A stretch of DNA of 64,000 nucleotides from positions 118,987-182,986 of the forward strand of contig NZ_FQVU01000007.1 of NCBI RefSeq assembly GCF_900129455.1, given 5' to 3'. The stretch's first letter is position 1. Every line of letters begins with the position of its first letter. Under the pieces are notes generated by a model, which saw nothing but the letters and a program-made list of their open reading frames with translations, was not told the DNA's origin and searched no databases. Origin of the DNA: Jatrophihabitans endophyticus. Its GTDB lineage: Bacteria; Actinomycetota; Actinomycetes; Mycobacteriales; Jatrophihabitantaceae. The position numbers and the translations under genes were made by a program. Below, piece after piece: positions 1 to 64,000 of the stretch.

Positions 1-248
1 TCGACCAGCAGCAGGCTCTCCATCACCCACTCGTTGATCGGCGTCGTGTGCGACTGGACGACGAACGCGTCGGTGCCGCGCACGGACTCGTTGGGACGGA
101 TGAACAGCTCGCCGTTGGCGAAGGCCCGGCTCGTGGTCGGGGTGACGGTGACGCCGATGTGCTCGGCGATCTCGTCGGCGAGCTCGGGATAGGCCCCGCC
201 GGAGAGCAGGACCAGGCTCTTGCTACCGGCTACCTGGAGCGTGGACAT
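1..248 (-). CDS. prs: Ribose-phosphate pyrophosphokinase, N-terminal part (runs off window)
   Basis: Makes PRPP from ribose-5-phosphate and ATP for purine, pyrimidine, His, Trp and NAD synthesis in the cytoplasm. The 82 visible codons start [18 protein letters not shown] and carry the family's N-terminal segments: SRAFANGELFIRPNESVRG and the QSHTTPINEWVMESLLLV helix. The ATG at 248-246 overlaps the glmU stop by one base (TGATG), so the two genes are translationally coupled, as in the glmU-prs pair of other actinobacteria. The catalytic and PRPP-binding regions lie outside the window. Confidence 0.95.
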   Translation of the reverse strand, partial: MSTLQVAGSKSLVLLSGGAYPELADEIAEHIGVTVTPTTSRAFANGELFIRPNESVRGTDAFVVQSHTTPINEWVMESLLLV

Positions 249-1762
249 CAGCGTTCCCCTTCGCGCTCGCCGGCGACCGCGGTGTCGTCACGGGCGGTGT
301 CGTCACGGATGGTGTCGGCGGTGGTGTCGGCGGTGGTGTCGTCGAGGGCGTGCGCGGCGGCGTCGGCGGCGGGGGTACCAGCGCGTCGCCGTTGCACCCA
401 GCCTGCCACGTTGCGCTGCCGGCCGCGCGCGACCCCCATGGCACCGGGCGGGACGTCCTGGGTGATGACCGAGCCGGCCGCCGTGTAGGCGCCGTCGCCG
501 ATCGCGACGGGGGCGACGATCATGGTGTCCGAGCCGACGCGGACGTGGTCGCCGACGGTGCTGCGCCGCTTCGTCACCCCGTCGTAGTTGACGAAGACCG
601 TGGCCGCGCCGATGTTGGTGTGTGCGCCGATCGTCGCGTCGCCGACGTAGGACAGGTGCGGCACCTTGCTGCCCGGCCCGATCGAGCTGTTCTTCACCTC
701 GACGTACGTGCCGACGTGCGCGGTGTCGGCGACCGCGGCGCCCGGGCGCAGGTAGGCGAACGGACCGACCGAGGCGCCGGCCCCGATCGTGGCGTCGATC
801 GCCACGGTGCGGCTGACGCGGGCGTCGGCGCCGACGGTGGTGTCGGTCAGCGTGACGTCCGGGCCGATCTCGGCGCCCTCGGCCACCCGGGTCGTCCCGT
901 GCAGCGACGTCGACGGCAGCAGGGTGACGTCCGGCGCGAGCTCGACGCCGGCGTCCACCCAGGTCGTGGCGGGGTCGACGACGGCGACCCCGGCGCGCAT
1001 GTGGGCCTCGAGGAGGCGGCGGTTGTACGTCCGGTGCGCGTCGGCGAGCTGGACCCGGTCGTTCACGCCCGCGGTCTGGTCGGCCGGGGCGACGACCGCG
1101 GCGACGCGGCGGCCCTCGGCGACGAAGATGGCGATGACGTCGGGGAGGTACTCCTCGCCCTGCGCGTTGTCGGTCGAGAGTCGGGACACGGCGTCGCGCA
1201 GCAGGGCGTGGTCGAAGGCGTAGACGCTCGTGGCGACCTCGTGGATGCCGAGCTCGTCGGGGGAGGCGTCCTTGTGCTCGACCACGCGCAGCACCGCGGC
1301 GTCCGACCCGCGGACGACCCGGCCGTACCCGGTCGGGTCGGTGACGACGCTGGTGAGCAGCGTCGCGGCCGCGCCCGAGGCGACGTGCTCGGTGACCAGC
1401 GCGGTGAGCGCGGTGTCGGTGAGCAGCGGCGCGTCGCCGGGGACCACCACGACCGTGCCCTGCGCGTCGGCGGGGACGGCGTGGAGGGCGAGCCGGACGG
1501 CGTGCCCGGTGCCGCGCTGCTCGTCCTGCACCGCGGGGACGGCGGCGTCGTCGAGCTCGTACAGGTGCGCGGTGACCTCGTCGCGGCGGTGCCCGACGAC
1601 GACGACGGTCCGCTCGGCGCGCAGCGGTGCGGCGGCGGCGAGCACGTGGCCGAGCAGCGTGCGTCCGGCGAAGCCGTGCAACACCTTGGGGCGGGCCCGG
1701 GACCGCATCCGGGTGCCCTCACCGGCAGCGAGTACGACGACGGCGGCGGGAAACGCGGACAC
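248..1762 (-). CDS. glmU: Bifunctional N-acetylglucosamine-1-P uridyltransferase / glucosamine-1-P acetyltransferase
   Basis: Carries out the last two steps of UDP-GlcNAc synthesis: acetylation of GlcN-1-P and uridylyl transfer. Supplies peptidoglycan and cell-surface glycan synthesis. The 504-residue protein (GTG start) opens with the pyrophosphorylase signature [11 protein letters not shown] and the substrate loop EQRGTGHAV near residue 83. The C-terminal half, from about residue 250, is a left-handed beta-helix of hexapeptide repeats with [20 protein letters not shown] of the acetyltransferase active site. The last 50 residues are Thr/Asp/Ala-rich and look disordered. It lies just downstream of a tRNA-Gln gene on the same strand and overlaps prs. 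Confidence 0.97.
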
Positions 1763-1807
1763 GGGCTGGCGACACCTCTCGGTTCGTTGGTCGGCCGTTG
1801 GCTGCGT

Positions 1808-1883
1808 TGGCTGGGGGACTCGGACTCGAACCGAGACTGCACGGCTCCAAAGGCCGGCGGGCTGCCGATTACCCCATCCCCCA
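1808..1883 (-). tRNA. tRNA-Gln (anticodon TTG)
   Basis: A 76-nt cloverleaf read on the minus strand. The acceptor stem TGGGGGA pairs with TCCCCCA, followed by encoded GCCA. The D arm is GGGTAATCGGCAGCCC, the anticodon loop CTTTGGA carries TTG with G37, and the T arm is CTCGG-TTCGAGT-CCGAG. The anticodon stem CCGGC/GCCGT has four pairs and a C27-U43 mismatch at its base. It sits between glmU and the desaturase operator. Confidence 0.93.
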
Positions 1884-1935
1884 CGGGACGGCCACAGCCT
1901 ATGCCACCGTCGTGCGACGGCCGTCGGGCTTCACT

Positions 1936-1968
1936 GGCTACGCTCGCGTAAGTTACGCTTGCGTAGCC
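1936..1968. promoter_or_regulatory. Double palindromic operator upstream of the desaturase
   Basis: Two near-identical palindromes, TACGCTCGCGTA (1939-1950) and TACGCTTGCGTA (1954-1965), lie 15 bp apart start to start. A larger inverted repeat, GGCTACGC (1936-1943) with GCGTAGCC (1961-1968), encloses both. The arrangement is typical of a TetR-family dimer-pair operator and sits about 70 bp before the desaturase start. Which regulator binds it cannot be told from the sequence. Confidence 0.65.
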
Positions 1969-2036
1969 ATGGTGCAGCCGCGCAGCCGGTCGCGGCCGGA
2001 CACCGCAGCACACCCCCACACGTGAGGAAGTCGCCG

Positions 2037-2999
2037 ATGACCCTGATCGACGAGCGCGCCGGAGGCGCCGACAGCGCCGGAGCCGCCCCCAAGGGCCCGA
2101 AGCCCGTCTTCGAGGGCACCAAGAAGCCCGGCGAGCAGACGATGCTCTACACCTTCGTCATCGTCCCGTTCCTCGCCTTCCTCGCCGCGATCCCGGTCGC
2201 GTGGGGCTGGGGTCTCGGCTGGACCGACGTCGTGCTGTTCCTGAGCTTCTACATCGTCTCCGGCCTCGGCATCACCGTCGGCTACCACCGGCTGTTCACG
2301 CACAGCTCGTTCAAGGCGAACCGCCCGCTGCGCATCGCGCTCGCGATCGCGGGGTCGATGGCCATCGAGGGGCCGGTGATCCGCTGGGTCGCCGACCACC
2401 GCCGGCACCACGCCTTCAGCGACAAGGAGGGCGACCCGCACTCGCCGTGGCGCTTCGGCGACACCAAGAGGGGCCTCGCCAAGGGCTTCTGGTTCGCCCA
2501 CATCGGCTGGCTGTTCGACCTCGAGCACACCAATCGCGAGAAGTACACGCCCGACCTGCTGCGCGACAAGGACATTCGGGTCGTCGACAAGCTCTTCCCG
2601 GTCTGGGTGCTGGTGTCGGTGTTCGGCCCCGCGACGATCGGCGGCCTGGTGTCGATGTCCTGGGCCGGCGCCCTCTCGGCCTTCTTCTGGGCCTCGCTCG
2701 TGCGGATCTTCGTGCTGCACCACGTCACGTGGTCGATCAACTCCGTCTGCCACATGATCGGCCAGCGCCCGTTCAGCGCCCGCGACAAGAGCGCCAACTT
2801 CTGGCCGCTCGCGATCGTGAGCTTCGGCGAGAGCTGGCACAACATGCACCACGCCGACCCGACGGCCGCCCGACACGGGGTGCTCAAGGGCCAGCTCGAC
2901 TCGTCGGCCCGCATGATCTGGCTCTTCGAGAAGTTCGGCTGGGCGACCGACGTCCGCTGGCCGAAGCCCGAGCGCCTCGAGAAGCTCCGAGTCGGCTGA
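2037..2999 (+). CDS. Membrane fatty-acid (acyl-CoA delta-9 type) desaturase
   Basis: An integral-membrane di-iron desaturase that probably inserts a cis double bond into acyl-CoA and adjusts membrane fluidity. The 320-residue protein has the three histidine boxes of the family: HRLFTH near 82-87, HRRHH near 121, and HNMHH near 266. Hydrophobic segments lie near residues 36-55, 63-82, 99-115 and 183-230. The ATG at 2037 was chosen because GTGAGGAAG lies just upstream and the protein then begins MTLIDERAGG. No reductase partner is adjacent. The operator at 1936-1968 suggests repression by a lipid-sensing TetR protein. Confidence 0.93.
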   Translation: MTLIDERAGGADSAGAAPKGPKPVFEGTKKPGEQTMLYTFVIVPFLAFLAAIPVAWGWGLGWTDVVLFLSFYIVSGLGITVGYHRLFTHSSFKANRPLRIALAIAGSMAIEGPVIRWVADHRRHHAFSDKEGDPHSPWRFGDTKRGLAKGFWFAHIGWLFDLEHTNREKYTPDLLRDKDIRVVDKLFPVWVLVSVFGPATIGGLVSMSWAGALSAFFWASLVRIFVLHHVTWSINSVCHMIGQRPFSARDKSANFWPLAIVSFGESWHNMHHADPTAARHGVLKGQLDSSARMIWLFEKFGWATDVRWPKPERLEKLRVG

Positions 3000-3077
3000 C
3001 CGCCTCCCCGGCACTCTGCTGTTGTCGTCGCCGGCCGCCGCACGGCGCGGCGTCGCTGTTGCCATCACCTGCCAGCG

Positions 3078-4340
3078 TCAGGTCACCTGGGCGCGGGTGG
3101 CGAAGCGGGGATCGCGGTACTCGCCGCCGGCCAGCACCGCGCGCAGCGTGTCCAGCGCGTCCCACACCTGCGCGTAGCTCAGGTACGGCGCCGCGAAGCC
3201 GAGGCGCAGCAGGTCCGGCTCGCGGAAGTCACCGATGACGCCGCGCTCGATGAGGGCCTGCGTGACGGCGTACGCGTCCGGGAGGGCGAGGGCGACCTGC
3301 GAGCCCCGGCGGGCCGGGTCGCGGGGTGTCGCCACCCCGACCCCGGGTAGGAACGCGTCGGCGTAGTCGATGACGAGGCCGGTGAGGGCGAGCGACTTGG
3401 CCCGGACGTCGTCGATGGTGACGTCGTCGAAGACGTCGAGCGCGGCGTCCAGCGAGCGCATCGCGAGGACCGCCGGCGTGCCGATCCGCGCCCGCTCGAT
3501 GCCGGCGGCCGGGGCGTACGCCCGCTCCAGCGCGAACGGGGCGGCATGGCCCTGCCAGCCGGTGAGCGGCAGCTCGGCCGCGGCCTGGTGCCGGGCGGGC
3601 AGGTAGATCCACGCCGGCGCCCCCGGGCCGCCGTTGAGGTACTTGTACGAGCAGCCGACCGCGGCGTCCGCGCCGATGCCGTCCAGGTCGAACGGGACGG
3701 CCCCGGCGGCGTGCGCGAGGTCCCACAGCACGAGCCCGCCGGCGGCGTGGACGGCCCGGGTGATGCCGGCCGCGTCCCAGAGCTCGCCGGTGCGGTAGTC
3801 GACGGCGCTGAGGGCCACGACCGCGACGTCGCCGCCCTCCCGCGCGAGCACGGCGTCGAGGTCGGGCGGCGCGACGCGCAGCAGCCGCACGCCGAGCAGC
3901 CGGGCCACCGACTCGGCGACGTACTGGTCGGTGGGGAAGTTGCCCCCGTCGGTGACGATCGTGCGCCGGTGCGGCACGAGCCGGGCGAGCGCGGTGATCG
4001 CCTGGAACAGCTGGACGCTCGTCGAGTCGCCGCACATGACCTGCCCGGGGGCGGCCCCGACGAGTGCGCCGATGCGGTCGCCGACGCGCGCCGGCAGGGT
4101 CCACCAGCCGTTCGCGTTCCAGGAGCGGACGAGGTCACGCCCCCACTGCCGCTCCACGGTGTCGGCCACCGCGTCGCGCACGCCCACGGGCAGGGCGCCG
4201 AGCGAGTTGCCGTCGAGGTAGGTGATGTCCTCGGGTACGGCGAAGCGGGCGCGGACGAAGGCGATCGGGTCGGCCTCGTCGGCCGCGAGCGCCGCGTCGC
4301 GCGAGTCGACGCGGGGCACCCCGCGGCCGGGCTCAGCCAC
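3078..4340 (-). CDS. kynU: Kynureninase
   Basis: A PLP enzyme that cleaves kynurenine (or 3-hydroxykynurenine) to anthranilate (or 3-hydroxyanthranilate) and alanine. The 420-residue protein shows YLDGNSLGALP near the N-terminus, the phosphate-site segment CGDSTSVQLFQ, DLAHAAGAVPFDL, and the PLP lysine in CSYKYLNGGPGAP. The GTG start at 4340 lies inside the last codons of kynA (GTGGCTGA), an 8-bp overlap, so it is translationally coupled. An upstream in-frame ATG at 4403 would overlap kynA by 71 bp and is less likely. No kynurenine formamidase gene is seen nearby. Confidence 0.94.
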   Translation of the reverse strand: MAEPGRGVPRVDSRDAALAADEADPIAFVRARFAVPEDITYLDGNSLGALPVGVRDAVADTVERQWGRDLVRSWNANGWWTLPARVGDRIGALVGAAPGQVMCGDSTSVQLFQAITALARLVPHRRTIVTDGGNFPTDQYVAESVARLLGVRLLRVAPPDLDAVLAREGGDVAVVALSAVDYRTGELWDAAGITRAVHAAGGLVLWDLAHAAGAVPFDLDGIGADAAVGCSYKYLNGGPGAPAWIYLPARHQAAAELPLTGWQGHAAPFALERAYAPAAGIERARIGTPAVLAMRSLDAALDVFDDVTIDDVRAKSLALTGLVIDYADAFLPGVGVATPRDPARRGSQVALALPDAYAVTQALIERGVIGDFREPDLLRLGFAAPYLSYAQVWDALDTLRAVLAGGEYRDPRFATRAQVT

Positions 4341-5109
4341 CGCGCACCTGCCACAGGTCGGCGAAGGCCGGCCGGAACAGGGTCGAGCGCAGGTAGTCCG
4401 CACCCGCCGAGCCGCCGGTGCCGGGGCGGGCCCCGATGATCCGTTCGACCATCTTCACGTGCCGGTACCGCCATTCCTGGATGCCCTCGTCGAGATCGAC
4501 GAGAGCCTCGCACACCCCGGTGATCGGATCGCCGTCGTGCTCGTAGACCGCGGCGAGCACGCGCAGGATGTCGGGGTCCCCGGCGGGCCACGGCTCGGCC
4601 GGATCGCGCTCCAGGGCCGCCTGGGGGACGTCGTGCCCGGCCGCCGCGAGGCAGCGCAGCAGCGAGTCGAAGACCGAGCGACGGCGCAGGGCCGCCGCGG
4701 TGCGCTCGTCGCGCGACGGGTCGAGGTCACGGCGACCGAGGACGGCCTCCAGCTCGCGGAACTGCTCGGACTGGAAGCCGCTCGATCCGCCGAGCTGCGG
4801 ACGGAACGCGGCGAACTGCTTGGGCGTCATCGTCTCGAGGACGTCGAGCTGGCCCACGATCGTCTTGAGGATCTTCGCGATCCGGCGGGCCGGCTGCAGC
4901 GCCCCGGTGGCGTCACCGGCCTCGAGGCGGGCCTGCAGCAGGGCGGCCTCGTGCAGGATCTGCTTGAACCACAGCTCGTAGACCTGGTGGATGATCACGA
5001 ACAGCAGCTCGTCGTGCGCGTCGGTGCGTGGCGACTGGCAGTCGAGCAGCTCGGGCAGTCGCAGGTAGCTGACGTAGGTCAGCTCGTCGGTGTCGCCGGG
5101 GGCGGTCAT
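4333..5109 (-). CDS. kynA: Tryptophan 2,3-dioxygenase
   Basis: A haem enzyme that opens the indole ring of L-Trp to give N-formylkynurenine, the first step of the kynurenine pathway. The 258-residue protein has the family's YLRLPELLDCQSP and HDELLFVIIHQVYELWFKQ segments near the N-terminus and GGSSGFQSEQFRELE in the middle. RHVKMVERIIGARPGTGGS near the C-terminus holds the proximal haem histidine and the substrate-contacting loop. It is the first gene of a two-gene kynA-kynU unit. Its start is only 17 bp from a divergent TetR gene. Confidence 0.95.
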   Translation of the reverse strand: MTAPGDTDELTYVSYLRLPELLDCQSPRTDAHDELLFVIIHQVYELWFKQILHEAALLQARLEAGDATGALQPARRIAKILKTIVGQLDVLETMTPKQFAAFRPQLGGSSGFQSEQFRELEAVLGRRDLDPSRDERTAAALRRRSVFDSLLRCLAAAGHDVPQAALERDPAEPWPAGDPDILRVLAAVYEHDGDPITGVCEALVDLDEGIQEWRYRHVKMVERIIGARPGTGGSAGADYLRSTLFRPAFADLWQVRGG

Positions 5110-5126
5110 GGGACCATCTTGTCCTG

Positions 5127-5777
5127 ATGAGCGACGCAGGTGGGCGAACCCGGGTACGAATGACCGGCCGCGAGCGGCGCGAGCAGCTCGTGGCCGTCGG
5201 CCGCTCGCTGTTCGCCGAGAAGGGTTTCGACGCGACCTCGATCGAGGAGATCGCCGCTCGGGCGGGCGTCAGCAAGCCCGTCGTCTACGAGCACTTCGGC
5301 GGCAAGGAGGGGCTGTACGCCGTCGTGGTCGACCGCGAGATGGGCGATCTCCTGGACCGGCTGACCCGCGCGCTGTCCGGCGGGGCGCCGCACCAGCTCG
5401 TCGAGCAGGCGGCGCTCGCGCTGCTCACCTACATCGAGGAGGAGACCGACGGCTTCCGCATCCTGTCGCGCGACTCCCCGGTCGCCGGCGCACGGGGCAC
5501 CTTCTCCTCCCTGCTCAACGACATCGCCAACCAGGTCGAGCACATCCTCGGTCGCGAGTTCGCCCGGCGTGGCATCGCCACCAAGCACGCGCCGATGTAC
5601 GCCCAGATGCTCGTCGGGATGGTGGCGCTGACCGGTCAGTGGTGGCTGGAGGAGCGCAAGCCGAAGCGCGAGGAGGTCGCGGCACACCTGGTCAACCTGG
5701 GCTGGAACGGGCTCGCCCACCTCGAGGCGAAACCCCGTCCGCTGCGCCGCACCGACCCCCGCCCGGACGCCGAGTAG
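5127..5777 (+). CDS. TetR/AcrR-family transcriptional regulator
   Basis: A 216-residue repressor with an N-terminal helix-turn-helix: MTGRERREQLVAVGRSLF, then TSIEEIAARAGVSKPVVYEH near residues 38-57. The C-terminal half is a helical ligand-binding domain with GMVALTGQWWLEER. By position and HTH sequence it resembles the TetR gene next to glmU and mfd in mycobacteria (Rv1019). The ATG at 5160 is an alternative start. It is divergent from kynA across 17 bp, so it may control itself and the kyn genes, but no clear palindrome fits in that gap. Confidence 0.9.
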   Translation: MSDAGGRTRVRMTGRERREQLVAVGRSLFAEKGFDATSIEEIAARAGVSKPVVYEHFGGKEGLYAVVVDREMGDLLDRLTRALSGGAPHQLVEQAALALLTYIEEETDGFRILSRDSPVAGARGTFSSLLNDIANQVEHILGREFARRGIATKHAPMYAQMLVGMVALTGQWWLEERKPKREEVAAHLVNLGWNGLAHLEAKPRPLRRTDPRPDAE

Positions 5778-5789
5778 GCCGGCGAGCCG

Positions 5790-7550
5790 TCAGCCCAGCT
5801 CGTCGGCGAGCTCGAGCCAGGCCTGCTCGGCCGCCTCGCGCTCGGCGGTGACCTCGCGCAGCTCGGCGTCGAGCTCGGCCACCCGGGCGTAGTCGGTGGC
5901 GTGGGCGGCGAGCTGCTCGTGCAGCGTCGCCTCGCGTCGGCCCAGCGTCTCGACCCGCCGCTCCAGCCGGGTCAGCTCCTTGCGCGCGGCGCGGGTGTCG
6001 CCGCGCCGCTCGCGCCGCTCGTCGGCGGCGGTCGCGACGGCGGCGTCGGCCTGCGCCGAGCGGCGGGCGAGGTACTCCTCGACGCCCCCGGGCAGGGCGG
6101 CGAGCGAGCCGTCGCCGAGCAGCGCGACGACGGTGTCGCAGACCCGTTCCAGCAGATAGCGGTCGTGGCTGACGACGACGAGCGTCCCCGGCCACGCGTC
6201 GAGCAGGTCCTCGAGTGCGGCGAGGGTGTCGGTGTCGAGGTCGTTTGTCGGCTCGTCGAGCAGCAGCAGGTTGGGCTGGACGAGCAGCAGCCGCAGCAGC
6301 TGCAGCCGTCGCCGCTCGCCGCCGGACAGGTCGCCGACGGGCGTCCACTGCCGCTCGTTGGGGAAGCCGAAGCGCTCGGCGAGCTGGCCGGCCGACTGCT
6401 CGACGCCGCCGAGCTCGGCGGTCGTGCGGACCTCGCTGACCGCCTCGAGCACGCGCAGGGTCTCGGGCAGCTCGCGCAGCTCCTGGGTGAGGTGCCCTAC
6501 GTGGACGGTCTGCCCGATGGTCACCGTCCCGCTGTCGGGGGCGAGCTCGCCGGCCAGCAGCCGCAGCAGGTGGGTCTTTCCCGAGCCGTTGACGCCGACG
6601 ACGCCGATCCGGTCGCCGGGGCCGACGTGCCAGGTGACGTCGTCGAGCAGGGTGCGGCTGCCGCCGACGGTGACGGTGACGTCCTCGAGGTCGACGACGG
6701 TCCGACCGAGGCGGCGCTGGGCGAGCGCCCGCAGCTCGACCCCGCTGCGGGGCTCGGGGACGTCGGTGATCAGCGCCTCGGCGGCGGCGATGCGGAACTT
6801 CGGCTTGGACGTGCGCGCCGGCGCGCCACGGCGCAGCCAGGCGAGCTCCTTGCGCAGCAGGTTCTGCCGCCGCGCCTCGCTCGCGTCGGCCTGCCGGGCC
6901 CGCTCGGCCCGCGCCAGGACGTAGGCGGCGTAGCCGCCGTCGAACTGGCGGACGGTCGCATCCCCGATCTCCCACGTCCGCTCGACGACGGCGTCGAGGA
7001 ACCAGCGATCGTGGGTGACGACGAGCAGCGCGCCCTTGCGGCCGCGCAGGTGCTCGGCGAGCCAGGTGATGCCCTCGACGTCCAGGTGGTTGGTGGGCTC
7101 GTCGAGCACCAGCAGGTCGGCCTCCTGGACGAGCGCCGCCGCGAGGGCCACGCGACGCCGCTCGCCGCCGGAGAGTCGCGTGACGTCGGCATCGAGCCCC
7201 AGCGTCGCCAGGCCGAGCCCGCCGAGCACCGCCCGCACCGCGGCGTCGCCGGCCCACTCGTGGGTGGCGGCGTCGCCGACCACGACGTCGCGGACGGACG
7301 CGCCGTCGGGCAGCTCGCCACGCTGCGTCACGCGGGCGATGCGGAGGTCGCGGGTACGGGTGACCCGACCGGTGTCGGGCTGCTCCTCGCCGGTGACGAG
7401 CCGCAGCAGCGTCGACTTGCCGCCGCCGTTGCGCCCGACCACGCCGATGCGCTCGTTCGCGGCGAGGCCCAGCGAGACGCCGGCCAGGACGACGGTGGTG
7501 GCGTAGGCCTTCCCGACGTCCTCGAGGTTGACGAGGTTGGCCGCGGCCAT
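5790..7550 (-). CDS. ABC-F family ATP-binding protein
   Basis: A soluble protein with two ABC ATPase domains in one chain, of the type that acts on ribosomes (translation factors or antibiotic-protection proteins). In the 586 residues, domain 1 has GRNGGGKST, LSGGERRRV and LLVLDEPTNHLD; domain 2 has GVNGSGKTH, LSGGERRRL and LLLLDEPTNDLD. An arginine-rich linker separates them, and a charged coiled-coil tail (about residues 500-586) ends the protein. The ATG at 7550 is 13 bp after ispE. A longer ORF to 7922 would read antisense-like sequence across ispE and is rejected. A housekeeping role fits the ispE context better than drug resistance. Confidence 0.92.
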   Translation of the reverse strand: MAAANLVNLEDVGKAYATTVVLAGVSLGLAANERIGVVGRNGGGKSTLLRLVTGEEQPDTGRVTRTRDLRIARVTQRGELPDGASVRDVVVGDAATHEWAGDAAVRAVLGGLGLATLGLDADVTRLSGGERRRVALAAALVQEADLLVLDEPTNHLDVEGITWLAEHLRGRKGALLVVTHDRWFLDAVVERTWEIGDATVRQFDGGYAAYVLARAERARQADASEARRQNLLRKELAWLRRGAPARTSKPKFRIAAAEALITDVPEPRSGVELRALAQRRLGRTVVDLEDVTVTVGGSRTLLDDVTWHVGPGDRIGVVGVNGSGKTHLLRLLAGELAPDSGTVTIGQTVHVGHLTQELRELPETLRVLEAVSEVRTTAELGGVEQSAGQLAERFGFPNERQWTPVGDLSGGERRRLQLLRLLLVQPNLLLLDEPTNDLDTDTLAALEDLLDAWPGTLVVVSHDRYLLERVCDTVVALLGDGSLAALPGGVEEYLARRSAQADAAVATAADERRERRGDTRAARKELTRLERRVETLGRREATLHEQLAAHATDYARVAELDAELREVTAEREAAEQAWLELADELG

Positions 7551-7563
7551 CAGCGCGCGCCCA

Positions 7564-8478
7564 TCAGCCGACGACCGTCGCGCCGGCGGCCGGACCCGTC
7601 GCGACCCGGGCCGTCCGGCAGACGCCGGCAGACTCCAGCTCGGCGGCGAGGACGGTCGCTGCCGCGGCGTCCTCGCACAGGAAGGCGCACGTGGGGCCCG
7701 ACCCCGAGACGAGCGACGCGAGCGCGCCGCGGCCGGCGGCGAGGGTGTCGCGCAGCGCCGGCGCCAGGGAGAGCGCCGCGGGCTGCAGGTCGTTGCCGAG
7801 CCGGCCGGCAACGGCCGCGACGTCGCCGGCCGCCAGCGCGGCGAGCAGCGCCTCCGGCGCGCCGATCGGCGACGGAGCCGCACCGGCGTCGCGCAATCGG
7901 TCGAGCTCGCCGTACGCCGCACCGGCGGAGATGCCGGTGTCGGAGATCGCGAACACCCAGTGCAGCCGGGCGGGCGCGGCCACCGAGGTGAGCAGCTCGC
8001 CGCGGCCGGTGCCCACGGCCGTCCCGCCGAGGAGGGGGAAGGCGACGTCGCTGCCGAGGCGGCCGGCGAGCGAGACCAGGTCGTCGACCGAGACGTCGAG
8101 CTGCCACAGTCGGGCGCAGGCGAGCAGCGCGGCGGCGGCGTCGGCCGAACCGCCGGCCATGCCCCCGGCGACCGGGATCGCCTTGCGCACGTCGAGCCGG
8201 GCGACGGCCGGCACGCCGACCGCCTCGGCGAGCAGCGTCGCCGCGCGCCAGGCCAGGTTGTCGCCGTCGGTCGGCAGCGACGCGGCGCCCTCGCCGGTCA
8301 CCCCGAGCGACAGGGTGTCGGCGGGAGCGGCGTCGACCTCGTCGACGAGGTCGACGGCGTGGAAGACGTTGACGAGCTCGTGGTACCCGTCGGGGCGGCG
8401 CTCGCCCACCGAGAGGTGCAGGTTGACCTTGGCCGGCACCCGGACGCGGACCGGCGCAGTGGTCGGTCGGCTCGGCAC
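7564..8478 (-). CDS. ispE: 4-diphosphocytidyl-2-C-methyl-D-erythritol kinase
   Basis: A GHMP kinase of the MEP isoprenoid pathway that phosphorylates CDP-ME. The 304-residue protein has the N-terminal [20 protein letters not shown] motif and the ATP-binding loop [29 protein letters not shown] forms the third GHMP motif. The GTG at 8478 follows TACGCT by 6 nt (8485-8490, minus strand), consistent with a leaderless transcript. It lies upstream of the ABC-F gene on the same strand. The ksgA gene often found before ispE is not here. Confidence 0.95.
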
Positions 8479-8532
8479 CGGGCCAGCGTAATGAGGTGCC
8501 GCCCCGTGGTCGGCACGGGCTCGGGGAGCCGG

Positions 8533-8538
8533 TAGGCT
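8533..8538 (+). promoter_or_regulatory. Putative -10 element (TAGGCT) for rplY-pth
   Basis: TAGGCT fits the actinobacterial TANNNT consensus. It lies in the 192-bp gap between the divergent ispE and rplY starts, about 130 nt before rplY. No clear -35 element is visible. Confidence 0.35.
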
Positions 8539-8670
8539 GAACCGGTTGCCACGGCGAGGGACCGCAGTCCGACGGGTCCGTCATCGACGCGGTGTCGCTC
8601 GTCGACGCGCGTCCCGCGTCCGAGGCACCGCACCGACAACCGCCGAGATCATCGTCTGAGGAGTTCTGCT

Positions 8671-9357
8671 GTGTCCGAGGTCCGTCTGTCCGCCGAGACC
8701 CGCACCGAGTTCGGCAAGGGTGCCTCGCGCCGTACCCGGCGTGACGGCAAGGTGCCGGCCGTCGTCTACGGCCACGGCGAGGACCCGAAGCACGTCGCGC
8801 TGCCGGCCCACGAGTTCGCCGCCGCGATCCGCAACAACGGCGCCAACGTGCTGCTGACCCTCGCGCTCGAGGGCGGCGAGCAGCTCGCGATCCCGAAGTC
8901 GATCCAGCGCCACCCGATCAAGGGCTACTTCGAGCACGTCGACCTGCTGACCGTCCGCCGCGGCGAGAAGGTCACCGTCGACGTCCCGATCACCGTCACC
9001 GGCGAGGTCGTCCCTGGTGGCCTGCTCAACCAGGAGAACACCACCGTCTCGGTCGAGGCCGAGGCCACCCACATCCCGAGCGAGTTCGAGGTCAGCGTCG
9101 AGGGCCTCGAGATCGGCGGCCAGATCACCGCGGCCGACGTCACGCTGCCCGCGGGCTCCACGCTGGTCACCGACGGCGAGACCCTCATCCTGGCCATCGC
9201 CGAGGCGCCGACCGCCGAGGAGCTCGAGGCCGAGGTCGCCGAGGCGGCCGAGGAGCTCGGCATCGTCGAGGACGCCCCCGACGAGGACACCGCCGAGGGT
9301 GAGTCGGGCGAGGGCGAGTCGGCCGAGGGCGAGTCCGCCGAGACCGCGTCCGAGTAA
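8671..9357 (+). CDS. rplY: 50S ribosomal protein L25/general stress protein Ctc
   Basis: Binds 5S rRNA in the large ribosomal subunit. The 228-residue protein is the long CTC form. The L25 domain comes first (RTEFGKGASRRTRRDGKVPAVVYGHG) and then the TL5-type beta domain (VDVPITVTGEVVPGGLL; IGGQITAADVTLPAGS). The last 45 residues are a strongly acidic tail with GEGES/AEGES repeats. GTG start at 8671, preceded by GAGGAG 8 nt upstream. It is followed after 18 bp by pth, a usual partner. Confidence 0.96.
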   Translation: MSEVRLSAETRTEFGKGASRRTRRDGKVPAVVYGHGEDPKHVALPAHEFAAAIRNNGANVLLTLALEGGEQLAIPKSIQRHPIKGYFEHVDLLTVRRGEKVTVDVPITVTGEVVPGGLLNQENTTVSVEAEATHIPSEFEVSVEGLEIGGQITAADVTLPAGSTLVTDGETLILAIAEAPTAEELEAEVAEAAEELGIVEDAPDEDTAEGESGEGESAEGESAETASE

Positions 9358-9375
9358 CCCCGCCGCCGTACCGCC

Positions 9376-9951
9376 GTGGCCGACGACAGGTTCCTGGTCG
9401 TCGGCCTCGGCAACCCCGGCCCGAAGTACGAGACCACCCGGCACAACGCCGGGTTCCTCGTGCTCGAGCTGCTCGCCGATCGGATCGGGGGCCGGTTCAA
9501 GACCCACCGCAGCCGTGCCGACGTCGTCGAGGGTCGCCTCGCCGGGCTGCCCGTGGTGCTCGCGAAGCCGCGCTCGTACATGAACGAGTCCGGCGGTCCG
9601 GTGAAGGCCGTCGCGAGCTTCTACAAGATCCCGGTCGAGCGGGTCGTCGTGGTCCACGACGAGCTCGACGTCCCCTTCGGCACGTTGCGCGTCAAACGCG
9701 GCGGTGGGGACGGCGGCCACAACGGACTGCGCTCGACCAGCTCGGCCCTCGGCAGCCGCGAGTACGCCCGGGTGCGCTTCGGCATCGGCCGGCCCCCCGG
9801 ACGTCAGGACCCGGCCGACTACGTGCTGCGCGACTTCGCCGCCGCCGAGCGCAAGGATCTCGGTTTCGAGGTCGACCGGGCCGCCGACGCGGTCGAGGCC
9901 GTCCTCACCGACGGCGTCGAGGCCGCTCAAAACCGGTTCCACGCCGGCTGA
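9376..9951 (+). CDS. pth: Peptidyl-tRNA hydrolase
   Basis: Releases peptides from prematurely dropped-off peptidyl-tRNA. The 191-residue protein shows [20 protein letters not shown] with the catalytic histidine (RHNAGF), [24 protein letters not shown], and the [12 protein letters not shown] loop. GTG start at 9376, 18 bp after rplY and probably co-transcribed with it. In mycobacteria pth lies close to the glmU-mfd region; here the 45-kb surface-gene segment begins after it. Confidence 0.97.
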
Positions 9952-9988
9952 CCGACGCTCCGGGTGCGCTCGTCGGTCGCGGCGACGC

Positions 9989-10624
9989 TCAGACCGCGGC
10001 CCCGTCGGGCGTGGCCACCTCGCGGACGAGGTGCGTCTCGGCGTCGATGCCCAGCCCGGCCAGGTGGCCGGTGAGCTCCAGGCCGAGGACGCCGTGCACC
10101 CGCGTCCAGAAGCACACCGCCCGCTGCGCGGCGGGCGTGGTCGACGGCACCGCCGCGTCCCGTCCCCCCGTGCCGGGGCGTGGTCGCCGCGGGCCGTCCC
10201 CGGCCGCCTCGCACACCCTGCCTATCGCGGCGAGGGCGCGCTGCTCCGCGCCGGCCGCCGCCGCCGGCACCGGACGCTCGATGGAGCGCAGCAGGTAGTG
10301 GTGGGGGTGCGCGACCACCCAGCGGCGGACCGCGACCGCCACCGCGACGAGCGGTGCAGGAGAGCCGCCCGCCGCGGCCGCGGCCTGCTCGACCACGTCG
10401 GCGAGCTCCTCGCCGACCTGCACGGCCAGCTCGCCCAACAGCTCGTCGCGACTACCGATGTAGCGGTACAGCGCCGGCGCCGTCAGTTGCAGCTGCGCGG
10501 CGATCGCCTTGACCGAGAGATCGGCGGCGGGCGTGCCGAGCAGCTGCTCCCACGCCGCGGTCAGGATCTCGGCGCGCACCTGGGCGTGGTAGCGGTCGCG
10601 CGGCCGGTTCGTGCGGTCGGTCAT
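9989..10624 (-). CDS. TetR-family regulator (WHG-type C-terminal domain)
   Basis: A 211-residue repressor. The HTH lies near residues 15-60 (EILTAAWEQLLG; DLSVKAIAAQLQLTAPALYRYIGSR). The C-terminal domain carries AVRRWVVAHPHHYLLRS and FWTRVHGVLGLELTGHLAGLG, which resembles the TetR WHG domain. The ATG at 10624 faces the secreted-protein gene at 10818. A spaced inverted repeat in that gap (10667-10693) is a candidate operator. It may control the surface-protein genes downstream, but this rests on position only. Confidence 0.9.
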   Translation of the reverse strand: MTDRTNRPRDRYHAQVRAEILTAAWEQLLGTPAADLSVKAIAAQLQLTAPALYRYIGSRDELLGELAVQVGEELADVVEQAAAAAGGSPAPLVAVAVAVRRWVVAHPHHYLLRSIERPVPAAAAGAEQRALAAIGRVCEAAGDGPRRPRPGTGGRDAAVPSTTPAAQRAVCFWTRVHGVLGLELTGHLAGLGIDAETHLVREVATPDGAAV

Positions 10625-10666
10625 CAGGCACTCCGATCACCCCCGAAAGTCCTTTGGTGACGGTGT

Positions 10667-10693
10667 GTAACTCATGTTCTACCAGTTAGTTAC
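10667..10693. promoter_or_regulatory. Inverted repeat GTAACT-N15-AGTTAC, candidate TetR operator
   Basis: A perfect 6-bp arm pair lies 43 bp upstream of the TetR ATG and 125 bp before the divergent secreted-protein gene. It is in one of the few AT-rich patches of the window. Confidence 0.5.
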
Positions 10694-10817
10694 CACGAGA
10701 GGGTGTTCCGATCAAGCGTTCGGCGCAACTCGGCGGGGCACGCTGCGTAACGTCGAGGAGCGCCGCACGTTGCTCACAGTGATCGCGGTTTCACAACGGA
10801 CGGGAGGGTCGGACGCC

Positions 10818-11906
10818 ATGTCATCGCCGTCGTCGGCCGCGCCCCGTACCGGTCCGCTCCTCAGGTTGCTGCTGCTCGCCGGGGCGGCGCTGGGTCTGTG
10901 GCTGCTCGGCGCCCTGCTGAGCTCGCCCTCCGCCTCGGCGGTGACGCCCGAACGCGCCCACGGTTCGACGCACGGTTCGACGCACGGGTCGGGTGCGCAC
11001 CCGTCGGCACGATCGTTGCCGGCCCGTGTGAAGCTCCCACTGCCGGCGCCGCACGCCCCGAGCGACGGCGCCCGGCACGACCGGCCGACGGCCTCCGCCG
11101 CATCGCACGGTGGCGCGGCGCACCACGGCGCGGCGCATCCCGCGCGGCCGAGCTCGACGCCGGTCGCGGAGCTGGGGCACGGCGTCGGCGAGCTGACCCA
11201 CGCCGTCGGTTCGGCCGACGTCGCCGGCGCCGGCCGGGCCCTCGGCCACACCGTCCGCGGGACCGTCCACGCCACCGTGCACGCCACCGGCGACGTCGCC
11301 CGCCACACGGTCCGCACCGTCCGTCACACCGCCCATGCCGTCCGCGAGAGCGCGACGGCGACGACCACGACGGTGCGCACCTCGGTCCGCGTGCTGCTGC
11401 ACGAGGCGTCGCGCACGCCGGTGGTCGGCGGCCTCCTCCCCGTCGTGGGCGGGGCCGTCGGTGCACCGGCCGGCACGCACCCGGCGGCGCCGATCGTCAC
11501 CGCCGTGCCGGCCGACCCCGCGACGAGCGACTCCGCGACGACCGGTCCCGCGACCGTCGTTTCCGGCGACGCGGTCCCGGCGGGCTCCACCAGCTCTGCT
11601 CTCGCCCTCGTCGCCGCGGGCACCGGCTCCCTGCCGGCCGCGCCGCGCGAGGCCCTGAACCGGCCCGCGGTCCGCGCCGAGGCCACCGGCGTCGTGCCGA
11701 CGACGCCGACTACCCCGGTGACCCCCGCGCCGGACGGTGGCGTCGCGCCGCCGTCCTCGGCGCGGACCGCGGGCTACGACCTTCCCGGCCTGACCGCTCC
11801 GGCGGCCGGAGTCACCGCCGCGCCCGCCGCGGCCGTGCGCAGCACCGACCGCGACGACGCGGTTCTCGCCGGGCCGGTCCGCCGGCCCGGCTTCTCTCCC
11901 GACTAG
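10818..11906 (+). CDS. Secreted Ala/Thr/His-rich protein of unknown function
   Basis: I do not recognise this 362-residue protein. The ATG at 10818 has GGGAGGG upstream and gives an N-terminal hydrophobic stretch (LLRLLLLAGAALGLWLLGAL, about residues 14-33) ending SPSASA, so export is likely. The rest is low complexity: GSTHGSTHGSGAH, then a helical part with repeated HAT/HTVR units (about 130-190), a hydrophobic VVGGLLPVVGGAVGAPAG patch, and a disordered Pro/Ala/Thr tail. No wall-sorting motif is seen. It is followed 102 bp later by the chaplin-like gene and may be expressed with it. Confidence 0.75.
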   Translation: MSSPSSAAPRTGPLLRLLLLAGAALGLWLLGALLSSPSASAVTPERAHGSTHGSTHGSGAHPSARSLPARVKLPLPAPHAPSDGARHDRPTASAASHGGAAHHGAAHPARPSSTPVAELGHGVGELTHAVGSADVAGAGRALGHTVRGTVHATVHATGDVARHTVRTVRHTAHAVRESATATTTTVRTSVRVLLHEASRTPVVGGLLPVVGGAVGAPAGTHPAAPIVTAVPADPATSDSATTGPATVVSGDAVPAGSTSSALALVAAGTGSLPAAPREALNRPAVRAEATGVVPTTPTTPVTPAPDGGVAPPSSARTAGYDLPGLTAPAAGVTAAPAAAVRSTDRDDAVLAGPVRRPGFSPD

Positions 11907-12008
11907 GGACGCCGCCAGCCGCGGTGCTCTTCCGCCCGCGGCAGACGGCTTCACGCGAACGAGGCAGGACGTCTCGTCGCTTCCCCCGGTCGAAGAAGAG
12001 GAACAATC

Positions 12009-14306
12009 ATGAACATCTGGCTCAAGCGCAGCCTGCAGATGGGGCTGCTCGGGGCCGGCGTCTGGCTGGTCGGTACCGGCATCGCCGAGGCCGACACGGC
12101 TCCCGCCGTCCCCCCATCGCAGGTCTCCCTGGCTCATGTCGACGTCGACGTGCCGGTGACGGTGGGCCACAACCACGTCACCGTCGCGAACGGTTCGGGT
12201 GACGCGTCGGCGCACTCGGACACCTCGGCGAAGGCGGGCTCGTCGTCGGGCTCGTCGTCGCGCTCCTCGGTCGTGGACGTGTCGGTGCACGTCCCGGTCA
12301 CGGTGAGCGACAACGACATGGCCGTCGCCGACGGCTCGAACTCGGGCGGCTCGAACTCGGGCGGCTCGAACTCGGGCGGCTCGAACTCGGGCGGCTCGAA
12401 CTCGGGCGGCTCGAACTCGGGCGGCTCGAAGGACACGGACAACGGCGGCTCGGCGAAGAGCGGCGCGGACAACGGCGGTGACGAGAAGGGCGGCGCGGAC
12501 GCGAAGCAGCGCTCGCTCGTCTCGGTCCCGGTCTCGGCGCCGATCACCGTCGCGGGCAACGCCGTCGGCGTCCTCGGTGACGCCGACAGCAGCAGCACCG
12601 GCGCGGGCTCGGCCGGCTCCGGTGGCGCGAGCGCGTCCGACGGTGCCGTCGAGGTGCCGGTGAACGCTCCGGTGACGGTGTGTGGCAACGGTGTCGGTGT
12701 GCTGGGTGAGGGCACGGCCGACTGCGGTGCCGGGTCCACCAGTTCGGGCGCGAGCGGCGACGGCAGCCTGGTCGAGGTGCCGGTGAACGCGCCGGTGACG
12801 GTGTGTGGCAACGGTGTCGGTGTCGCAGGCGACGCGGCGGCCGGGTGTGGTGCCGGGTCGGCGGGTTCGACCTCGACCGGTTCCGGTGGCGCGAGCGCGT
12901 CCGACGGTGCCGTCGAGGTGCCGGTGAACGCGCCGGTGACGGTGTGTGGCAATGGTGTCGGTGTCGCAGGTGACGCGGCGGCCGGGTGCGGTGCCGGGTC
13001 GGCGGGTTCGACCTCGACCGGCTCCGGTGGCGCGAGCGCGTCCGATGGTGCCGTCGAGGCGCCGGTGAACGCGCCGGTGACGGTGTGCGGCAACGGTGTC
13101 GGTGTCGCAGGTGACGCGGCGGCCGGGTGTGGTGCCGGGTCGGCGGGTTCGACCTCGACCGGCTCCGGTGGCGCGAGCGCGTCCGACGGTGCCGTCGAGG
13201 TGCCGGTGAATGCGCCGGTGACGGTGTGCGGCAACGGCGTGGGTGCCCTGGGTGACGCGTCGGCCGACTGCGCGAGCGGTTCGACCGGTGGCGCGACCAC
13301 CGGCGGCTCGGACGGTTCCACCGGTGGTGACGACGGCAGTGTCGCGGAGGTTCCGGTGAACGCGCCGGTGACGGTGTGCGGCAACGGTGTCGGTGTCGCA
13401 GGTGACGCGGCGGCCGGGTGTGGTGCGGGGTCGACTGCGGGTTCGTCGACCGGGTCGGGTGCCTCGACCGGGAACGACGGCGGTGTGGCGGAGGTTCCGG
13501 TGAACGCGCCGGTGACGGTGTGCGGCAACGGCGTGGGTGCCCTGGGTGACGCGTCGGCCGACTGCACGAGCGGTTCGACCGGTGGCGCGACCACCGGCGG
13601 CTCGGACGGTTCGACCGGTGGTGACGACGGCAGTGTCGCGGAGGTTCCGGTGAATGCGCCGGTGACGGTGTGCGGCAACGGCGTGGGTGCCCTGGGTGAC
13701 GCGTCGGCCGACTGCACGAGCGGTTCGACCGGTGGCGCGACCACCGGCGGCTCGGACGGTTCCACCGGCGGTGACGACACGATCGTCGACGTCCCGGTCG
13801 AGGTCCCGGTGACGGTGTGCGGCAACGCGGTCGGCAGCGCCGACTCCAGCTGCAGCACCACCACGACCACCGGCGGCGGCACGGACGGCGGCACGGACGG
13901 CGGCACGGTGACCGTGCCCGTCGACACCCCCGTCACGGTGTGCGGCAACGGGGTCGGCCTCCTGGGCACGGCGAGCGCGTCCTGCTCGACCGGCGGCGAC
14001 ACGCCCGGCACGAACGACCCGGGTACGAACGACCCGGGCAGCAACGACCCGGGCACGAACGATCCGGGCAGCAACGACCCGGGCTCGGACAACCCGACTG
14101 TGACCGACCCGGTCAACGCCGGCTCGGACACGACGGTGGAGGCGGCGACGAGCACGCCCGACTCGCACTCCAGCGACACGGTCGGTGGGGGACGTCAGCT
14201 CGCGCAGACCGGTGCGGACACCCGCGGAGTCCTCGTCGGTGCGGTGCTGCTGATGCTGCTCGGCTGCGTTCTCGGCTTCGCGGGACGGCGCCGGACGAAC
14301 GGCTGA
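12009..14306 (+). CDS. Multi-repeat chaplin-like surface protein with LAQTG wall anchor
   Basis: A 765-residue exported protein: signal peptide (about 1-29, ending GIAEA), 13 repeats, then LAQTG, a transmembrane helix (VLVGAVLLMLLGCVLGFAG) and RRRTNG. This is the layout of a class C sortase-type substrate. The core repeat is EVPVNAPVTVCGNGVGVAGD followed by a second cysteine about 6 residues on. It closely resembles the chaplin domain (VNVCGNTVNVIG...C), known for amyloid hydrophobic layers on Streptomyces aerial hyphae. The first three units lack cysteines; the last ten have the pair. SNSGG repeats and an NDPGT/NDPGS tail act as spacers. Streptomyces long chaplins have two domains, so 13 is unusual. 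RBS GAAGAGG lies 9 nt before the ATG. Confidence 0.85.
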   Translation: MNIWLKRSLQMGLLGAGVWLVGTGIAEADTAPAVPPSQVSLAHVDVDVPVTVGHNHVTVANGSGDASAHSDTSAKAGSSSGSSSRSSVVDVSVHVPVTVSDNDMAVADGSNSGGSNSGGSNSGGSNSGGSNSGGSNSGGSKDTDNGGSAKSGADNGGDEKGGADAKQRSLVSVPVSAPITVAGNAVGVLGDADSSSTGAGSAGSGGASASDGAVEVPVNAPVTVCGNGVGVLGEGTADCGAGSTSSGASGDGSLVEVPVNAPVTVCGNGVGVAGDAAAGCGAGSAGSTSTGSGGASASDGAVEVPVNAPVTVCGNGVGVAGDAAAGCGAGSAGSTSTGSGGASASDGAVEAPVNAPVTVCGNGVGVAGDAAAGCGAGSAGSTSTGSGGASASDGAVEVPVNAPVTVCGNGVGALGDASADCASGSTGGATTGGSDGSTGGDDGSVAEVPVNAPVTVCGNGVGVAGDAAAGCGAGSTAGSSTGSGASTGNDGGVAEVPVNAPVTVCGNGVGALGDASADCTSGSTGGATTGGSDGSTGGDDGSVAEVPVNAPVTVCGNGVGALGDASADCTSGSTGGATTGGSDGSTGGDDTIVDVPVEVPVTVCGNAVGSADSSCSTTTTTGGGTDGGTDGGTVTVPVDTPVTVCGNGVGLLGTASASCSTGGDTPGTNDPGTNDPGSNDPGTNDPGSNDPGSDNPTVTDPVNAGSDTTVEAATSTPDSHSSDTVGGGRQLAQTGADTRGVLVGAVLLMLLGCVLGFAGRRRTNG
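12336..12425 (+). repeat. Six perfect 15-bp tandem repeats encoding SNSGG
   Basis: The unit TCGAACTCGGGCGGC is repeated six times without change inside the chaplin-like gene. It encodes a flexible Ser/Asn/Gly linker and is a likely site of slippage length variation. Confidence 0.95.
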
Positions 14307-14315
14307 ACCGGCCGC

Positions 14316-14356
14316 TCGACGCGGTGGGTGCCCTGGCCGGGCACCCACCGCGTCGA
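14316..14356. terminator. 18-bp perfect hairpin between convergent genes
   Basis: The arms 14316-14333 and 14339-14356 are fully complementary around the loop TGGCC. There is no T run on either side. The position, after the chaplin-like gene and facing the end of ogt, fits a bidirectional actinobacterial terminator. Confidence 0.75.
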
Positions 14357-14407
14357 CGCGCGTCCGGCCACCGACGGTCTCGCGCCGTGGACGCCCGCGG
14401 CACCGCG

Positions 14408-14911
14408 CTACGCGTCGGCGAACAGACCGCTCCGTTGGGCCTCGTGGGCCAGCAGCCACTTCTTGGCCGGCAGGCCGCCGCCGTACCCGGTGAGCGAGCC
14501 GTTGGCTCCGATCACGCGGTGGCACGGGACGACGATCGAGACGGGGTTCTGCCCGTTGGCCAGACCGACGGCGCGTGACGCGCCGGGGGAGCCGATCTCG
14601 GCGGCCAGCTGCCCGTAGCTGCGGGTCTCGCCGTGGGGGATCGCGACGAGGGCGTCCCACACGGTGTGCTGGAACCGGGTACCCGTCGCGTGCAGCGGCA
14701 GGTCGAACTCCGTCCGTTCACCGGCGAAGTACTGCGCGAGTTGGTCACGGACGTCGTCGAAGGCGCCGGCGTCGGCCACCGAGCCGGCCGGGGCCACCCG
14801 CGGGTGTCGGCCGCTGGGCAGGTAGAGATGGGTCAGCCCCACGTCGTCGCGGACGGCGAGCAGGTCGCCGAGCGGCGAGGCGATGCTGGTGTGGCGCAGC
14901 GAGTGGGTCAC
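14408..14911 (-). CDS. ogt: Methylated-DNA--[protein]-cysteine S-methyltransferase
   Basis: A suicide repair enzyme that moves alkyl groups from O6-alkylguanine to its own cysteine. The 167-residue protein carries the active-site segment IVVPCHRVIGANGSLTGYGG, the recognition helix SRAVGLANGQNP, and the Arg-finger region ETRSYGQLA. The GTG start at 14911 overlaps the alkA stop (GTGA), so ogt is the second gene of a coupled pair. The pairing equals the alkA-ogt unit known from mycobacteria and suggests expression under alkylation stress. Confidence 0.95.
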   Translation of the reverse strand: MTHSLRHTSIASPLGDLLAVRDDVGLTHLYLPSGRHPRVAPAGSVADAGAFDDVRDQLAQYFAGERTEFDLPLHATGTRFQHTVWDALVAIPHGETRSYGQLAAEIGSPGASRAVGLANGQNPVSIVVPCHRVIGANGSLTGYGGGLPAKKWLLAHEAQRSGLFADA

Positions 14912-16350
14912 GGGGTCACGCTCCAGAGGTCGGCGTACAGGTGGGCCCAGAGGTGGTAGGTGGCGTACGTGCGCCACGGCGCCCAGTCAGGGCGGCCGTC
15001 GGCGAGCTCGACGCCGAGATCCGCCGCCGCTCGACGCACCACGAGATCGGACGTGAGCAGGACGTCGGGGTGCCCGACGGTGCGCATGAGCAGGTAGTCG
15101 GCGGTCCACGGCCCGACGCCGCGGAGGGCGAGGAGGTCCGCACGCACCTCGTCGCGATCGACCCCGGTGTCGAGCGCGACGTGGCCGGCGGCGAAGGCCT
15201 CGGCGAGTCCGCGGACGGCGCGGCCGCGGGCCCGCGGCATCGGCAGGGTCTCGGCGTCGGCCGCGGCGAGCGTCGCCGGCGTCGGGAACGACAGCCAGCC
15301 GTCGGACGTGGGCTCGCCGTACTCGGCGACGATGCGGCCGAGCACCGTGCGTGACCCGCTGACCGAGATCTGCTGGCCGACGACGGTGCGCACGGCGGTC
15401 TCGAACCCGTCGACCGAACCGGGCGCGCGCAGCCCCGGTCGCTTGGCGACGAGCGGTGCCAGGGCCGGATCCCGGCCGAGCACCGCGTCGACGGCCACGG
15501 GGTCCGCGTCGAGGTCGAGCAGCCGGCGCACCCGCGCCACCACGGTGACGAGGTCGCGCAGGTCCTGCAGGCGGGCCGCGCAGATCACCGCCGCGTCGCC
15601 GGGGGACAGCGAGACGAGGGCGGGCCCGTGCGGCGCCGGCACGAGTCGGGTGAAGACACCGTCCTCGTAGCGTTCGAGCCCCGGCACGGCGTGCGCACCG
15701 AGGAAGTCGAGCACGGTGGAGACGGTCATCGGCTCGCGGTAGGGCAGCCGCAACGTGACGGTGCCCGGCTCGTGGCGCGCGCCGACCCGTCCCGCCGCCC
15801 GCAGCGAGGACGGCGTGGCCGCGAAGACGTCGCGGACGGTGTCGTTGAACTGGCGGACGCTCGCGAAACCGGCGGCGAACGCGACGTCGGCCGCGGACAG
15901 GTCGGTGGTCTCCAGCAGTACCCGTGCCGTCTGCGCCCGTTGCGCCCGGGCCAGGGCCAGCGGGCCGGCGCCGACCTCGGCGACCAGGGTGCGGTGCACC
16001 TGTCGCTGCGAGTAGCCCAGCCGTCGGGCGAGCCCGGGCACGCCGTCGCGGTCGACGACGCCGTCGTCGATCAGCCGCAGCGCCCGGCCCGCGACGTCGC
16101 CGCGCACGTGCCATTCCGGCGAGCCGGGCGACGCGTCCGGCCGGCACCGCTTGCAGGCCCGGTACCCGGCCCGCTGGGCGGCCGCCGCGCTCGGATGGAA
16201 GGTGACGTTGCGCCGGCGCGGGGTGATCGCCGGGCAGGACGGCCGGCAGTAGATGCCCGTCGTGCGCACGGCGGTGAAGAACCAGCCGTCGAAGCGGGCG
16301 TCGCGCGACTGGACGGCGCGGTAGCACGTCTCGTCGTCGGGAAGGAGCAC
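14908..16350 (-). CDS. alkA: Ada-type activator fused to 3-methyladenine DNA glycosylase (AlkA)
   Basis: A 480-residue three-part protein. Residues 1-75 are the Ada zinc domain with the four cysteines (CRPSC and CKRC) that accept methyl groups from phosphotriesters. About 85-185 is an AraC-type helix-turn-helix (LARRLGYSQRQVHRTL; AFAAGFASVRQFNDTV). About 190-480 is an AlkA glycosylase with the helix-hairpin-helix LRGVGPWTADYLLMR and the catalytic Asp region LLTSDLVVRR. It should both sense methylation and excise alkylated bases. GTG start at 16350, preceded by CAGACT and 6 nt, possibly leaderless. It probably activates itself and ogt. Confidence 0.94.
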   Translation of the reverse strand: MLLPDDETCYRAVQSRDARFDGWFFTAVRTTGIYCRPSCPAITPRRRNVTFHPSAAAAQRAGYRACKRCRPDASPGSPEWHVRGDVAGRALRLIDDGVVDRDGVPGLARRLGYSQRQVHRTLVAEVGAGPLALARAQRAQTARVLLETTDLSAADVAFAAGFASVRQFNDTVRDVFAATPSSLRAAGRVGARHEPGTVTLRLPYREPMTVSTVLDFLGAHAVPGLERYEDGVFTRLVPAPHGPALVSLSPGDAAVICAARLQDLRDLVTVVARVRRLLDLDADPVAVDAVLGRDPALAPLVAKRPGLRAPGSVDGFETAVRTVVGQQISVSGSRTVLGRIVAEYGEPTSDGWLSFPTPATLAAADAETLPMPRARGRAVRGLAEAFAAGHVALDTGVDRDEVRADLLALRGVGPWTADYLLMRTVGHPDVLLTSDLVVRRAAADLGVELADGRPDWAPWRTYATYHLWAHLYADLWSVTP

Positions 16351-16547
16351 ATCCCGAGTCTGCCTCGCCCCACCGACATCGGCTGGCGGGTTTCGGACGC
16401 GGGACCCGACAGTACGACGGAGACCACGCCATCGCTGTGACGGACACCGGCCCGGCGACAGTTCGGGGTGTGCCGTGTCCCGGCGACGATGGTGGCGCCG
16501 ACACCTGCGTTCGTCGGCACGACCGTTCGCGCTGACAGAATGGCGGA

Positions 16548-18820
<2,273 letters not shown>

Positions 18821-18829
18821 CGCCGTCGC

Positions 18830-20671
18830 TCAGCGCCGCGCGGGCGTGCCCACGCTGCGCAGCAGCTCGACGAGCGGCTCCTCGTGCCGTTCGAGATCGA
18901 AGGTCCAGCTCGCCTCGGACGCCCTCTGTCGCGTCCAGCCCTCGGCCGGCGGCGGGTCGGTCGGCGACCAGAAGTAGTGCACCTCGCCGCCGAGCAGCGA
19001 CGTGAACAGGTGCTCGTTGCGGTGGTAGTACGCGTCCTGGTTGAGGATGATCGCGGTCTCGAGCTGCTTGGCGAACAGGATGTTGAACAGGCCGGAACCG
19101 CCGAGGCCCGCCAGGACGCGCGCCGACGCGAACACCGAGGCCTGCTCGGTGAGGTCGAAGTGCTCCGGGTAGTAGATGGTGAAGCCGTGGCGAGCGAAGA
19201 GCTCCTCGACCTGGGCGATGTTGTGGCACGAGCGGCGCGCGAACTGGCCGGAACGGGAGACGAAGACCTTGTCGTAGGTCTCCACCGCGGGGTCGACCAG
19301 GTTGGCCGCGAGCCGGTCCCACACCTCCGGCAGGTCGGGGTGCACCGAGTACGGCAGGTTGTTGTGCCACATCGACGTCGCCGAGACCAGCGAGTTCACC
19401 CGCTTCGGCTTCGACGCCCAGACGATGTCCTCCTCGGGGATGCCGTACGCGCGCAGCACGCGGTACTTGGCCGTGTTGCGCGCATTGTTGGCGCTCTTCA
19501 CCCCGAACAACGCCTTGATCCCGGGGAACTCGCGCTTCGCCTGGTCCCAGCCCCACAGCCGGCCGACGACCTCGGTCATGACGTGGCCGAAGCCGCTGAA
19601 CTGCGGATCCAGGTTGTAGTAGGTGCCCTCGAGCGTCCCCTTCGCCTTGACGTCGGGGGTCAGCCGCGCGAAGTCGGACGTCGGGCTGCCGAAGCGGGGG
19701 TTGCTGGGGTTCGCGTACAGGTGCCAGCGGTAGGAGTCGGGCAGCACCGAGCGCTGGGTCGCGAAGAGCATGTGGGACGCGAAGAGCACCCGCCCGGCGT
19801 AGTGACGCAGGTGCAGCGGCGGGTAGGCGATGGTGCGGTCGGGCCACACCAGCTCGGCGTCGGTGCGGTGATGCACCACCGTGTCGCGCCCCTCGAAACT
19901 GCCGGCGGGACGGACGACGAGGCTGTCGACCGTGACGTCCGGGTCGCGGACCGGCAGCACGGCGTCGGTCTCGTGGCCGCGCAGCTTGAGCAGGTGCGTG
20001 CCGCGTTTGCCGATGGTGAGCACGGTCGGCGTCACCGTGACGTCCTCGATCGCCAGCGCGAACTCGCCGGCGACGGACTGCGGCGCCGCCGTGCCGTTGT
20101 CGCGGAAGGCGACCAGCGTCGCGGCCCAGGCTCGGACGTCCGGCGCCAGCGGCTGGTCGTCGAGTCGACCGATCACGTAGTGGCCCTTGGCGCGCAGGTG
20201 CAGGAACAACCGGCGCCAGCGGGCTGCCGGGTCGTCCCCGACGAGGTCGAGGATCACGCCGACACGGGGGAGGGTCTTCAGCGTCTCGTGGATCGCGGCG
20301 GTGTCGACGGTGTCGGGGACGGTGTGCACGTGCGTCGCGACCGTGGCCACGTCGTCGCCGGGGGCCGCGGCGAAGACGTGGCACCGGGAGCGTTCGAAGT
20401 CCGACAGCCACGGCGCCAGCTCCGCGGCGGTGCGACCGGTCGGCGCGATGATCACGACGAGTCCCTCGCGCGGGGGGTCGATCGGCGTCCGCAGGGCGGC
20501 CAGCGGGGAGATGGTCGGGGAGTCCGGTTCGGCCGCCGGGAGCGGTACCGGTGCCGGCGCGAGCCGGGCGGGGTGGCGTGCCGCCCGCGCCGCGGCACGA
20601 AGGCGCGCCGTGACGTCGGCGCGGTCGCGGAAGCGGCGGATACTTCGGGCGGAGTGATCGAATCGCGTCAT
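18830..20671 (-). CDS. GT61-type (DUF563) glycosyltransferase
   Basis: A 613-residue protein. The C-terminal half (about 290-570) matches the DUF563/GT61 family of capsular and O-linked sugar transferases: VFVSRSGQFARRSCHNIAQV, then FTIYYPEHFDLTEQASVFAS and LAGLGGSGLFNILFAK. The N-terminal 270 residues include a Rossmann-like part (GLVVIIAPTGRTAAELAPWL ... VGVILDLVGDDPAARWRRLF) that I do not recognise. No signal peptide. It is wedged between rfbB and rfbA on the opposite strand, so rhamnose or a related sugar is a plausible donor, but this is inference from location. Confidence 0.85.
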   Translation of the reverse strand: MTRFDHSARSIRRFRDRADVTARLRAAARAARHPARLAPAPVPLPAAEPDSPTISPLAALRTPIDPPREGLVVIIAPTGRTAAELAPWLSDFERSRCHVFAAAPGDDVATVATHVHTVPDTVDTAAIHETLKTLPRVGVILDLVGDDPAARWRRLFLHLRAKGHYVIGRLDDQPLAPDVRAWAATLVAFRDNGTAAPQSVAGEFALAIEDVTVTPTVLTIGKRGTHLLKLRGHETDAVLPVRDPDVTVDSLVVRPAGSFEGRDTVVHHRTDAELVWPDRTIAYPPLHLRHYAGRVLFASHMLFATQRSVLPDSYRWHLYANPSNPRFGSPTSDFARLTPDVKAKGTLEGTYYNLDPQFSGFGHVMTEVVGRLWGWDQAKREFPGIKALFGVKSANNARNTAKYRVLRAYGIPEEDIVWASKPKRVNSLVSATSMWHNNLPYSVHPDLPEVWDRLAANLVDPAVETYDKVFVSRSGQFARRSCHNIAQVEELFARHGFTIYYPEHFDLTEQASVFASARVLAGLGGSGLFNILFAKQLETAIILNQDAYYHRNEHLFTSLLGGEVHYFWSPTDPPPAEGWTRQRASEASWTFDLERHEEPLVELLRSVGTPARR

Positions 20672-20795
20672 AAATGGCCCCCCTCGGCGGGCGATCCTAA
20701 CGTCGTCGGCCCGCCACCCGGTCCAGGAGGTCGAAATCGGGCGGACCGCGCATGTCGGCGGGACGAACGGACGAGGGGCGGCGGGGGCCTCCCCC

Positions 20796-20801
20796 TATAG
20801 T
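20796..20801 (+). promoter_or_regulatory. -10 element TATAGT of leaderless rfbACD promoter
   Basis: TATAGT is followed by 7 nt and the rfbA GTG at 20809. It heads a run of three overlapping genes. Confidence 0.65.
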
Positions 20802-20808
20802 GTGGCCG

Positions 20809-21723
20809 GTGAAAGGCATCGTCCTCGCCGGTGGCTCCGGTACCCGGCTGCACCCGCTGACGCGCTCGGTGAGCAAGCAGCTGCTCCCGGTCTACGACAA
20901 GCCGATGATCTACTACCCGGTCTCGGTGCTGATGCTGGCCGGGATCCGCGACATCCTCGTCATCACCACGCCCCACGACCGTCCCCAGTTCGAGCAGCTG
21001 CTCGGCGACGGTTCGCAGTGGGGCCTGCAGCTGAGCTACGCGGTGCAGCCGTCCCCGGACGGCCTCGCGCAGGCGTTCCTGATCGGTGCCGACGTCGGCT
21101 TCCTCGCCGAGGGCGACGGTGCCGCGCTGGTGCTCGGCGACAACATCTTCTTCGGCCACGGCATCGGCGGCACGCTCGGCGAGGCCGCCGACGAGGTCGT
21201 CCGCTCCGGCGGGTGCACGCTGTTCGGCTACCGGGTGAGCGACCCCGAGCGGTACGGCGTCGCGGTCCTGGACGCCGAGGGCGCCCTCGTCGACATCGAG
21301 GAGAAGCCGGCCGAGCCGCGCTCCGACCTCGCGGTCACCGGGCTGTACTTCTACGACGGCGACGTCGTCGAGCTCGCGCGCACCCTCGTGCCCTCGCCGC
21401 GCGGCGAGCTCGAGATCACCGACCTCAACCGGGCCTACCTCGAACGCGGCCGGGCTCGTCTCGTCGACCTCGGCCGCGGCACGGCCTGGCTCGACACCGG
21501 CACCCAGGACGCGCTGCTCGAGGCCGCCCACTTCGTGCAGGTGCTGCAGCACCGTCAGGGCATCACCATCGCCTGTCTCGAGGAGGTCGCCATGCGCAGG
21601 GGGTTCATCTCGCCCGCCGACGCGCTGCGCATCGGCGAGGAGATGGGCAAGTCGAACTACGCCCAGTACCTGCGCCGCACCGCGCAGCAGTTCCTCGACG
21701 ACAGCGCCGCGGTCACGACGTGA
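20809..21723 (+). CDS. rfbA: Glucose-1-phosphate thymidylyltransferase
   Basis: First enzyme of dTDP-rhamnose synthesis: couples Glc-1-P with dTTP. The 304-residue protein begins [20 protein letters not shown] with the nucleotidyltransferase signature, then [29 protein letters not shown] and [13 protein letters not shown]. Length fits the short RmlA class. First gene of rfbA-rfbC-rfbD; its stop overlaps the rfbC GTG (GTGA). Confidence 0.97.
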
Positions 21724-22265
21724 GCGTTCGCGTCGAGGACATGTCCGTCGCGCGCACCGCGATCGACGGCCTGCTGCTCATCACCACCAAGACGGTCACC
21801 GACGACCGCGGCACGGTCCGGGAGTTCTTCCGCACCAGCGGTTTCGGCGAGCACGAGGTGCCGGTGCCGGAGCGTTGGGCGCAGGTCAACCTGACGCGGA
21901 CGGTGCGCGGCGGACTGCGCGGCCTGCACGGGGAGAACGCCGACAAGCTCATCGGACTGGCGGCCGGCGAGGCCTTCGGCGCCTGGGTCGACGCGCGCCC
22001 CGGTTCCGCCACCCGCGGCGCGGTCGTGACGGCCGAGCTGCGGGTGGGCACGCAGCTGTTCGTCCCCGCCGGCGTGTGCAACGGCTTCCAGGCCGTCACC
22101 GACTGCGAGTACCTGTACTGCTTCGGTGTCGAGTGGACGCCCGGCATGGCCGGCGTGGCGGTCAACCCGCTCGATCCCGCTCTCGGCATCGCCTGGCCGC
22201 TCACCGGCGACGACGCGCTGGTCTCGGCCAAGGACGCCGCCGCCCCGATGTTCGCGGAGCTCTAG
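21720..22265 (+). CDS. rfbC: dTDP-4-dehydrorhamnose 3,5-epimerase family protein
   Basis: Third step of dTDP-L-rhamnose synthesis. The 181-residue cupin has [15 protein letters not shown], the [11 protein letters not shown] segment with the catalytic His, [18 protein letters not shown] and the C-terminal [13 protein letters not shown]. It departs from textbook RmlC in places: GENAD where most have FQ-PP-A-Q, and [13 protein letters not shown] near the C-terminus. Activity is therefore likely but less certain than for its neighbours. The GTG at 21720 overlaps the rfbA stop by 4 bp; an ATG at 21741 is possible. Confidence 0.88.
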
Positions 22266-23122
22266 TGCGCTGGCTCGTCACCGGTGGCGGCGGACAGCTC
22301 GCGACCCGGGCCGTCGACCTGCTCGACGGCAGCGGGGACGACGTCGTCGCGCTCACGTCGCGCGACCTCGACATCACCGACGCCGCGGCGGTCGAACGCG
22401 CGGTCGCCGACGTCCGGCCCGACGTCGTGCTGAACGCCGCGGCGTACACCGCCGTCGACGCCGCGGAGACGGACGAGGCGACGGCGGCCGCGGTCAACGA
22501 GGACGGTCCGCGCCTGCTGGCCGAGGCGCTGGCGCGACACGGCGGCCGGCTGCTGCACGTCTCGACCGACTACGTGTTCGACGGTGCCGCCGACACGCCC
22601 TACGACATCGGCGATCCGACCGGGCCGCGGACGGCGTACGGACGCACGAAGCTCGCCGGCGAGCAGCGCGTGCGGGCGGCCCTGCCCGACCGTTCGCACG
22701 TCGTGCGGACGGCGTGGGTGTACGGCGGGCCGGGCGCCAACTTCGTCGACACGATGCGACGGCTGGAGGGCGAGCGGGAGACCGTCTCGGTCGTGGCCGA
22801 CCAGCTCGGCTGTCCCACGTGGGCCCGGGACCTCGCGGCCGGATTGCTCGAGCTCGGCCGCGCCGACGTCCCCGGTGGGGTCCTGCACTTCGTGAACGCC
22901 GGCCAGGCGTCGTGGCACGACCTCGCGCGCGAGGTCTTCCGGCTCGTCGGCGCCGACCCCGGGCGGGTCGAGCCGACCGACACCGCGTCGTTCCCGCGCC
23001 CGGCGCCGCGACCGGCGTGGTCGGTGCTGTCCACCCGGGCCTGGGTGGCGGCCGGGCTCACCGCCCCGCGCCCGTGGCGTGACGCCCTCGCCGCGTACCT
23101 CGCCGCAGCGCCTGCCGTGTGA
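22265..23122 (+). CDS. rfbD: dTDP-4-dehydrorhamnose reductase
   Basis: Last step, giving dTDP-L-rhamnose with NAD(P)H. The 285-residue SDR protein starts [20 protein letters not shown] and shows NAAAYTAVDAAE, the VSTDYVFDG strand, and the catalytic YGRTKLAGE. GTG at 22265 overlaps the rfbC stop by one base, so the three genes form one translationally coupled unit. No terminator hairpin is obvious after it; the scar zone begins here. Confidence 0.95.
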   Translation: MRWLVTGGGGQLATRAVDLLDGSGDDVVALTSRDLDITDAAAVERAVADVRPDVVLNAAAYTAVDAAETDEATAAAVNEDGPRLLAEALARHGGRLLHVSTDYVFDGAADTPYDIGDPTGPRTAYGRTKLAGEQRVRAALPDRSHVVRTAWVYGGPGANFVDTMRRLEGERETVSVVADQLGCPTWARDLAAGLLELGRADVPGGVLHFVNAGQASWHDLAREVFRLVGADPGRVEPTDTASFPRPAPRPAWSVLSTRAWVAAGLTAPRPWRDALAAYLAAAPAV

Positions 23123-23238
23123 CCGAGTTATGACGCTCGAACCTCGGTCGACGTAGGGTCGCTTGTTTCGGTTCCATGATCGGCGGTGCTCTCAACCGGT
23201 CAACGCACCACGTCGCAGCTGGCTGGTCGACGCCGGGA

Positions 23239-23720
23239 TCAGGACGGCGTCGTCAGTGGTCGCGCAGGCTGGTCGGCGCGTGCGATCGCGCGGTAGACCG
23301 TCGACCGGGCGACGCTGAACAGTTCAGCGAGCTCGGCGGTGGTGTGCTCACCTGCGCGGTGCAGCTGGACCAGGTGGGCTTCCTGGCGGGGCTGAGTGTG
23401 GGCTGCGTGCCGCGCAGCCGGCCCTCGGCCTCGGCGACAGCCATGCCTCGGCGACAGCCATGCCTTCGCGGGTGCGCATGCGGATGAGGTCGCCTTCGAA
23501 CTCGGCGGCCATGGCCAGGACGGTGAACAGGAGCGTGCCGATCGCGTCGGCGGGGTCATAGACCGAGCCGCCAAGGCTGAGTTCGATCTGGCGGGTGGTG
23601 AGGTCGTCGGCGATGTCGCGCGCGTCGGGCAGTGAGCGGGCGAGACCAGCCCGGCGGTGACGCGACGATGAGCACCGCCCGGTGCGTGCCATCGACGGCC
23701 GGCCTTGATGGCGATGATTG
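23239..23720 (-). pseudogene. Decayed serine recombinase (Tn3 resolvase/Hin type)
   Basis: Pieces in different frames together match a resolvase. One frame has LARSLPDARDIADDLTTRQI, SLGGSVYDPADAIGTLLFTV and EFEGDLIRMRTREGMAVAEA. Another has the C-terminal helix-turn-helix (EAHLVQLHRAGEHTTAELAE then LFSVARSTVYRAIARAD). The N-terminal catalytic serine region is missing. A perfect 17-bp tandem duplication at 23428-23461 breaks the frame just after MAVAEA, and at least one more shift is needed to reach the HTH. It lies at the start of a mobile-DNA scar after rfbD. Confidence 0.85.
23428..23461. repeat. 17-bp perfect tandem duplication inside the recombinase pseudogene
   Basis: GCCTCGGCGACAGCCAT occurs twice back to back (23428-23444, 23445-23461). 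17 is not a multiple of 3, so it shifts the frame. Confidence 0.97.
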
Positions 23721-23779
23721 TCTGCCTCGAAACCACCAGGTGCTGGCCGAGCGCCGCTTGCGATGACCGGCCAGCGAGG

Positions 23780-24676
23780 TCAGGACGGCCGGGGCAGACC
23801 TAGAGCACGGCAGCCGGTCTCGAGCACGCTTGCGGACGGGGTGTGTACGTGTTCGGCCGCAGTGCCGCCCGCCCGCTCGAGGTACGCCGTCACCAGCTGT
23901 GCGCCCGCGGCGTACCCGGCGCCGGTGGGCAAGCCGACCGGCTCGACGCCGAACCTTCGCGCGCTGGCGTCGCCGTGCACCCACGCGGTGAAGTTCTGCA
24001 TGCCGGTCATCCCGGCACCGGAGACGACTTTCGCGAGCACCGCGCGGTCGGCGCGCGTCGACTCGGCGACGAAGTGGGTCCATCCGAGGTCGCCGAAGAG
24101 CTCGGCCGCGAAGACGTCGGCCAGCCCCTCGGCGACGACCTGTTCACCGACGTCGACGGTCGCCGGGTTCCAGAGCACGCCACTTGGCGAATAGCGCACG
24201 TTGTGATGCAGCTCGTGCACGGCGATCGCCTCGAGCCGCTGCAGCACGGTGGGCGTCGGCCACAGCGTGATGGTGATGTAGCCGCTGATACCCCCGAAGG
24301 CCGACAGGCCCTGCAGCTCGTCCATGAAGTGACGATCCGACGGGTTGCCGAGCACCAACAGCACGGTCAGGTCGTCGACGGCGGTGGCGCGTTCGAGCGC
24401 GGCGGAGCCCAACGCCAGAGCCTGCTCAAGCCGAGCCCACGCATCGGCCGTGTCGAGCAGGTCCAGCGCCCGGCCCACCACGGGATCAGTGGTACGCCAG
24501 TCGAAGCCGAAGCTCGAGGAGTGGACGTCGGCCAGGTCGAGCGCGGCGGGAGCGAAGCGGTACATCGCAGCCATCGGTTGCCAGAGGGCACGGACGGCAT
24601 TCCTGCGCGCATCCTCGGGGGCGTCGAGTACCCGCTGCATGCCCGCACGGGAGTCGAGCACAGTGATAGTCACCAC
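23780..24676 (-). CDS. DUF2268-type putative zinc protease
   Basis: A 298-residue protein with a zinc-protease motif HELHH within AIAVHELHHNVRYSP (near 165), followed by GEQVVAEGLADVFAAELFGD, whose Glu could be the third metal ligand. This arrangement resembles DUF2268 (YjaZ-like) predicted Zn-dependent proteases. No signal peptide or membrane helix is seen, so it is probably cytoplasmic. GTG start at 24676. It sits alone between mobile-element remains, and its role is unknown. Confidence 0.8.
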   Translation of the reverse strand: MVTITVLDSRAGMQRVLDAPEDARRNAVRALWQPMAAMYRFAPAALDLADVHSSSFGFDWRTTDPVVGRALDLLDTADAWARLEQALALGSAALERATAVDDLTVLLVLGNPSDRHFMDELQGLSAFGGISGYITITLWPTPTVLQRLEAIAVHELHHNVRYSPSGVLWNPATVDVGEQVVAEGLADVFAAELFGDLGWTHFVAESTRADRAVLAKVVSGAGMTGMQNFTAWVHGDASARRFGVEPVGLPTGAGYAAGAQLVTAYLERAGGTAAEHVHTPSASVLETGCRALGLPRPS

Positions 24677-25100
24677 TCGAAACTAGGGCAGCAGCCGGTG
24701 GGTTCGCGCTCGGCCTGCGCGATGTCCTCGGCGCTTGGCGCCACTGACGCCCACCAGATTGTCTTGAGAGCCAAGAAACGGGCACGGACAGCGTGCCGTA
24801 AGCCGATCCGCAGCGAGACGGTCGGACATGATCGTCCGCATGCGGTCGGCGACCTGATTGTCGCGGTCGCCCGTGTCCTCAAGCGGGTCCCGCTGCGGGA
24901 TAGCGTGCTGAGCTGATAGCCGAGCCGCGGTCACTGACTGCGATCGTGGCTCTGTCTTCTTTCCGGGCGGTGTCTCGTCGTGGGGACACTGACACGCATG
25001 ACGTGCGTCCTGGGGGTTGCCCATACCGGAATCACCGTCCGCTCCCTGGATGCCTCCTTGCCCAACGAAACCACCTGCGGCCCCGGCCCAACGACTCGGT

Positions 25101-25199
25101 TCCTGGCACCTCGCACTCGACGTGACCGATCTTGACCGCGTGGTCGCGCGCTGCGGTGAGCACGGTTGGCGTCTAGCGGGATCGGTGGGCGCGGTGTGG
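25101..25199 (+). pseudogene. Fragment of a VOC (glyoxalase-fold) protein
   Basis: About 33 codons read WHLALDVTDLDRVVARCGEH and then GWRLAGSVGAV, a good match to one beta-alpha-beta unit of a VOC domain. It has no start and is cut off at the IS30-like fragment. Confidence 0.5.
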
Positions 25200-25200
25200 A

Positions 25201-25311
25201 CCGGCCCTCGGGCGCGCCAGCCGAGCACGGCGCGAGGTCGGTTGTTGAGTCGGTCGGCGATCGCGTCGAGCGCGGCCTGCCCCCGTTCGGTACCGCGCCA
25301 TGCGTCGCGAT
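25201..25311 (-). pseudogene. Fragment of an IS30-type transposase C-terminus
   Basis: On the minus strand the sequence reads LDAIADRLNNRPRAVLGW, like the A-x-LN-RPRK-LGW ending of IS30-family transposases. Only about 35 codons remain. Confidence 0.5.
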
Positions 25312-25376
25312 CGTGACGATCGTGGGTGATACTCCTCCAAGTCAGAAGATGATCTACAACGATAGGACGAGGGTTC

Positions 25377-25964
25377 ATGCGCCGTCTTGGTGTGTTCGTG
25401 ATCGGTTGTGTCAGTGCCGTGGCGCTTGCGGCGTGCGGTAGCGACTCGTCCACTCCGCCTTCGGACGCCTCATCGTCCGCGGCGACGTCCACGCCCGTGA
25501 CGTCGTCGTCGTCCGGCGCGTCGAGCAGCAGCGCCACGAGCTCCAGCGCGGACGCCTCATCGTCCGCGTCACCGTCGGCCTCGTCCTCGGCTCCGTCCGT
25601 GGGTCCGGCGCCCTCCGGATCGAAGATTCGCGCCGGCGCGTCGGCGAAACTGCCCGCGGCCGTGGGCGGGTACTCCAAGCAGCCCGCCTCGGGACCGGCG
25701 ACGATCTACGAGAACAGCAACGGCGACCAGGTCGGGGTCAGCTTCTTGTCCGGCTCGACCTACAAGACGATCGTCACAGCGCTGAAGCAGCGAAAGACCG
25801 CCGCCGGCACCGGCACCTGCGGCACCACCGACGACCCCGACAACCCCACCTGCTACCTCGACGCCGCCGACGGCGTCCTCAACGTCTCCGGCGGAGACGC
25901 CAAGACCTTCCCCACGATCGTCGCATTCGCCAACCAGCTCACCGCCGCCCTCGGCACCACCTGA
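25377..25964 (+). CDS. Small Ser-rich lipoprotein of unknown function
   Basis: A 195-residue predicted lipoprotein. The signal peptide MRRLGVFVIGCVSAVALAAC ends in a good lipobox (LAAC, Cys at 20). A long Ser/Ala/Thr linker (about 22-85) follows, then a compact C-terminal domain of about 100 residues (LPAAVGGYSKQPASGPATIY; two cysteines in TGTCGTTDDPDNPTCYLDA). This looks like an extracellular domain tethered to the membrane, as in many actinobacterial lipoproteins; its ligand is unknown. ATG at 25377 with GACGAGGG just upstream. Confidence 0.85.
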   Translation: MRRLGVFVIGCVSAVALAACGSDSSTPPSDASSSAATSTPVTSSSSGASSSSATSSSADASSSASPSASSSAPSVGPAPSGSKIRAGASAKLPAAVGGYSKQPASGPATIYENSNGDQVGVSFLSGSTYKTIVTALKQRKTAAGTGTCGTTDDPDNPTCYLDAADGVLNVSGGDAKTFPTIVAFANQLTAALGTT

Positions 25965-26270
25965 CAGCAGTCAGCAACCGCATCTCAAGCACTCTGTGTG
26001 GCACGCCTGGGTCGAGCAGCTCTTCATCGCGCGTCGGCACGAATCACCACCCGCTCGCCGTCCCGATGAGCGGATCCGCTGGCGGGCGGATCTTGTCCTT
26101 GTCACATGGCTGCATCGGAGTTCACGAAATGGCGACGAGCCCGAGCTTGTCACCGAGTTGCTGGCGCAACGTCGCGGTCACCACGCCGTCAGACCGAACA
26201 GCTACACCACGCGCTGGGACGTCACCCCTACTACCTGCTCAGCCGCAAGCCCGTTCGTTGACCCGAATGC
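25965..26270. other. 306-bp gap between lipoprotein and ppc
   Basis: I see no gene or clear terminator. The reading frame at 25996-26397 gives a composition unlike the neighbours and runs into ppc antisense, so it is not called. Confidence 0.5.
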
Positions 26271-29135
26271 TCAACCGGTGTTGCGCAGCCCCGCCGCGAC
26301 ACCGTTGATGGTGAGCAGCAGCGCGCGCTGCAACTCGGACGTGACCTCACCGTCGGCCCTGTCGCGGACGCGTGAGAGCAGGTCGACCTGCAGGTAGGAG
26401 ATCGGGTCCAGGTACGCGTCGCGGACCGCGAACGTCCGCTGCAGCACGGGGGAGTCGTCGAGCAGCCGCTTCTCGCCGGTGACCGCGAGCAGCTCGGCGA
26501 CGGTGCGCTCGTGCTCGGTGCGCACGTCGTCGAACACGTGTCGCAGCGATTCGGGCACCAGGGTCGCGACGTAGTGCGCGGCGATGTCCAGATCGGTCTT
26601 CGCCAGCGTCATCTCGACGTTGGACAGGAACGTCCGGAAGAAGTGCCACTGCTCGTGCATCTCGGTGAGGACGTCGCCGAGTCCCGCGTCCCGCGCCGCG
26701 GCGAGGCCGGTGCCGACACCGAACCAGCCCGGCACGATCTGCCGGGACTGCGTCCACCCGAAGACCCACGGGATCGCCCGCAGGCCCTCGATGCCGCCGC
26801 CCGAGGACGGCCGCTTCGCCGGCCGCGACCCGATGTTGAGCATGCCGAGCTGCTCGACGGGCGTGGAGGCGAGGAAGTAGTCGGGCAGGTCGTCGTCGTC
26901 GACGAACGCGCGGTACGCCGCGTACGCGGCATCGCTGACGACGGTCATGCACTCGTCCCAGCGCTGCAGCTGCGCGGCCGACTGCCGCGGTGAGCGGTGC
27001 AGCACCGAGGCGCGCAGCGTGGCGGCGACGGTGAGCTGCAGATTCTCGCGGGCGAGCTCGGGCAGCGTGTACTTGTCGGAGATGACCTCGCCCTGCTCGG
27101 TGAACTTGATCTCGCCGTCGAGCACGCCGAAGGGCTGCGCCAGGATCGAGTCGTAGGTCGGGCCGCCGCCGCGCCCGACCGTCCCGCCCCGGCCGTGGAA
27201 CAGCCGCAGTCGCACGCCGTGCCGGGCCGCGACGTCGCGCAGCGTGCGCTGGGCCCGGTGGATCTCCCACTGCGACGTCGCGATGCCGGCCTGCTTGTTG
27301 GAGTCCGAGTACCCGAGCATGACCTCCTGCACGTCCCCGCGCAGGGAGACGATCAGCCGGTAGGTGGGGTCGGAGAGCAGGTCGTCGAGCACCTCGCCGG
27401 CCTTGCGCAGCTCGTCGACGGTCTCGAGCAGCGGCACGAAGCCGATGCGCGCGAACGGCGGTCGTTGCCCGTCGCGCCCCGAGCCGTGGACGTCGACGAG
27501 ACCGGCCTCGCGGGCGAGCAGCACCGGGGCGAGGACGTCGTCGGCGCCGCGCGTCATCGACACGATGTAGCTCTCGATCACCGCGTCGCCGTACGTGTCG
27601 AGCGCCCGGCGGATCTCGGTGAACACCGCGAACGTCTTCGCGCCCTCGTCGTCGAGCGGGGGCGGCGAGCCGGCCAGCGGGCGGCGCGAGCGCAGTTCGC
27701 GCGAGAGCAGCCGCAACCGGTAGTCGCGCGGGACGTCGGCGTAGAGCCAGGTCTCCTCGACCAGCCGGTCCACGAGCTGGCCGACGACGTGGTGATGAGC
27801 GTCGGCGTGCTCCCGCACGTCCATCGTCGCGAGGTGGAGCCCGAAGACGGCCGCGGTGCGCTCGACGCGGGCGAGCAGGCCGTCGGCCACGAGACCGCCG
27901 GCGTTGGCGCGCAGGGAGTCGCCGAGCAGCCGCAGCTCGGCGAGCAGCTGACCGTTGCCGAGGTAGTCGCGGCCCGGACGGTGCGGCGTCCCGTCGTCCA
28001 CCCGACGGCGGGTGTTCGCGATCTTGGCCTTCATGCCCATGAGCTTGAGCCGGTAGGGCTCGGTGGCGTTGAGCCGGGCCAGCCGCGGATCGACCTCGAC
28101 GACGGCGAGGTCGGCCTCGATGGACGCGAGCAGCTCCGGCGACGCCGCGACCACCTCGGTGGAGGAGGACAGCTCGGCGATCAGCGAGTCCAGGGCGCGG
28201 TCGACGGTGCGCGCGGCCACGTGGTGCTGCAGGCGCAGGACGTCGCGGGTGACGTCGGCGGTGACGTTGGGGTTGCCGTCGCGGTCACCGCCGATCCAGG
28301 TGCCGAAGGTGAGCGGGTGCGCGTCCAGCGACAGCGTGACGTCGTGGCGGCGCACCTCCTCGGCGAGGTCGGCGGTCAGCTCGGGCAGCGTCTCCTGGGC
28401 GAGGTCCTGCAGGTAGTAGACGACGTTGCGGGCCTCGTCCAGCGGCGTCGGCCGGTTCTGCCGCAGCTCGTCGGTCTGCCACATCAGGTCGACGAGCTCG
28501 GCGAGCGCGCGGTCCTGCCGGCTGCGCGCCGCCGACCCGGGCGCGGTCTCGGTCCCGAGCACGTCGGCGATGCGGCGCAGCTTGGTGAGGATCGAGCGTC
28601 GGCTCGCCTCGGTCGGGTGTGCGGTGAACACCGGTCGCACCGCCAACCCGTCGAGCGCCTCGCGCAGTGCCCCCGCGCCGAGCTCACCGGCGACGTCGTC
28701 CACTGCGCGGGCGAGCCAGCCCTCGTCCTCGCCCCGTGCCCGCAGCCCACGCACGCGGTGCACCTGCTCGCTGATGTTCGCGAGCTGGAAGTACGCCGAG
28801 AACGCGCGCACCAGCACGATGGCGGTCTCGATGGGCTGCTGCGCGAGCAGGGCCCGGACGTCGTCGGCGGCGGTGCTCCCGCCGTCCGCGGCGGGCCCGG
28901 CGTCCACGCTGCGCTTCGTGAGCGACCGGACCCGTTCGACCAGATCGAGCGCGGACTCCCCCTGCTGGCGGACGAGCGACTGGCCGAGCAGGGCGGCGAC
29001 ACGACGCACGTCCGCGCGCAGCTGTGCGTCGCTGTCGTCGTCCGCACCGTTCAGGGCCGAGGGCAGGACGACGTCGCCGGCGGTGTCGACCGCGACCTCG
29101 GCCCCGGTGTCCTGGTCCATCTCCGAATGCGCCAC
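26271..29135 (-). CDS. ppc: Phosphoenolpyruvate carboxylase
   Basis: Carboxylates PEP with bicarbonate to oxaloacetate, refilling the TCA cycle. The 954-residue protein is of normal length and has [40 protein letters not shown] and [20 protein letters not shown]; it ends LRNTG as expected. The GTG at 29135 was chosen because AAGGA lies 7 nt upstream; ATG 29120 is an alternative and the longer frame to 29237 runs into the galE promoter. It is divergent from galE. Confidence 0.97.
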
Positions 29136-29239
29136 GTGACGATCCTTGCGCATCACCCAGGCACATGCGGTTCCGGCCGGCCACTTGACTCGTGTCGGGT
29201 AGCGTCGGCGCCTCAGCAGCGCCGAACGAAGGGGCACCA

Positions 29240-30244
29240 GTGCGGGTACTCGTCACCGGAGGAGCCGGCTACATCGGCAGCGTCGTCGCGGCGCGGCTGA
29301 TCGCCGACGGGCACGAGGTCGTCGTCGTGGACGACCTGTCCACCGGCCACGCCGACGCGGTGCCCCCGGGTGCGGTGTTCCACGAGATGTCGGTCGCGGC
29401 CCTGGACCCGGTGCTCGGCGACTGGGACATCGAGGCCGTCGTCCACTTCGCCGCGAAATCGCTGGTGGGGGAGTCGACGACGCTGCCGTCGGCGTACTGG
29501 CGCAACAACGTCGTCGGCACGATCGCGCTGCTGGACTCGATGCGCGCCCACGGCGTCGGGCGCATCGTGTTCTCCTCGTCCGCGGCGACCTACGGGCAGC
29601 AGGGCGACGAACCGATCCGCGAGGACGCGCCCGCCCGCCCGAGCAGCCCGTACGGCGCGACGAAACTGGCGATCGACCTCGCCCTCACCGACTACGCCCG
29701 GGCGTACGGCCTGGCCGCCACGAGCCTGCGCTACTTCAACGTCGCCGGCGCCTTCGAGACCAGCGACGCCGGGTTCTACGGTGAGCGGCACGACACCGAG
29801 ACCCACCTGATCCCGAACGCGCTCGCGGCCGTCGCCGGGTCGGGCGGTTCGCTGAAGCTGTTCGGCACCGACTACCCGACCCCCGACGGCACGTGCGTGC
29901 GGGACTACATCCACGTCATCGACCTGGCCGACGCGCACGTGCGCGCGCTGTCGGCCGGGGAGCCCGGCGAGCACCACGTCGTCAACCTCGGCAGCGGGTC
30001 GGGCAGCTCCGTGCGCGAGGTGCTCGACGCCGTCGAGCGGGTGACGGGGACGCCGGTCCCGGTCGAGGAGGGCCCCCGTCGCGCCGGGGACCCGCCGGTG
30101 CTCGTCGCCTCGAACCAGAAGGCGGCGGACCTGCTCGGCTGGCACCCGGTCCTGGACCTCACCACGATGGTCGACGACGCCTGGCGCTTCCGCAACGACC
30201 GGGCCGGCGAGCCGGCCGAGGACGGCTCGGACGACCTGTCCTGA
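29240..30244 (+). CDS. galE: UDP-glucose 4-epimerase
   Basis: Interconverts UDP-Glc and UDP-Gal to supply sugar donors. The 334-residue SDR protein has [37 protein letters not shown], catalytic YGATKLA and [12 protein letters not shown] at 29240 with AAGGGG upstream. It stands at the left edge of the exopolysaccharide island, 511 bp before the initiating transferase, and probably feeds it. Confidence 0.95.
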
Positions 30245-30332
30245 GGGCGCAGGATGGCCTTCGCGCGACGGACTGTCGCAGGCGGGTCTGGAGTAGCGTC
30301 AGCGGGACTGGTCTAATAGCGACGCAGTTCAG

Positions 30333-30346
30333 GAATCGGGGGATTC
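30333..30346. promoter_or_regulatory. Upstream copy of palindrome GAATC-GGGG-GATTC
   Basis: Identical to the copy that holds the Shine-Dalgarno sequence at 30742-30755, but with no start codon after it. A perfect 8-bp hairpin (TCCCGCGC/GCGCGGGA) begins 6 bp downstream. Confidence 0.6.
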
Positions 30347-30571
30347 TCGCCTCCCGCGCCTCGCGCGGGAAAGCTTCGGTCTGCGCGCGGCGTTTCGGGC
30401 GTCATGGCAGCGTGCGGACCGGCACGAGGGAGCGGCGTTGCACCAGACGTGCGCTCCCGGCAGCGCCCTGTGGGGCGGCCCCGAATGGCGGCGCGGGGCG
30501 GACTGTCACACCGTTCCCCCCGGCGTGGAGTGGCTCCGCGTCGCCAGCCCGAACTTAGCACGTTCTTCACG

Positions 30572-30584
30572 TGACACGGTGTCA
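30572..30584. promoter_or_regulatory. Palindrome TGACACGGTGTCA, candidate operator
   Basis: A perfect 6+1+6 palindrome in the leader region, about 100 bp upstream of the suspected -10 element. Confidence 0.4.
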
Positions 30585-30741
30585 AAGTGTCTGCCGCCCG
30601 ATTTGTCGGGCCGTTGGTCCCTGTTCTCGGCGTGTCGTCACCCAATAGTCGCGTCACGTTTGGCTTAGCCGCCAAACCCCGATATAACAGAAGCGACGCC
30701 GTGACGTACGCGAGCTGGGGGGCTCGCGGCACCGGGGTCAC

Positions 30742-30755
30742 GAATCGGGGGATTC
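30742..30755 (+). promoter_or_regulatory. Palindromic ribosome binding site directly before the ATG
   Basis: GAATC-GGGG-GATTC abuts the ATG at 30756. The GGGGGA Shine-Dalgarno sequence lies in the loop and 3' arm of a potential 5-bp hairpin. Confidence 0.55.
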
Positions 30756-32372
30756 ATGTCTTTGGGTGACCTCACGGTCACCGACGGGGGATTGCGCACG
30801 CTTCTCGGCCGCAGGCCGCGGGCTGCGCACGCGCCGTCGGTCGGGACCGATGACCGCAGCACAGACCACGGGCGCGCGCTCACCGTCGTGAGCGAGGACG
30901 TCACGTCCATCTCGACCGGCGACTGGTCGGCGACCCGCGCCGAACGCACGGCGAGCGCGTCGACCGGCTGGCGCCGGAACTACCAGCTGACCCTGCTCGG
31001 CCTCGACTTCGGCGCCGCGGCCGTCGCGATCCTGCTCGCCTGGGTCATGCGCTTCCCCGGCTTCGGCGCGCTGGACACCACCAACCTGCTCTTCGCCGGC
31101 GCCCTGCCCTTCGCGTGGGTCGCGGCGGTCGGCCTGAACGGGGCGTACGAGGGTCGCTTCGTCGGGGTCGGCAGCGCCGAGTTCGATCGCGTCTTCCGCG
31201 CCTTCCTGTACCTGTCCGTGCTCTCGGGCCTGGTGCTCTACACCTTCCAGATGCCGGTCGCCCGCGGTCTCGCGCTGCCTGCGTTCGGCCTTGCCCTCGT
31301 CCTCGACGTCACCGCGCGGTACTCGGCGCGCAAGGTGCTGCACCGCCGGCGGCGCCACGGCGCGTCGATGATCGACGTCGTCGCCGTGGGCGGCCTGGGT
31401 TCGCTCGCCTCGTTCGCCACGATGCTGCGCCGCGACGAGCACGCCGGGATGCGTGTCGTCGGCGCGTGCCTGTCGTCGACGGGCGAGGGCGACGACGCCT
31501 CGCAGCAGGAGCTGCGGACCCTCGGCATCCCCGTCCTGGGTGACGTGGACTCGATCCTCGACGCCGTCCGCGCGAGCGGGGCGCACTCCGTCGCCGTGCT
31601 CTCCGGTGACGTCAGCCCGGAGAAGCTGCGGTGGATCTCGTGGCAGCTCGAGGGCTCGGACATCGACCTGGTCGTGTCGCCGGGCCTGGCCGACTTCGGT
31701 GGGGGCCGGCTGCACATCCAGCCCGTCGCCGGCCTGCCGCTGCTGCACATCGAGAAGCCGAAGTTCGGCGGCATCGGCCGGGCGATGAAGGGTGGTTTCG
31801 ACCGCCTGGTCGCCGCGACCGCGTTGCTGCTGCTCGCCCCCGTGCTCGTCGGCGTCGGCCTCGCGGTCCGGTTGACCAGCCGCGGCCCGGCGCTGTTCCG
31901 CCAGACCCGGGTGGGCCGCGACGGCCGCGAGTTCACGATGTTCAAGTTCCGCTCGATGGTCGTCGACGCCGAGGTCCACCGCGACGACCTGCTCGAGTCG
32001 AACGAGTCCGACGGGCTGCTGTTCAAGATCCGCGCCGATCCGCGCGTCACCCGGGTGGGGCGGGTCCTGCGTCGCTTCTCGCTGGACGAGCTGCCCCAGC
32101 TGATCAACGTGCTCACCGGTTCCATGTCGCTCGTCGGCCCGCGGCCGCCGCTGCCGGTCGAGGTCGCGGCCTACGGCGACCACGTCAAGCGCCGCCTGCT
32201 CGTCAAGCCCGGTCTCACCGGTCTCTGGCAGGTCAGTGGTCGCAGCGACCTCTCGTGGGACGAGTCGGTCCGGCTCGACCTGCGCTACGTCGAGGACTGG
32301 TCGCTGTCGCTGGACATGATCGTGCTCTGGAAGACCGCCCGGGCGGTCCTGAAGGCGGACGGGGCGTACTGA
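30756..32372 (+). CDS. Polyprenyl-phosphate sugar phosphotransferase (initiating enzyme of exopolysaccharide)
   Basis: Transfers a sugar-1-phosphate onto undecaprenyl phosphate to start repeat-unit assembly at the membrane. The 538-residue protein has several N-terminal membrane helices (about 70-170), a Rossmann-like middle domain (IDVVAVGGLGSLASFATMLR ...), and a C-terminal transferase domain. That domain has a membrane hairpin (LVAATALLLLAPVLVGVGLA), FRQTRVGRDGREFTMFKFRS, DELPQLINVLTGSMSLVGPR and KPGLTGLWQVSGRS. Size and order match the WbaP/WcaJ-type family. Its stop overlaps the next ATG (TGATG). Confidence 0.95.
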   Translation: MSLGDLTVTDGGLRTLLGRRPRAAHAPSVGTDDRSTDHGRALTVVSEDVTSISTGDWSATRAERTASASTGWRRNYQLTLLGLDFGAAAVAILLAWVMRFPGFGALDTTNLLFAGALPFAWVAAVGLNGAYEGRFVGVGSAEFDRVFRAFLYLSVLSGLVLYTFQMPVARGLALPAFGLALVLDVTARYSARKVLHRRRRHGASMIDVVAVGGLGSLASFATMLRRDEHAGMRVVGACLSSTGEGDDASQQELRTLGIPVLGDVDSILDAVRASGAHSVAVLSGDVSPEKLRWISWQLEGSDIDLVVSPGLADFGGGRLHIQPVAGLPLLHIEKPKFGGIGRAMKGGFDRLVAATALLLLAPVLVGVGLAVRLTSRGPALFRQTRVGRDGREFTMFKFRSMVVDAEVHRDDLLESNESDGLLFKIRADPRVTRVGRVLRRFSLDELPQLINVLTGSMSLVGPRPPLPVEVAAYGDHVKRRLLVKPGLTGLWQVSGRSDLSWDESVRLDLRYVEDWSLSLDMIVLWKTARAVLKADGAY

Positions 32373-32842
32373 TGTCGTTTCTGCAGCCGGCCGCCGAGGG
32401 CGGCGACGGACGGGTCGGGCGGGTCGGTTACGTCCCCGGCGTGTTCGACATGTTCCACGTCGGCCACCTGAACGTCCTGAAGAACGCGCGACTGGCGTGC
32501 GATCACCTCATCGCGGGCGTGGTCTCCGACGAGCTGTCGTTGCGCAACAAGAACAAGACGCCGATCGTGCCGCTCGTCGAGCGGCTGGAGATCGTCAGGA
32601 GCATCCGCTACGTCGACGAGGTCGTCGAGGAGGACGTGCCGGAGAAGCTCGACATGTGGCGGCGGCTGCGCTTCGACGTGATCATCAAGGGCGACGACTG
32701 GCGCGGCACCGCGAAGGGGAACAAGCTCGAAGCCGACTTCGCGTCGGTCGGGGTCGAGGTCGTGTACCTGCCCTACACGCTGCAGACGTCGAGCACGATG
32801 CTGCGTCAGGCGCTTGACAGCCGCCTCCGCAACGATGCTTGA
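32372..32842 (+). CDS. Glycerol-3-phosphate cytidylyltransferase-type enzyme
   Basis: A small nucleotidyltransferase that joins CTP with an alcohol phosphate, most likely glycerol-3-phosphate, to a CDP-alcohol. The 156-residue protein has the HxGH signature in YVPGVFDMFHVGHLNVLKNA and the C-terminal TSSTMLR (an equivalent of the ISTT/S-R motif). It resembles TagD of teichoic acid synthesis. Translation is coupled on both sides: start inside the previous stop, and 8 bp overlap with the next gene, a CDP-alcohol phosphotransferase, which is the natural consumer of its product. Confidence 0.9.
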   Translation: MSFLQPAAEGGDGRVGRVGYVPGVFDMFHVGHLNVLKNARLACDHLIAGVVSDELSLRNKNKTPIVPLVERLEIVRSIRYVDEVVEEDVPEKLDMWRRLRFDVIIKGDDWRGTAKGNKLEADFASVGVEVVYLPYTLQTSSTMLRQALDSRLRNDA

Positions 32843-33608
32843 TCTGCGTGTGGCCGAACCGGTAACCCGTCACCGCGACGTCGTCGCTTCGCTGCGGCGG
32901 GTGGGCAAGAGCAGTGAGGGCGTCCCGGGCTACTCGCGATGGGTCAACCGCAGCCTCGGCCGGCATCTCGCCGCCCTGGCGTTCCGGGTGGGGCTGACGC
33001 CGAATCAGGTCACGGTGCTGAGCGGCGTGTGCACGCTGAGCGCGATCGCGGGCATCGCCACCGTGCGCCCCACCGCGGTGTCCGGTGTGGTGGTCGCGGT
33101 CGTGCTGCTCCTCGGTTACGCACTGGACTCGGCCGACGGCCAGCTCGCCCGGCTGCGCGGCGGGGGCAGCCCGGCCGGCGAGTGGACCGACCATGTCGTC
33201 GACGCGCTCAAGAACGCGACGATCCACCTCGCGGTCGCCGTGTGCTGGTTCCGGTTCTACGACCTCGACCACCCGGGCTACCTGCTGATCCCCCTCGGGT
33301 TCTCCGCGGTCGCGACGACGTTCTTCATGGGCCTCGTGCTGGCCGACCTGCTCCGGCGCATCAACTTCCAACGCCAGGGCATCGTCGGGTCGGCGGTACC
33401 GAACATGAATCCGGACCAGCACGCCCCCTTCCTGCGGTCGATCGTCGTGCTGCCCAACGACTACGGCGTGTTCTGCCTGGCCATGACGGTGCTGGCGAGC
33501 CACCTGGTGTTCGGCGTCGTCTACTCCCTGCTCTTCGCAGCGAACGCCGTCTTCCTCGTCGTCGGCGCTTACCGCTGGTTCCACGAGATGCGCGCCCTGT
33601 CGGCGTGA
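32835..33608 (+). CDS. CDP-alcohol phosphatidyltransferase family membrane protein
   Basis: A 257-residue polytopic membrane enzyme that moves a phospho-alcohol from a CDP-alcohol to an acceptor. The full CDP-OH-P motif is present: DSADGQLARLRGGG then GEWTDHVVD (D-x2-DG-x2-AR-x8-G-x3-D-x3-D) near residues 97-122. Hydrophobic helices follow. The ATG at 32835 overlaps the cytidylyltransferase by 8 bp. The acceptor could be a lipid or the growing polysaccharide; the context favours polymer decoration or a dedicated lipid anchor. Confidence 0.9.
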   Translation: MLDLRVAEPVTRHRDVVASLRRVGKSSEGVPGYSRWVNRSLGRHLAALAFRVGLTPNQVTVLSGVCTLSAIAGIATVRPTAVSGVVVAVVLLLGYALDSADGQLARLRGGGSPAGEWTDHVVDALKNATIHLAVAVCWFRFYDLDHPGYLLIPLGFSAVATTFFMGLVLADLLRRINFQRQGIVGSAVPNMNPDQHAPFLRSIVVLPNDYGVFCLAMTVLASHLVFGVVYSLLFAANAVFLVVGAYRWFHEMRALSA

Positions 33609-33730
33609 CCGTGCTGGTCAACAACTTAACTTTGAGCTAACATCGAGCCTCGGGATGAGCCGTCCTGACCGTGCCGATTCACGGGGCCGGCATTCCGCCG
33701 GCGGCGAGGCCGCCGGCGTCCACAAGTCGA

Positions 33731-33742
33731 GTTCGGGGGAAC
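33731..33742 (+). promoter_or_regulatory. Palindromic ribosome binding site GTTC-GGGG-GAAC
   Basis: The Shine-Dalgarno GGGGGA lies in a 4-bp inverted repeat around GGGG, 3 nt before the ATG at 33746. Same design as at 30742, 53588 and 54674. Confidence 0.5.
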
Positions 33743-33745
33743 AAG

Positions 33746-34738
33746 ATGGTCGATCGTGTTGACGTGCTGGTGACCGGCGCGGGCGGGTTCATCGGAGGTC
33801 ACCTGACCGCGGATCTGCTGCGTCAGGGCTACTCGGTCCGGGCGGTCGACAAGAAGCCGCTCGACGAGTGGTCGCAGATCGCACCCGCGGCCGATTCCCG
33901 CGTGCTGGACGTCTCGCTGCTCGAGCACGCGCGGGAGGCCGTGGCCGGTTCGACGACGGTGTACAACCTGGCCGCGGACATGGGCGGCATGGGGTTCATC
34001 GAGCGCCACAAGGCCGAGTGCATGCTGTCGGTGCTCATCAGCACGCACGTGCTGATGGCCGCGCACGAGTTCGACGTCGAGCGCTACTTCTACTCGTCGT
34101 CGGCCTGCGTCTACGCCGCCGGGCACCAGACGTCGCCCGACGTCGTGCCGCTGCGCGAGGAGGACGCCTACCCCGCCGACGCCGAGGACGGCTACGGCTG
34201 GGAGAAGCTGTTCAGCGAGCGCATGTGCCGGCACTACCTCGAGGACTTCGGTGTCGAGACCCGGGTCGCCCGCTTCCACAACGTGTACGGCCCGATCGGC
34301 ACGTGGACCGGCGGCCGTGAGAAGGCGCCGGCGGCGATCTGCCGCAAGGTCGCGACGGCCGTGCTGACCGGTGACCACTCCATCGACATCTGGGGCGACG
34401 GCAACCAGACGCGCAGCTTCATGTACATCGACGACTGCGTCGCGGGGAGCCAGTTGATCCTGCGAGGCGACGACCCGCGTCCGGTCAACCTCGGCAGCGC
34501 CGAGCTGGTCTCCATCAACGGTCTCGTCGACATCGTCGAGAAGATCGCCGGCGTCGAGCTCGAGCGCCGCTACGACCTGTCCGCGCCGCAGGGCGTCCGG
34601 GGCCGCAGCAGCGACAACACCGAGATCGTCGCCCGCTACGGCTGGGAGCCCTCGATCACGCTGCTCGACGGCATGACGCGCACGTACGAGTGGGTGCACG
34701 AGCAGGTGACGCGGAGCATGCAGACCGCGGGTGTCTGA
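33746..34738 (+). CDS. GDP-mannose 3,5-epimerase-like NAD-dependent epimerase
   Basis: A 330-residue extended SDR protein. NAD motif VTGAGGFIGGHL at the N-terminus; then NLAADMGGMGFIERHKAECM, FYSSSACVYA, YGWEKLFSERMCRHY (catalytic Tyr-x3-Lys), RFHNVYGPIGTWTGGREKAP and RSFMYIDDC. These segments are distinctive of plant-type GDP-mannose 3,5-epimerase rather than of GalE or RmlB. It would give GDP-L-galactose or GDP-L-gulose as donor. ATG 33746 is 4 nt after GTTCGGGGGAAC, a palindromic RBS (33731-33742). It overlaps the next gene by 8 bp. Confidence 0.85.
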   Translation: MVDRVDVLVTGAGGFIGGHLTADLLRQGYSVRAVDKKPLDEWSQIAPAADSRVLDVSLLEHAREAVAGSTTVYNLAADMGGMGFIERHKAECMLSVLISTHVLMAAHEFDVERYFYSSSACVYAAGHQTSPDVVPLREEDAYPADAEDGYGWEKLFSERMCRHYLEDFGVETRVARFHNVYGPIGTWTGGREKAPAAICRKVATAVLTGDHSIDIWGDGNQTRSFMYIDDCVAGSQLILRGDDPRPVNLGSAELVSINGLVDIVEKIAGVELERRYDLSAPQGVRGRSSDNTEIVARYGWEPSITLLDGMTRTYEWVHEQVTRSMQTAGV

Positions 34739-35540
34739 GCGCCTCGTGACCGATCAGGATTGCGACGGCGCGCGGTCGACGCTCGCGCGGTTCGAGGTGC
34801 TGGGCGTGGAGGTGACAGCCGCCTCCATGTCCAGCGCCACCGAGCAGATCTTCGCGTGGGTCGACGCGGGACGGCGTGCCTACGTGTGCGTGTCGGACAC
34901 CAACGGGCTCGTCAACGCCGCCGCGGATCCCGAGCTGCTCTCGGTCTACAACGGCTCGGGGATGACACTGCCCGACGGCATGCCCCTCGTGTGGGCCGGC
35001 AAGCGTGCCGGGTTCTCGGACATGACCCGGGTGTGCGGCCCGGACCTGCTGCCCGAGACGCTGCGGCAGGCCGTCGACCGGGGACACGACTCCTTCTTCT
35101 ACGGTGGCGCGCCCGGCGTCGCCGAGGAGATGGTCCAGCGGCTGCGCGCGGACATTCCGGGGCTACGGGTCGCCGGCACGGCCTCGCCGCCGTACCGGCC
35201 GATGACGCCCGACGAGGTCGCGGCCGACATCGCGGCCATCAACGAATCGGGCGCCGCGCTCGTCTGGGTGGGTCTCGGCGCGCCCAAGCAGGAGAAGTGG
35301 ATGGCCGACCACATCCACCTCTTCGACCGCGCCGTGGTGATCGGGGTCGGCGCTGCGTTCGACATGCATGCCGGCCGCGTCCGGCGGGCTCCGCTGTGGG
35401 CTCAGCGGCACGGCGTCGAGTGGCTGTTTCGGCTGGCACAGGAGCCGCGCCGGCTCTGGCGGCGTTACGCACGCGCGGTGCCGACCTTCGTGTGGGGTGC
35501 GCTCCGCCAGCGGCCGCGCGCGGTCGCGTCGCGGCCCTAG
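34731..35540 (+). CDS. WecG/TagA/CpsF-family glycosyltransferase
   Basis: A GT26 enzyme that adds an (often N-acetylmannosaminuronic or N-acetylmannosamine-type) sugar to a lipid-linked acceptor. The 269-residue protein has YVCVSDTNGLVNAAADPELL, LPDGMPLVWAGK, FFYGGAPGVAEEM and the signature LVWVGLGAPKQEKWMADH, then VVIGVGAAFDMHAG and RRAPLWAQRHGVEWLFRL. The GTG at 34731 overlaps the epimerase stop by 8 bp. With the TagD-like enzyme upstream, this recalls the start of teichoic-acid-type linkage units. Confidence 0.93.
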   Translation: MSERLVTDQDCDGARSTLARFEVLGVEVTAASMSSATEQIFAWVDAGRRAYVCVSDTNGLVNAAADPELLSVYNGSGMTLPDGMPLVWAGKRAGFSDMTRVCGPDLLPETLRQAVDRGHDSFFYGGAPGVAEEMVQRLRADIPGLRVAGTASPPYRPMTPDEVAADIAAINESGAALVWVGLGAPKQEKWMADHIHLFDRAVVIGVGAAFDMHAGRVRRAPLWAQRHGVEWLFRLAQEPRRLWRRYARAVPTFVWGALRQRPRAVASRP

Positions 35541-35588
35541 AGTGGGATCGCCCCACAACGTCGGTCGAGAGTCGGACGAAGGAATCGC

Positions 35589-36893
35589 ATGAGCACGACG
35601 GCGGTGCAGTCCGCCCGAGCCGTCGCCAAACGCCTTGGCTGGGGACTGGCCGACCAAGCCCTGAGCAGCCTGTCGAACTTCGGCGTCGGCATCATGGTGG
35701 CGCGGGTCGTGTCACCACGCGAGTTCGGCGTCTTCGCCGTGGCCTTCTCCATCTACTCGGTCATGGTGGGCGTCGTTCGCGCCATCGGCACCGACGCGTT
35801 GGTCGTCCGCTTCTCCGCCGCGGACAGCGACGCCACGCGTGACGCCTCCCGGCGGGCCGGTGGCACGGCGTTGTGGACCGGCGCCGCGGTCGGCGGTGTG
35901 CTCGTCCTCGTCGGCGTCGTCATCGGCGGCGACTTCCGTTGGTTGCTCATCGCGCTCGGCGCGACGATGCCCGGTCTGCTGCTGCAGGAAGCCTGGCGCA
36001 ACATCTTCTTCGCGAGTGCCGAGGGTCGCAAGTCCTTCGTCAACGACGCCGTGTGGACCGTCCTGCTCGTGCCGGCCTTCGTCATCGCGAACGAGGTGAG
36101 CGACGCGTCGGCGAGTTCGCTCACCTTCGCCTGGGGCCTCTCGGCGTGCGTCGCCGCGTGCTTCGGCGCGGTCCAGGCGCGGTTGCTGCCCGACCCGCGG
36201 CTGGCACTGGCCTGGCTGCGGGAGAACCGAACCCTGTGGCCGCGCTTCCTCGCCGAGACCGTGCTGTTCACCGGGACGCAGCAGGTCTACCTCTTCGCGA
36301 TCGGCCTGGTCTCCGGCCTCGTCGCCGTCGGGCAGCTCAAACTCGTGCAGATCGCGCTCGGCCCGGTGAACGTCGTGTCCCAGGGCATCGGCCTGGTGGC
36401 GGTTCCGGAGGCGGTGCGGGCGATGCACCGGGGGCTGCGCAGGCTGGACGCCGTCGCCGTGGCGATCTCGGTCCTCGTCGGCGGCGGTGCGCTGGCATGG
36501 GGGTTGATCCTCGGTCTCGCCCCGGCCGCCGTCACCTCGGGGCTGGTCGGCACGTCCTGGCTTGCCGCGTCGTCGTTGCTCCTGCCGCTGTCGCTCTATC
36601 AGATAGCCAACGGCTTGAACACCGGCGCGTTCGTCGGGCTGCGCGCGTTCAAGGCAGCTCGTCGCAGCCTTGCCGTCCGCGTCTTCGCCTCGTTGGCCCA
36701 GCTGGCGGGCGCACTCGTCGGTGTGGCCGTGGACGGGGCCCGCGGGGCGGCCTACGGCCTGTTCGCCGCCTCGGTCGTCTACCTGTCCGTCTGGTGGTCC
36801 GGTTACCTGACGGAGCGCTCCCGCTTCGGCGCGAACGAGGGCTCCGACGCCCCGGCCCGGCGCCACAGCGCCGATGCGTCGTCCGTGACGTAG
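35589..36893 (+). CDS. Wzx-type polysaccharide flippase (MATE/MOP superfamily)
   Basis: A 434-residue polytopic membrane protein that should flip the lipid-linked repeat unit across the membrane. It starts with the family's N-terminal layout (GWGLADQALSSLSNFGVGIM then VARVVSPREFGVFAVAFS) and has about 12 hydrophobic segments. ATG at 35589 has GACGAAGGA upstream. It lies between the WecG-type transferase and the Wzz-like gene, as in Wzx/Wzy-dependent pathways. Confidence 0.9.
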   Translation: MSTTAVQSARAVAKRLGWGLADQALSSLSNFGVGIMVARVVSPREFGVFAVAFSIYSVMVGVVRAIGTDALVVRFSAADSDATRDASRRAGGTALWTGAAVGGVLVLVGVVIGGDFRWLLIALGATMPGLLLQEAWRNIFFASAEGRKSFVNDAVWTVLLVPAFVIANEVSDASASSLTFAWGLSACVAACFGAVQARLLPDPRLALAWLRENRTLWPRFLAETVLFTGTQQVYLFAIGLVSGLVAVGQLKLVQIALGPVNVVSQGIGLVAVPEAVRAMHRGLRRLDAVAVAISVLVGGGALAWGLILGLAPAAVTSGLVGTSWLAASSLLLPLSLYQIANGLNTGAFVGLRAFKAARRSLAVRVFASLAQLAGALVGVAVDGARGAAYGLFAASVVYLSVWWSGYLTERSRFGANEGSDAPARRHSADASSVT

Positions 36894-36897
36894 CATC

Positions 36898-38883
36898 GTG
36901 CGTCGATCCCGAGTGAGGTCACCAACCTTGGACGAAGGCACGTCGCCGCGAGAGTGGATCTCGCGATTCGCGCACTGGTACTGGAAGACGATCGTCCTGT
37001 TCGGCGTCGTCGGTCTGGTCCTCGGAGCGGGTTACGGGTTGAGCCGAGCGCGGAGCTGGAGCGCCACCGCCGAGTTGATCACCGGTACCTACACGCTGCC
37101 CGCCTCGATCTCCAACGAGGCCGCGGTCAGCACGGCCGGTCCGCTCGGCCTCGAGTTGTCGGCCGACACGCAGGCGCGCATCATCGCCAGCCCGACCGTC
37201 GTCTCCATCGCCGTCGATGCGCTCGGCGACCGTGCCGGCGACGCCTCGACCTTCCTCTCCGGGGCCGCCGCCTCGGCGGTCACCGAGAACTCGTTCTCGG
37301 TCAAGGCCACCGGGTCGACCGCGAGGCAGGCGGTGTCGCGGGCCAACGCACTCGCCCGGGCCTACCTGACGTACCGGCAGAACAAGGGCCGCTCCGAACT
37401 GTTCACGCTCGGCAAGGAGGCGGCCGCCGAGGCCGCGTCCAAGACGAGGGCCGCCACCCAGCTCGGGGATCAGATCGCGAAGGCGCAACGGGAGAACTCC
37501 CGTTCGACCAGCAGTCTGCTGCAGCGTCAACAGTCGTTGCTGAGCGCCGCCGACGACTCGACGACGCGGGCGTCGCAGCTCAACTCGGCCGCGCAGGCGT
37601 TCGACGGTGGCGGCAGCGTCCCCCGGCCTGCCACCGTCGCCTCCGCGGACGAGTCACCGTCCGCGATCAGGTGGGCGGCGTTCGGCCTGCTCGGCGGGCT
37701 CGTGGCCGGTGTCGTCTTCGCGATCGTGTCGGGTCGGTTGTCCGACCGGTTGCGCTCGGACGCCGACCTCGAGCTCGCGGCGGGCGCGCCGGTCCTGCTC
37801 GATCTCCGTCACCTACGACGTCGGCAGCGGTGGCTGCCGACGCGGCGGGGCGTCGACGACAACCCGGCCGATCTGGGAGACGCGCCGGCGTTGGCTGCGC
37901 GCGCCATCGACCGGCTGCGCGACGAAGCAGGGGTGTCCGGTCACGAGGTGGTCGTGCGTCCCCTGACCACGGCGGCCGCCAACGCCCACGCGGCGATGGC
38001 GTTGGCCGCCGGGTACGTGGCCCTCGGCAACTCCGTGGAGGTCGTCGCCGCGGACGACGAGATCCCGGCCCTGCGTGCCGCAGCCACGACGTTCCAGCTG
38101 CCCCTCGCCGTCGTCGCCGAGCCGGTGGCCGGTGAGGTCGGGCGTCGCTTCGAGCAGCTCGCGCGCCTTCGCGTCGACGTCGGGGACGGGGACGCCTCGC
38201 ACGATGCGGCCGAACCGACGCTCGGAGCAGCGGGCCGGCGCGGGGAGCCGGTCCGCATCTGGCTGGCGCGGGCAGAGGCGGCGAACCGGGCATCGGTGGC
38301 GCTGCCGGCCACCGCGGTGTCCGTCCTGGCGGTTGCCCGAGGCTCCGACCGTGGCGCGCTGCTGCGACAGTCCGCCGAATCGCTGCGTTACGCCGGCCTC
38401 GAACCCGCGGGTGTCGTCACCGTGCCGGCCGGCGGCGAGGTGGCGCCGCCGGCGGTCGCACTCCCGGCGACGGAGCGGACCGACCGCCCGGTACGCCCCG
38501 CGGCGCGTGCCGAGCCGGAGCCGACGGCCGTGGCAGGGCCGCAGATCTCGACGCCGGCAGCCGAGCTCGAACCGGTGGCCGGCGAACCGCCATCGCCCAT
38601 CGAGCCGACCGAGCCGACCGAGCCGGTCGAGCCGGTCGAGCCGGTCGAGCCGGTCGAGCCGGTCGAGCCGGTCGAGCCGGTCGAGCCGGTCGAGCCGGTC
38701 GAGCCGGCCGAACCGACTGCCTCCGAACCCCAGCTCTCGGACGACGCGATCTCGAGCCGCGAGGACTCGGCAGCGACCGAGTCGCCTGCCCGGACAGTCG
38801 GGCCGTCCAGGTCGCCGGCCGCGGCGCGCAAGCGCTCGTCGGGCCAGACCCGACGGTCCGCACGCGGCAACAAACGGCGCTAG
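36898..38883 (+). CDS. Wzz-like chain-length/co-polymerase protein with degenerate kinase-like domain
   Basis: A 661-residue membrane protein. A Wzz-type N-terminal part has a first helix near 32-52 (TIVLFGVVGLVLGAGYGLSR), an extracytoplasmic coiled-coil domain, and a second helix near 255-280 (WAAFGLLGGLVAGVVFAIVS). The cytoplasmic part (about 330-530) resembles a BY-kinase/CpsD fold (AMALAAGYVALGNSVEVVAA; VSVLAVARGSDRGALLRQSA) but has no Walker A lysine loop, so it is probably inactive. The C-terminus is disordered with nine EPV repeats and a basic KRSSGQTRRSARGNKRR end. GTG 36898 is taken; TTG 36928, behind GTGAGG, is a good alternative. Confidence 0.83.
   Translation: MRRSRVRSPTLDEGTSPREWISRFAHWYWKTIVLFGVVGLVLGAGYGLSRARSWSATAELITGTYTLPASISNEAAVSTAGPLGLELSADTQARIIASPTVVSIAVDALGDRAGDASTFLSGAAASAVTENSFSVKATGSTARQAVSRANALARAYLTYRQNKGRSELFTLGKEAAAEAASKTRAATQLGDQIAKAQRENSRSTSSLLQRQQSLLSAADDSTTRASQLNSAAQAFDGGGSVPRPATVASADESPSAIRWAAFGLLGGLVAGVVFAIVSGRLSDRLRSDADLELAAGAPVLLDLRHLRRRQRWLPTRRGVDDNPADLGDAPALAARAIDRLRDEAGVSGHEVVVRPLTTAAANAHAAMALAAGYVALGNSVEVVAADDEIPALRAAATTFQLPLAVVAEPVAGEVGRRFEQLARLRVDVGDGDASHDAAEPTLGAAGRRGEPVRIWLARAEAANRASVALPATAVSVLAVARGSDRGALLRQSAESLRYAGLEPAGVVTVPAGGEVAPPAVALPATERTDRPVRPAARAEPEPTAVAGPQISTPAAELEPVAGEPPSPIEPTEPTEPVEPVEPVEPVEPVEPVEPVEPVEPVEPAEPTASEPQLSDDAISSREDSAATESPARTVGPSRSPAAARKRSSGQTRRSARGNKRR
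38620..38700 (+). repeat. Nine perfect 9-bp tandem repeats encoding EPV
   Basis: GAGCCGGTC is repeated nine times in frame inside the Wzz-like gene, flanked by EPT and EPA variants. It encodes a stiff acidic/proline linker prone to slippage. Confidence 0.97.
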
Positions 38884-38891
38884 GGCCCGTC

Positions 38892-40310
38892 TTGGTCGTC
38901 GATCGGGCCACGCTCGCGCGGCCGCCGGACCGCCTCGGTGACGCGCTGCTGGGCACGCGATCCGCGACGGCCGCGCGGGTGTCCACCGCCGTCGTGACGT
39001 CGGTGTGGCTGCTGCTGCTGGTCAGCGTGCAGCCGTGGTCGAGGGCCAGCATCGGAAGCAGCGGTCAGTCGTCGAATGCCTCGAAGGGTGTGCTGGTCGC
39101 CGGCTGCCTGCTGCTCGCCATCGTCTGTGCCCGGGGCGCGATCCGGGGTCGGGTACCTGCCCTCTGGTGGTACCTGCTCGTCTACGCCGGGCTGGCGGTG
39201 GCGAGCACGATGCTCATCGGCGGGACGTTGTCGGTGGGCACCCGCGTGGTCCGCCTGCTGATCTTCCTGGTCATCCCGCTGTGCCTGTGGTCGCATCTTC
39301 GCGACTCGCGGACGCGGATCATCACGGCGATGTTCCTGTCATACCTGGTCTTCGGGGTCACGACGATCCTCGGACCCGTCCTGCTGCCCGACCGGGCGTG
39401 GCAGAACGGCACCCCGTTCTCCGCCGGCGGACGGTTGGTGGGGCCGCTGCTGCCGATGCTGCCCACGCGCATCGGCGAGATCGGCGCCGTGCTCGCCGGG
39501 TTCGCGGTGCTGCACTGGGCGTTCCGGCGCGTCAGGCCGCTGCCGGCCGGCACGGTCGCATTGCTCGGGCTCGCCCTGCTCGTGCTGAGTCGCACGAGGA
39601 CGGCCACCGGAGCGCTCGGACTCGGGCTGCTGATCGCGGCGGTGGCCACGCTCCGATCGGACGGTGGCCGGCGGCTGCGGCGCTGCCTGGTCTGGGCGAT
39701 CGTCGCCGCGCTGCCGGCCGTGCCGCTGATCCTGGCGTGGGTCAAGCGAGGTCAGTCGACGGATCAGTTGTCGTCGCTGACCGGTCGAACGGTCGCGTGG
39801 AACTACATCATCCATCTCCCCGTCGACACGACGACGTTGTTGCTCGGTCGCGGCCTGGGCCACACGTCGGTCTTCATCCGGCGCCCCGACAACACCCTCA
39901 GCCTCGCACCGATCGACAGCAGCTGGATCACGCTGTACTACGAGTCGGGGCTGATCGGGCTCGGCCTCGTGGCCGCCGCGTTCCTCACCACGTTGGTCAT
40001 GGCGTTCCGGGCCCGCACGCCGTTCGTCCGTGCCTGCTGCGTCTTCCTGATGACCTATCTGGCGATCGACGGTGCGAGCGAGACCGGGCTGAGCGACGCC
40101 TCGCCGCTGTTGCTGATGCTGATGGTGGTGGCGCTGGCCAGCTATGCCGACCGTCGTCGGCCGGCCGCGGTGTCGGGCGGGGTTGCGCCGTGCCGGTCTC
40201 GGTTCCCGAACCCGGCTAGAGAGCGCCAGAGTTCCGCGTCGCATGCCGGTTCGGGGCGGACAAAACCGGTCAAGCGGCGCGTCGCGCCCGGCCGTTCCGT
40301 CGCGTCGTGA
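38892..40310 (+). CDS. O-antigen ligase/Wzy polymerase-like membrane protein
   Basis: A 472-residue protein with about 11 hydrophobic segments. A large extracytoplasmic loop lies near 290-345 (TGRTVAWNYIIHLPVDTTTL; LGRGLGHTSVFIRR; SSWITLYYESGLIGLGLVAA). The loop with W-x-x-x-YESG-x-G is typical of the Wzy_C/O-antigen ligase family, which polymerises or ligates repeat units outside the membrane. The start is weak: TTG 38892, eight bases after the previous stop, without a good RBS. The C-terminal 60 residues are basic and disordered. Confidence 0.85.
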   Translation: MVVDRATLARPPDRLGDALLGTRSATAARVSTAVVTSVWLLLLVSVQPWSRASIGSSGQSSNASKGVLVAGCLLLAIVCARGAIRGRVPALWWYLLVYAGLAVASTMLIGGTLSVGTRVVRLLIFLVIPLCLWSHLRDSRTRIITAMFLSYLVFGVTTILGPVLLPDRAWQNGTPFSAGGRLVGPLLPMLPTRIGEIGAVLAGFAVLHWAFRRVRPLPAGTVALLGLALLVLSRTRTATGALGLGLLIAAVATLRSDGGRRLRRCLVWAIVAALPAVPLILAWVKRGQSTDQLSSLTGRTVAWNYIIHLPVDTTTLLLGRGLGHTSVFIRRPDNTLSLAPIDSSWITLYYESGLIGLGLVAAAFLTTLVMAFRARTPFVRACCVFLMTYLAIDGASETGLSDASPLLLMLMVVALASYADRRRPAAVSGGVAPCRSRFPNPARERQSSASHAGSGRTKPVKRRVAPGRSVAS

Positions 40311-40347
40311 GCGCCGAGTTGATGGCCCTCGATGTTTGGCCTACATT

Positions 40348-40375
40348 AAGTCCCGGGGATTTTGTCGGGGGACTT
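40348..40375. promoter_or_regulatory. Inverted repeat around GTC-GGGG-GAC before the large secreted-protein gene
   Basis: AAGTCCC (40348-40354) pairs with GGGACTT (40369-40375); the inner GTCGGGGGAC is itself palindromic (40364-40373). It lies 17 bp before the ATG at 40392 and may be a leader hairpin. Confidence 0.4.
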
Positions 40376-40391
40376 TGGCGGGGGCCAATCA

Positions 40392-43300
40392 ATGTTCAAG
40401 CGAGTTCTACTTTGTGCTGCGCTCATTATGGGCATTCCGGTGTTGGCCGCTGCGCCCGCCGCGAACGCCGCGGACGTGACGGGCGTTTCCGCCACCGCGT
40501 CCAGTAGTTGGCAGCCCAATGACACGGTGCGCGCCATGGCGGTCGCCAAGGGCGTGCTGTTCGTCGGCGGCGAGTTCACCAGCGTGCGCCCGCCCGGTTC
40601 GGCCGCAGGCTCGGGCGAGGTCGCGCGAAGCTACCTCGCCGCGTTCAACGCGACCACCGGCGACCTGATCACGAGCTTCAACCCGCAGCCCAACGGCAAG
40701 GTGTGGGCGCTCAAGGCCTCGCCGGACGGTTCCCGCGTCTATGTGGGCGGCGACTTCACCTCCATCGGCGGGCAGACCCACAAGCGGCTCGCGGCGATCA
40801 CCGTGTCGTCGATGTCGGTCGTGTCGGCCTGGAAGCCGGACGTGTCGTACCGCGTCGAGGACATCGCGCAGTACGGCGACTCGGTGTACTTCGTCGGGCC
40901 GTTCGGCATGGTCAACACCGCCACGCGCAACAAGATGGCCGCGGTCTCGGCGTCCACTGCCGCGCTCCTCCCGTGGGACCCGAACGCCGACGGCGACAAC
41001 CCCGCGGCCGTGGCGGTCTCCGAGGACGGTTCGAAGGTCTTCGTCGGTGGCGACTTCAACACGTTGCAGGGCCAGCCGGAGCGGGCCTTCGCCGCGGTGG
41101 ACCCCACCACGGGGACGCCGCTCGCCTTCCCGGCGCAGTCGGCGATGCCGCCGGTGTCGAGCTACTGCGTGAGCCGAGTGCGCAACATCGTGGTCAAGGG
41201 CGACACCGTCTACGCGTCCGCCGCGGGTGACGGCGGCGGCTGCTTCGACGGCACCTTCGCCGGCAACGTCAACACCGGCGCGCTCGTGTGGCGGAGCAAC
41301 TGCCTCGGCGCGACGGAGGCCATCCAGTACGTCGGGAACTGGCTGTTCAAGGGCTCGCACGCCCACGACTGCTCCGACCAGGGTGACTTCGGCCAGAACG
41401 CCGGCGTCGGTGCGGCGAACCACTTCCTGCTCGTCCAGGATCCCGCGAACGGCCGGATCGGGCCTTGGTTCCCGACCACGAACGCCGCGGCGCCGACCAA
41501 CGTCGGACCGCTCGCCTTCGCGACCGACGGCACCCAGGTCTTCGTCGGCGGTGACTTCACGACGGTCAACGGCGCCGCGCAGGCGCACCTGACCCGCTTC
41601 GCCGCCACGCCGGAGACGCCGCCGGGCAAGGTGCAGACGCCGGTCGCCGGCGTCGTCGGCCCGAACGCCGTGCAGGTCACCTTCACCGCGGCTCTCGACG
41701 CCGACGACGAGGACCTGACCTACAACATCTACCGGCAGGGCACGACTGCCCCGATCAAGACGCTCACCCTCAACTCCAAGTTCTGGAACATCCCGAGCGC
41801 GCAGTTCGTGGACACGGGGCTGACGCCCGGCAGCAAGGTCTACTACCGGGTGGAGGCGACGGACGGCGTCGGATCCACGTACTCCAACTGGACCAGCGCG
41901 GTGACGGTGTCCGCGTCGGCGCCCAACTACAGCACCCTGGTCTCGGCCGACGGCGCGTCGAACTACTGGAAGCTCGATGAGACCAGCGGCACCACGGCGG
42001 CGGACAGCGGCAACCCGGCCTACCGGAGCACCGGCACCTACTCCAACGTGACGCTGGGTCAGCCCAGCGGCACCGGCGGCGTCGGGTCGGCCTCGTTCAA
42101 CGGCAGCAGCAGCATCGTGAGCACCGCGCAGCTGTTCGCCGGACCGAGCACGTTCAGCGAGGAGACGTGGGTCAAGACGACCACGAACCAGGGCGGGAAG
42201 ATCCTGGGCTTCGGTGACTCGCCGACGGGAACGAGCAGCAACTACGACCGTCACCTCTACATGCAGAACGACGGGCGGGTCACCTTCGGCGTCTACTCCG
42301 GTGGCACCTGGACGGTGACCAGCAAGGCCGCGCTGAACGACGGCAAGTGGCACCAGATCGTCGGCACGATGGTCAGCGGAGCGATGGTGCTCTACGTCGA
42401 CGGCGTCGCCCAGGGCACGGCCGCCGCCACCGGCTCGCAGACCTTCCGGGGCTACTGGCGCATCGGGGGTGACAACATCAACGGGTGGCCCGGCCAGCCG
42501 TCGTCCAACTTCTTCAACGGCCTGATCTCGGACGTCGCGACCTACCCGGTCGTGTTGAGCCGGACGCAGGTGGCGAAGCACTACGCAGCGGCCGGCTACG
42601 CCGTGGCACCGACCTCGTCGTTCACCGTCGACTGCACCGCGAAACCCTGCTCCTTCGACGCCTCGGCATCGGACGACGTGGACGGTTCGATCACCTCCTA
42701 CGCCTGGGACTTCGGCGACGGGAAGACGGTCACCACGGCAGGACCGACGACGACGCACGACTACGCCACCGCGGGCACCTACCCGGTGAAGCTCACGGTC
42801 ACCGACAACTCGGGAACCACCGACACGTCGAGCCAAACGGCGACCGTTCGCCCGCAGAGCCCGTCGGACACCTACGGCAGCGCCGTCTACAAGTCGAACC
42901 CCTCGCTGTACTGGCGGCTCGACGAGACCGCCGGCTCCGCGGCAGCCGATGCCGCCGGGCCGGGCAACGGCGGCACGTACTACGGCAGCTACACGCAAGG
43001 GCAGCCGGGCGCGCTCGACGGCGGGAACGGCACCTCGGTCCGCTTCTCCGGCGGCGGGGTCTACAGCAACCAGGCGGTCGCCAACCCGACCACCTACAGC
43101 GAGGAGGCGTGGTTCAAGACGTCGACCAACGTCGGTGGCAAGATCATCGGCTTCGGGTCCTCGCAGGTCGGCGGTAGCGGCCACTACGACCGCCACGTCT
43201 ACATGCAGAACGACGGCACGCTCGTCTTCGGTGCCTACAACGGCAGCGCGGCGACCGTCACGACGGCAACCGCCTACAACGACGACACCTGGCACCAGGT

Positions 43301-44951
43301 GGTGGCGACGATGGGCAGCGGCGGGATGGCGCTCTACGTCGACGGTCAGCTGATCGGGACGAACTCCAACACGGTCTCGGAGAACTTCACCGGGTACTGG
43401 CGGGTCGGCAACGACACGACCTGGAGCTCCAGCAGCTCGGCCTTCAACGGCTCGATCGACGAGGTGTCGGTGTACCCGACCGCCCTCACCGCGCAGGACG
43501 TCTCGTCCCACTACGCGGCGCGCAACGGCTCCAACGAACCGCCGGTGGCCTCGTTCACGGTCAACTGCACCGATCTGACGTGTTCCTTCGACGGGTCGGC
43601 GTCCTCGGACCCGGACGGCTCGATCACCAGCTACGCATGGGACTTCGGCGACGGCAGCAGCAAGACGACGACCGGACCGACGGTGGACCACGCCTACGGC
43701 AGCGCCGGCACGCGCACGGTGTCGCTCACGGTCAGCGACAACCGGCAGGCGACCGCGACCGTGACCAAGTCCGCCGTGGCCACGGCGCCGAACTCACCGC
43801 CGACGGCCAGTTTCGCGCTCAGCTGCGCAAATCTGACGTGCACGTTCGACGGCTCCGGCTCGACGGACAGCGACGGCTCGGTGACCGCGTACGCGTGGAA
43901 CTTCGGCGACGGGAAGTCCGACACCACCTCGGGTGCGAAGGTCTCGCACACGTTCTCCTCGGCCGGCGACTACACCGTGGCGCTGCAGGTCGTCGACGAC
44001 GACGGTGCGGTGGACTCCGTCTCGCACACGGCGACGGCGACCGCGCCCAACTCGGCACCCACCGCCCGCTTCACGGTGACGTGCACGCAGCGAGACTGCT
44101 CGTTCGACGGTTCGACCTCCGCCGACGCCGACGGGTCGGTCACCGGGTACGCGTGGAACTTCGGCGACGGGAAGACCGACACCACGTCGGGTGCCACCGT
44201 GACGCACTCCTACGCCTCGGCCGGCGACTACACGGTCACGCTCACCGTGACCGACAACGGCGGGGCGACGGACACCGTCACCCACACCGCGGCGGCCCGC
44301 GAGACCCTGGCGAGCGACGCGTTCGACCGCACCGTCACGAACGGGCTGGGCACGGCCGACACGGGTGGTGCGTGGAAGCTCGGCGCCGGGAGCGCGTCGC
44401 GCTACTCCGTGTCCGGCGGCGCGGCGAAGTTCCAGTCGCTGACCGCGGGGGCGCAGACCGCGCAGTACCTCACCGGTGTCTCGACGACGTCCGCCGACGT
44501 CGTAGCGGGCTTCACGACGGACAAGGCAGCGACGGGCGGCGGCATGTACGTCTCGGTCGAGGGTCGTCGCGTCGTCGGCACCGGCATCTACCAGGCAAAG
44601 GTCAGGCTGCTCGCCGGCGGTGCGGTGTCGATCGGCCTCGAGCGGGTCGACGCGAACGGCACGCCGACGCAGATCGCGGCACAGACGACGATCGCCGGGC
44701 TCACCTACACGCCGGGCACGGTGCTGCGGTTGCGGGTCCAGGTGACCGGGACGTCGCCGACGTCGGTGCGTGCGCGGGTCTGGAACTCGTCCGTCGCGGA
44801 GCCGACGGCGTGGCAGGTGACAGCCACCGACAGCACGGCGGGGCTGCAGGCGGCCGGCACCATCGGCCTGGCGTTCATCTCGTCGGGCAGCTCGACGAAC
44901 GCCCCGGTGGTCGCGAGCTTCACCAATCTGTCGGCGGTCAAGCCGTCCTGA
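40392..44951 (+). CDS. Giant secreted protein: beta-propeller, FN3, LamG and PKD domains
   Basis: A 1519-residue exported protein. Signal peptide 1-26 (ending PAANA). About 35-410 is a beta-propeller with VGGDFTSIGGQ/VGGDFNTLQGQ/VGGDFTTVNGA units (DUF5122-like). About 410-510 is FN3. LamG/concanavalin-type domains lie at about 511-735 and 823-1045, each with YWKLDE or YWRLDE and YDRHxYMQNDG. PKD domains lie at about 739, 1050, 1134 and 1220, each with YAWDFGDG or YAWNFGDG. A C-terminal beta-sandwich (about 1306-1519) begins ASDAFDRTVTNGLGTADTGG. The set suggests binding to polysaccharide on the cell surface. No anchor is seen. The ATG at 40392 was chosen for the signal peptide. Confidence 0.93.
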   Translation: MFKRVLLCAALIMGIPVLAAAPAANAADVTGVSATASSSWQPNDTVRAMAVAKGVLFVGGEFTSVRPPGSAAGSGEVARSYLAAFNATTGDLITSFNPQPNGKVWALKASPDGSRVYVGGDFTSIGGQTHKRLAAITVSSMSVVSAWKPDVSYRVEDIAQYGDSVYFVGPFGMVNTATRNKMAAVSASTAALLPWDPNADGDNPAAVAVSEDGSKVFVGGDFNTLQGQPERAFAAVDPTTGTPLAFPAQSAMPPVSSYCVSRVRNIVVKGDTVYASAAGDGGGCFDGTFAGNVNTGALVWRSNCLGATEAIQYVGNWLFKGSHAHDCSDQGDFGQNAGVGAANHFLLVQDPANGRIGPWFPTTNAAAPTNVGPLAFATDGTQVFVGGDFTTVNGAAQAHLTRFAATPETPPGKVQTPVAGVVGPNAVQVTFTAALDADDEDLTYNIYRQGTTAPIKTLTLNSKFWNIPSAQFVDTGLTPGSKVYYRVEATDGVGSTYSNWTSAVTVSASAPNYSTLVSADGASNYWKLDETSGTTAADSGNPAYRSTGTYSNVTLGQPSGTGGVGSASFNGSSSIVSTAQLFAGPSTFSEETWVKTTTNQGGKILGFGDSPTGTSSNYDRHLYMQNDGRVTFGVYSGGTWTVTSKAALNDGKWHQIVGTMVSGAMVLYVDGVAQGTAAATGSQTFRGYWRIGGDNINGWPGQPSSNFFNGLISDVATYPVVLSRTQVAKHYAAAGYAVAPTSSFTVDCTAKPCSFDASASDDVDGSITSYAWDFGDGKTVTTAGPTTTHDYATAGTYPVKLTVTDNSGTTDTSSQTATVRPQSPSDTYGSAVYKSNPSLYWRLDETAGSAAADAAGPGNGGTYYGSYTQGQPGALDGGNGTSVRFSGGGVYSNQAVANPTTYSEEAWFKTSTNVGGKIIGFGSSQVGGSGHYDRHVYMQNDGTLVFGAYNGSAATVTTATAYNDDTWHQVVATMGSGGMALYVDGQLIGTNSNTVSENFTGYWRVGNDTTWSSSSSAFNGSIDEVSVYPTALTAQDVSSHYAARNGSNEPPVASFTVNCTDLTCSFDGSASSDPDGSITSYAWDFGDGSSKTTTGPTVDHAYGSAGTRTVSLTVSDNRQATATVTKSAVATAPNSPPTASFALSCANLTCTFDGSGSTDSDGSVTAYAWNFGDGKSDTTSGAKVSHTFSSAGDYTVALQVVDDDGAVDSVSHTATATAPNSAPTARFTVTCTQRDCSFDGSTSADADGSVTGYAWNFGDGKTDTTSGATVTHSYASAGDYTVTLTVTDNGGATDTVTHTAAARETLASDAFDRTVTNGLGTADTGGAWKLGAGSASRYSVSGGAAKFQSLTAGAQTAQYLTGVSTTSADVVAGFTTDKAATGGGMYVSVEGRRVVGTGIYQAKVRLLAGGAVSIGLERVDANGTPTQIAAQTTIAGLTYTPGTVLRLRVQVTGTSPTSVRARVWNSSVAEPTAWQVTATDSTAGLQAAGTIGLAFISSGSSTNAPVVASFTNLSAVKPS

Positions 44952-44966
44952 ACCGGATCCGGACGT

Positions 44967-45003
44967 CGCTCGGACGGCCTTATTGTTGAGGTCCGTCCGA
45001 GCG
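44967..45003. terminator. 11-bp perfect hairpin after the giant secreted-protein gene
   Basis: CGCTCGGACGG (44967-44977) pairs with CCGTCCGAGCG (44993-45003) around a 15-nt loop. It begins 15 bp after the stop codon. There is no T tail, as is common in high-GC species. Confidence 0.7.
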
Positions 45004-45048
45004 GCGCCGGTCCGGCGGACGCAGCCGATGAACCAGCGGAGGAATGCC

Positions 45049-45684
45049 GTGCCCACCACCACGAGGACGGGTCCGCGTCTGCCGTTCGGCATCGCGGCGA
45101 GCGTGGCGGCGGTGGCGGTGTTCGTCGCGGCCTGCGACGGCGGGAGCGGCAAGGACGCCGCGACGACGACTCCCGCCAGCGCGGGGTCGTCGGTGGTCTC
45201 CGAGAGCCCGGCGTCGTCGAGTTCGACGCCGGGCCGGACCACCGCGCCGCCGCGCTCGTCCGCGTCCGGGACGGGCGGCGCCTCCTCGCCCACGACGACG
45301 CCGCCCACGCCGCTGGCTACGGGCAGCTGGGACAAGACGTATCACCCGTTGCCCGCGGGCGCGACGGTGCCACGTGGGTCGGCGCTGCGCTTCCTGCAGA
45401 TGAAGTACGACGTGATCAACGGCGGTTGGAACCTGCGTGGGGCATTCCGCCACCCGGGGCGTGGTGCCGGGCCGATCATCTACTTCGCGCTCGCGTCGGC
45501 TTCGGGGCGTGCCGGCGCAGCGACCCCGTTCCGACTGACGACGACCGACAACCTGCAGGTCTTCCTCGTCGGCGTCCGCTCGCCGCGTCCCCGCTCCGTG
45601 GTCGTGTTCGGGGCGACACGCGACGGGGGTCAGGGGAGTCGGCTGCTGACGGTGCGCATTCCCGGGTCCGCCTTCGCGAACTGA
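45049..45684 (+). CDS. Small lipoprotein in the exopolysaccharide island
   Basis: A 211-residue predicted lipoprotein: signal LPFGIAASVAAVAVFVAAC with a lipobox VAAC (Cys at 29), a Ser/Thr/Pro linker to about residue 100, then a compact domain (YHPLPAGATVPRGSALRFLQ; YDVINGGWNLRGAFRHPGRG; IPGSAFAN). I do not recognise the domain. GTG 45049 was chosen because GGAGGA lies 5 nt upstream; ATG 45028 would add 7 residues. It is convergent with the GT4 gene 7 bp away. Confidence 0.82.
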   Translation: MPTTTRTGPRLPFGIAASVAAVAVFVAACDGGSGKDAATTTPASAGSSVVSESPASSSSTPGRTTAPPRSSASGTGGASSPTTTPPTPLATGSWDKTYHPLPAGATVPRGSALRFLQMKYDVINGGWNLRGAFRHPGRGAGPIIYFALASASGRAGAATPFRLTTTDNLQVFLVGVRSPRPRSVVVFGATRDGGQGSRLLTVRIPGSAFAN

Positions 45685-45691
45685 GTGCGGG

Positions 45692-46807
45692 TCAGGCTGC
45701 GACCGACCGCACCAACTCGGCGTACTGCCGGGCGACCGTGGTGGGGGAGAACCGCTCGCGCAGCGACTGTGCCTGGGCCTCGCTCGGCCGCACGGCGTCC
45801 GGCTCGTCGAGCACGGACACCAGCGCGTCGGCGAGCTCGGCGACCGACATCGGGTCCTGCACGTAGACCGGGAGATCACCGCCGACCTCGGGTATCGAGC
45901 CGCACCGTGTCGTCACGGTGGGAACGCCGAGACCGAGGGCCTCGATGACGGGCAGGCCGAAGCCCTCGAACAGCGACGGGAAGGCGAAGACCGCCGCGGC
46001 CCGGTAGAGCGCACCCAACACGGCGTCGTCGACGAATCCGGTGTAGGTCACGCGCGGCCCGGTCTCGGCGGGGTCGAGCCGCACCGCCGACGCGCGCCCC
46101 ACCATCGCGTCGCGGTCCTGCCCGACGAGCACCAGGTCGACGTCGTGCCGCCGCGCGATCGACTCGTGGGCCGCGATCAGGGTCTGCAGGTTCTTGTGCC
46201 GGTACGGTGCCGCGACCGACAGGATGAACGGCCGGTCGCGTCCGAACGGGGTGTCGCGCTGCCCGTCGTCGACCAGCAGCCGGCGGAAGGAGACGGCGTT
46301 CGGGATCACGGTGATCTTGTCGCTGATGCGTGGCCCGTGCAGGCGAGCGAGATCCTGTGCGGTGAACTCGGAGATCGCCACGATCGCGTCCGCACGTCGT
46401 GCGGTGTGCGCGTGAGCGCGGGCGAGCCAGGTCCGCTTCACGGTGGAGAAGTTCTCCGGGTAATGCGCGTACTGCGCGTCGTGGATCACCGTGACCGCCG
46501 GCGCGCGCAATCCGGCAGGGGTCGCGTAGTTCAGGTGCAGCCACGCGGCGGGCTGGCGACGCGCCGAGAGCGCCACCGGCTCGTACGCCATCCGGTTCAG
46601 CCGGCGGACGTCTCGCAGCGTGTGCTCGCGGACCGGGGCTAGGTCACTGCGCGTGACCAGCGGCTCACGGTCGTAGACGACCCACTCCTCGGTGGCGCGG
46701 GCCTCCGTCCGCAATCCCTCGAGCAGGTTGACCGTCGCCTGTTCGGCCCCACCGACGCGGCCGTGGCGCACGAAGCACGCGTTGACGCCGTAGCTGATCG
46801 GTGACAT
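45692..46807 (-). CDS. GT4-family glycosyltransferase
   Basis: A 371-residue GT-B retaining transferase, cytoplasmic or membrane-associated, likely adding one sugar of the repeat unit. N-terminal domain: GRVGGAEQATVNLLEGL, VTVIHDAQYAHYPENF. C-terminal donor site: FILSVAAPYRHKNLQTLI, VDLVLVGQDRD, then FPSLFEGFGLPVIEALGLG with the E-x7-E motif. ATG 46807 was chosen (AGGAAG 5 nt upstream); GTG 46813 is in frame two codons earlier. Confidence 0.93.
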   Translation of the reverse strand: MSPISYGVNACFVRHGRVGGAEQATVNLLEGLRTEARATEEWVVYDREPLVTRSDLAPVREHTLRDVRRLNRMAYEPVALSARRQPAAWLHLNYATPAGLRAPAVTVIHDAQYAHYPENFSTVKRTWLARAHAHTARRADAIVAISEFTAQDLARLHGPRISDKITVIPNAVSFRRLLVDDGQRDTPFGRDRPFILSVAAPYRHKNLQTLIAAHESIARRHDVDLVLVGQDRDAMVGRASAVRLDPAETGPRVTYTGFVDDAVLGALYRAAAVFAFPSLFEGFGLPVIEALGLGVPTVTTRCGSIPEVGGDLPVYVQDPMSVAELADALVSVLDEPDAVRPSEAQAQSLRERFSPTTVARQYAELVRSVAA

Positions 46808-46870
46808 CCACACTTCCTGGGACTGGCTCGACTGGATATGGATCGTACCGAAGGCCGCGGATCCGGTCCG

Positions 46871-49273
46871 CTAGTACGCGACGATGAAGCGGTCGTAGCG
46901 GACCTGCACCTTCTCCGAGGCTCGTGCCCGTGACGACAGCCCCTGGGTGACGCCGACTCCACCGGAGTGCTGCAGCGCCGGCGTCGAGTCCTTCGCCGTC
47001 ACGCGCACGGCCGAACCGGCGCCCGAACCGTGGACGACGGTCATCGACAGTGCCGTCGGGTACGTCCCCTTCACCGAGAACGAGGCGGCGATGGGGGAGC
47101 CGGTCGAGAAGCGGGTGCCGAGGAAGACCTCCGTGCCGATGATGCGCGCCGCACCGTGGTTCAACCGGTAGATGATCGCGCTGATCTTGCCGTTCGGTAG
47201 GACGCGGACGGTGCCCTGGTACTGCACGTTCTTGGCGATCACGCGCGCGTCCAGGCTGAGATAGGTCCCCGTTCCCCCGATCGTGCCGAGGACGCGGTGC
47301 CGGCTGGTGAGCGTCACGTTCGTCTTGCGGATGCCCTGGAGTGTGTTGTCCAACCAGACCCCCCGCGAGAGGGCGGCGACGCCACGGTTTCCGCTCGCGC
47401 GGAGCTGCTGGGCCTTGTTGGTCCAGGCGTGGCCGTGGGTGGAACCCCAACCCTTGCTCACGCGGCGCGCGAAGGTGTCGGTCACCTTCCCGCCGGTGAG
47501 CGAGATCGTCGGCAGCGTGGGCTTCGGCGTCGGCACGGACGTGGGCGGTGTCGTGGTGGGCACGGATGTGGGCGGTGTCGTGGTGGGCACGGACGTGGGC
47601 GGTGTCGTGGTGGGCACGGACGTGGGGGGAGTCGTGGTGCTCGGGTCCGGGGTGGGGGTGGTGCTGGTCGGGTCCGGGGTGGGGGGGGTGGTGCTCGGGT
47701 CCGGCGTGGGCGTCGGTGTGGGGGGCGTCGTCGACGGGTCCGGGGTCGGTGTGGGCGTGGGGGCCGTCGTCGACGGGGTCGGGGTGGGCGTCGCCTCCGA
47801 GTAGCGCCGGACCGAACCGGTGCTGTCCTGGGTGCTCTGCCACTGCGCGAAGGTCAGGGCACCGCCGACCTGGTAGAAGCGCTTGTCGACCGTGCTTGCG
47901 AGCAGGTAGCGGTTCGCGTTGAACCGCAGGTTGTTGGCGGTGACGATGTCGGTGATCCCGCTGTTCTGGACCACGCCCGTGGCGCCCCCGTCGTGCATGT
48001 CGACCGTGTTGGCCGTGACCGACACGTCCGCCAGGTGATAGCTCTCCCCGCTGGGCGCGGCCTTGCGATTGCGGTCCTGCAGCGCGATGCCGTTGAGGTT
48101 CCCGCTGATCGAGTTGCCCGAGATCGAGACCTGGCTCGCGTTGGAGATGTTGACCCCACCGCCGCTGTACAGCGACGTTCCCGACGTGCGTCCGAGGTGC
48201 AGGGCGTTGTCGGAGATCTGGTTGTCGGAGATGACGCCGTTCTTGCTGATCTCGAAGCGGACGCCGTCGGCGTCGTTGTCACGGATGACGTTCTGGTCGA
48301 TGGTGATCCCGTAGGTGTAGGAGTCCGCCCACACCCCGACGCCCTTGTTGGCCGCCACCACGTTCTTCGAGAACAGCGCGGTGGACTCGGCGAACTTGAT
48401 CCCGCCCGACTGCCCGTCGGCGATCCAGTACCCGTCGGTGTTGTTGTTCGAGATGGTGTTGCCGCTGATGACGACGCCCGTCGACTTCCACTGCGAGACG
48501 CCGGTCTCGCCGTTGCTGTCGATCGTGTTCGACAGGATCCGTGCGTCGTCGCTGAGGGCGAGCTGGATCCCCACGTTGTGGTTCCAGCGCACGACGTTGT
48601 TCTGGACCGTCCAGCGGGGGCCGCAGACCATGACCGCCCCACGCTGGTAGAGCGACGCGAACCCCTCGATCGTGAATCCCTCGACGACCACGTCGGAGGA
48701 CGAGGACTGGATGCCGATCCGGGTGCGCGAGAGCTCGGCCTGCCCGGGGGCCGGGGCGACACCGAGGTAGATGTCGTTGGTGTCGTAGTCGGCGTAGTAG
48801 CTCGAGGCGGTGACGGTGGCGGCACTGCTGGCCCTGCTGAGCAGCCGACCGTTCACCCGGAGCGTCTCGGCGAGCCGGCAGTCGTTGCTGGTCGTGCTCT
48901 CGCAGACCCCGCCGTCGGAGTAGGCCGCGGGGAGGTAGCCGTGGGCGACGTAGCGCGCGCCCGACGCCGCCCAGCTGTCGACGGCGACCGCGCCCGAGAG
49001 GACGGCGCCGGGCTCGCCGCGCAGCGTCTGTCCCTGCCGCGGGGCCAGCGGCGCCGTCACCCGGTACACGCCCGCGGCGAAGCAGACGACCGAGCCGTTC
49101 GCGCCGGAGTTGACCGCGGCGCGGAAGTTCGACGAGGGCGTCACGGTGACGGTGCAGGCCGTCGACGCCGCGGCGGTCGCGGACCCGAAGGCGGGAATCG
49201 CGAGGGCGGGCACAGCGACGGCGAGCGCGACTGCGGCGACGCGCAGCCGTGCGAGGGTGCGGGTGGGGGACAT
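46871..49273 (-). CDS. Secreted right-handed beta-helix protein
   Basis: An 800-residue exported protein. Signal peptide about 1-36 (LRVAAVALAVAVPALAIPAF...). About 40-495 is a parallel beta-helix with many NxVxxN-type turns (VVISGNTISNNNTDGYWIAD; NGVISDNQISDNALHLG), as in pectate-lyase-like and mannuronan-epimerase-like folds. It may cleave or modify polysaccharide, but catalytic residues cannot be assigned. About 505-600 is a Pro/Thr linker including four SVPTTTPPT repeats. The C-terminal 200 residues (DTFARRVSKGWGSTHGHAWT...) belong to the same beta-sandwich family as the end of the giant protein at 40392. Confidence 0.88.
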   Translation of the reverse strand: MSPTRTLARLRVAAVALAVAVPALAIPAFGSATAAASTACTVTVTPSSNFRAAVNSGANGSVVCFAAGVYRVTAPLAPRQGQTLRGEPGAVLSGAVAVDSWAASGARYVAHGYLPAAYSDGGVCESTTSNDCRLAETLRVNGRLLSRASSAATVTASSYYADYDTNDIYLGVAPAPGQAELSRTRIGIQSSSSDVVVEGFTIEGFASLYQRGAVMVCGPRWTVQNNVVRWNHNVGIQLALSDDARILSNTIDSNGETGVSQWKSTGVVISGNTISNNNTDGYWIADGQSGGIKFAESTALFSKNVVAANKGVGVWADSYTYGITIDQNVIRDNDADGVRFEISKNGVISDNQISDNALHLGRTSGTSLYSGGGVNISNASQVSISGNSISGNLNGIALQDRNRKAAPSGESYHLADVSVTANTVDMHDGGATGVVQNSGITDIVTANNLRFNANRYLLASTVDKRFYQVGGALTFAQWQSTQDSTGSVRRYSEATPTPTPSTTAPTPTPTPDPSTTPPTPTPTPDPSTTPPTPDPTSTTPTPDPSTTTPPTSVPTTTPPTSVPTTTPPTSVPTTTPPTSVPTPKPTLPTISLTGGKVTDTFARRVSKGWGSTHGHAWTNKAQQLRASGNRGVAALSRGVWLDNTLQGIRKTNVTLTSRHRVLGTIGGTGTYLSLDARVIAKNVQYQGTVRVLPNGKISAIIYRLNHGAARIIGTEVFLGTRFSTGSPIAASFSVKGTYPTALSMTVVHGSGAGSAVRVTAKDSTPALQHSGGVGVTQGLSSRARASEKVQVRYDRFIVAY
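47532..47639 (-). repeat. Four 27-bp tandem repeats encoding SVPTTTPPT
   Basis: The units start at 47532, 47559, 47586 and 47613 and differ by only a few bases. They encode the proline/threonine linker of the beta-helix protein. Confidence 0.95.
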
Positions 49274-49372
49274 GCGGTCTCTTTCGGTGACCCCAGTGGT
49301 GCCCCCCGCGGGCGACTAACCCCTCGTACCTTGCCAGCGGTCGCGAAAGGTGTCCATACCTTGACGCAAATT

Positions 49373-50596
49373 TTATGTCGAGGTGGACGCTCGTGCCGAT
49401 CGGCCGCACGCGTCGGCGTACCACCGAGCGGTCATGGCGGGCAGTCGCTCGGCGGACCAGCGGTCGGTCGGCCCCGACTCGAACGTGGTCGAGGCGTCCA
49501 GGGCATGGGCGAGACCACCCACCACGTCGCCGTCGATCGGGCAGACGAGGCCATTGCGATCGGCCAACAGGGGCGGGCCGCCGACGTCGAGGCAGACGAC
49601 CGGGCAGCCGACGGCGCTGGCCTCCCCGACCACCCACCCTGCCGAGTCGTGCATGGACGGGAAGAGCAGCGCGTCGGCGGCGGCGAGCGCGGCGAGCACG
49701 TCCGAACGCGGCGCGTGCCCCTCGAAACTCACGCGCGACCCGAGGCCGAGCTCGCCGACCAGCGCGCGCAGGGCCGGTTCGTACGGGCCTTCGCCGTACA
49801 ACGCGAGGTCCCACCGTTCGCCCCCCGGGCGGGCGAGCGCCCGGATGGCCAGCTGCGGGCCCTTCCACGGCAGGAGTCGACCGACGAAGACGGCCTGGCG
49901 TCGTGACCCGTCGTCCCGGGGGGTAGCCGTCCGCTGCGGGAAATCGTCGTACAGCGCGATGTTGGGCTCGACCACCACCCGCCGGGCGTAAGCGAATCGG
50001 CGCGCGACGTCGGTGTTGAGGGCGACGACGACGGCAGCCCGCCGGGCGATCGGATCGCCCCAGACGCGCCGCGCGACTCTGGTGAAGCAGGAGCGCGCCG
50101 TCTCGGCGAGGACTCCGCGCCAGCCGAGCCAGCGCAGCAACCGGGTGGGCTGGTAGGTCGCGCCGCCGACCGGGCCCCACACGAGGGGAACGTCGCTCAG
50201 CGTCGTCAGGCCACAGGGCTGCCAGTCGGAGGCGAACGTGACGTGGTGGGCCACGTCGAAGGACACGGTCGCGTGCAGTTCCGCGGCCAACCCGGCCAGC
50301 GCGCGCTGCCACAACACGTAGTACCAGTACACGTCGCGGTGTCGCCGTTTGGCGCGCAGCACCCGGTCGGACAGGTCGAGATAGCGCACGTGGACGTGCG
50401 CCGCGAGGTCGGGCTCGTCGTCCAGGGCGGCACGGATGGCCGGCTCGAACCGACGGCGAGTCACCACCCACACGTCGCTGTGCTCGGCGGCTGCCCGGAC
50501 GAACGCCCACCCTGCGCCGGGCTCGGATCCCTCGCCCGGACCGCAGGCGTACGCCCCGATCAGAACGCGCAGCCGGCGGGTGTCGCCCTCGGTCAT
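49373..50596 (-). CDS. GT4-family glycosyltransferase
   Basis: A 407-residue GT-B enzyme. N-terminal domain: LIGAYACGPGEGSEPGAGWA, FDVAHHVTFASDWQP, VPLVWGPVGGATYQP. Donor domain: AVFVGRLLPWKGPQLAIRAL, WDLALYGEGPYEPALRALV, FPSMHDSAGWVVGEASAVGC with the conserved Glu. The GPxGGA element is typical of a subgroup seen in exopolysaccharide clusters. The ATG at 50596 overlaps the stop of the preceding anchored-protein gene by 4 bp (ATGA). Donor and acceptor are unknown. Confidence 0.92.
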   Translation of the reverse strand: MTEGDTRRLRVLIGAYACGPGEGSEPGAGWAFVRAAAEHSDVWVVTRRRFEPAIRAALDDEPDLAAHVHVRYLDLSDRVLRAKRRHRDVYWYYVLWQRALAGLAAELHATVSFDVAHHVTFASDWQPCGLTTLSDVPLVWGPVGGATYQPTRLLRWLGWRGVLAETARSCFTRVARRVWGDPIARRAAVVVALNTDVARRFAYARRVVVEPNIALYDDFPQRTATPRDDGSRRQAVFVGRLLPWKGPQLAIRALARPGGERWDLALYGEGPYEPALRALVGELGLGSRVSFEGHAPRSDVLAALAAADALLFPSMHDSAGWVVGEASAVGCPVVCLDVGGPPLLADRNGLVCPIDGDVVGGLAHALDASTTFESGPTDRWSAERLPAMTARWYADACGRSARASTST

Positions 50597-51156
50597 GAGC
50601 GGCGGCGGCGACGGCCGACCGCAGTCGATCCCACGCCGACGAGGAGCACGCCGCCGATCGCCACGCCCAGCGCGATCTCGCTGCCGGTGCTGAGGCGCGA
50701 CGAGCTCGACGCCGGGGACTCGTCGGTCGCGCGACCCGGCCGCAGGCCCTGATCGGACGAGCTCACCGTCACCGTGGCGGACTGGCAGGCCGCACCGGGA
50801 ACGGCCCGCACCTGGTGGCGGCCCTGGGTGGCGGTCTCGGGGATCGCCGAGATCAGCTCGAACGAGCCGTACCGGTTGGCCCGGACGTTGCCGAGGTTGA
50901 AGACGTCCGGCGAGGCGAACGTGACGGACACGATCGTGCGCGGTCGGAACCCGGTTCCGGTGATGCGTATCGACTGCCCGGGGATCACGGTGGAGCTCTT
51001 GATGCCGAGGACACAGCTCGACGGCGGGTACTTCGTCGGTGTGGCCGGCGTGTGACCCTTCGCAGCCGCGTCGGCGGGTCGGGCGCCGATGACCAGGGCC
51101 AGCCCCGCGGCGACCACGGCGGTCGACGCCGCGGCTCGTCGCCTACCTGCGTACAT
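50593..51156 (-). CDS. Small tail-anchored surface protein with Ig/IPT-like domain
   Basis: A 187-residue exported protein. A signal sequence (TAVVAAGLALVIGARPADAA) is followed by a YPPSSC motif and one Ig-like domain (STVIPGQSIRITGTGFRPRT ... GAACQSATVTVSS), which looks like an IPT/TIG fold. A Ser-rich spacer, then LSTGSEIALGVAIGGVLLVG and RRRRRS form a sortase-like tail. Start uncertain: ATG 51156 gives the best signal peptide; GTG 51171 and ATG 51300 (overlapping DUF4012) are in frame. Related in design to the genes at 53191 and 53722. Confidence 0.75.
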   Translation of the reverse strand: MYAGRRRAAASTAVVAAGLALVIGARPADAAAKGHTPATPTKYPPSSCVLGIKSSTVIPGQSIRITGTGFRPRTIVSVTFASPDVFNLGNVRANRYGSFELISAIPETATQGRHQVRAVPGAACQSATVTVSSSDQGLRPGRATDESPASSSSRLSTGSEIALGVAIGGVLLVGVGSTAVGRRRRRS

Positions 51157-51287
51157 CGCCCCTCGCCTCACCCGCCACGCATCTTTGTCGGACGGTGTAC
51201 CCATCATCGGCACCGCTGCGACCGCGGGCACGCCATGGGTCGCGGCGCCGGTGGCCCGTCGTGCTCGGGCCCGCAGCAGGATCCGCG

Positions 51288-53150
51288 TCAGGATCCGCAT
51301 CGCGCGCCTCCGACAGTCATCCGAGGCGGGCGGACCGACGGCTGGACGAGGGTGCGGACCGGCCCGTGCGACGCCGGTTCCGACAGCGTCACCGTGACCG
51401 TTCGGCTCGTCGAGACCGGCAGCTCCAGCGCGATGGTCACGGCGAGCAGGCCGTTCTCGGTCTGCACCGCGCCGCCGACGGTTCGCCCGTCGACCGTCAT
51501 CGAGCGCAGCGATGCGCCGGCGCTGCCGTAGTAGGTCACGAGCAGCTGGTTGTCGCCGGGGTGCGTCCGGAACGCAGGCTTGTCGGCGCGATAGGTGACG
51601 TAGGGCGGCAGCCCGTGCCGGGGGGCGGAGTTGCGCAGGGTCAGGGTCGCGGTGGCGGCGCCGCCGGCGGCGCAGCTTCGTCGGGTGTAGGAGGCCGTGC
51701 GGTCGAGGTAGTAGTCGAGTTTGCTCCCCGCCGCGTTGTTGACGACGAAGGCGGAATACGGTGCACCGGGTTCGTTGCCGAAGCTCCCCGCCCACTGCGC
51801 GGTCCGCAGCAGGGACTCGGTCCGTTCGTTCGCGCTCCACACGACCAGTCGCCGCTCGCGAGCGGAGCGGGACAGTGCGCGGGCCAGCCTGGCCCGGTCG
51901 CCCCCGGACACGAGCCGGTTCGACAGGGCTCGCGCGACCGAGGTCAGGTAGGCCTTGCGCTCCCGGTTGGCCGCCGGCGTCAGCCCGGGAAAGCGCCTGT
52001 ACTGGTCTCGCTGGGTGAGACCGACGACGTTGGCCGTGGTCACGCGGGTGCCGTCGGCGAGTCGTGCCCCGCCGGTGACGCGGAGCAGGTAGCTGAGGGC
52101 GGTCGGGTCGACCGCGAGCGCGCCGTCGACCGTCTCCCCGGTCCGCTTCTCCCAGAAGCCGGCCCAGATCCGGCCGGTCACGCTGAAGTCCGGGGTGAGG
52201 TTGGAGTTCTGGATGACGCCCGTCGGGTCGGTGTTGCCGTAGCGGGCGAGCAGCTCGGGGCTCAGCCTGGCGTTCGAGCGCACGTGCGCGAAGTCGGAGT
52301 CGGTGCCGAAGTGTTCGAAGCGCAGCCGACCGTGGTCGGCGACGGCGATCGCGTACCCGCCGGCGATGCCGCCGCCACCGCGCGACTCGGCCTCGTTCAT
52401 GAAGCCGACGAAGTAGCGCTGCGGGCGATCCCGGCCAAGCATCGGCAGCGCGATCCGAGCCGCGCGATCGGCGCCGCTGAGCTCGCCGTCCAGGCGCTGA
52501 AGCTGCCGCAGTAGGTCGCTACGCGTGTTGCTCACGAACGGCAGCCACGAGGGGTCGGCACCGGCGACAGCGTCGGTCGCGCGGCTCGTCGACGCACTCG
52601 CTCTCGCGAGGACCGGGAGCGCGTGCTCGATCGCCGGGAGGTCGATGGACGACGCACCGTTCCCGGCCGGCAGCGTCCGTGCCAGCTCGACGGCCCCCGG
52701 CAGGGCGTCGTCGGCGAGGTGGTTCGCCTGGGTGACGACGACGCTCACCGTCTGTAACGGGCTGCCGACGCCGGGCATGTTGCGTCCCACCCACCACGCC
52801 GGGCCCGAGGTGAGAGCCGCTGCCCGGCCGGTGTGGTCGCGGATGGCGTCGACGAGTCGCGATGCCTCGTCGGCACGTCCGGCTGCCACGGCGGTCCGCA
52901 GTTGCGAGAGCTGGGCACGAGCCGCGTTCAGCTGGCTGCGGGCCAGTATCCCGGTGACCACGATCCACACTCCGCCGAGCACGAGGAGACCGAGAAGGAC
53001 CCAGCCCGCGGTGACGGCGAGACGGGCGCGGCCCGCTCGGCGGCCACCTGTCGAGCTGTCGCTCGCACCATGGTCGTCGGACGGTCCGGCGGCGTTCCGG
53101 TCCTCGGCGGCGGAATGGTCACCGCTGTCCGCCACGTCGCTCTCAGCCAC
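51288..53150 (-). CDS. DUF4012-family membrane protein
   Basis: A 620-residue protein with a disordered acidic N-terminus (1-40), one transmembrane helix (about 45-68, VTAGWVLLGLLVLGGVWIVV), a coiled-coil stretch, and a large extracytoplasmic DUF4012 domain: RYFVGFMNEAESRGGGGIAG, FGTDSDFAHV, GNTDPTGVIQNSNLTPDFSV. DUF4012 proteins are frequent in actinobacterial exopolysaccharide clusters; their activity is not established. A LytR/CpsA-like role in attaching polymer would fit but is speculation. GTG start at 53150. Confidence 0.9.
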   Translation of the reverse strand: MAESDVADSGDHSAAEDRNAAGPSDDHGASDSSTGGRRAGRARLAVTAGWVLLGLLVLGGVWIVVTGILARSQLNAARAQLSQLRTAVAAGRADEASRLVDAIRDHTGRAAALTSGPAWWVGRNMPGVGSPLQTVSVVVTQANHLADDALPGAVELARTLPAGNGASSIDLPAIEHALPVLARASASTSRATDAVAGADPSWLPFVSNTRSDLLRQLQRLDGELSGADRAARIALPMLGRDRPQRYFVGFMNEAESRGGGGIAGGYAIAVADHGRLRFEHFGTDSDFAHVRSNARLSPELLARYGNTDPTGVIQNSNLTPDFSVTGRIWAGFWEKRTGETVDGALAVDPTALSYLLRVTGGARLADGTRVTTANVVGLTQRDQYRRFPGLTPAANRERKAYLTSVARALSNRLVSGGDRARLARALSRSARERRLVVWSANERTESLLRTAQWAGSFGNEPGAPYSAFVVNNAAGSKLDYYLDRTASYTRRSCAAGGAATATLTLRNSAPRHGLPPYVTYRADKPAFRTHPGDNQLLVTYYGSAGASLRSMTVDGRTVGGAVQTENGLLAVTIALELPVSTSRTVTVTLSEPASHGPVRTLVQPSVRPPRMTVGGARCGS

Positions 53151-53190
53151 GGTGACGCTTCCTGGGCGGACGCGTCACCGTGACGTGTGA

Positions 53191-53580
53191 TCAGGAGTGC
53201 GTGCCGCGGCGACGGCCGGCGACGATGAGCGCGCCTCCGCCGACGAGCAGCGCAGCGGCGATCAGCGACGCGGTCAGCGAGTCGAAGCCGGTGCTCGCGG
53301 TGGCGTCGTTGTTCGAGGTCGTGCGGCTGGCGTCGCTGCTGGACGGGTCGGTGCGGTGCGCGCTGGTGGGCGCGAAGTTGCACTTGGTCCCGTTGGCGCC
53401 ACCGACACCCAGGCCGCCGCCGTTGCCGCCGCCGTTGCCGACGGCTGCGGTGCAGGAGGTGGGGCCGGGCGGCGGGTAGGCCGGGGCCGCGCTCGCCGAC
53501 GTCAGGCCGACGAGAAGGAACGCCGCTGCCGCGGCGAGCGAGACGAGAAGGGCACCGAGACGGCGCACAGAAGTAGACAC
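53191..53580 (-). CDS. Short Gly-rich tail-anchored surface protein
   Basis: A 129-residue exported protein: signal (VRRLGALLVSLAAAAAFLLV...SASA), AYPPPGPTSC, a GNGGGNGGGLG stretch with a second cysteine (TKCNF), a Ser/Asp spacer, then ASTGFDSLTASLIAAALLVG and RRRGTHS. It shares signal, YPP-C motif and anchor tail with the genes at 50593 and 53722, but the Ig-like domain is replaced by glycine repeats. The GTG at 53580 has a palindromic GGGGGA RBS upstream. Confidence 0.78.
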   Translation of the reverse strand: MSTSVRRLGALLVSLAAAAAFLLVGLTSASAAPAYPPPGPTSCTAAVGNGGGNGGGLGVGGANGTKCNFAPTSAHRTDPSSSDASRTTSNNDATASTGFDSLTASLIAAALLVGGGALIVAGRRRGTHS

Positions 53581-53587
53581 AGCGCAT

Positions 53588-53597
53588 TTCCCCCGAA
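53588..53597 (-). promoter_or_regulatory. Palindromic ribosome binding site TTC-GGGG-GAA
   Basis: Read on the minus strand it lies 7 nt before the GTG at 53580. A TATAGT element (53625-53630, minus strand) further upstream is a plausible -10. Confidence 0.45.
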
Positions 53598-53721
53598 TTG
53601 AGCGCTCACACGAATTCCACACGGACTATAACCCAGATTCACGTTCCGCGCTCCGGGACCAAGGGCCCGTTCCTGTGCCCGGTCTCGACGACCTCACGCT
53701 GGCCTGCATTCGGGCAGACCG

Positions 53722-54669
53722 TCATCGTTCGCTGCGCCGGGTCAGCAGCAGCACGGCGAGCGTGCCCAGGACGAGCAGCACCGCCGCGATCGCGAGCCCG
53801 ATGCCGAGCGGGGTGTCGCCCGGGCGGGGCAGGTCGGCGCGCGGCGGCGGGGCCGAGGAGGACTCGCCGGTGGCCGGACCCGAACCGTCGCCGGACCCGG
53901 GCGACGGCGCCCCCGACGTCCCCGACGTCCCCGGCCCCGATCCCGGGGTCGTCGGTCGCGACGATCCCGAACCGGACGCCGCCGACCCCGACGTCGTCGA
54001 TCCCGATGCGCCCGCTCCGGCGGACCCGGACGGCACGCCACCACCGGGACCGGAGCCCGGACCCGTCGCCGAGCTCCCGGTGCCCGTCGCGCCGGACGGC
54101 GCGGCACCCCCCGGCCCACTGCCGGCGTCGCCGCTGCCCCCGGAGCCGCCCGAGCCGCCCGAGCCGCCCGAGCCGCCGCCGGGCGGCGGGGACGTGCACG
54201 AGCCCACGGGCGACGCCGCGCTGATGCGCGGCGTGGTCCGGTCGGCCGGCGCGGGTGCGCTGACGACGGTGCGGAAGGTGCCGGTGGCGTCCGTGCGGGT
54301 GCGACCGAGCAGCCGCCCCGTGGCGGTCAGTCGCACGCTCACCGGTTGGGTGGCCCCGAGGCCGGTCCCGGTGACGTCGTAGGTCGTGGCCACCGCGTGC
54401 GCTGCCGGTGAGGACGTGACGGCGCTGGGTGTCGACGTCGAGGGTGGCGTGACGGTGGCCGCGGCACCGCTCGACGAGCCCGATGCGCCCGTGACGTGTC
54501 GGCTCGCCGACACCGCGCAGGGTGGCGTGGGCGGGTAGGGCGCCGCCGTCGCGGCGGCCGGCCACGCGAGCGCAGCCGAGAAGAGCACCGTGGTTGTCAC
54601 CACGGCGCGAGCTGTGGACGCCGGTACGACCGGCCTCCGTGCGCGACGCAACGCCGCCCCCGACGACAC
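53722..54669 (-). CDS. Tail-anchored surface protein with one Ig-like domain and Gly/Ser/Pro stalk
   Basis: A 315-residue exported protein. Signal ([20 protein letters not shown]), then APYPPTPPC, a domain with [20 protein letters not shown] and [16 protein letters not shown], a second cysteine (VGSCTSPPP), and a 100-residue stalk rich in GGSGG and SGS. The end is [20 protein letters not shown] followed by LLTRRSER, an LPxxG-type sorting tail. GTG 54669 was chosen because AAATC-GGGG-GATTT (54674-54687) places GGGGGA just upstream. Confidence 0.78.
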
Positions 54670-54673
54670 CGCG

Positions 54674-54687
54674 AAATCCCCCGATTT
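54674..54687 (-). promoter_or_regulatory. Palindromic ribosome binding site AAATC-GGGG-GATTT
   Basis: A 5-bp inverted repeat around GGGG, 4 nt before the GTG at 54669 on the minus strand. Almost the same as the element at 30742-30755. Confidence 0.5.
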
Positions 54688-54853
54688 GCGATCCAGCGGC
54701 CACCACACCGTTGTGAGGCGGCCGTATGGGAGCACCGTATCGGATGTCGCCGCGATCGGACACCGCTCACCCCCCGGCCGGCGCGACGGTGCCCGCCTGC
54801 CGCCACGCCCGAGCGCCCGCCGGACGACGTCGCGGCGCGGAGTCGGGCGCGCG

Positions 54854-54859
54854 TAGGGT
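54854..54859 (+). promoter_or_regulatory. Putative -10 element TAGGGT for mfd
   Basis: TANNNT-type hexamer 62 nt before the mfd GTG, followed by the short inverted repeat GGTTGGTCGCAACC. Confidence 0.4.
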
Positions 54860-54921
54860 TGGTCGCAACCCCTCCCTCTCCCGCGGATCAGGGGCGTTCG
54901 TGCTGCTTCGAAAGGCTTGTC

Positions 54922-58473
<3,552 letters not shown>

Positions 58474-58487
58474 CTTCCGGAGCATGA

Positions 58488-58493
58488 GATTCT
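58488..58493 (+). promoter_or_regulatory. -10-like element GATTCT of a leaderless promoter
   Basis: Followed by 7 nt and the GTG at 58501, the same spacing as at rfbB, rfbA and the MFS gene. Confidence 0.4.
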
Positions 58494-58500
58494 GGGTGCT

Positions 58501-59145
58501 GTGAGACTCCGGATCGTGGGCGCCGCCGTCGCCGTCGTCCTGACCGCCGCGACCCTGACCGCATGCCGCACCAACGTCGGCGTGGCGGCGCGGGTGAACG
58601 GCGAGACGATCTCCGAGTCCGACGTCACGACGCACCTCACCGGCAAGCCGCAGTCCGCCCAGCTCCAGCAGCAGGCCAAGGCAGCCGGCCAGGATCTCAC
58701 CCCGGCGCGCGTCATCGTGCTGCAGTCCGAGATCGGGGGGCTGCTCTATCGCCGGGCACTCGCCCGCACCGGTGGGGTGCCCACCGACGCGGCGCTCGTG
58801 GCGTCGCGGAACGAGGCGGTCCAGGTGCTCGCGGGCAACGGCCAGCAGATCACCGACCAGCAGCTGGGCTCGCAGCTCTCCCAGTTCGGCGTGAAGCGCG
58901 CCTTCACCTCCCGCTTCCTGCGCACCCTGGAGCTCGAGTACGCGCTGATCCAGCGGCTCAAGCTCACCCAGCAGTCCGAGCTCACCGCCGCGGTCCGCAA
59001 GACCGGCTCCGCCGTCTCGGTCAGCCCGCGCTACGGCACGTGGGACGCCGCGAAGTTCACCATCGACACCGCGTCCGGCGCCGGGTCGCCGGCGTTCCTC
59101 AAGCTGCAGCAGGCATCGAGCAGCGCCGCCGCGCCCGGTAGCTGA
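58501..59145 (+). CDS. SurA-N-type lipoprotein
   Basis: A 214-residue predicted lipoprotein with signal VRLRIVGAAVAVVLTAATLTAC (lipobox LTAC, Cys at 22). The mature part begins VAARVNGETISESDVTTHL, which matches the N-terminal SurA/PrsA chaperone domain. The rest is helical, and the parvulin (PPIase) domain of full SurA/PrsA is absent. It may act as an extracytoplasmic chaperone for exported proteins. It lies between mfd and mazG (6 bp before the mazG GTG). Confidence 0.85.
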   Translation: MRLRIVGAAVAVVLTAATLTACRTNVGVAARVNGETISESDVTTHLTGKPQSAQLQQQAKAAGQDLTPARVIVLQSEIGGLLYRRALARTGGVPTDAALVASRNEAVQVLAGNGQQITDQQLGSQLSQFGVKRAFTSRFLRTLELEYALIQRLKLTQQSELTAAVRKTGSAVSVSPRYGTWDAAKFTIDTASGAGSPAFLKLQQASSSAAAPGS

Positions 59146-59151
59146 GCGCGG

Positions 59152-59853
59152 GTGGCGGCCATCCCGGACCCGACCGACCAGACGGCTGCGGCACCGCTGC
59201 AGCGCGCGGTGGAGGTCATGGACCGGCTGCGCGCGCCGGGCGGCTGCCCGTGGGACGCGACGCAGACCCACCGCTCGCTGGCCCGCTACCTGGTCGAGGA
59301 GTGCTACGAGGTCGTCGAGGCGATAGAGACCGACGACCCGGTGCTGCTGCGCGAGGAACTCGGCGACCTGCTGCTGCAGGTGCTCTTCCACGCCCGCATC
59401 GCCCAGGAGCGCCCGGCACCGGACGGCTTCGACGTCGACGACGTCGCCGCGGACCTCGTCGCCAAGCTGGTGGGCCGGCATCCCCACGTCTTCGGCCCGG
59501 ACGAGGGCGTCCGCACACCCGAACAGCTCGACGAGATCTGGGAGCAACGCAAGCGGGTCGAGAAGGGGCGCACCTCGGCGGTGGACGGCGTGCCCGTCGG
59601 CCAGCCCGCCCTCGCCCTCGCCGCCAAGCTCGTCTCGCGGGCCACCCGCGCGGGCGTCGTGCCCGACCCGACACCGCCGCGGACCGGCGACAGCGACGAC
59701 GGAAACGGGGCGGCCGAGATCGGCGAGCGGCTGTTCACCGTGGTGCGGGACGCGGTCGCCGCGGGAGTCGACCCGGAGACCGCGCTGCGGAACCGGGCCA
59801 GGGTGTACCGGGCCGCCGTCGTCGCCGAGGAGAGCCGATCCGCGCCGACGTGA
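59152..59853 (+). CDS. mazG: Nucleoside triphosphate pyrophosphohydrolase MazG
   Basis: Hydrolyses NTPs, including damaged ones, to NMP and pyrophosphate. The 233-residue protein has the first MazG segment LRAPGGCPWDATQTHRSLAR, the metal-binding EECYEVVEAIE and LREELGDLLLQVLFHARIAQ (EExxE and ExxD), and a HPHVFGPDE stretch. The C-terminal domain is shortened compared with E. coli MazG, like the mycobacterial form. GTG at 59152. Confidence 0.95.
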   Translation: MAAIPDPTDQTAAAPLQRAVEVMDRLRAPGGCPWDATQTHRSLARYLVEECYEVVEAIETDDPVLLREELGDLLLQVLFHARIAQERPAPDGFDVDDVAADLVAKLVGRHPHVFGPDEGVRTPEQLDEIWEQRKRVEKGRTSAVDGVPVGQPALALAAKLVSRATRAGVVPDPTPPRTGDSDDGNGAAEIGERLFTVVRDAVAAGVDPETALRNRARVYRAAVVAEESRSAPT

Positions 59854-59872
59854 CGAGCCGGGGAACGAAAAG

Positions 59873-59911
59873 GTCTCGGCCGGGAGTACGGGGGGAACTA
59901 CCGGCCGAGAC
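59873..59911. terminator. 11-bp perfect hairpin after mazG
   Basis: GTCTCGGCCGG (59873-59883) pairs with CCGGCCGAGAC (59901-59911) around a 17-nt loop containing CGGGGGGAAC. It begins 20 bp after the mazG stop. It could be a terminator or, given the loop, a structured leader of an unseen gene. Confidence 0.7.
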
Positions 59912-60057
59912 GTTTCCGACTGTAACGCTCGGTGATCACGGAACACAATAGGTGAGCGAAACCTGATCTTCGCCTTTGGTGGCGGGGCCGTAGAGGTGGT
60001 TGCCGCCGATCCCGTCCGGGCGCGATCGCGACGGCTCCGAAAGTCCGTTTCGCGCAC

Positions 60058-60063
60058 TAGGGT
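60058..60063 (+). promoter_or_regulatory. -10 element TAGGGT of leaderless MFS promoter
   Basis: TAGGGT, 7 nt, then GTG at 60071. This spacing decides the start codon over the upstream GTG at 59996. Confidence 0.55.
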
Positions 60064-60070
60064 GCGAGGC

Positions 60071-61345
60071 GTGAGGCGCGCCCGGGTCCCCGACGACTCC
60101 GCGCGCGTCGGACTCGGTCGACTGGTGCGCAATCGCACGTTCCTCCCGGTCTACATCGCCGAGGCGCAGTCGCTCTTCGGCGACCAGCTCGCCCGGGTCG
60201 CGCTCGCCGTGCTCGTGTTCTCCCGGACGGGGTCGACGCCGGCCACCGCCGTCGTCTACGCCGCGACCTTCGTCCCCGCCGTGTTCGGCGGGATGGTGCT
60301 CGGGCGGCTCGGCGACCGGTGGCCACGGCGGACCACGATGGTGGCCTGCGATGCGGCCCGCGCCCTGTGCTTCTTCGTGATGGTCCTGACGTCCACGCAC
60401 TTCGCGGTGGTCCTGGTGCTGGTGGTGGTCGCGGTCGCCGTCGGACCGGTCTTCTCGGCCGCGCAGCTGAGCCTGCTCGCGGCCCGACTGCCACCGGACG
60501 AGTTCGCGACCGCGAACGCGCTGCGCCTGGTGACCAGCCAGGCGGCCCAGGTCGGCGGCTTCGCCGCCGGTGGCGTGCTCGTGGCCGTCCTGGACCCGGC
60601 CGGGGCGTTGGCCATGAACGCGGCGACCTTCGCGCTGTCGTCGGTGCTGGTGTGGTTGTTCGTCGCGCTCGACCGGCGCGATTCCGTCGTCGGCGAGCCC
60701 GCCGAGGCAGCCGATGCCCTGCCCGGGGCCGTCGGCGACACGGACGCGAGCGTGCGCCGCGAGGCGCCGCCGGACTCCGCCGCCGCGCTCTGGCGCAACC
60801 GGCGGCTGCGCGTCCTGCTGGGACTGAGCCTGTGCATCGGCTTCTTCGTCGTGCCCGAGGGGCTGGCCGTCCCCTTCGCCGCCCACATCGGCGCGACCAC
60901 CGGGCAGGCCGGGCTGCTGCTCGCCGCGGGCGCGCTGGGAGGCGCGGGCGGCGCGGCCCTGCTGCTGCGCATGCGTCCCGGCGACCGGGCGCGTGCCGTC
61001 CCCACCATGGCGATCGGCTGCGGCCTCCCGCTCGTCCTCAGTGCGGTGCTGACGACGGTCACCGATGCGTGGTGGGTCGCCGGGGCGTGCTGGCTCGCGT
61101 CCGGCGGCTTCGCGGCCTACGTCGTGCAGACGACCAGCGAGCTCGTGCAGGCGATCCCCGACGAGAGACGCGCGCACCTCGTCGGCGTGGTCAGCGCGCT
61201 CACGCTCGCCGTGCAGGGCGTCGGCGTCGTGGTGTTCGGCGTGGTCGGACAGTGGACGACACCGCCCGCCGCGGTCGGCATCGCGGGGGCGGTGGGGGCG
61301 GCGCTGGTCGCGGCGCTGGTCGCCCAGGGTCGACACGGTCGGTGA
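60071..61345 (+). CDS. MFS transporter (MFS_3/enterobactin-exporter type)
   Basis: A 424-residue membrane protein with about 10-12 hydrophobic segments. The first loop is FGGMVLGRLGDRWPRRTTMV, an MFS motif A. The central cytoplasmic loop (about residues 195-240) is charged and disordered. Proteins of this group usually export small molecules. Substrate unknown. It is convergent with the MNSWHI mini-cistron array downstream, so a link with those peptides is possible but only positional. Confidence 0.88.
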   Translation: MRRARVPDDSARVGLGRLVRNRTFLPVYIAEAQSLFGDQLARVALAVLVFSRTGSTPATAVVYAATFVPAVFGGMVLGRLGDRWPRRTTMVACDAARALCFFVMVLTSTHFAVVLVLVVVAVAVGPVFSAAQLSLLAARLPPDEFATANALRLVTSQAAQVGGFAAGGVLVAVLDPAGALAMNAATFALSSVLVWLFVALDRRDSVVGEPAEAADALPGAVGDTDASVRREAPPDSAAALWRNRRLRVLLGLSLCIGFFVVPEGLAVPFAAHIGATTGQAGLLLAAGALGGAGGAALLLRMRPGDRARAVPTMAIGCGLPLVLSAVLTTVTDAWWVAGACWLASGGFAAYVVQTTSELVQAIPDERRAHLVGVVSALTLAVQGVGVVVFGVVGQWTTPPAAVGIAGAVGAALVAALVAQGRHGR

Positions 61346-61833
61346 CCACGGTTGCCCGCCTCGATCGACGCTCGTGACAGTGCTCTCACGATGAGTAGGC
61401 GATGCGCCCCGCGACCCCGCTGCGCCGCCGCCGGACGAATCGTATTTCTCGGGCATTCCCGACCGTCGCGTGTGCTGAACGTGAGCCGAACCTGCGGTTC
61501 CGTGCATGGGACCCGCGTCAAATAGACACGGCATTTGCGTTGCTAATGACGCGGGGTTACCGATGGGTCAGCAAATCGCCGATCCCGAACCGGTCAATTC
61601 GACGGTCGTCGCCGGTCGCGATTTGCGAAACGGGTCGGCGATGCGTCCCGAACCTTCGGTGGCGACGGAATTGGCGGACGGTTGTGCACCGAAACCGGTC
61701 GAGACCGGTCGGCGGGAATAGGATTTCGGGCCGGTGGGACGCCGATGTCGCGCCGGGGCCGCGCCTCGACCGCCGGGCATGGGCCGCAGCGGTCGGCCTC
61801 GCGTGCTCGCGATCCGCCGACTTCAGCTGCCGG
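61346..61833. other. 488-bp region between the MFS gene and the peptide array
   Basis: No convincing gene. A 52-codon frame on the plus strand from ATG 61563 to 61721 (MGQQIADPEPVNSTVVAGRD...) lacks a good RBS and is left uncalled. ACCGGTCGAGACCGGT near 61697-61712 is a small inverted repeat. GC content is somewhat lower than the surroundings around 61440-61720. Confidence 0.5.
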
Positions 61834-61863
61834 GCGACCGGGGGTGCCGGCGCTGCCGGTCGC
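61834..61863 (-). terminator. Hairpin downstream of the peptide array
   Basis: GCGACCGG (61834-61841) pairs with CCGGTCGC (61856-61863). It lies 36 bp beyond the last mini-cistron on the minus strand and could end its transcript. Confidence 0.45.
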
Positions 61864-61898
61864 GGCGCTGCTCGTCGGTGATCGGGAGGGAAACCGAT

Positions 61899-61919
61899 TC
61901 AGATGTGCCAGGAGTTCAT
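61899..61919 (-). CDS. Mini-cistron 1 (last in transcript): hexapeptide MNSWHI
   Basis: Six codons plus TGA, starting with ATG. GGAGGA (61925-61930, minus strand) lies 5 nt upstream of the start, an ideal Shine-Dalgarno spacing. The only copy with ATG. The upstream 47 bases are the same as for copy 2. Encoded peptide M-N-S-W-H-I; function unknown. Confidence 0.6.
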   Translation of the reverse strand: MNSWHI

Positions 61920-61966
61920 GGGGTTCCTCCGGGGGTGAGGGGTGGTTGCGCTGCGGGGGCTGAGGC

Positions 61967-61987
61967 TCAGATGTGCCAGGAGTTCAC
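61967..61987 (-). CDS. Mini-cistron 2: hexapeptide MNSWHI (GTG start)
   Basis: Same six codons with GTG instead of ATG. GGAGGA at 61993-61998 (minus strand), 5 nt before the start. Exactly 68 bp from copy 1. Confidence 0.6.
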   Translation of the reverse strand: MNSWHI

Positions 61988-62034
61988 GGGGTTCCTCCGG
62001 GGGTGAGGGGTGGTTGCGCTGCGGGGGCTGAGGC

Positions 62035-62055
62035 TCAGATGTGCCAGGAGTTCAC
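62035..62055 (-). CDS. Mini-cistron 3: hexapeptide MNSWHI (GTG start)
   Basis: Same six codons, GGAGGA at 62061-62066 (minus strand), 5 nt before the start. 68 bp from copy 2; the sequence further upstream differs from copies 1 and 2, yet the RBS and ORF are kept. Confidence 0.6.
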   Translation of the reverse strand: MNSWHI

Positions 62056-62100
62056 GGGGTTCCTCCGGTTGGTCGCGGTGTGCGGGACGAGGGGCGGGGC

Positions 62101-62121
62101 TCAGATGTGCCAGGAGTTCAC
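62101..62121 (-). CDS. Mini-cistron 4: hexapeptide MNSWHI (GTG start)
   Basis: Same six codons. The RBS is a different sequence, GAGGAG at 62128-62133 (minus strand), 6 nt before the start. The spacer is unrelated to that of copies 1-3, so RBS and peptide appear to be kept independently of the flanks. Confidence 0.6.
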   Translation of the reverse strand: MNSWHI

Positions 62122-62162
62122 GGCTGTCTCCTCGGGTCGACGGGCTCGGACGGGGGCGGGGC

Positions 62163-62285
62163 TCAGATGTGCCAGGAGTTCACGGGAGGCCTCCCTTCGT
62201 GAGGGGTCGACGGCCGGCGACGCGCGTCGCGCAAAGGCGACCCGCCGTCGGCGAGAACGAGCAAGGGGCAATGCCACGAGATCAC
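62163..62285 (-). CDS. Promoter-proximal unit: 40-codon ORF MISWHC... ending in NSWHI, with internal mini-cistron 5
   Basis: GTG 62285 has AGGGGA 5 nt upstream and opens a frame reading MISWHCPLLVLADGG, then an Arg-rich part, ending RPPVNSWHI. Codon 35 is the GTG at 62183, which has its own GGGAGG (62190-62195) and gives the hexapeptide MNSWHI as in copies 1-4. The protein start MISWH echoes MNSWH, as if the first unit had lost its stop codon. GGGAGGCCTCCC just before the inner GTG is self-complementary and could hide the inner RBS. Function unknown. Confidence 0.5.
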   Translation of the reverse strand: MISWHCPLLVLADGGSPLRDARRRPSTPHEGRPPVNSWHI

Positions 62286-62327
62286 AGCGCTCCCCTTTCC
62301 GGCGGTGAGGAGTCCGGTCGCAACAGT

Positions 62328-62356
62328 CTTATAAAGAATGCCCCACCGAGCATCAA
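62328..62356 (-). promoter_or_regulatory. Putative sigma-A promoter driving the peptide array
   Basis: On the minus strand TTGATG (62356-62351), 17 bp, TATAAG (62333-62328). This is the best sigma-70-type promoter I see in the window and lies in an AT-rich patch. Expected start near 62321 leaves a leader of about 35 nt before the first RBS-bearing ORF. Confidence 0.6.
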
Positions 62357-62610
62357 GTTCATGTGAGGAGAACGGCCCGGCAGTTCGTCGTCGGAAGTCC
62401 CGTCCGCAGCTCGTCGGCGACGGTGGCGGCCATTGCCGGCCGAGGGGCGACGCGGTGGCCGCGGCGGCGAGAAAAGATCAACTGGTCGGGTGCGGCAGAA
62501 AATGCACGAGTTGCCTGGCCAAGTCTGTCGCGGTCGGGACGGGCCCGATAGCATCGAGGCACACGCCGAGTCGTGGTCGACTTCGGCAACCACACGGGTA
62601 GGACGACATC
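62357..62610. other. Divergent intergenic region between the peptide array and the GGDEF gene
   Basis: No gene called. A 26-codon frame on the minus strand (ATG 62362) overlaps the promoter and has no RBS. GGTAGGA before GTG 62611 is the RBS of the GGDEF gene. Confidence 0.4.
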
Positions 62611-63909
62611 GTGACTACAGCGTTCGGGCGGCGACTGGCTCGGTCCAGTTGGCCGATCAGCGCTGCGCCGACCCCGATGGCGGCCTACCTGCTGCTCGTC
62701 GACGCGCTGGCCCTCGTGTGGGTGGTCCGCAGTGTCGCCACCACCGGTTTCGACGTCCACGGCCTGGGCGTGCTGCTGCTGTTGGTGGTCACCGCCATCG
62801 GCTTCGAGGAGGGATCGAGCCGCGCGGCGCGGCTGCAGATCCGGTTGAGCGCTCCCATGCGCACCGACATGACCTCGGTGTGGGCCGTGTGCGCCGCGGT
62901 CGCGCTCGCACCGGCGCACGGCGTCATGCTGCTGATCGCCGTCTGCGTGTACGTCTGGTTCCGCCAGCAGCGGCCGGCCGGCGAGGCCCTGTTCCGCAAG
63001 TGGTTCGTCGCCTCCACCATCGTCGCGGGCTCGCTGGTCGCCGGCGACGTGTACACCTTCGTGCGCGACGCCGCGGCCGACCTGCCGTGGGGGCTCGGCA
63101 GTCCCCTGGCCATCGTCGCCGCCATCGTGGCCTACACCGTCTGCAACCGCGGGCTCGTCTCCGTGGTCCTGCTGCTCACCGCCGCGCCGCTGCGAAACCT
63201 CGTCGGCTCGCTGCACGACAACCTGATCGAACTCGCCACGTTGTGCCTCGGCGGCCTGGTCGCGCTGGCCGTCATGTTCGAGCCCTGGCTCGTCATCCTC
63301 GTCCTCGCCCCCATGGTGTCGCTGCAGCGCACCGCGCTCGTCCGCGAGCTGGAGCAGGCCGCGATCACCGACGCCAAGACCCGCCTGCTCAACGCCGTCG
63401 CGTGGGAGCACCTCGCCCAGCGGGAGATCTCGCGTGCCGAGCGGGAACGGCAGGGGCTGGCGGTGCTCATCATCGACATCGACCGCTTCAAGGGCGTCAA
63501 CGACCGCTTCGGGCACCTCGCGGGCGACAAGGTGCTCGCCACCGTCGCGCGCACCATCGAGGCCTCGGTGCGCGAGTACGACGGGCTCGGCCGCTTCGGC
63601 GGGGAGGAGTTCGTCGCCGTGCTGCCCGACTGCGACGAGCGCACCGCGATGCTCGTCGCCGAGCGGGTGCGCGCACGCGTCAACCAGGTGGACGTCGGCG
63701 AGATGTTCGCCCCGCCCGCCTCGGGGCCGTTGGCGCCCGACCGGTTGTCGGTCTCGGTGGGCGTGGCGCTGCTGCGCCTGGACGGCAGCGAGCTCACCGA
63801 CCTCCTGCACGCCGCCGACCAGGCGCTCTACCGCGCCAAGCACAACGGCCGCAACCAGGTCCAGCTCGCCCGCCGCGGTGGCGAGGTCCCCGACCGCGTC
63901 GTCGCCTAG
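62611..63909 (+). CDS. Membrane-bound diguanylate cyclase (GGDEF)
   Basis: Makes cyclic di-GMP from two GTP. The 432-residue protein has six to eight N-terminal membrane helices (about 20-245), then a GGDEF domain: AITDAKTRLLNAVAWEHLAQ, IIDIDRFKGVNDRFGHLAGD, RFGGEEFVAVLPDCD (active GGEEF), SVSVGVALL and ADQALYRAKHNGRNQV. An RxxD inhibitory site (REYD) lies five residues before GGEEF. No EAL domain. GTG at 62611 with GGTAGGA upstream. The exopolysaccharide island 8 kb away is a conceivable target of cyclic di-GMP control, but no receptor domain is seen there. Confidence 0.93.
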   Translation: MTTAFGRRLARSSWPISAAPTPMAAYLLLVDALALVWVVRSVATTGFDVHGLGVLLLLVVTAIGFEEGSSRAARLQIRLSAPMRTDMTSVWAVCAAVALAPAHGVMLLIAVCVYVWFRQQRPAGEALFRKWFVASTIVAGSLVAGDVYTFVRDAAADLPWGLGSPLAIVAAIVAYTVCNRGLVSVVLLLTAAPLRNLVGSLHDNLIELATLCLGGLVALAVMFEPWLVILVLAPMVSLQRTALVRELEQAAITDAKTRLLNAVAWEHLAQREISRAERERQGLAVLIIDIDRFKGVNDRFGHLAGDKVLATVARTIEASVREYDGLGRFGGEEFVAVLPDCDERTAMLVAERVRARVNQVDVGEMFAPPASGPLAPDRLSVSVGVALLRLDGSELTDLLHAADQALYRAKHNGRNQVQLARRGGEVPDRVVA

Positions 63910-64000
63910 CTGTCGTGACCCAAGACGTTGTTGACGGCGTGCCTGCTTGAACGTGGGAGGACCTCCTGGCGGAGTGGATGTGTCTGGCATTCACCCGCAG
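63910..64000. other. Window end, no feature seen
   Basis: The last 91 bases contain no supported gene start, RNA or hairpin. Confidence 0.5.

What the first reader, a model, noticed from the sequence alone, without database searches (positions are those of the whole stretch)
61899..62195. Five tandem mini-cistrons, each with its own Shine-Dalgarno sequence, encoding the hexapeptide MNSWHI
On the minus strand the same six codons plus TGA occur five times. Each is preceded at 5-6 nt by GGAGGA, GAGGAG or GGGAGG. Flanks and RBS sequences differ between copies 3, 4 and 5, yet the RBS position and the peptide are kept, which argues for selection on translation rather than a passive repeat. Known single-copy minimal precursors exist (for example biarylitide genes encoding MxYxH-type pentapeptides next to a P450), but I know of no five-copy array of this peptide. 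Possible roles: minimal RiPP precursor dosage, a signalling peptide, or titration of ribosomes or of Trp/His tRNAs. No P450 or other maturase is visible; an MFS exporter is convergent.
Basis: partly seen in the sequence, partly recalled or inferred. Interest (0 to 1): 0.93.

Follow-up and report, generated by a model that had tools for sequence, protein, structure and literature searches.

The report
Tiny peptide genes beside c-di-GMP receptor
Five head-to-tail copies of a 21-base reading frame for the six-residue peptide MNSWHI sit between genes for a likely exporter and a predicted membrane enzyme that would make the messenger c-di-GMP, and many related actinobacteria keep this layout with different peptides, so it is likely an undescribed family of peptide signals.

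Summary
In detail: five exact MNSWHI cistrons, each with a Shine-Dalgarno 6 nt upstream. It is one member of a large actinobacterial family. A congener carries MYTWHL/MYTWHI there. Adjacent copies in arrays differ by 83 synonymous and 13 nonsynonymous changes (68 nonsynonymous expected), so the peptide is what is kept. Tandem arrays occur at 38 of 76 MFS loci with a c-di-GMP gene beside them and at 1 of 56 without; 30 of 37 sensor-DGC loci read have mini-cistrons. The DGC's membrane domain resembles ECF-transporter S-components in predicted fold (a lead only). Best reading: a hypervariable minigene peptide signal, likely exported by the MFS protein and sensed by the DGC. Translation, export and binding are untested. 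No P450 or ThiF protein lies on the contig.

The parts
62163..62183 (-). MNSWHI unit farthest upstream on its strand; GTG start, GGGAGG at 62190-62195
   Evidence: sequence; pattern and RBS match
62101..62121 (-). MNSWHI unit, GTG start, GAGGAG upstream
62035..62055 (-). MNSWHI unit, GTG start, GGAGGA upstream
61967..61987 (-). MNSWHI unit, GTG start, GGAGGA upstream
61899..61919 (-). MNSWHI unit, ATG start, GGAGGA upstream
59996..61345 (+). MFS transporter gene, convergent to the array (start codon uncertain: a database version has 424 instead of 449 residues)
   Evidence: PF07690 80.9 bits and PF05977 34.4 bits, both over the cut-off; P0106
62611..63909 (+). membrane diguanylate cyclase gene, divergent from the array (start codon uncertain: a database version has 410 instead of 432 residues)
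   Evidence: PF00990 139.5 bits; GGEEF and RxxD in the alignment; AlphaFold2 model pLDDT 91.3; P0001
62611..63330 (+). sensor part (residues 1-240), multi-helix membrane domain, candidate peptide receptor

Best explanation
The five MNSWHI mini-cistrons are predicted to be translated into a leaderless hexapeptide that is likely exported by the neighbouring MFS protein and would then bind the membrane domain of the divergently encoded, predicted diguanylate cyclase as an autoinducing signal that sets c-di-GMP. Shown by sequence: the array; its place between the two genes; the same slot with other peptides in relatives; strong conservation of the peptide reading within relatives' arrays. Inferred: translation here, export by the MFS protein, binding by the sensor domain, and the effect on c-di-GMP. 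Several copies would raise the output, and very short frames suit reiterative translation by one ribosome, as measured in vitro for the 7-codon mccA (PMC6495379, passages seen).
For: Same slot with other mini-cistrons in relatives. Congener array MYTWHL/MYTWHI divergent from a DGC whose sensor is 55% identical. Tandem arrays at 38 of 76 MFS loci with a c-di-GMP gene nearby vs 1 of 56 without. Sensor-first search: mini-cistrons at 30 of 37 loci read, also where no MFS relative is seen in the locus (L272, L275, L276, L282) or where MFS lies on the other side of the DGC (L246, L247). 83 synonymous vs 13 nonsynonymous; codon positions 24/21/99. Several modules with different peptides in one genome (G085, G127). 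Two loci with one ORF of repeated PTDW cores in the slot. Sensor part more divergent than catalytic part in 18 modules (0.72 vs 0.54); sensor fold close to ligand-binding ECF S-components.
Confidence: 0.6

Rival explanations
1. A minimal RiPP or peptide antibiotic: the hexapeptide is a precursor modified by an enzyme encoded elsewhere and exported by the MFS protein; the DGC only regulates production.
For: Microcin C pairs a 7-codon gene with an MFS pump (PMC7680869, passages); biarylitide genes are 18 bp and reach six copies in one Lysinibacillus strain (PMC13417212, abstract start and passages); the genome has 11 P450 matches elsewhere.
Against: No maturase family recurs in 21 array loci; no P450 or ThiF protein on contig C7; peptide endings vary widely; arrays stay beside the DGC where no MFS relative is seen.
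Confidence: 0.15
2. The peptide acts inside the cell as a ligand or subunit of the DGC, and the MFS protein only clears it.
For: The array and the DGC are closer partners than array and MFS; no signal sequence; leaderless peptides start in the cytoplasm.
Against: MFS at all 21 array loci (chosen from MFS searches, so biased) and near 47 of 61 sensor places; the fold likeness is to domains that take ligands from outside (recalled knowledge of S-components).
Confidence: 0.12
3. Cis-acting RNA or translation control: the array's transcript or its translation regulates the divergent DGC gene, and the peptide itself is irrelevant.
For: The array lies directly upstream of the DGC gene; in L229 and L230 it precedes a GGDEF-EAL gene on the same strand.
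Against: Third-position bias and few nonsynonymous changes; variant layouts with a mini-cistron beyond the 3' end of the DGC gene; PTDW polyproteins in two loci.
Confidence: 0.08
4. A passive tandem repeat without function.
For: Two adjacent units are 99% identical over 68 nt, as after a recent duplication.
Against: RBS, start, frame and stop are kept while spacers differ; third-position bias in relatives; the same slot is filled in many genera.
Confidence: 0.01

Closest known systems
Microcin C (mccA with the pump MccC)
   Same: A gene of 7 codons for a leaderless peptide, paired with an efflux pump that one passage calls MFS (a table of the same review calls it ABC; PMC7680869); short frame translated reiteratively in vitro (PMC6495379)
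   Different: No ThiF-type enzyme on the contig; tandem copies; partner is a diguanylate cyclase
Biarylitide RiPPs (bytA)
   Same: Five-residue precursor from an 18-bp gene; multiple copies (up to six) in Lysinibacillus (PMC13417212, abstract start and passages)
   Different: Defined by a linked P450 and motifs such as MxYxH; here no P450 on the contig and other sequences
ComX pheromone of Bacillus
   Same: Peptide signal with a key tryptophan (abstract start of PMC5331326); very variable otherwise (recalled)
   Different: ComX is cut from a longer precursor and isoprenylated by ComQ, sensed by a histidine kinase (recalled); here 5-10-residue frames and a DGC
Streptococcal SHP/XIP peptides with Rgg/ComR
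   Same: Short Trp-rich peptide signals from small genes (recalled)
   Different: Sensed inside the cell by Rgg/ComR regulators (recalled); no such gene family recurs at the array loci
Quorum molecules acting on c-di-GMP enzymes (BDSF-RpfR; AI-2 with a dCACHE cyclase)
   Same: A cell-made signal acting directly on a c-di-GMP enzyme (review PMC8846402, passages)
   Different: The passages seen name these two with direct evidence and no peptide; the sensor here is a multi-helix membrane domain
MASE9-GGDEF proteins
   Same: MASE9 matches 8 of 51 relatives of the DGC at E up to 0.01, four of them checked over the cut-off
   Different: The window protein and the 18 array-linked DGCs of A3 do not match it

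Membership tests
Diguanylate cyclase | GGDEF domain with catalytic GG(D/E)EF | tested here: met
   PF00990 139.5 bits; GGEEF and RxxD present; activity not testable here
Biarylitide RiPP | linked cytochrome P450 | tested here: not met
   11 PF00067 matches in the genome, none on contig C7; the contig ends 91 bases after the DGC gene, so that side is unseen in this genome
Biarylitide RiPP | pentapeptide of the MxYxH kind | tested here: not met
   MNSWHI
Microcin C-like peptide-nucleotide | linked ThiF-type adenylyltransferase (MccB) | tested here: not met
   5 PF00899 matches, one over the cut-off, none on contig C7
Microcin C-like peptide-nucleotide | minigene with a neighbouring MFS pump | tested here: met
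   met in layout only
ComX | long precursor cut to the peptide | tested here: not met
   six-codon frame with its own RBS and stop
Rgg/ComR peptide systems | linked Rgg-type regulator | tested here: not met
   no third gene family recurs widely at 21 array loci; tested by clustering, not with an Rgg profile
MASE9 sensor domain | PF20972 match | tested here: inconclusive
   not in the window protein or 18 array-linked DGCs; in 8 of 51 relatives
ECF S-component fold | shared fold with RibU, BioY, ThiT | tested here: inconclusive

The most novel reading that the evidence does not exclude
Actinobacteria use a private peptide language whose words are 18- to 33-base genes: tandem mini-cistrons make leaderless peptides of 5-10 residues, an MFS pump exports them, and a diguanylate cyclase with an ECF S-component-like receptor reads them directly into c-di-GMP, with five or more parallel channels, each with its own peptide, in one genome.
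Probability: 0.5. Interest if true: 0.96.

Novelty: categorically new. Interest (0 to 1): 0.92.

Why it matters
If true, this is the first direct peptide-to-c-di-GMP route that I know of, encoded by genes so short that annotation skips them. c-di-GMP steers development and secondary metabolism in streptomycetes (abstract starts of PMC4151990 and PMC7026642 in the listing), and what sets it from outside the cell is little known. Here each genome names a candidate ligand and its candidate receptor, side by side, so the question becomes directly testable. It also gives a rule for finding genes of 5-10 codons: RBS-start-stop units, often tandem, beside a membrane diguanylate cyclase gene.

Tried and rejected
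Exact-peptide search: a degenerate pattern for the MN-(S or like)-WHI frame gave 49 stretches in genome contigs, one match each; no title names an actinobacterium (two say only 'bacterium'), and I read them as chance. Among 24 family genomes only the own one matched an RBS plus W-H pattern. Both searches misled: the slot is kept, the peptide is not. Plasmids: no match. Rfam: one match far below its gathering score. Promoter and terminator patterns: none. Literature: ten searches of the open-access library listed no report of this system; subscription papers are not held, and the listings were seen only in part (up to 20 rows each). The search by peptide strings matched unrelated text in the 12 rows shown of 108. 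'Invariant Trp' was dropped after reading GGDEF loci without Trp minis: MRNRDN, MCGRDN, MAGRDQ, MNGRED, MRGKEQ, SRDF and MRNREY types and two PTDW polyproteins. Many more distant MFS relatives have neither an array nor a DGC beside them (47 of 132 loci). Phylum-wide, with a stricter limit, 2 of 149 genomes matched: the own one and one of the same class. Foldseek and VIA-align on the whole DGC list only GGDEF-domain structures.

Weak points of my counts. The 21 loci were picked because they have minis and came from MFS searches. One search dropped 6 of 138 loci for short flanks; many flanks are only 1.5 kb, and the loci are related. By script, single Trp minis were also found at 10 of the 76 loci with a DGC and at 8 of the 56 without. 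By eye or string match I then placed mini-cistrons or polyproteins at 25 of the 28 remaining loci with a DGC (L120, L154 and L211 stayed empty); that reading was not blind and was not done for the loci without a DGC. For some searches I removed by hand 12 repeat readings that are antisense to arrays, lie in spacers or lie in a repeat gene, and also duplicate rows (the window, the MLxNW arrays of L110 and L111); L109 enters twice. Array membership needed 3 of the last 5 residues alike, which favours synonymous change. The MFS list was 57 places copied. The Mantel result (MFS vs GGDEF r 0.57, p 0.0001, 18 modules) also follows from common descent, and its sensor pieces were cut roughly from stop-to-stop frames.

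Full report
OBSERVATION. The minus strand carries five units (A/G)TG-AAC-TCC-TGG-CAC-ATC-TGA at 61899-62183 with spacings of 68, 68, 66 and 62 nt. Each has a 5-nt match to the anti-Shine-Dalgarno complement ending 6 nt before the start. 100 shuffles of the window gave at most one match. The first two units by coordinate are near-identical (99% over 68 nt); the others are 65-71% identical to the first over that length. The window alone cannot tell peptide from DNA conservation, because the cores are identical apart from the start codon.

SURROUNDINGS. The array lies in a gap of 1,265 bases. Convergent to it is an MFS gene (59996-61345; PF07690 and PF05977). Divergent from it is a gene that the finding does not mention, a GGDEF protein at 62611-63909 (PF00990, 139.5 bits) with GGEEF and an RxxD site. 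The window ends where contig C7 ends, 91 bases after that gene, so nothing beyond it is seen in this genome. Upstream of the MFS gene lie a MazG gene and, by eye, mfd. The best hits that bear a species name are from Jatrophihabitans fulvus for both partner proteins.

THE SLOT IS KEPT, THE PEPTIDE IS NOT. Starting from the MFS protein, relatives show the order MFS, gap, GGDEF, and their gaps hold mini-cistrons for other peptides on the strand opposite to MFS: MQGWSF x3, MQNWGL x4, NNVTWR-type x4, TVVNWS x7, NSNSW x7, N(V/L/I)WDW x5, and singles such as MRSNDWH, MRLHTEWL and MRDSNW. Searches with MFS profiles in 150 genomes of the order and 148 of the class added many more, up to 13 copies of MRDTTW(S/R) and 16 of MRSRDW/MSRDW. 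In a few loci the minis are on the MFS strand (L107, L108, L109, L141).

NEIGHBOURS. Across 21 array loci, chosen because they have minis, the widely recurring gene families are MFS (21 of 21) and the GGDEF protein (18 of 21). The next clusters (8, 7 and 4 loci) are frames antisense to these two, except two same-strand frames in the cluster of 8 that I did not identify; all others are in at most 3 loci. In two of the three loci left (L229, L230) the gene right after the array is a GGDEF-EAL protein. In the last (L228) the divergent gene is a TPR protein with an NB-ARC match below its cut-off. Over the 132 of 138 MFS loci with at least 1 kb on both sides, tandem arrays occur at 38 of 76 with a c-di-GMP gene nearby and at 1 of 56 without (Fisher p 9e-11, loci not independent). 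Single Trp minis were found by script at a further 10 of the 76 and 8 of the 56. Reading the other 28 loci with a DGC, not blind, placed mini-cistrons or polyproteins at 25: other C-termini such as MNGRED, MAGRDQ and MRGQNW, one MFS-strand mini (L113), arrays on the far side of the DGC (L090 and L091, seen as L247 and L246), single Trp minis just beyond the 3' end of the GGDEF gene (L130, L148, L159, L169, L215), and single ORFs with eight (L126) or six (L124) PTDW cores.

A SEARCH FROM THE OTHER SIDE. To lessen the MFS bias I searched with the first 240 residues of the GGDEF protein in 150 genomes of the order: 61 listed places in 29 genomes, 47 of them within 2.5 kb of an MFS place. I read 37 of the 61. 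In the 30 best-scoring loci, the own one included, 27 have mini-cistrons (22 by script; L259-L262 by match; L264 by reading) and L256, L257 and L268 do not. Of seven further places with no MFS relative in the stretch, three have them (MNAHAWG x2, MQHWNWG, MRNRES x5) and four do not. In L246 and L247 the array is divergent from the DGC although MFS is on the other side of the DGC. Hence the cyclase gene is the closest partner and MFS the usual third part.

THE CONGENER. G002, one of two other genomes of the genus held, has a DGC whose sensor is 55% identical to the window's and a divergent array: MYTWHL, MYTWHI and a third YTWHI unit that begins with CTG, up to the contig end. All three keep RBS and stop. 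The ending WH(I/L) is shared with MNSWHI.

SELECTION. In 41 tandem arrays with 194 copies, adjacent copies show 83 synonymous and 13 nonsynonymous single-base codon differences; about 68 of 96 would be nonsynonymous without constraint. Differences by codon position are 24, 21 and 99 over 839 sites each. Coding divergence is 5.7% against 48% in the first 18 nt after the stop. The arrays were found by peptide likeness and copies are not independent, so p-values are nominal; the third-position excess is still large. The own array adds no differences. Of 41 arrays, 35 have Trp within the last three residues and 33 encode six or seven residues. Matches of six or more bases to the anti-SD complement occur upstream of 106 of 194 copies and in 3 of 194 downstream controls (detection required a 4-base core upstream, which tilts the comparison). 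A residue-blind scan of the window and 20 loci (428 kb) found tandem units at the array sites, and otherwise only in a repeat gene of the window (12,944-13,670) and as frames antisense to arrays.

MECHANISM. Most likely the array makes a hexapeptide at high dose; the MFS protein exports it; the membrane domain of the divergent cyclase binds it and sets c-di-GMP. Frames of 2-8 codons can be translated reiteratively without the ribosome leaving the RNA, and the 7-codon mccA gave an estimated 71 rounds in vitro (PMC6495379, passages). Several modules with different peptides in one genome suggest parallel channels: G085 has MRGQNW, MAGRDQ, MNGRED, MTNKDW and SRDF types; G127 has MCGRDN, MRGKEQ, a PTDW polyprotein, MSDKGW, MSNRDF and MRNRES. 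All steps from translation on are inferred.

WHAT IT IS NOT. None of 11 P450 matches and none of 5 ThiF matches lies on the array's contig, so I do not file it with biarylitides or microcin C, though it resembles the latter in pairing a minigene with a pump. The passages seen in a 2022 review of c-di-GMP sensing name BDSF and AI-2 as quorum molecules with direct receptors, and no peptide (PMC8846402). Ten paper searches listed no description of the system.

VERDICT. The reading shifts from an orphan RiPP-like oddity to one member of a class-wide, hypervariable minipeptide and diguanylate cyclase module.

Noticed in passing
window 12009-14306 (+): A 765-residue repeat protein with chaplin-type repeats (PF03777 ChpA-C, 78.9 bits); many near-identical VPVNAPVTVCGNGVGV stretches.
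   Followed up: partly
L124 and L126, gap between MFS and GGDEF: One ORF with six (L124) or eight (L126) PTDW cores in place of separate mini-cistrons, like a pheromone polyprotein.
   Followed up: partly
L228 6404-8959 (-), with L109: The one tandem-array MFS locus without a c-di-GMP gene has a divergent TPR protein with a sub-threshold NB-ARC match, perhaps another kind of receptor.
   Followed up: partly
L256/L279, L257/L280, L274, L277, L278, L281: Related sensor cyclases without a mini-cistron that I could see: orphan receptors, or peptides that my patterns miss.
   Followed up: no
L148, L159, L169, about 2.9 kb after the MFS gene: A short frame ending FCWLTW recurs in three loci on the MFS strand; not examined.
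   Followed up: no
L130, L148, L159, L169, L215: Variant layout: MFS, then the GGDEF-type gene on the same strand, then a single antisense Trp mini-cistron just beyond that gene.
   Followed up: partly
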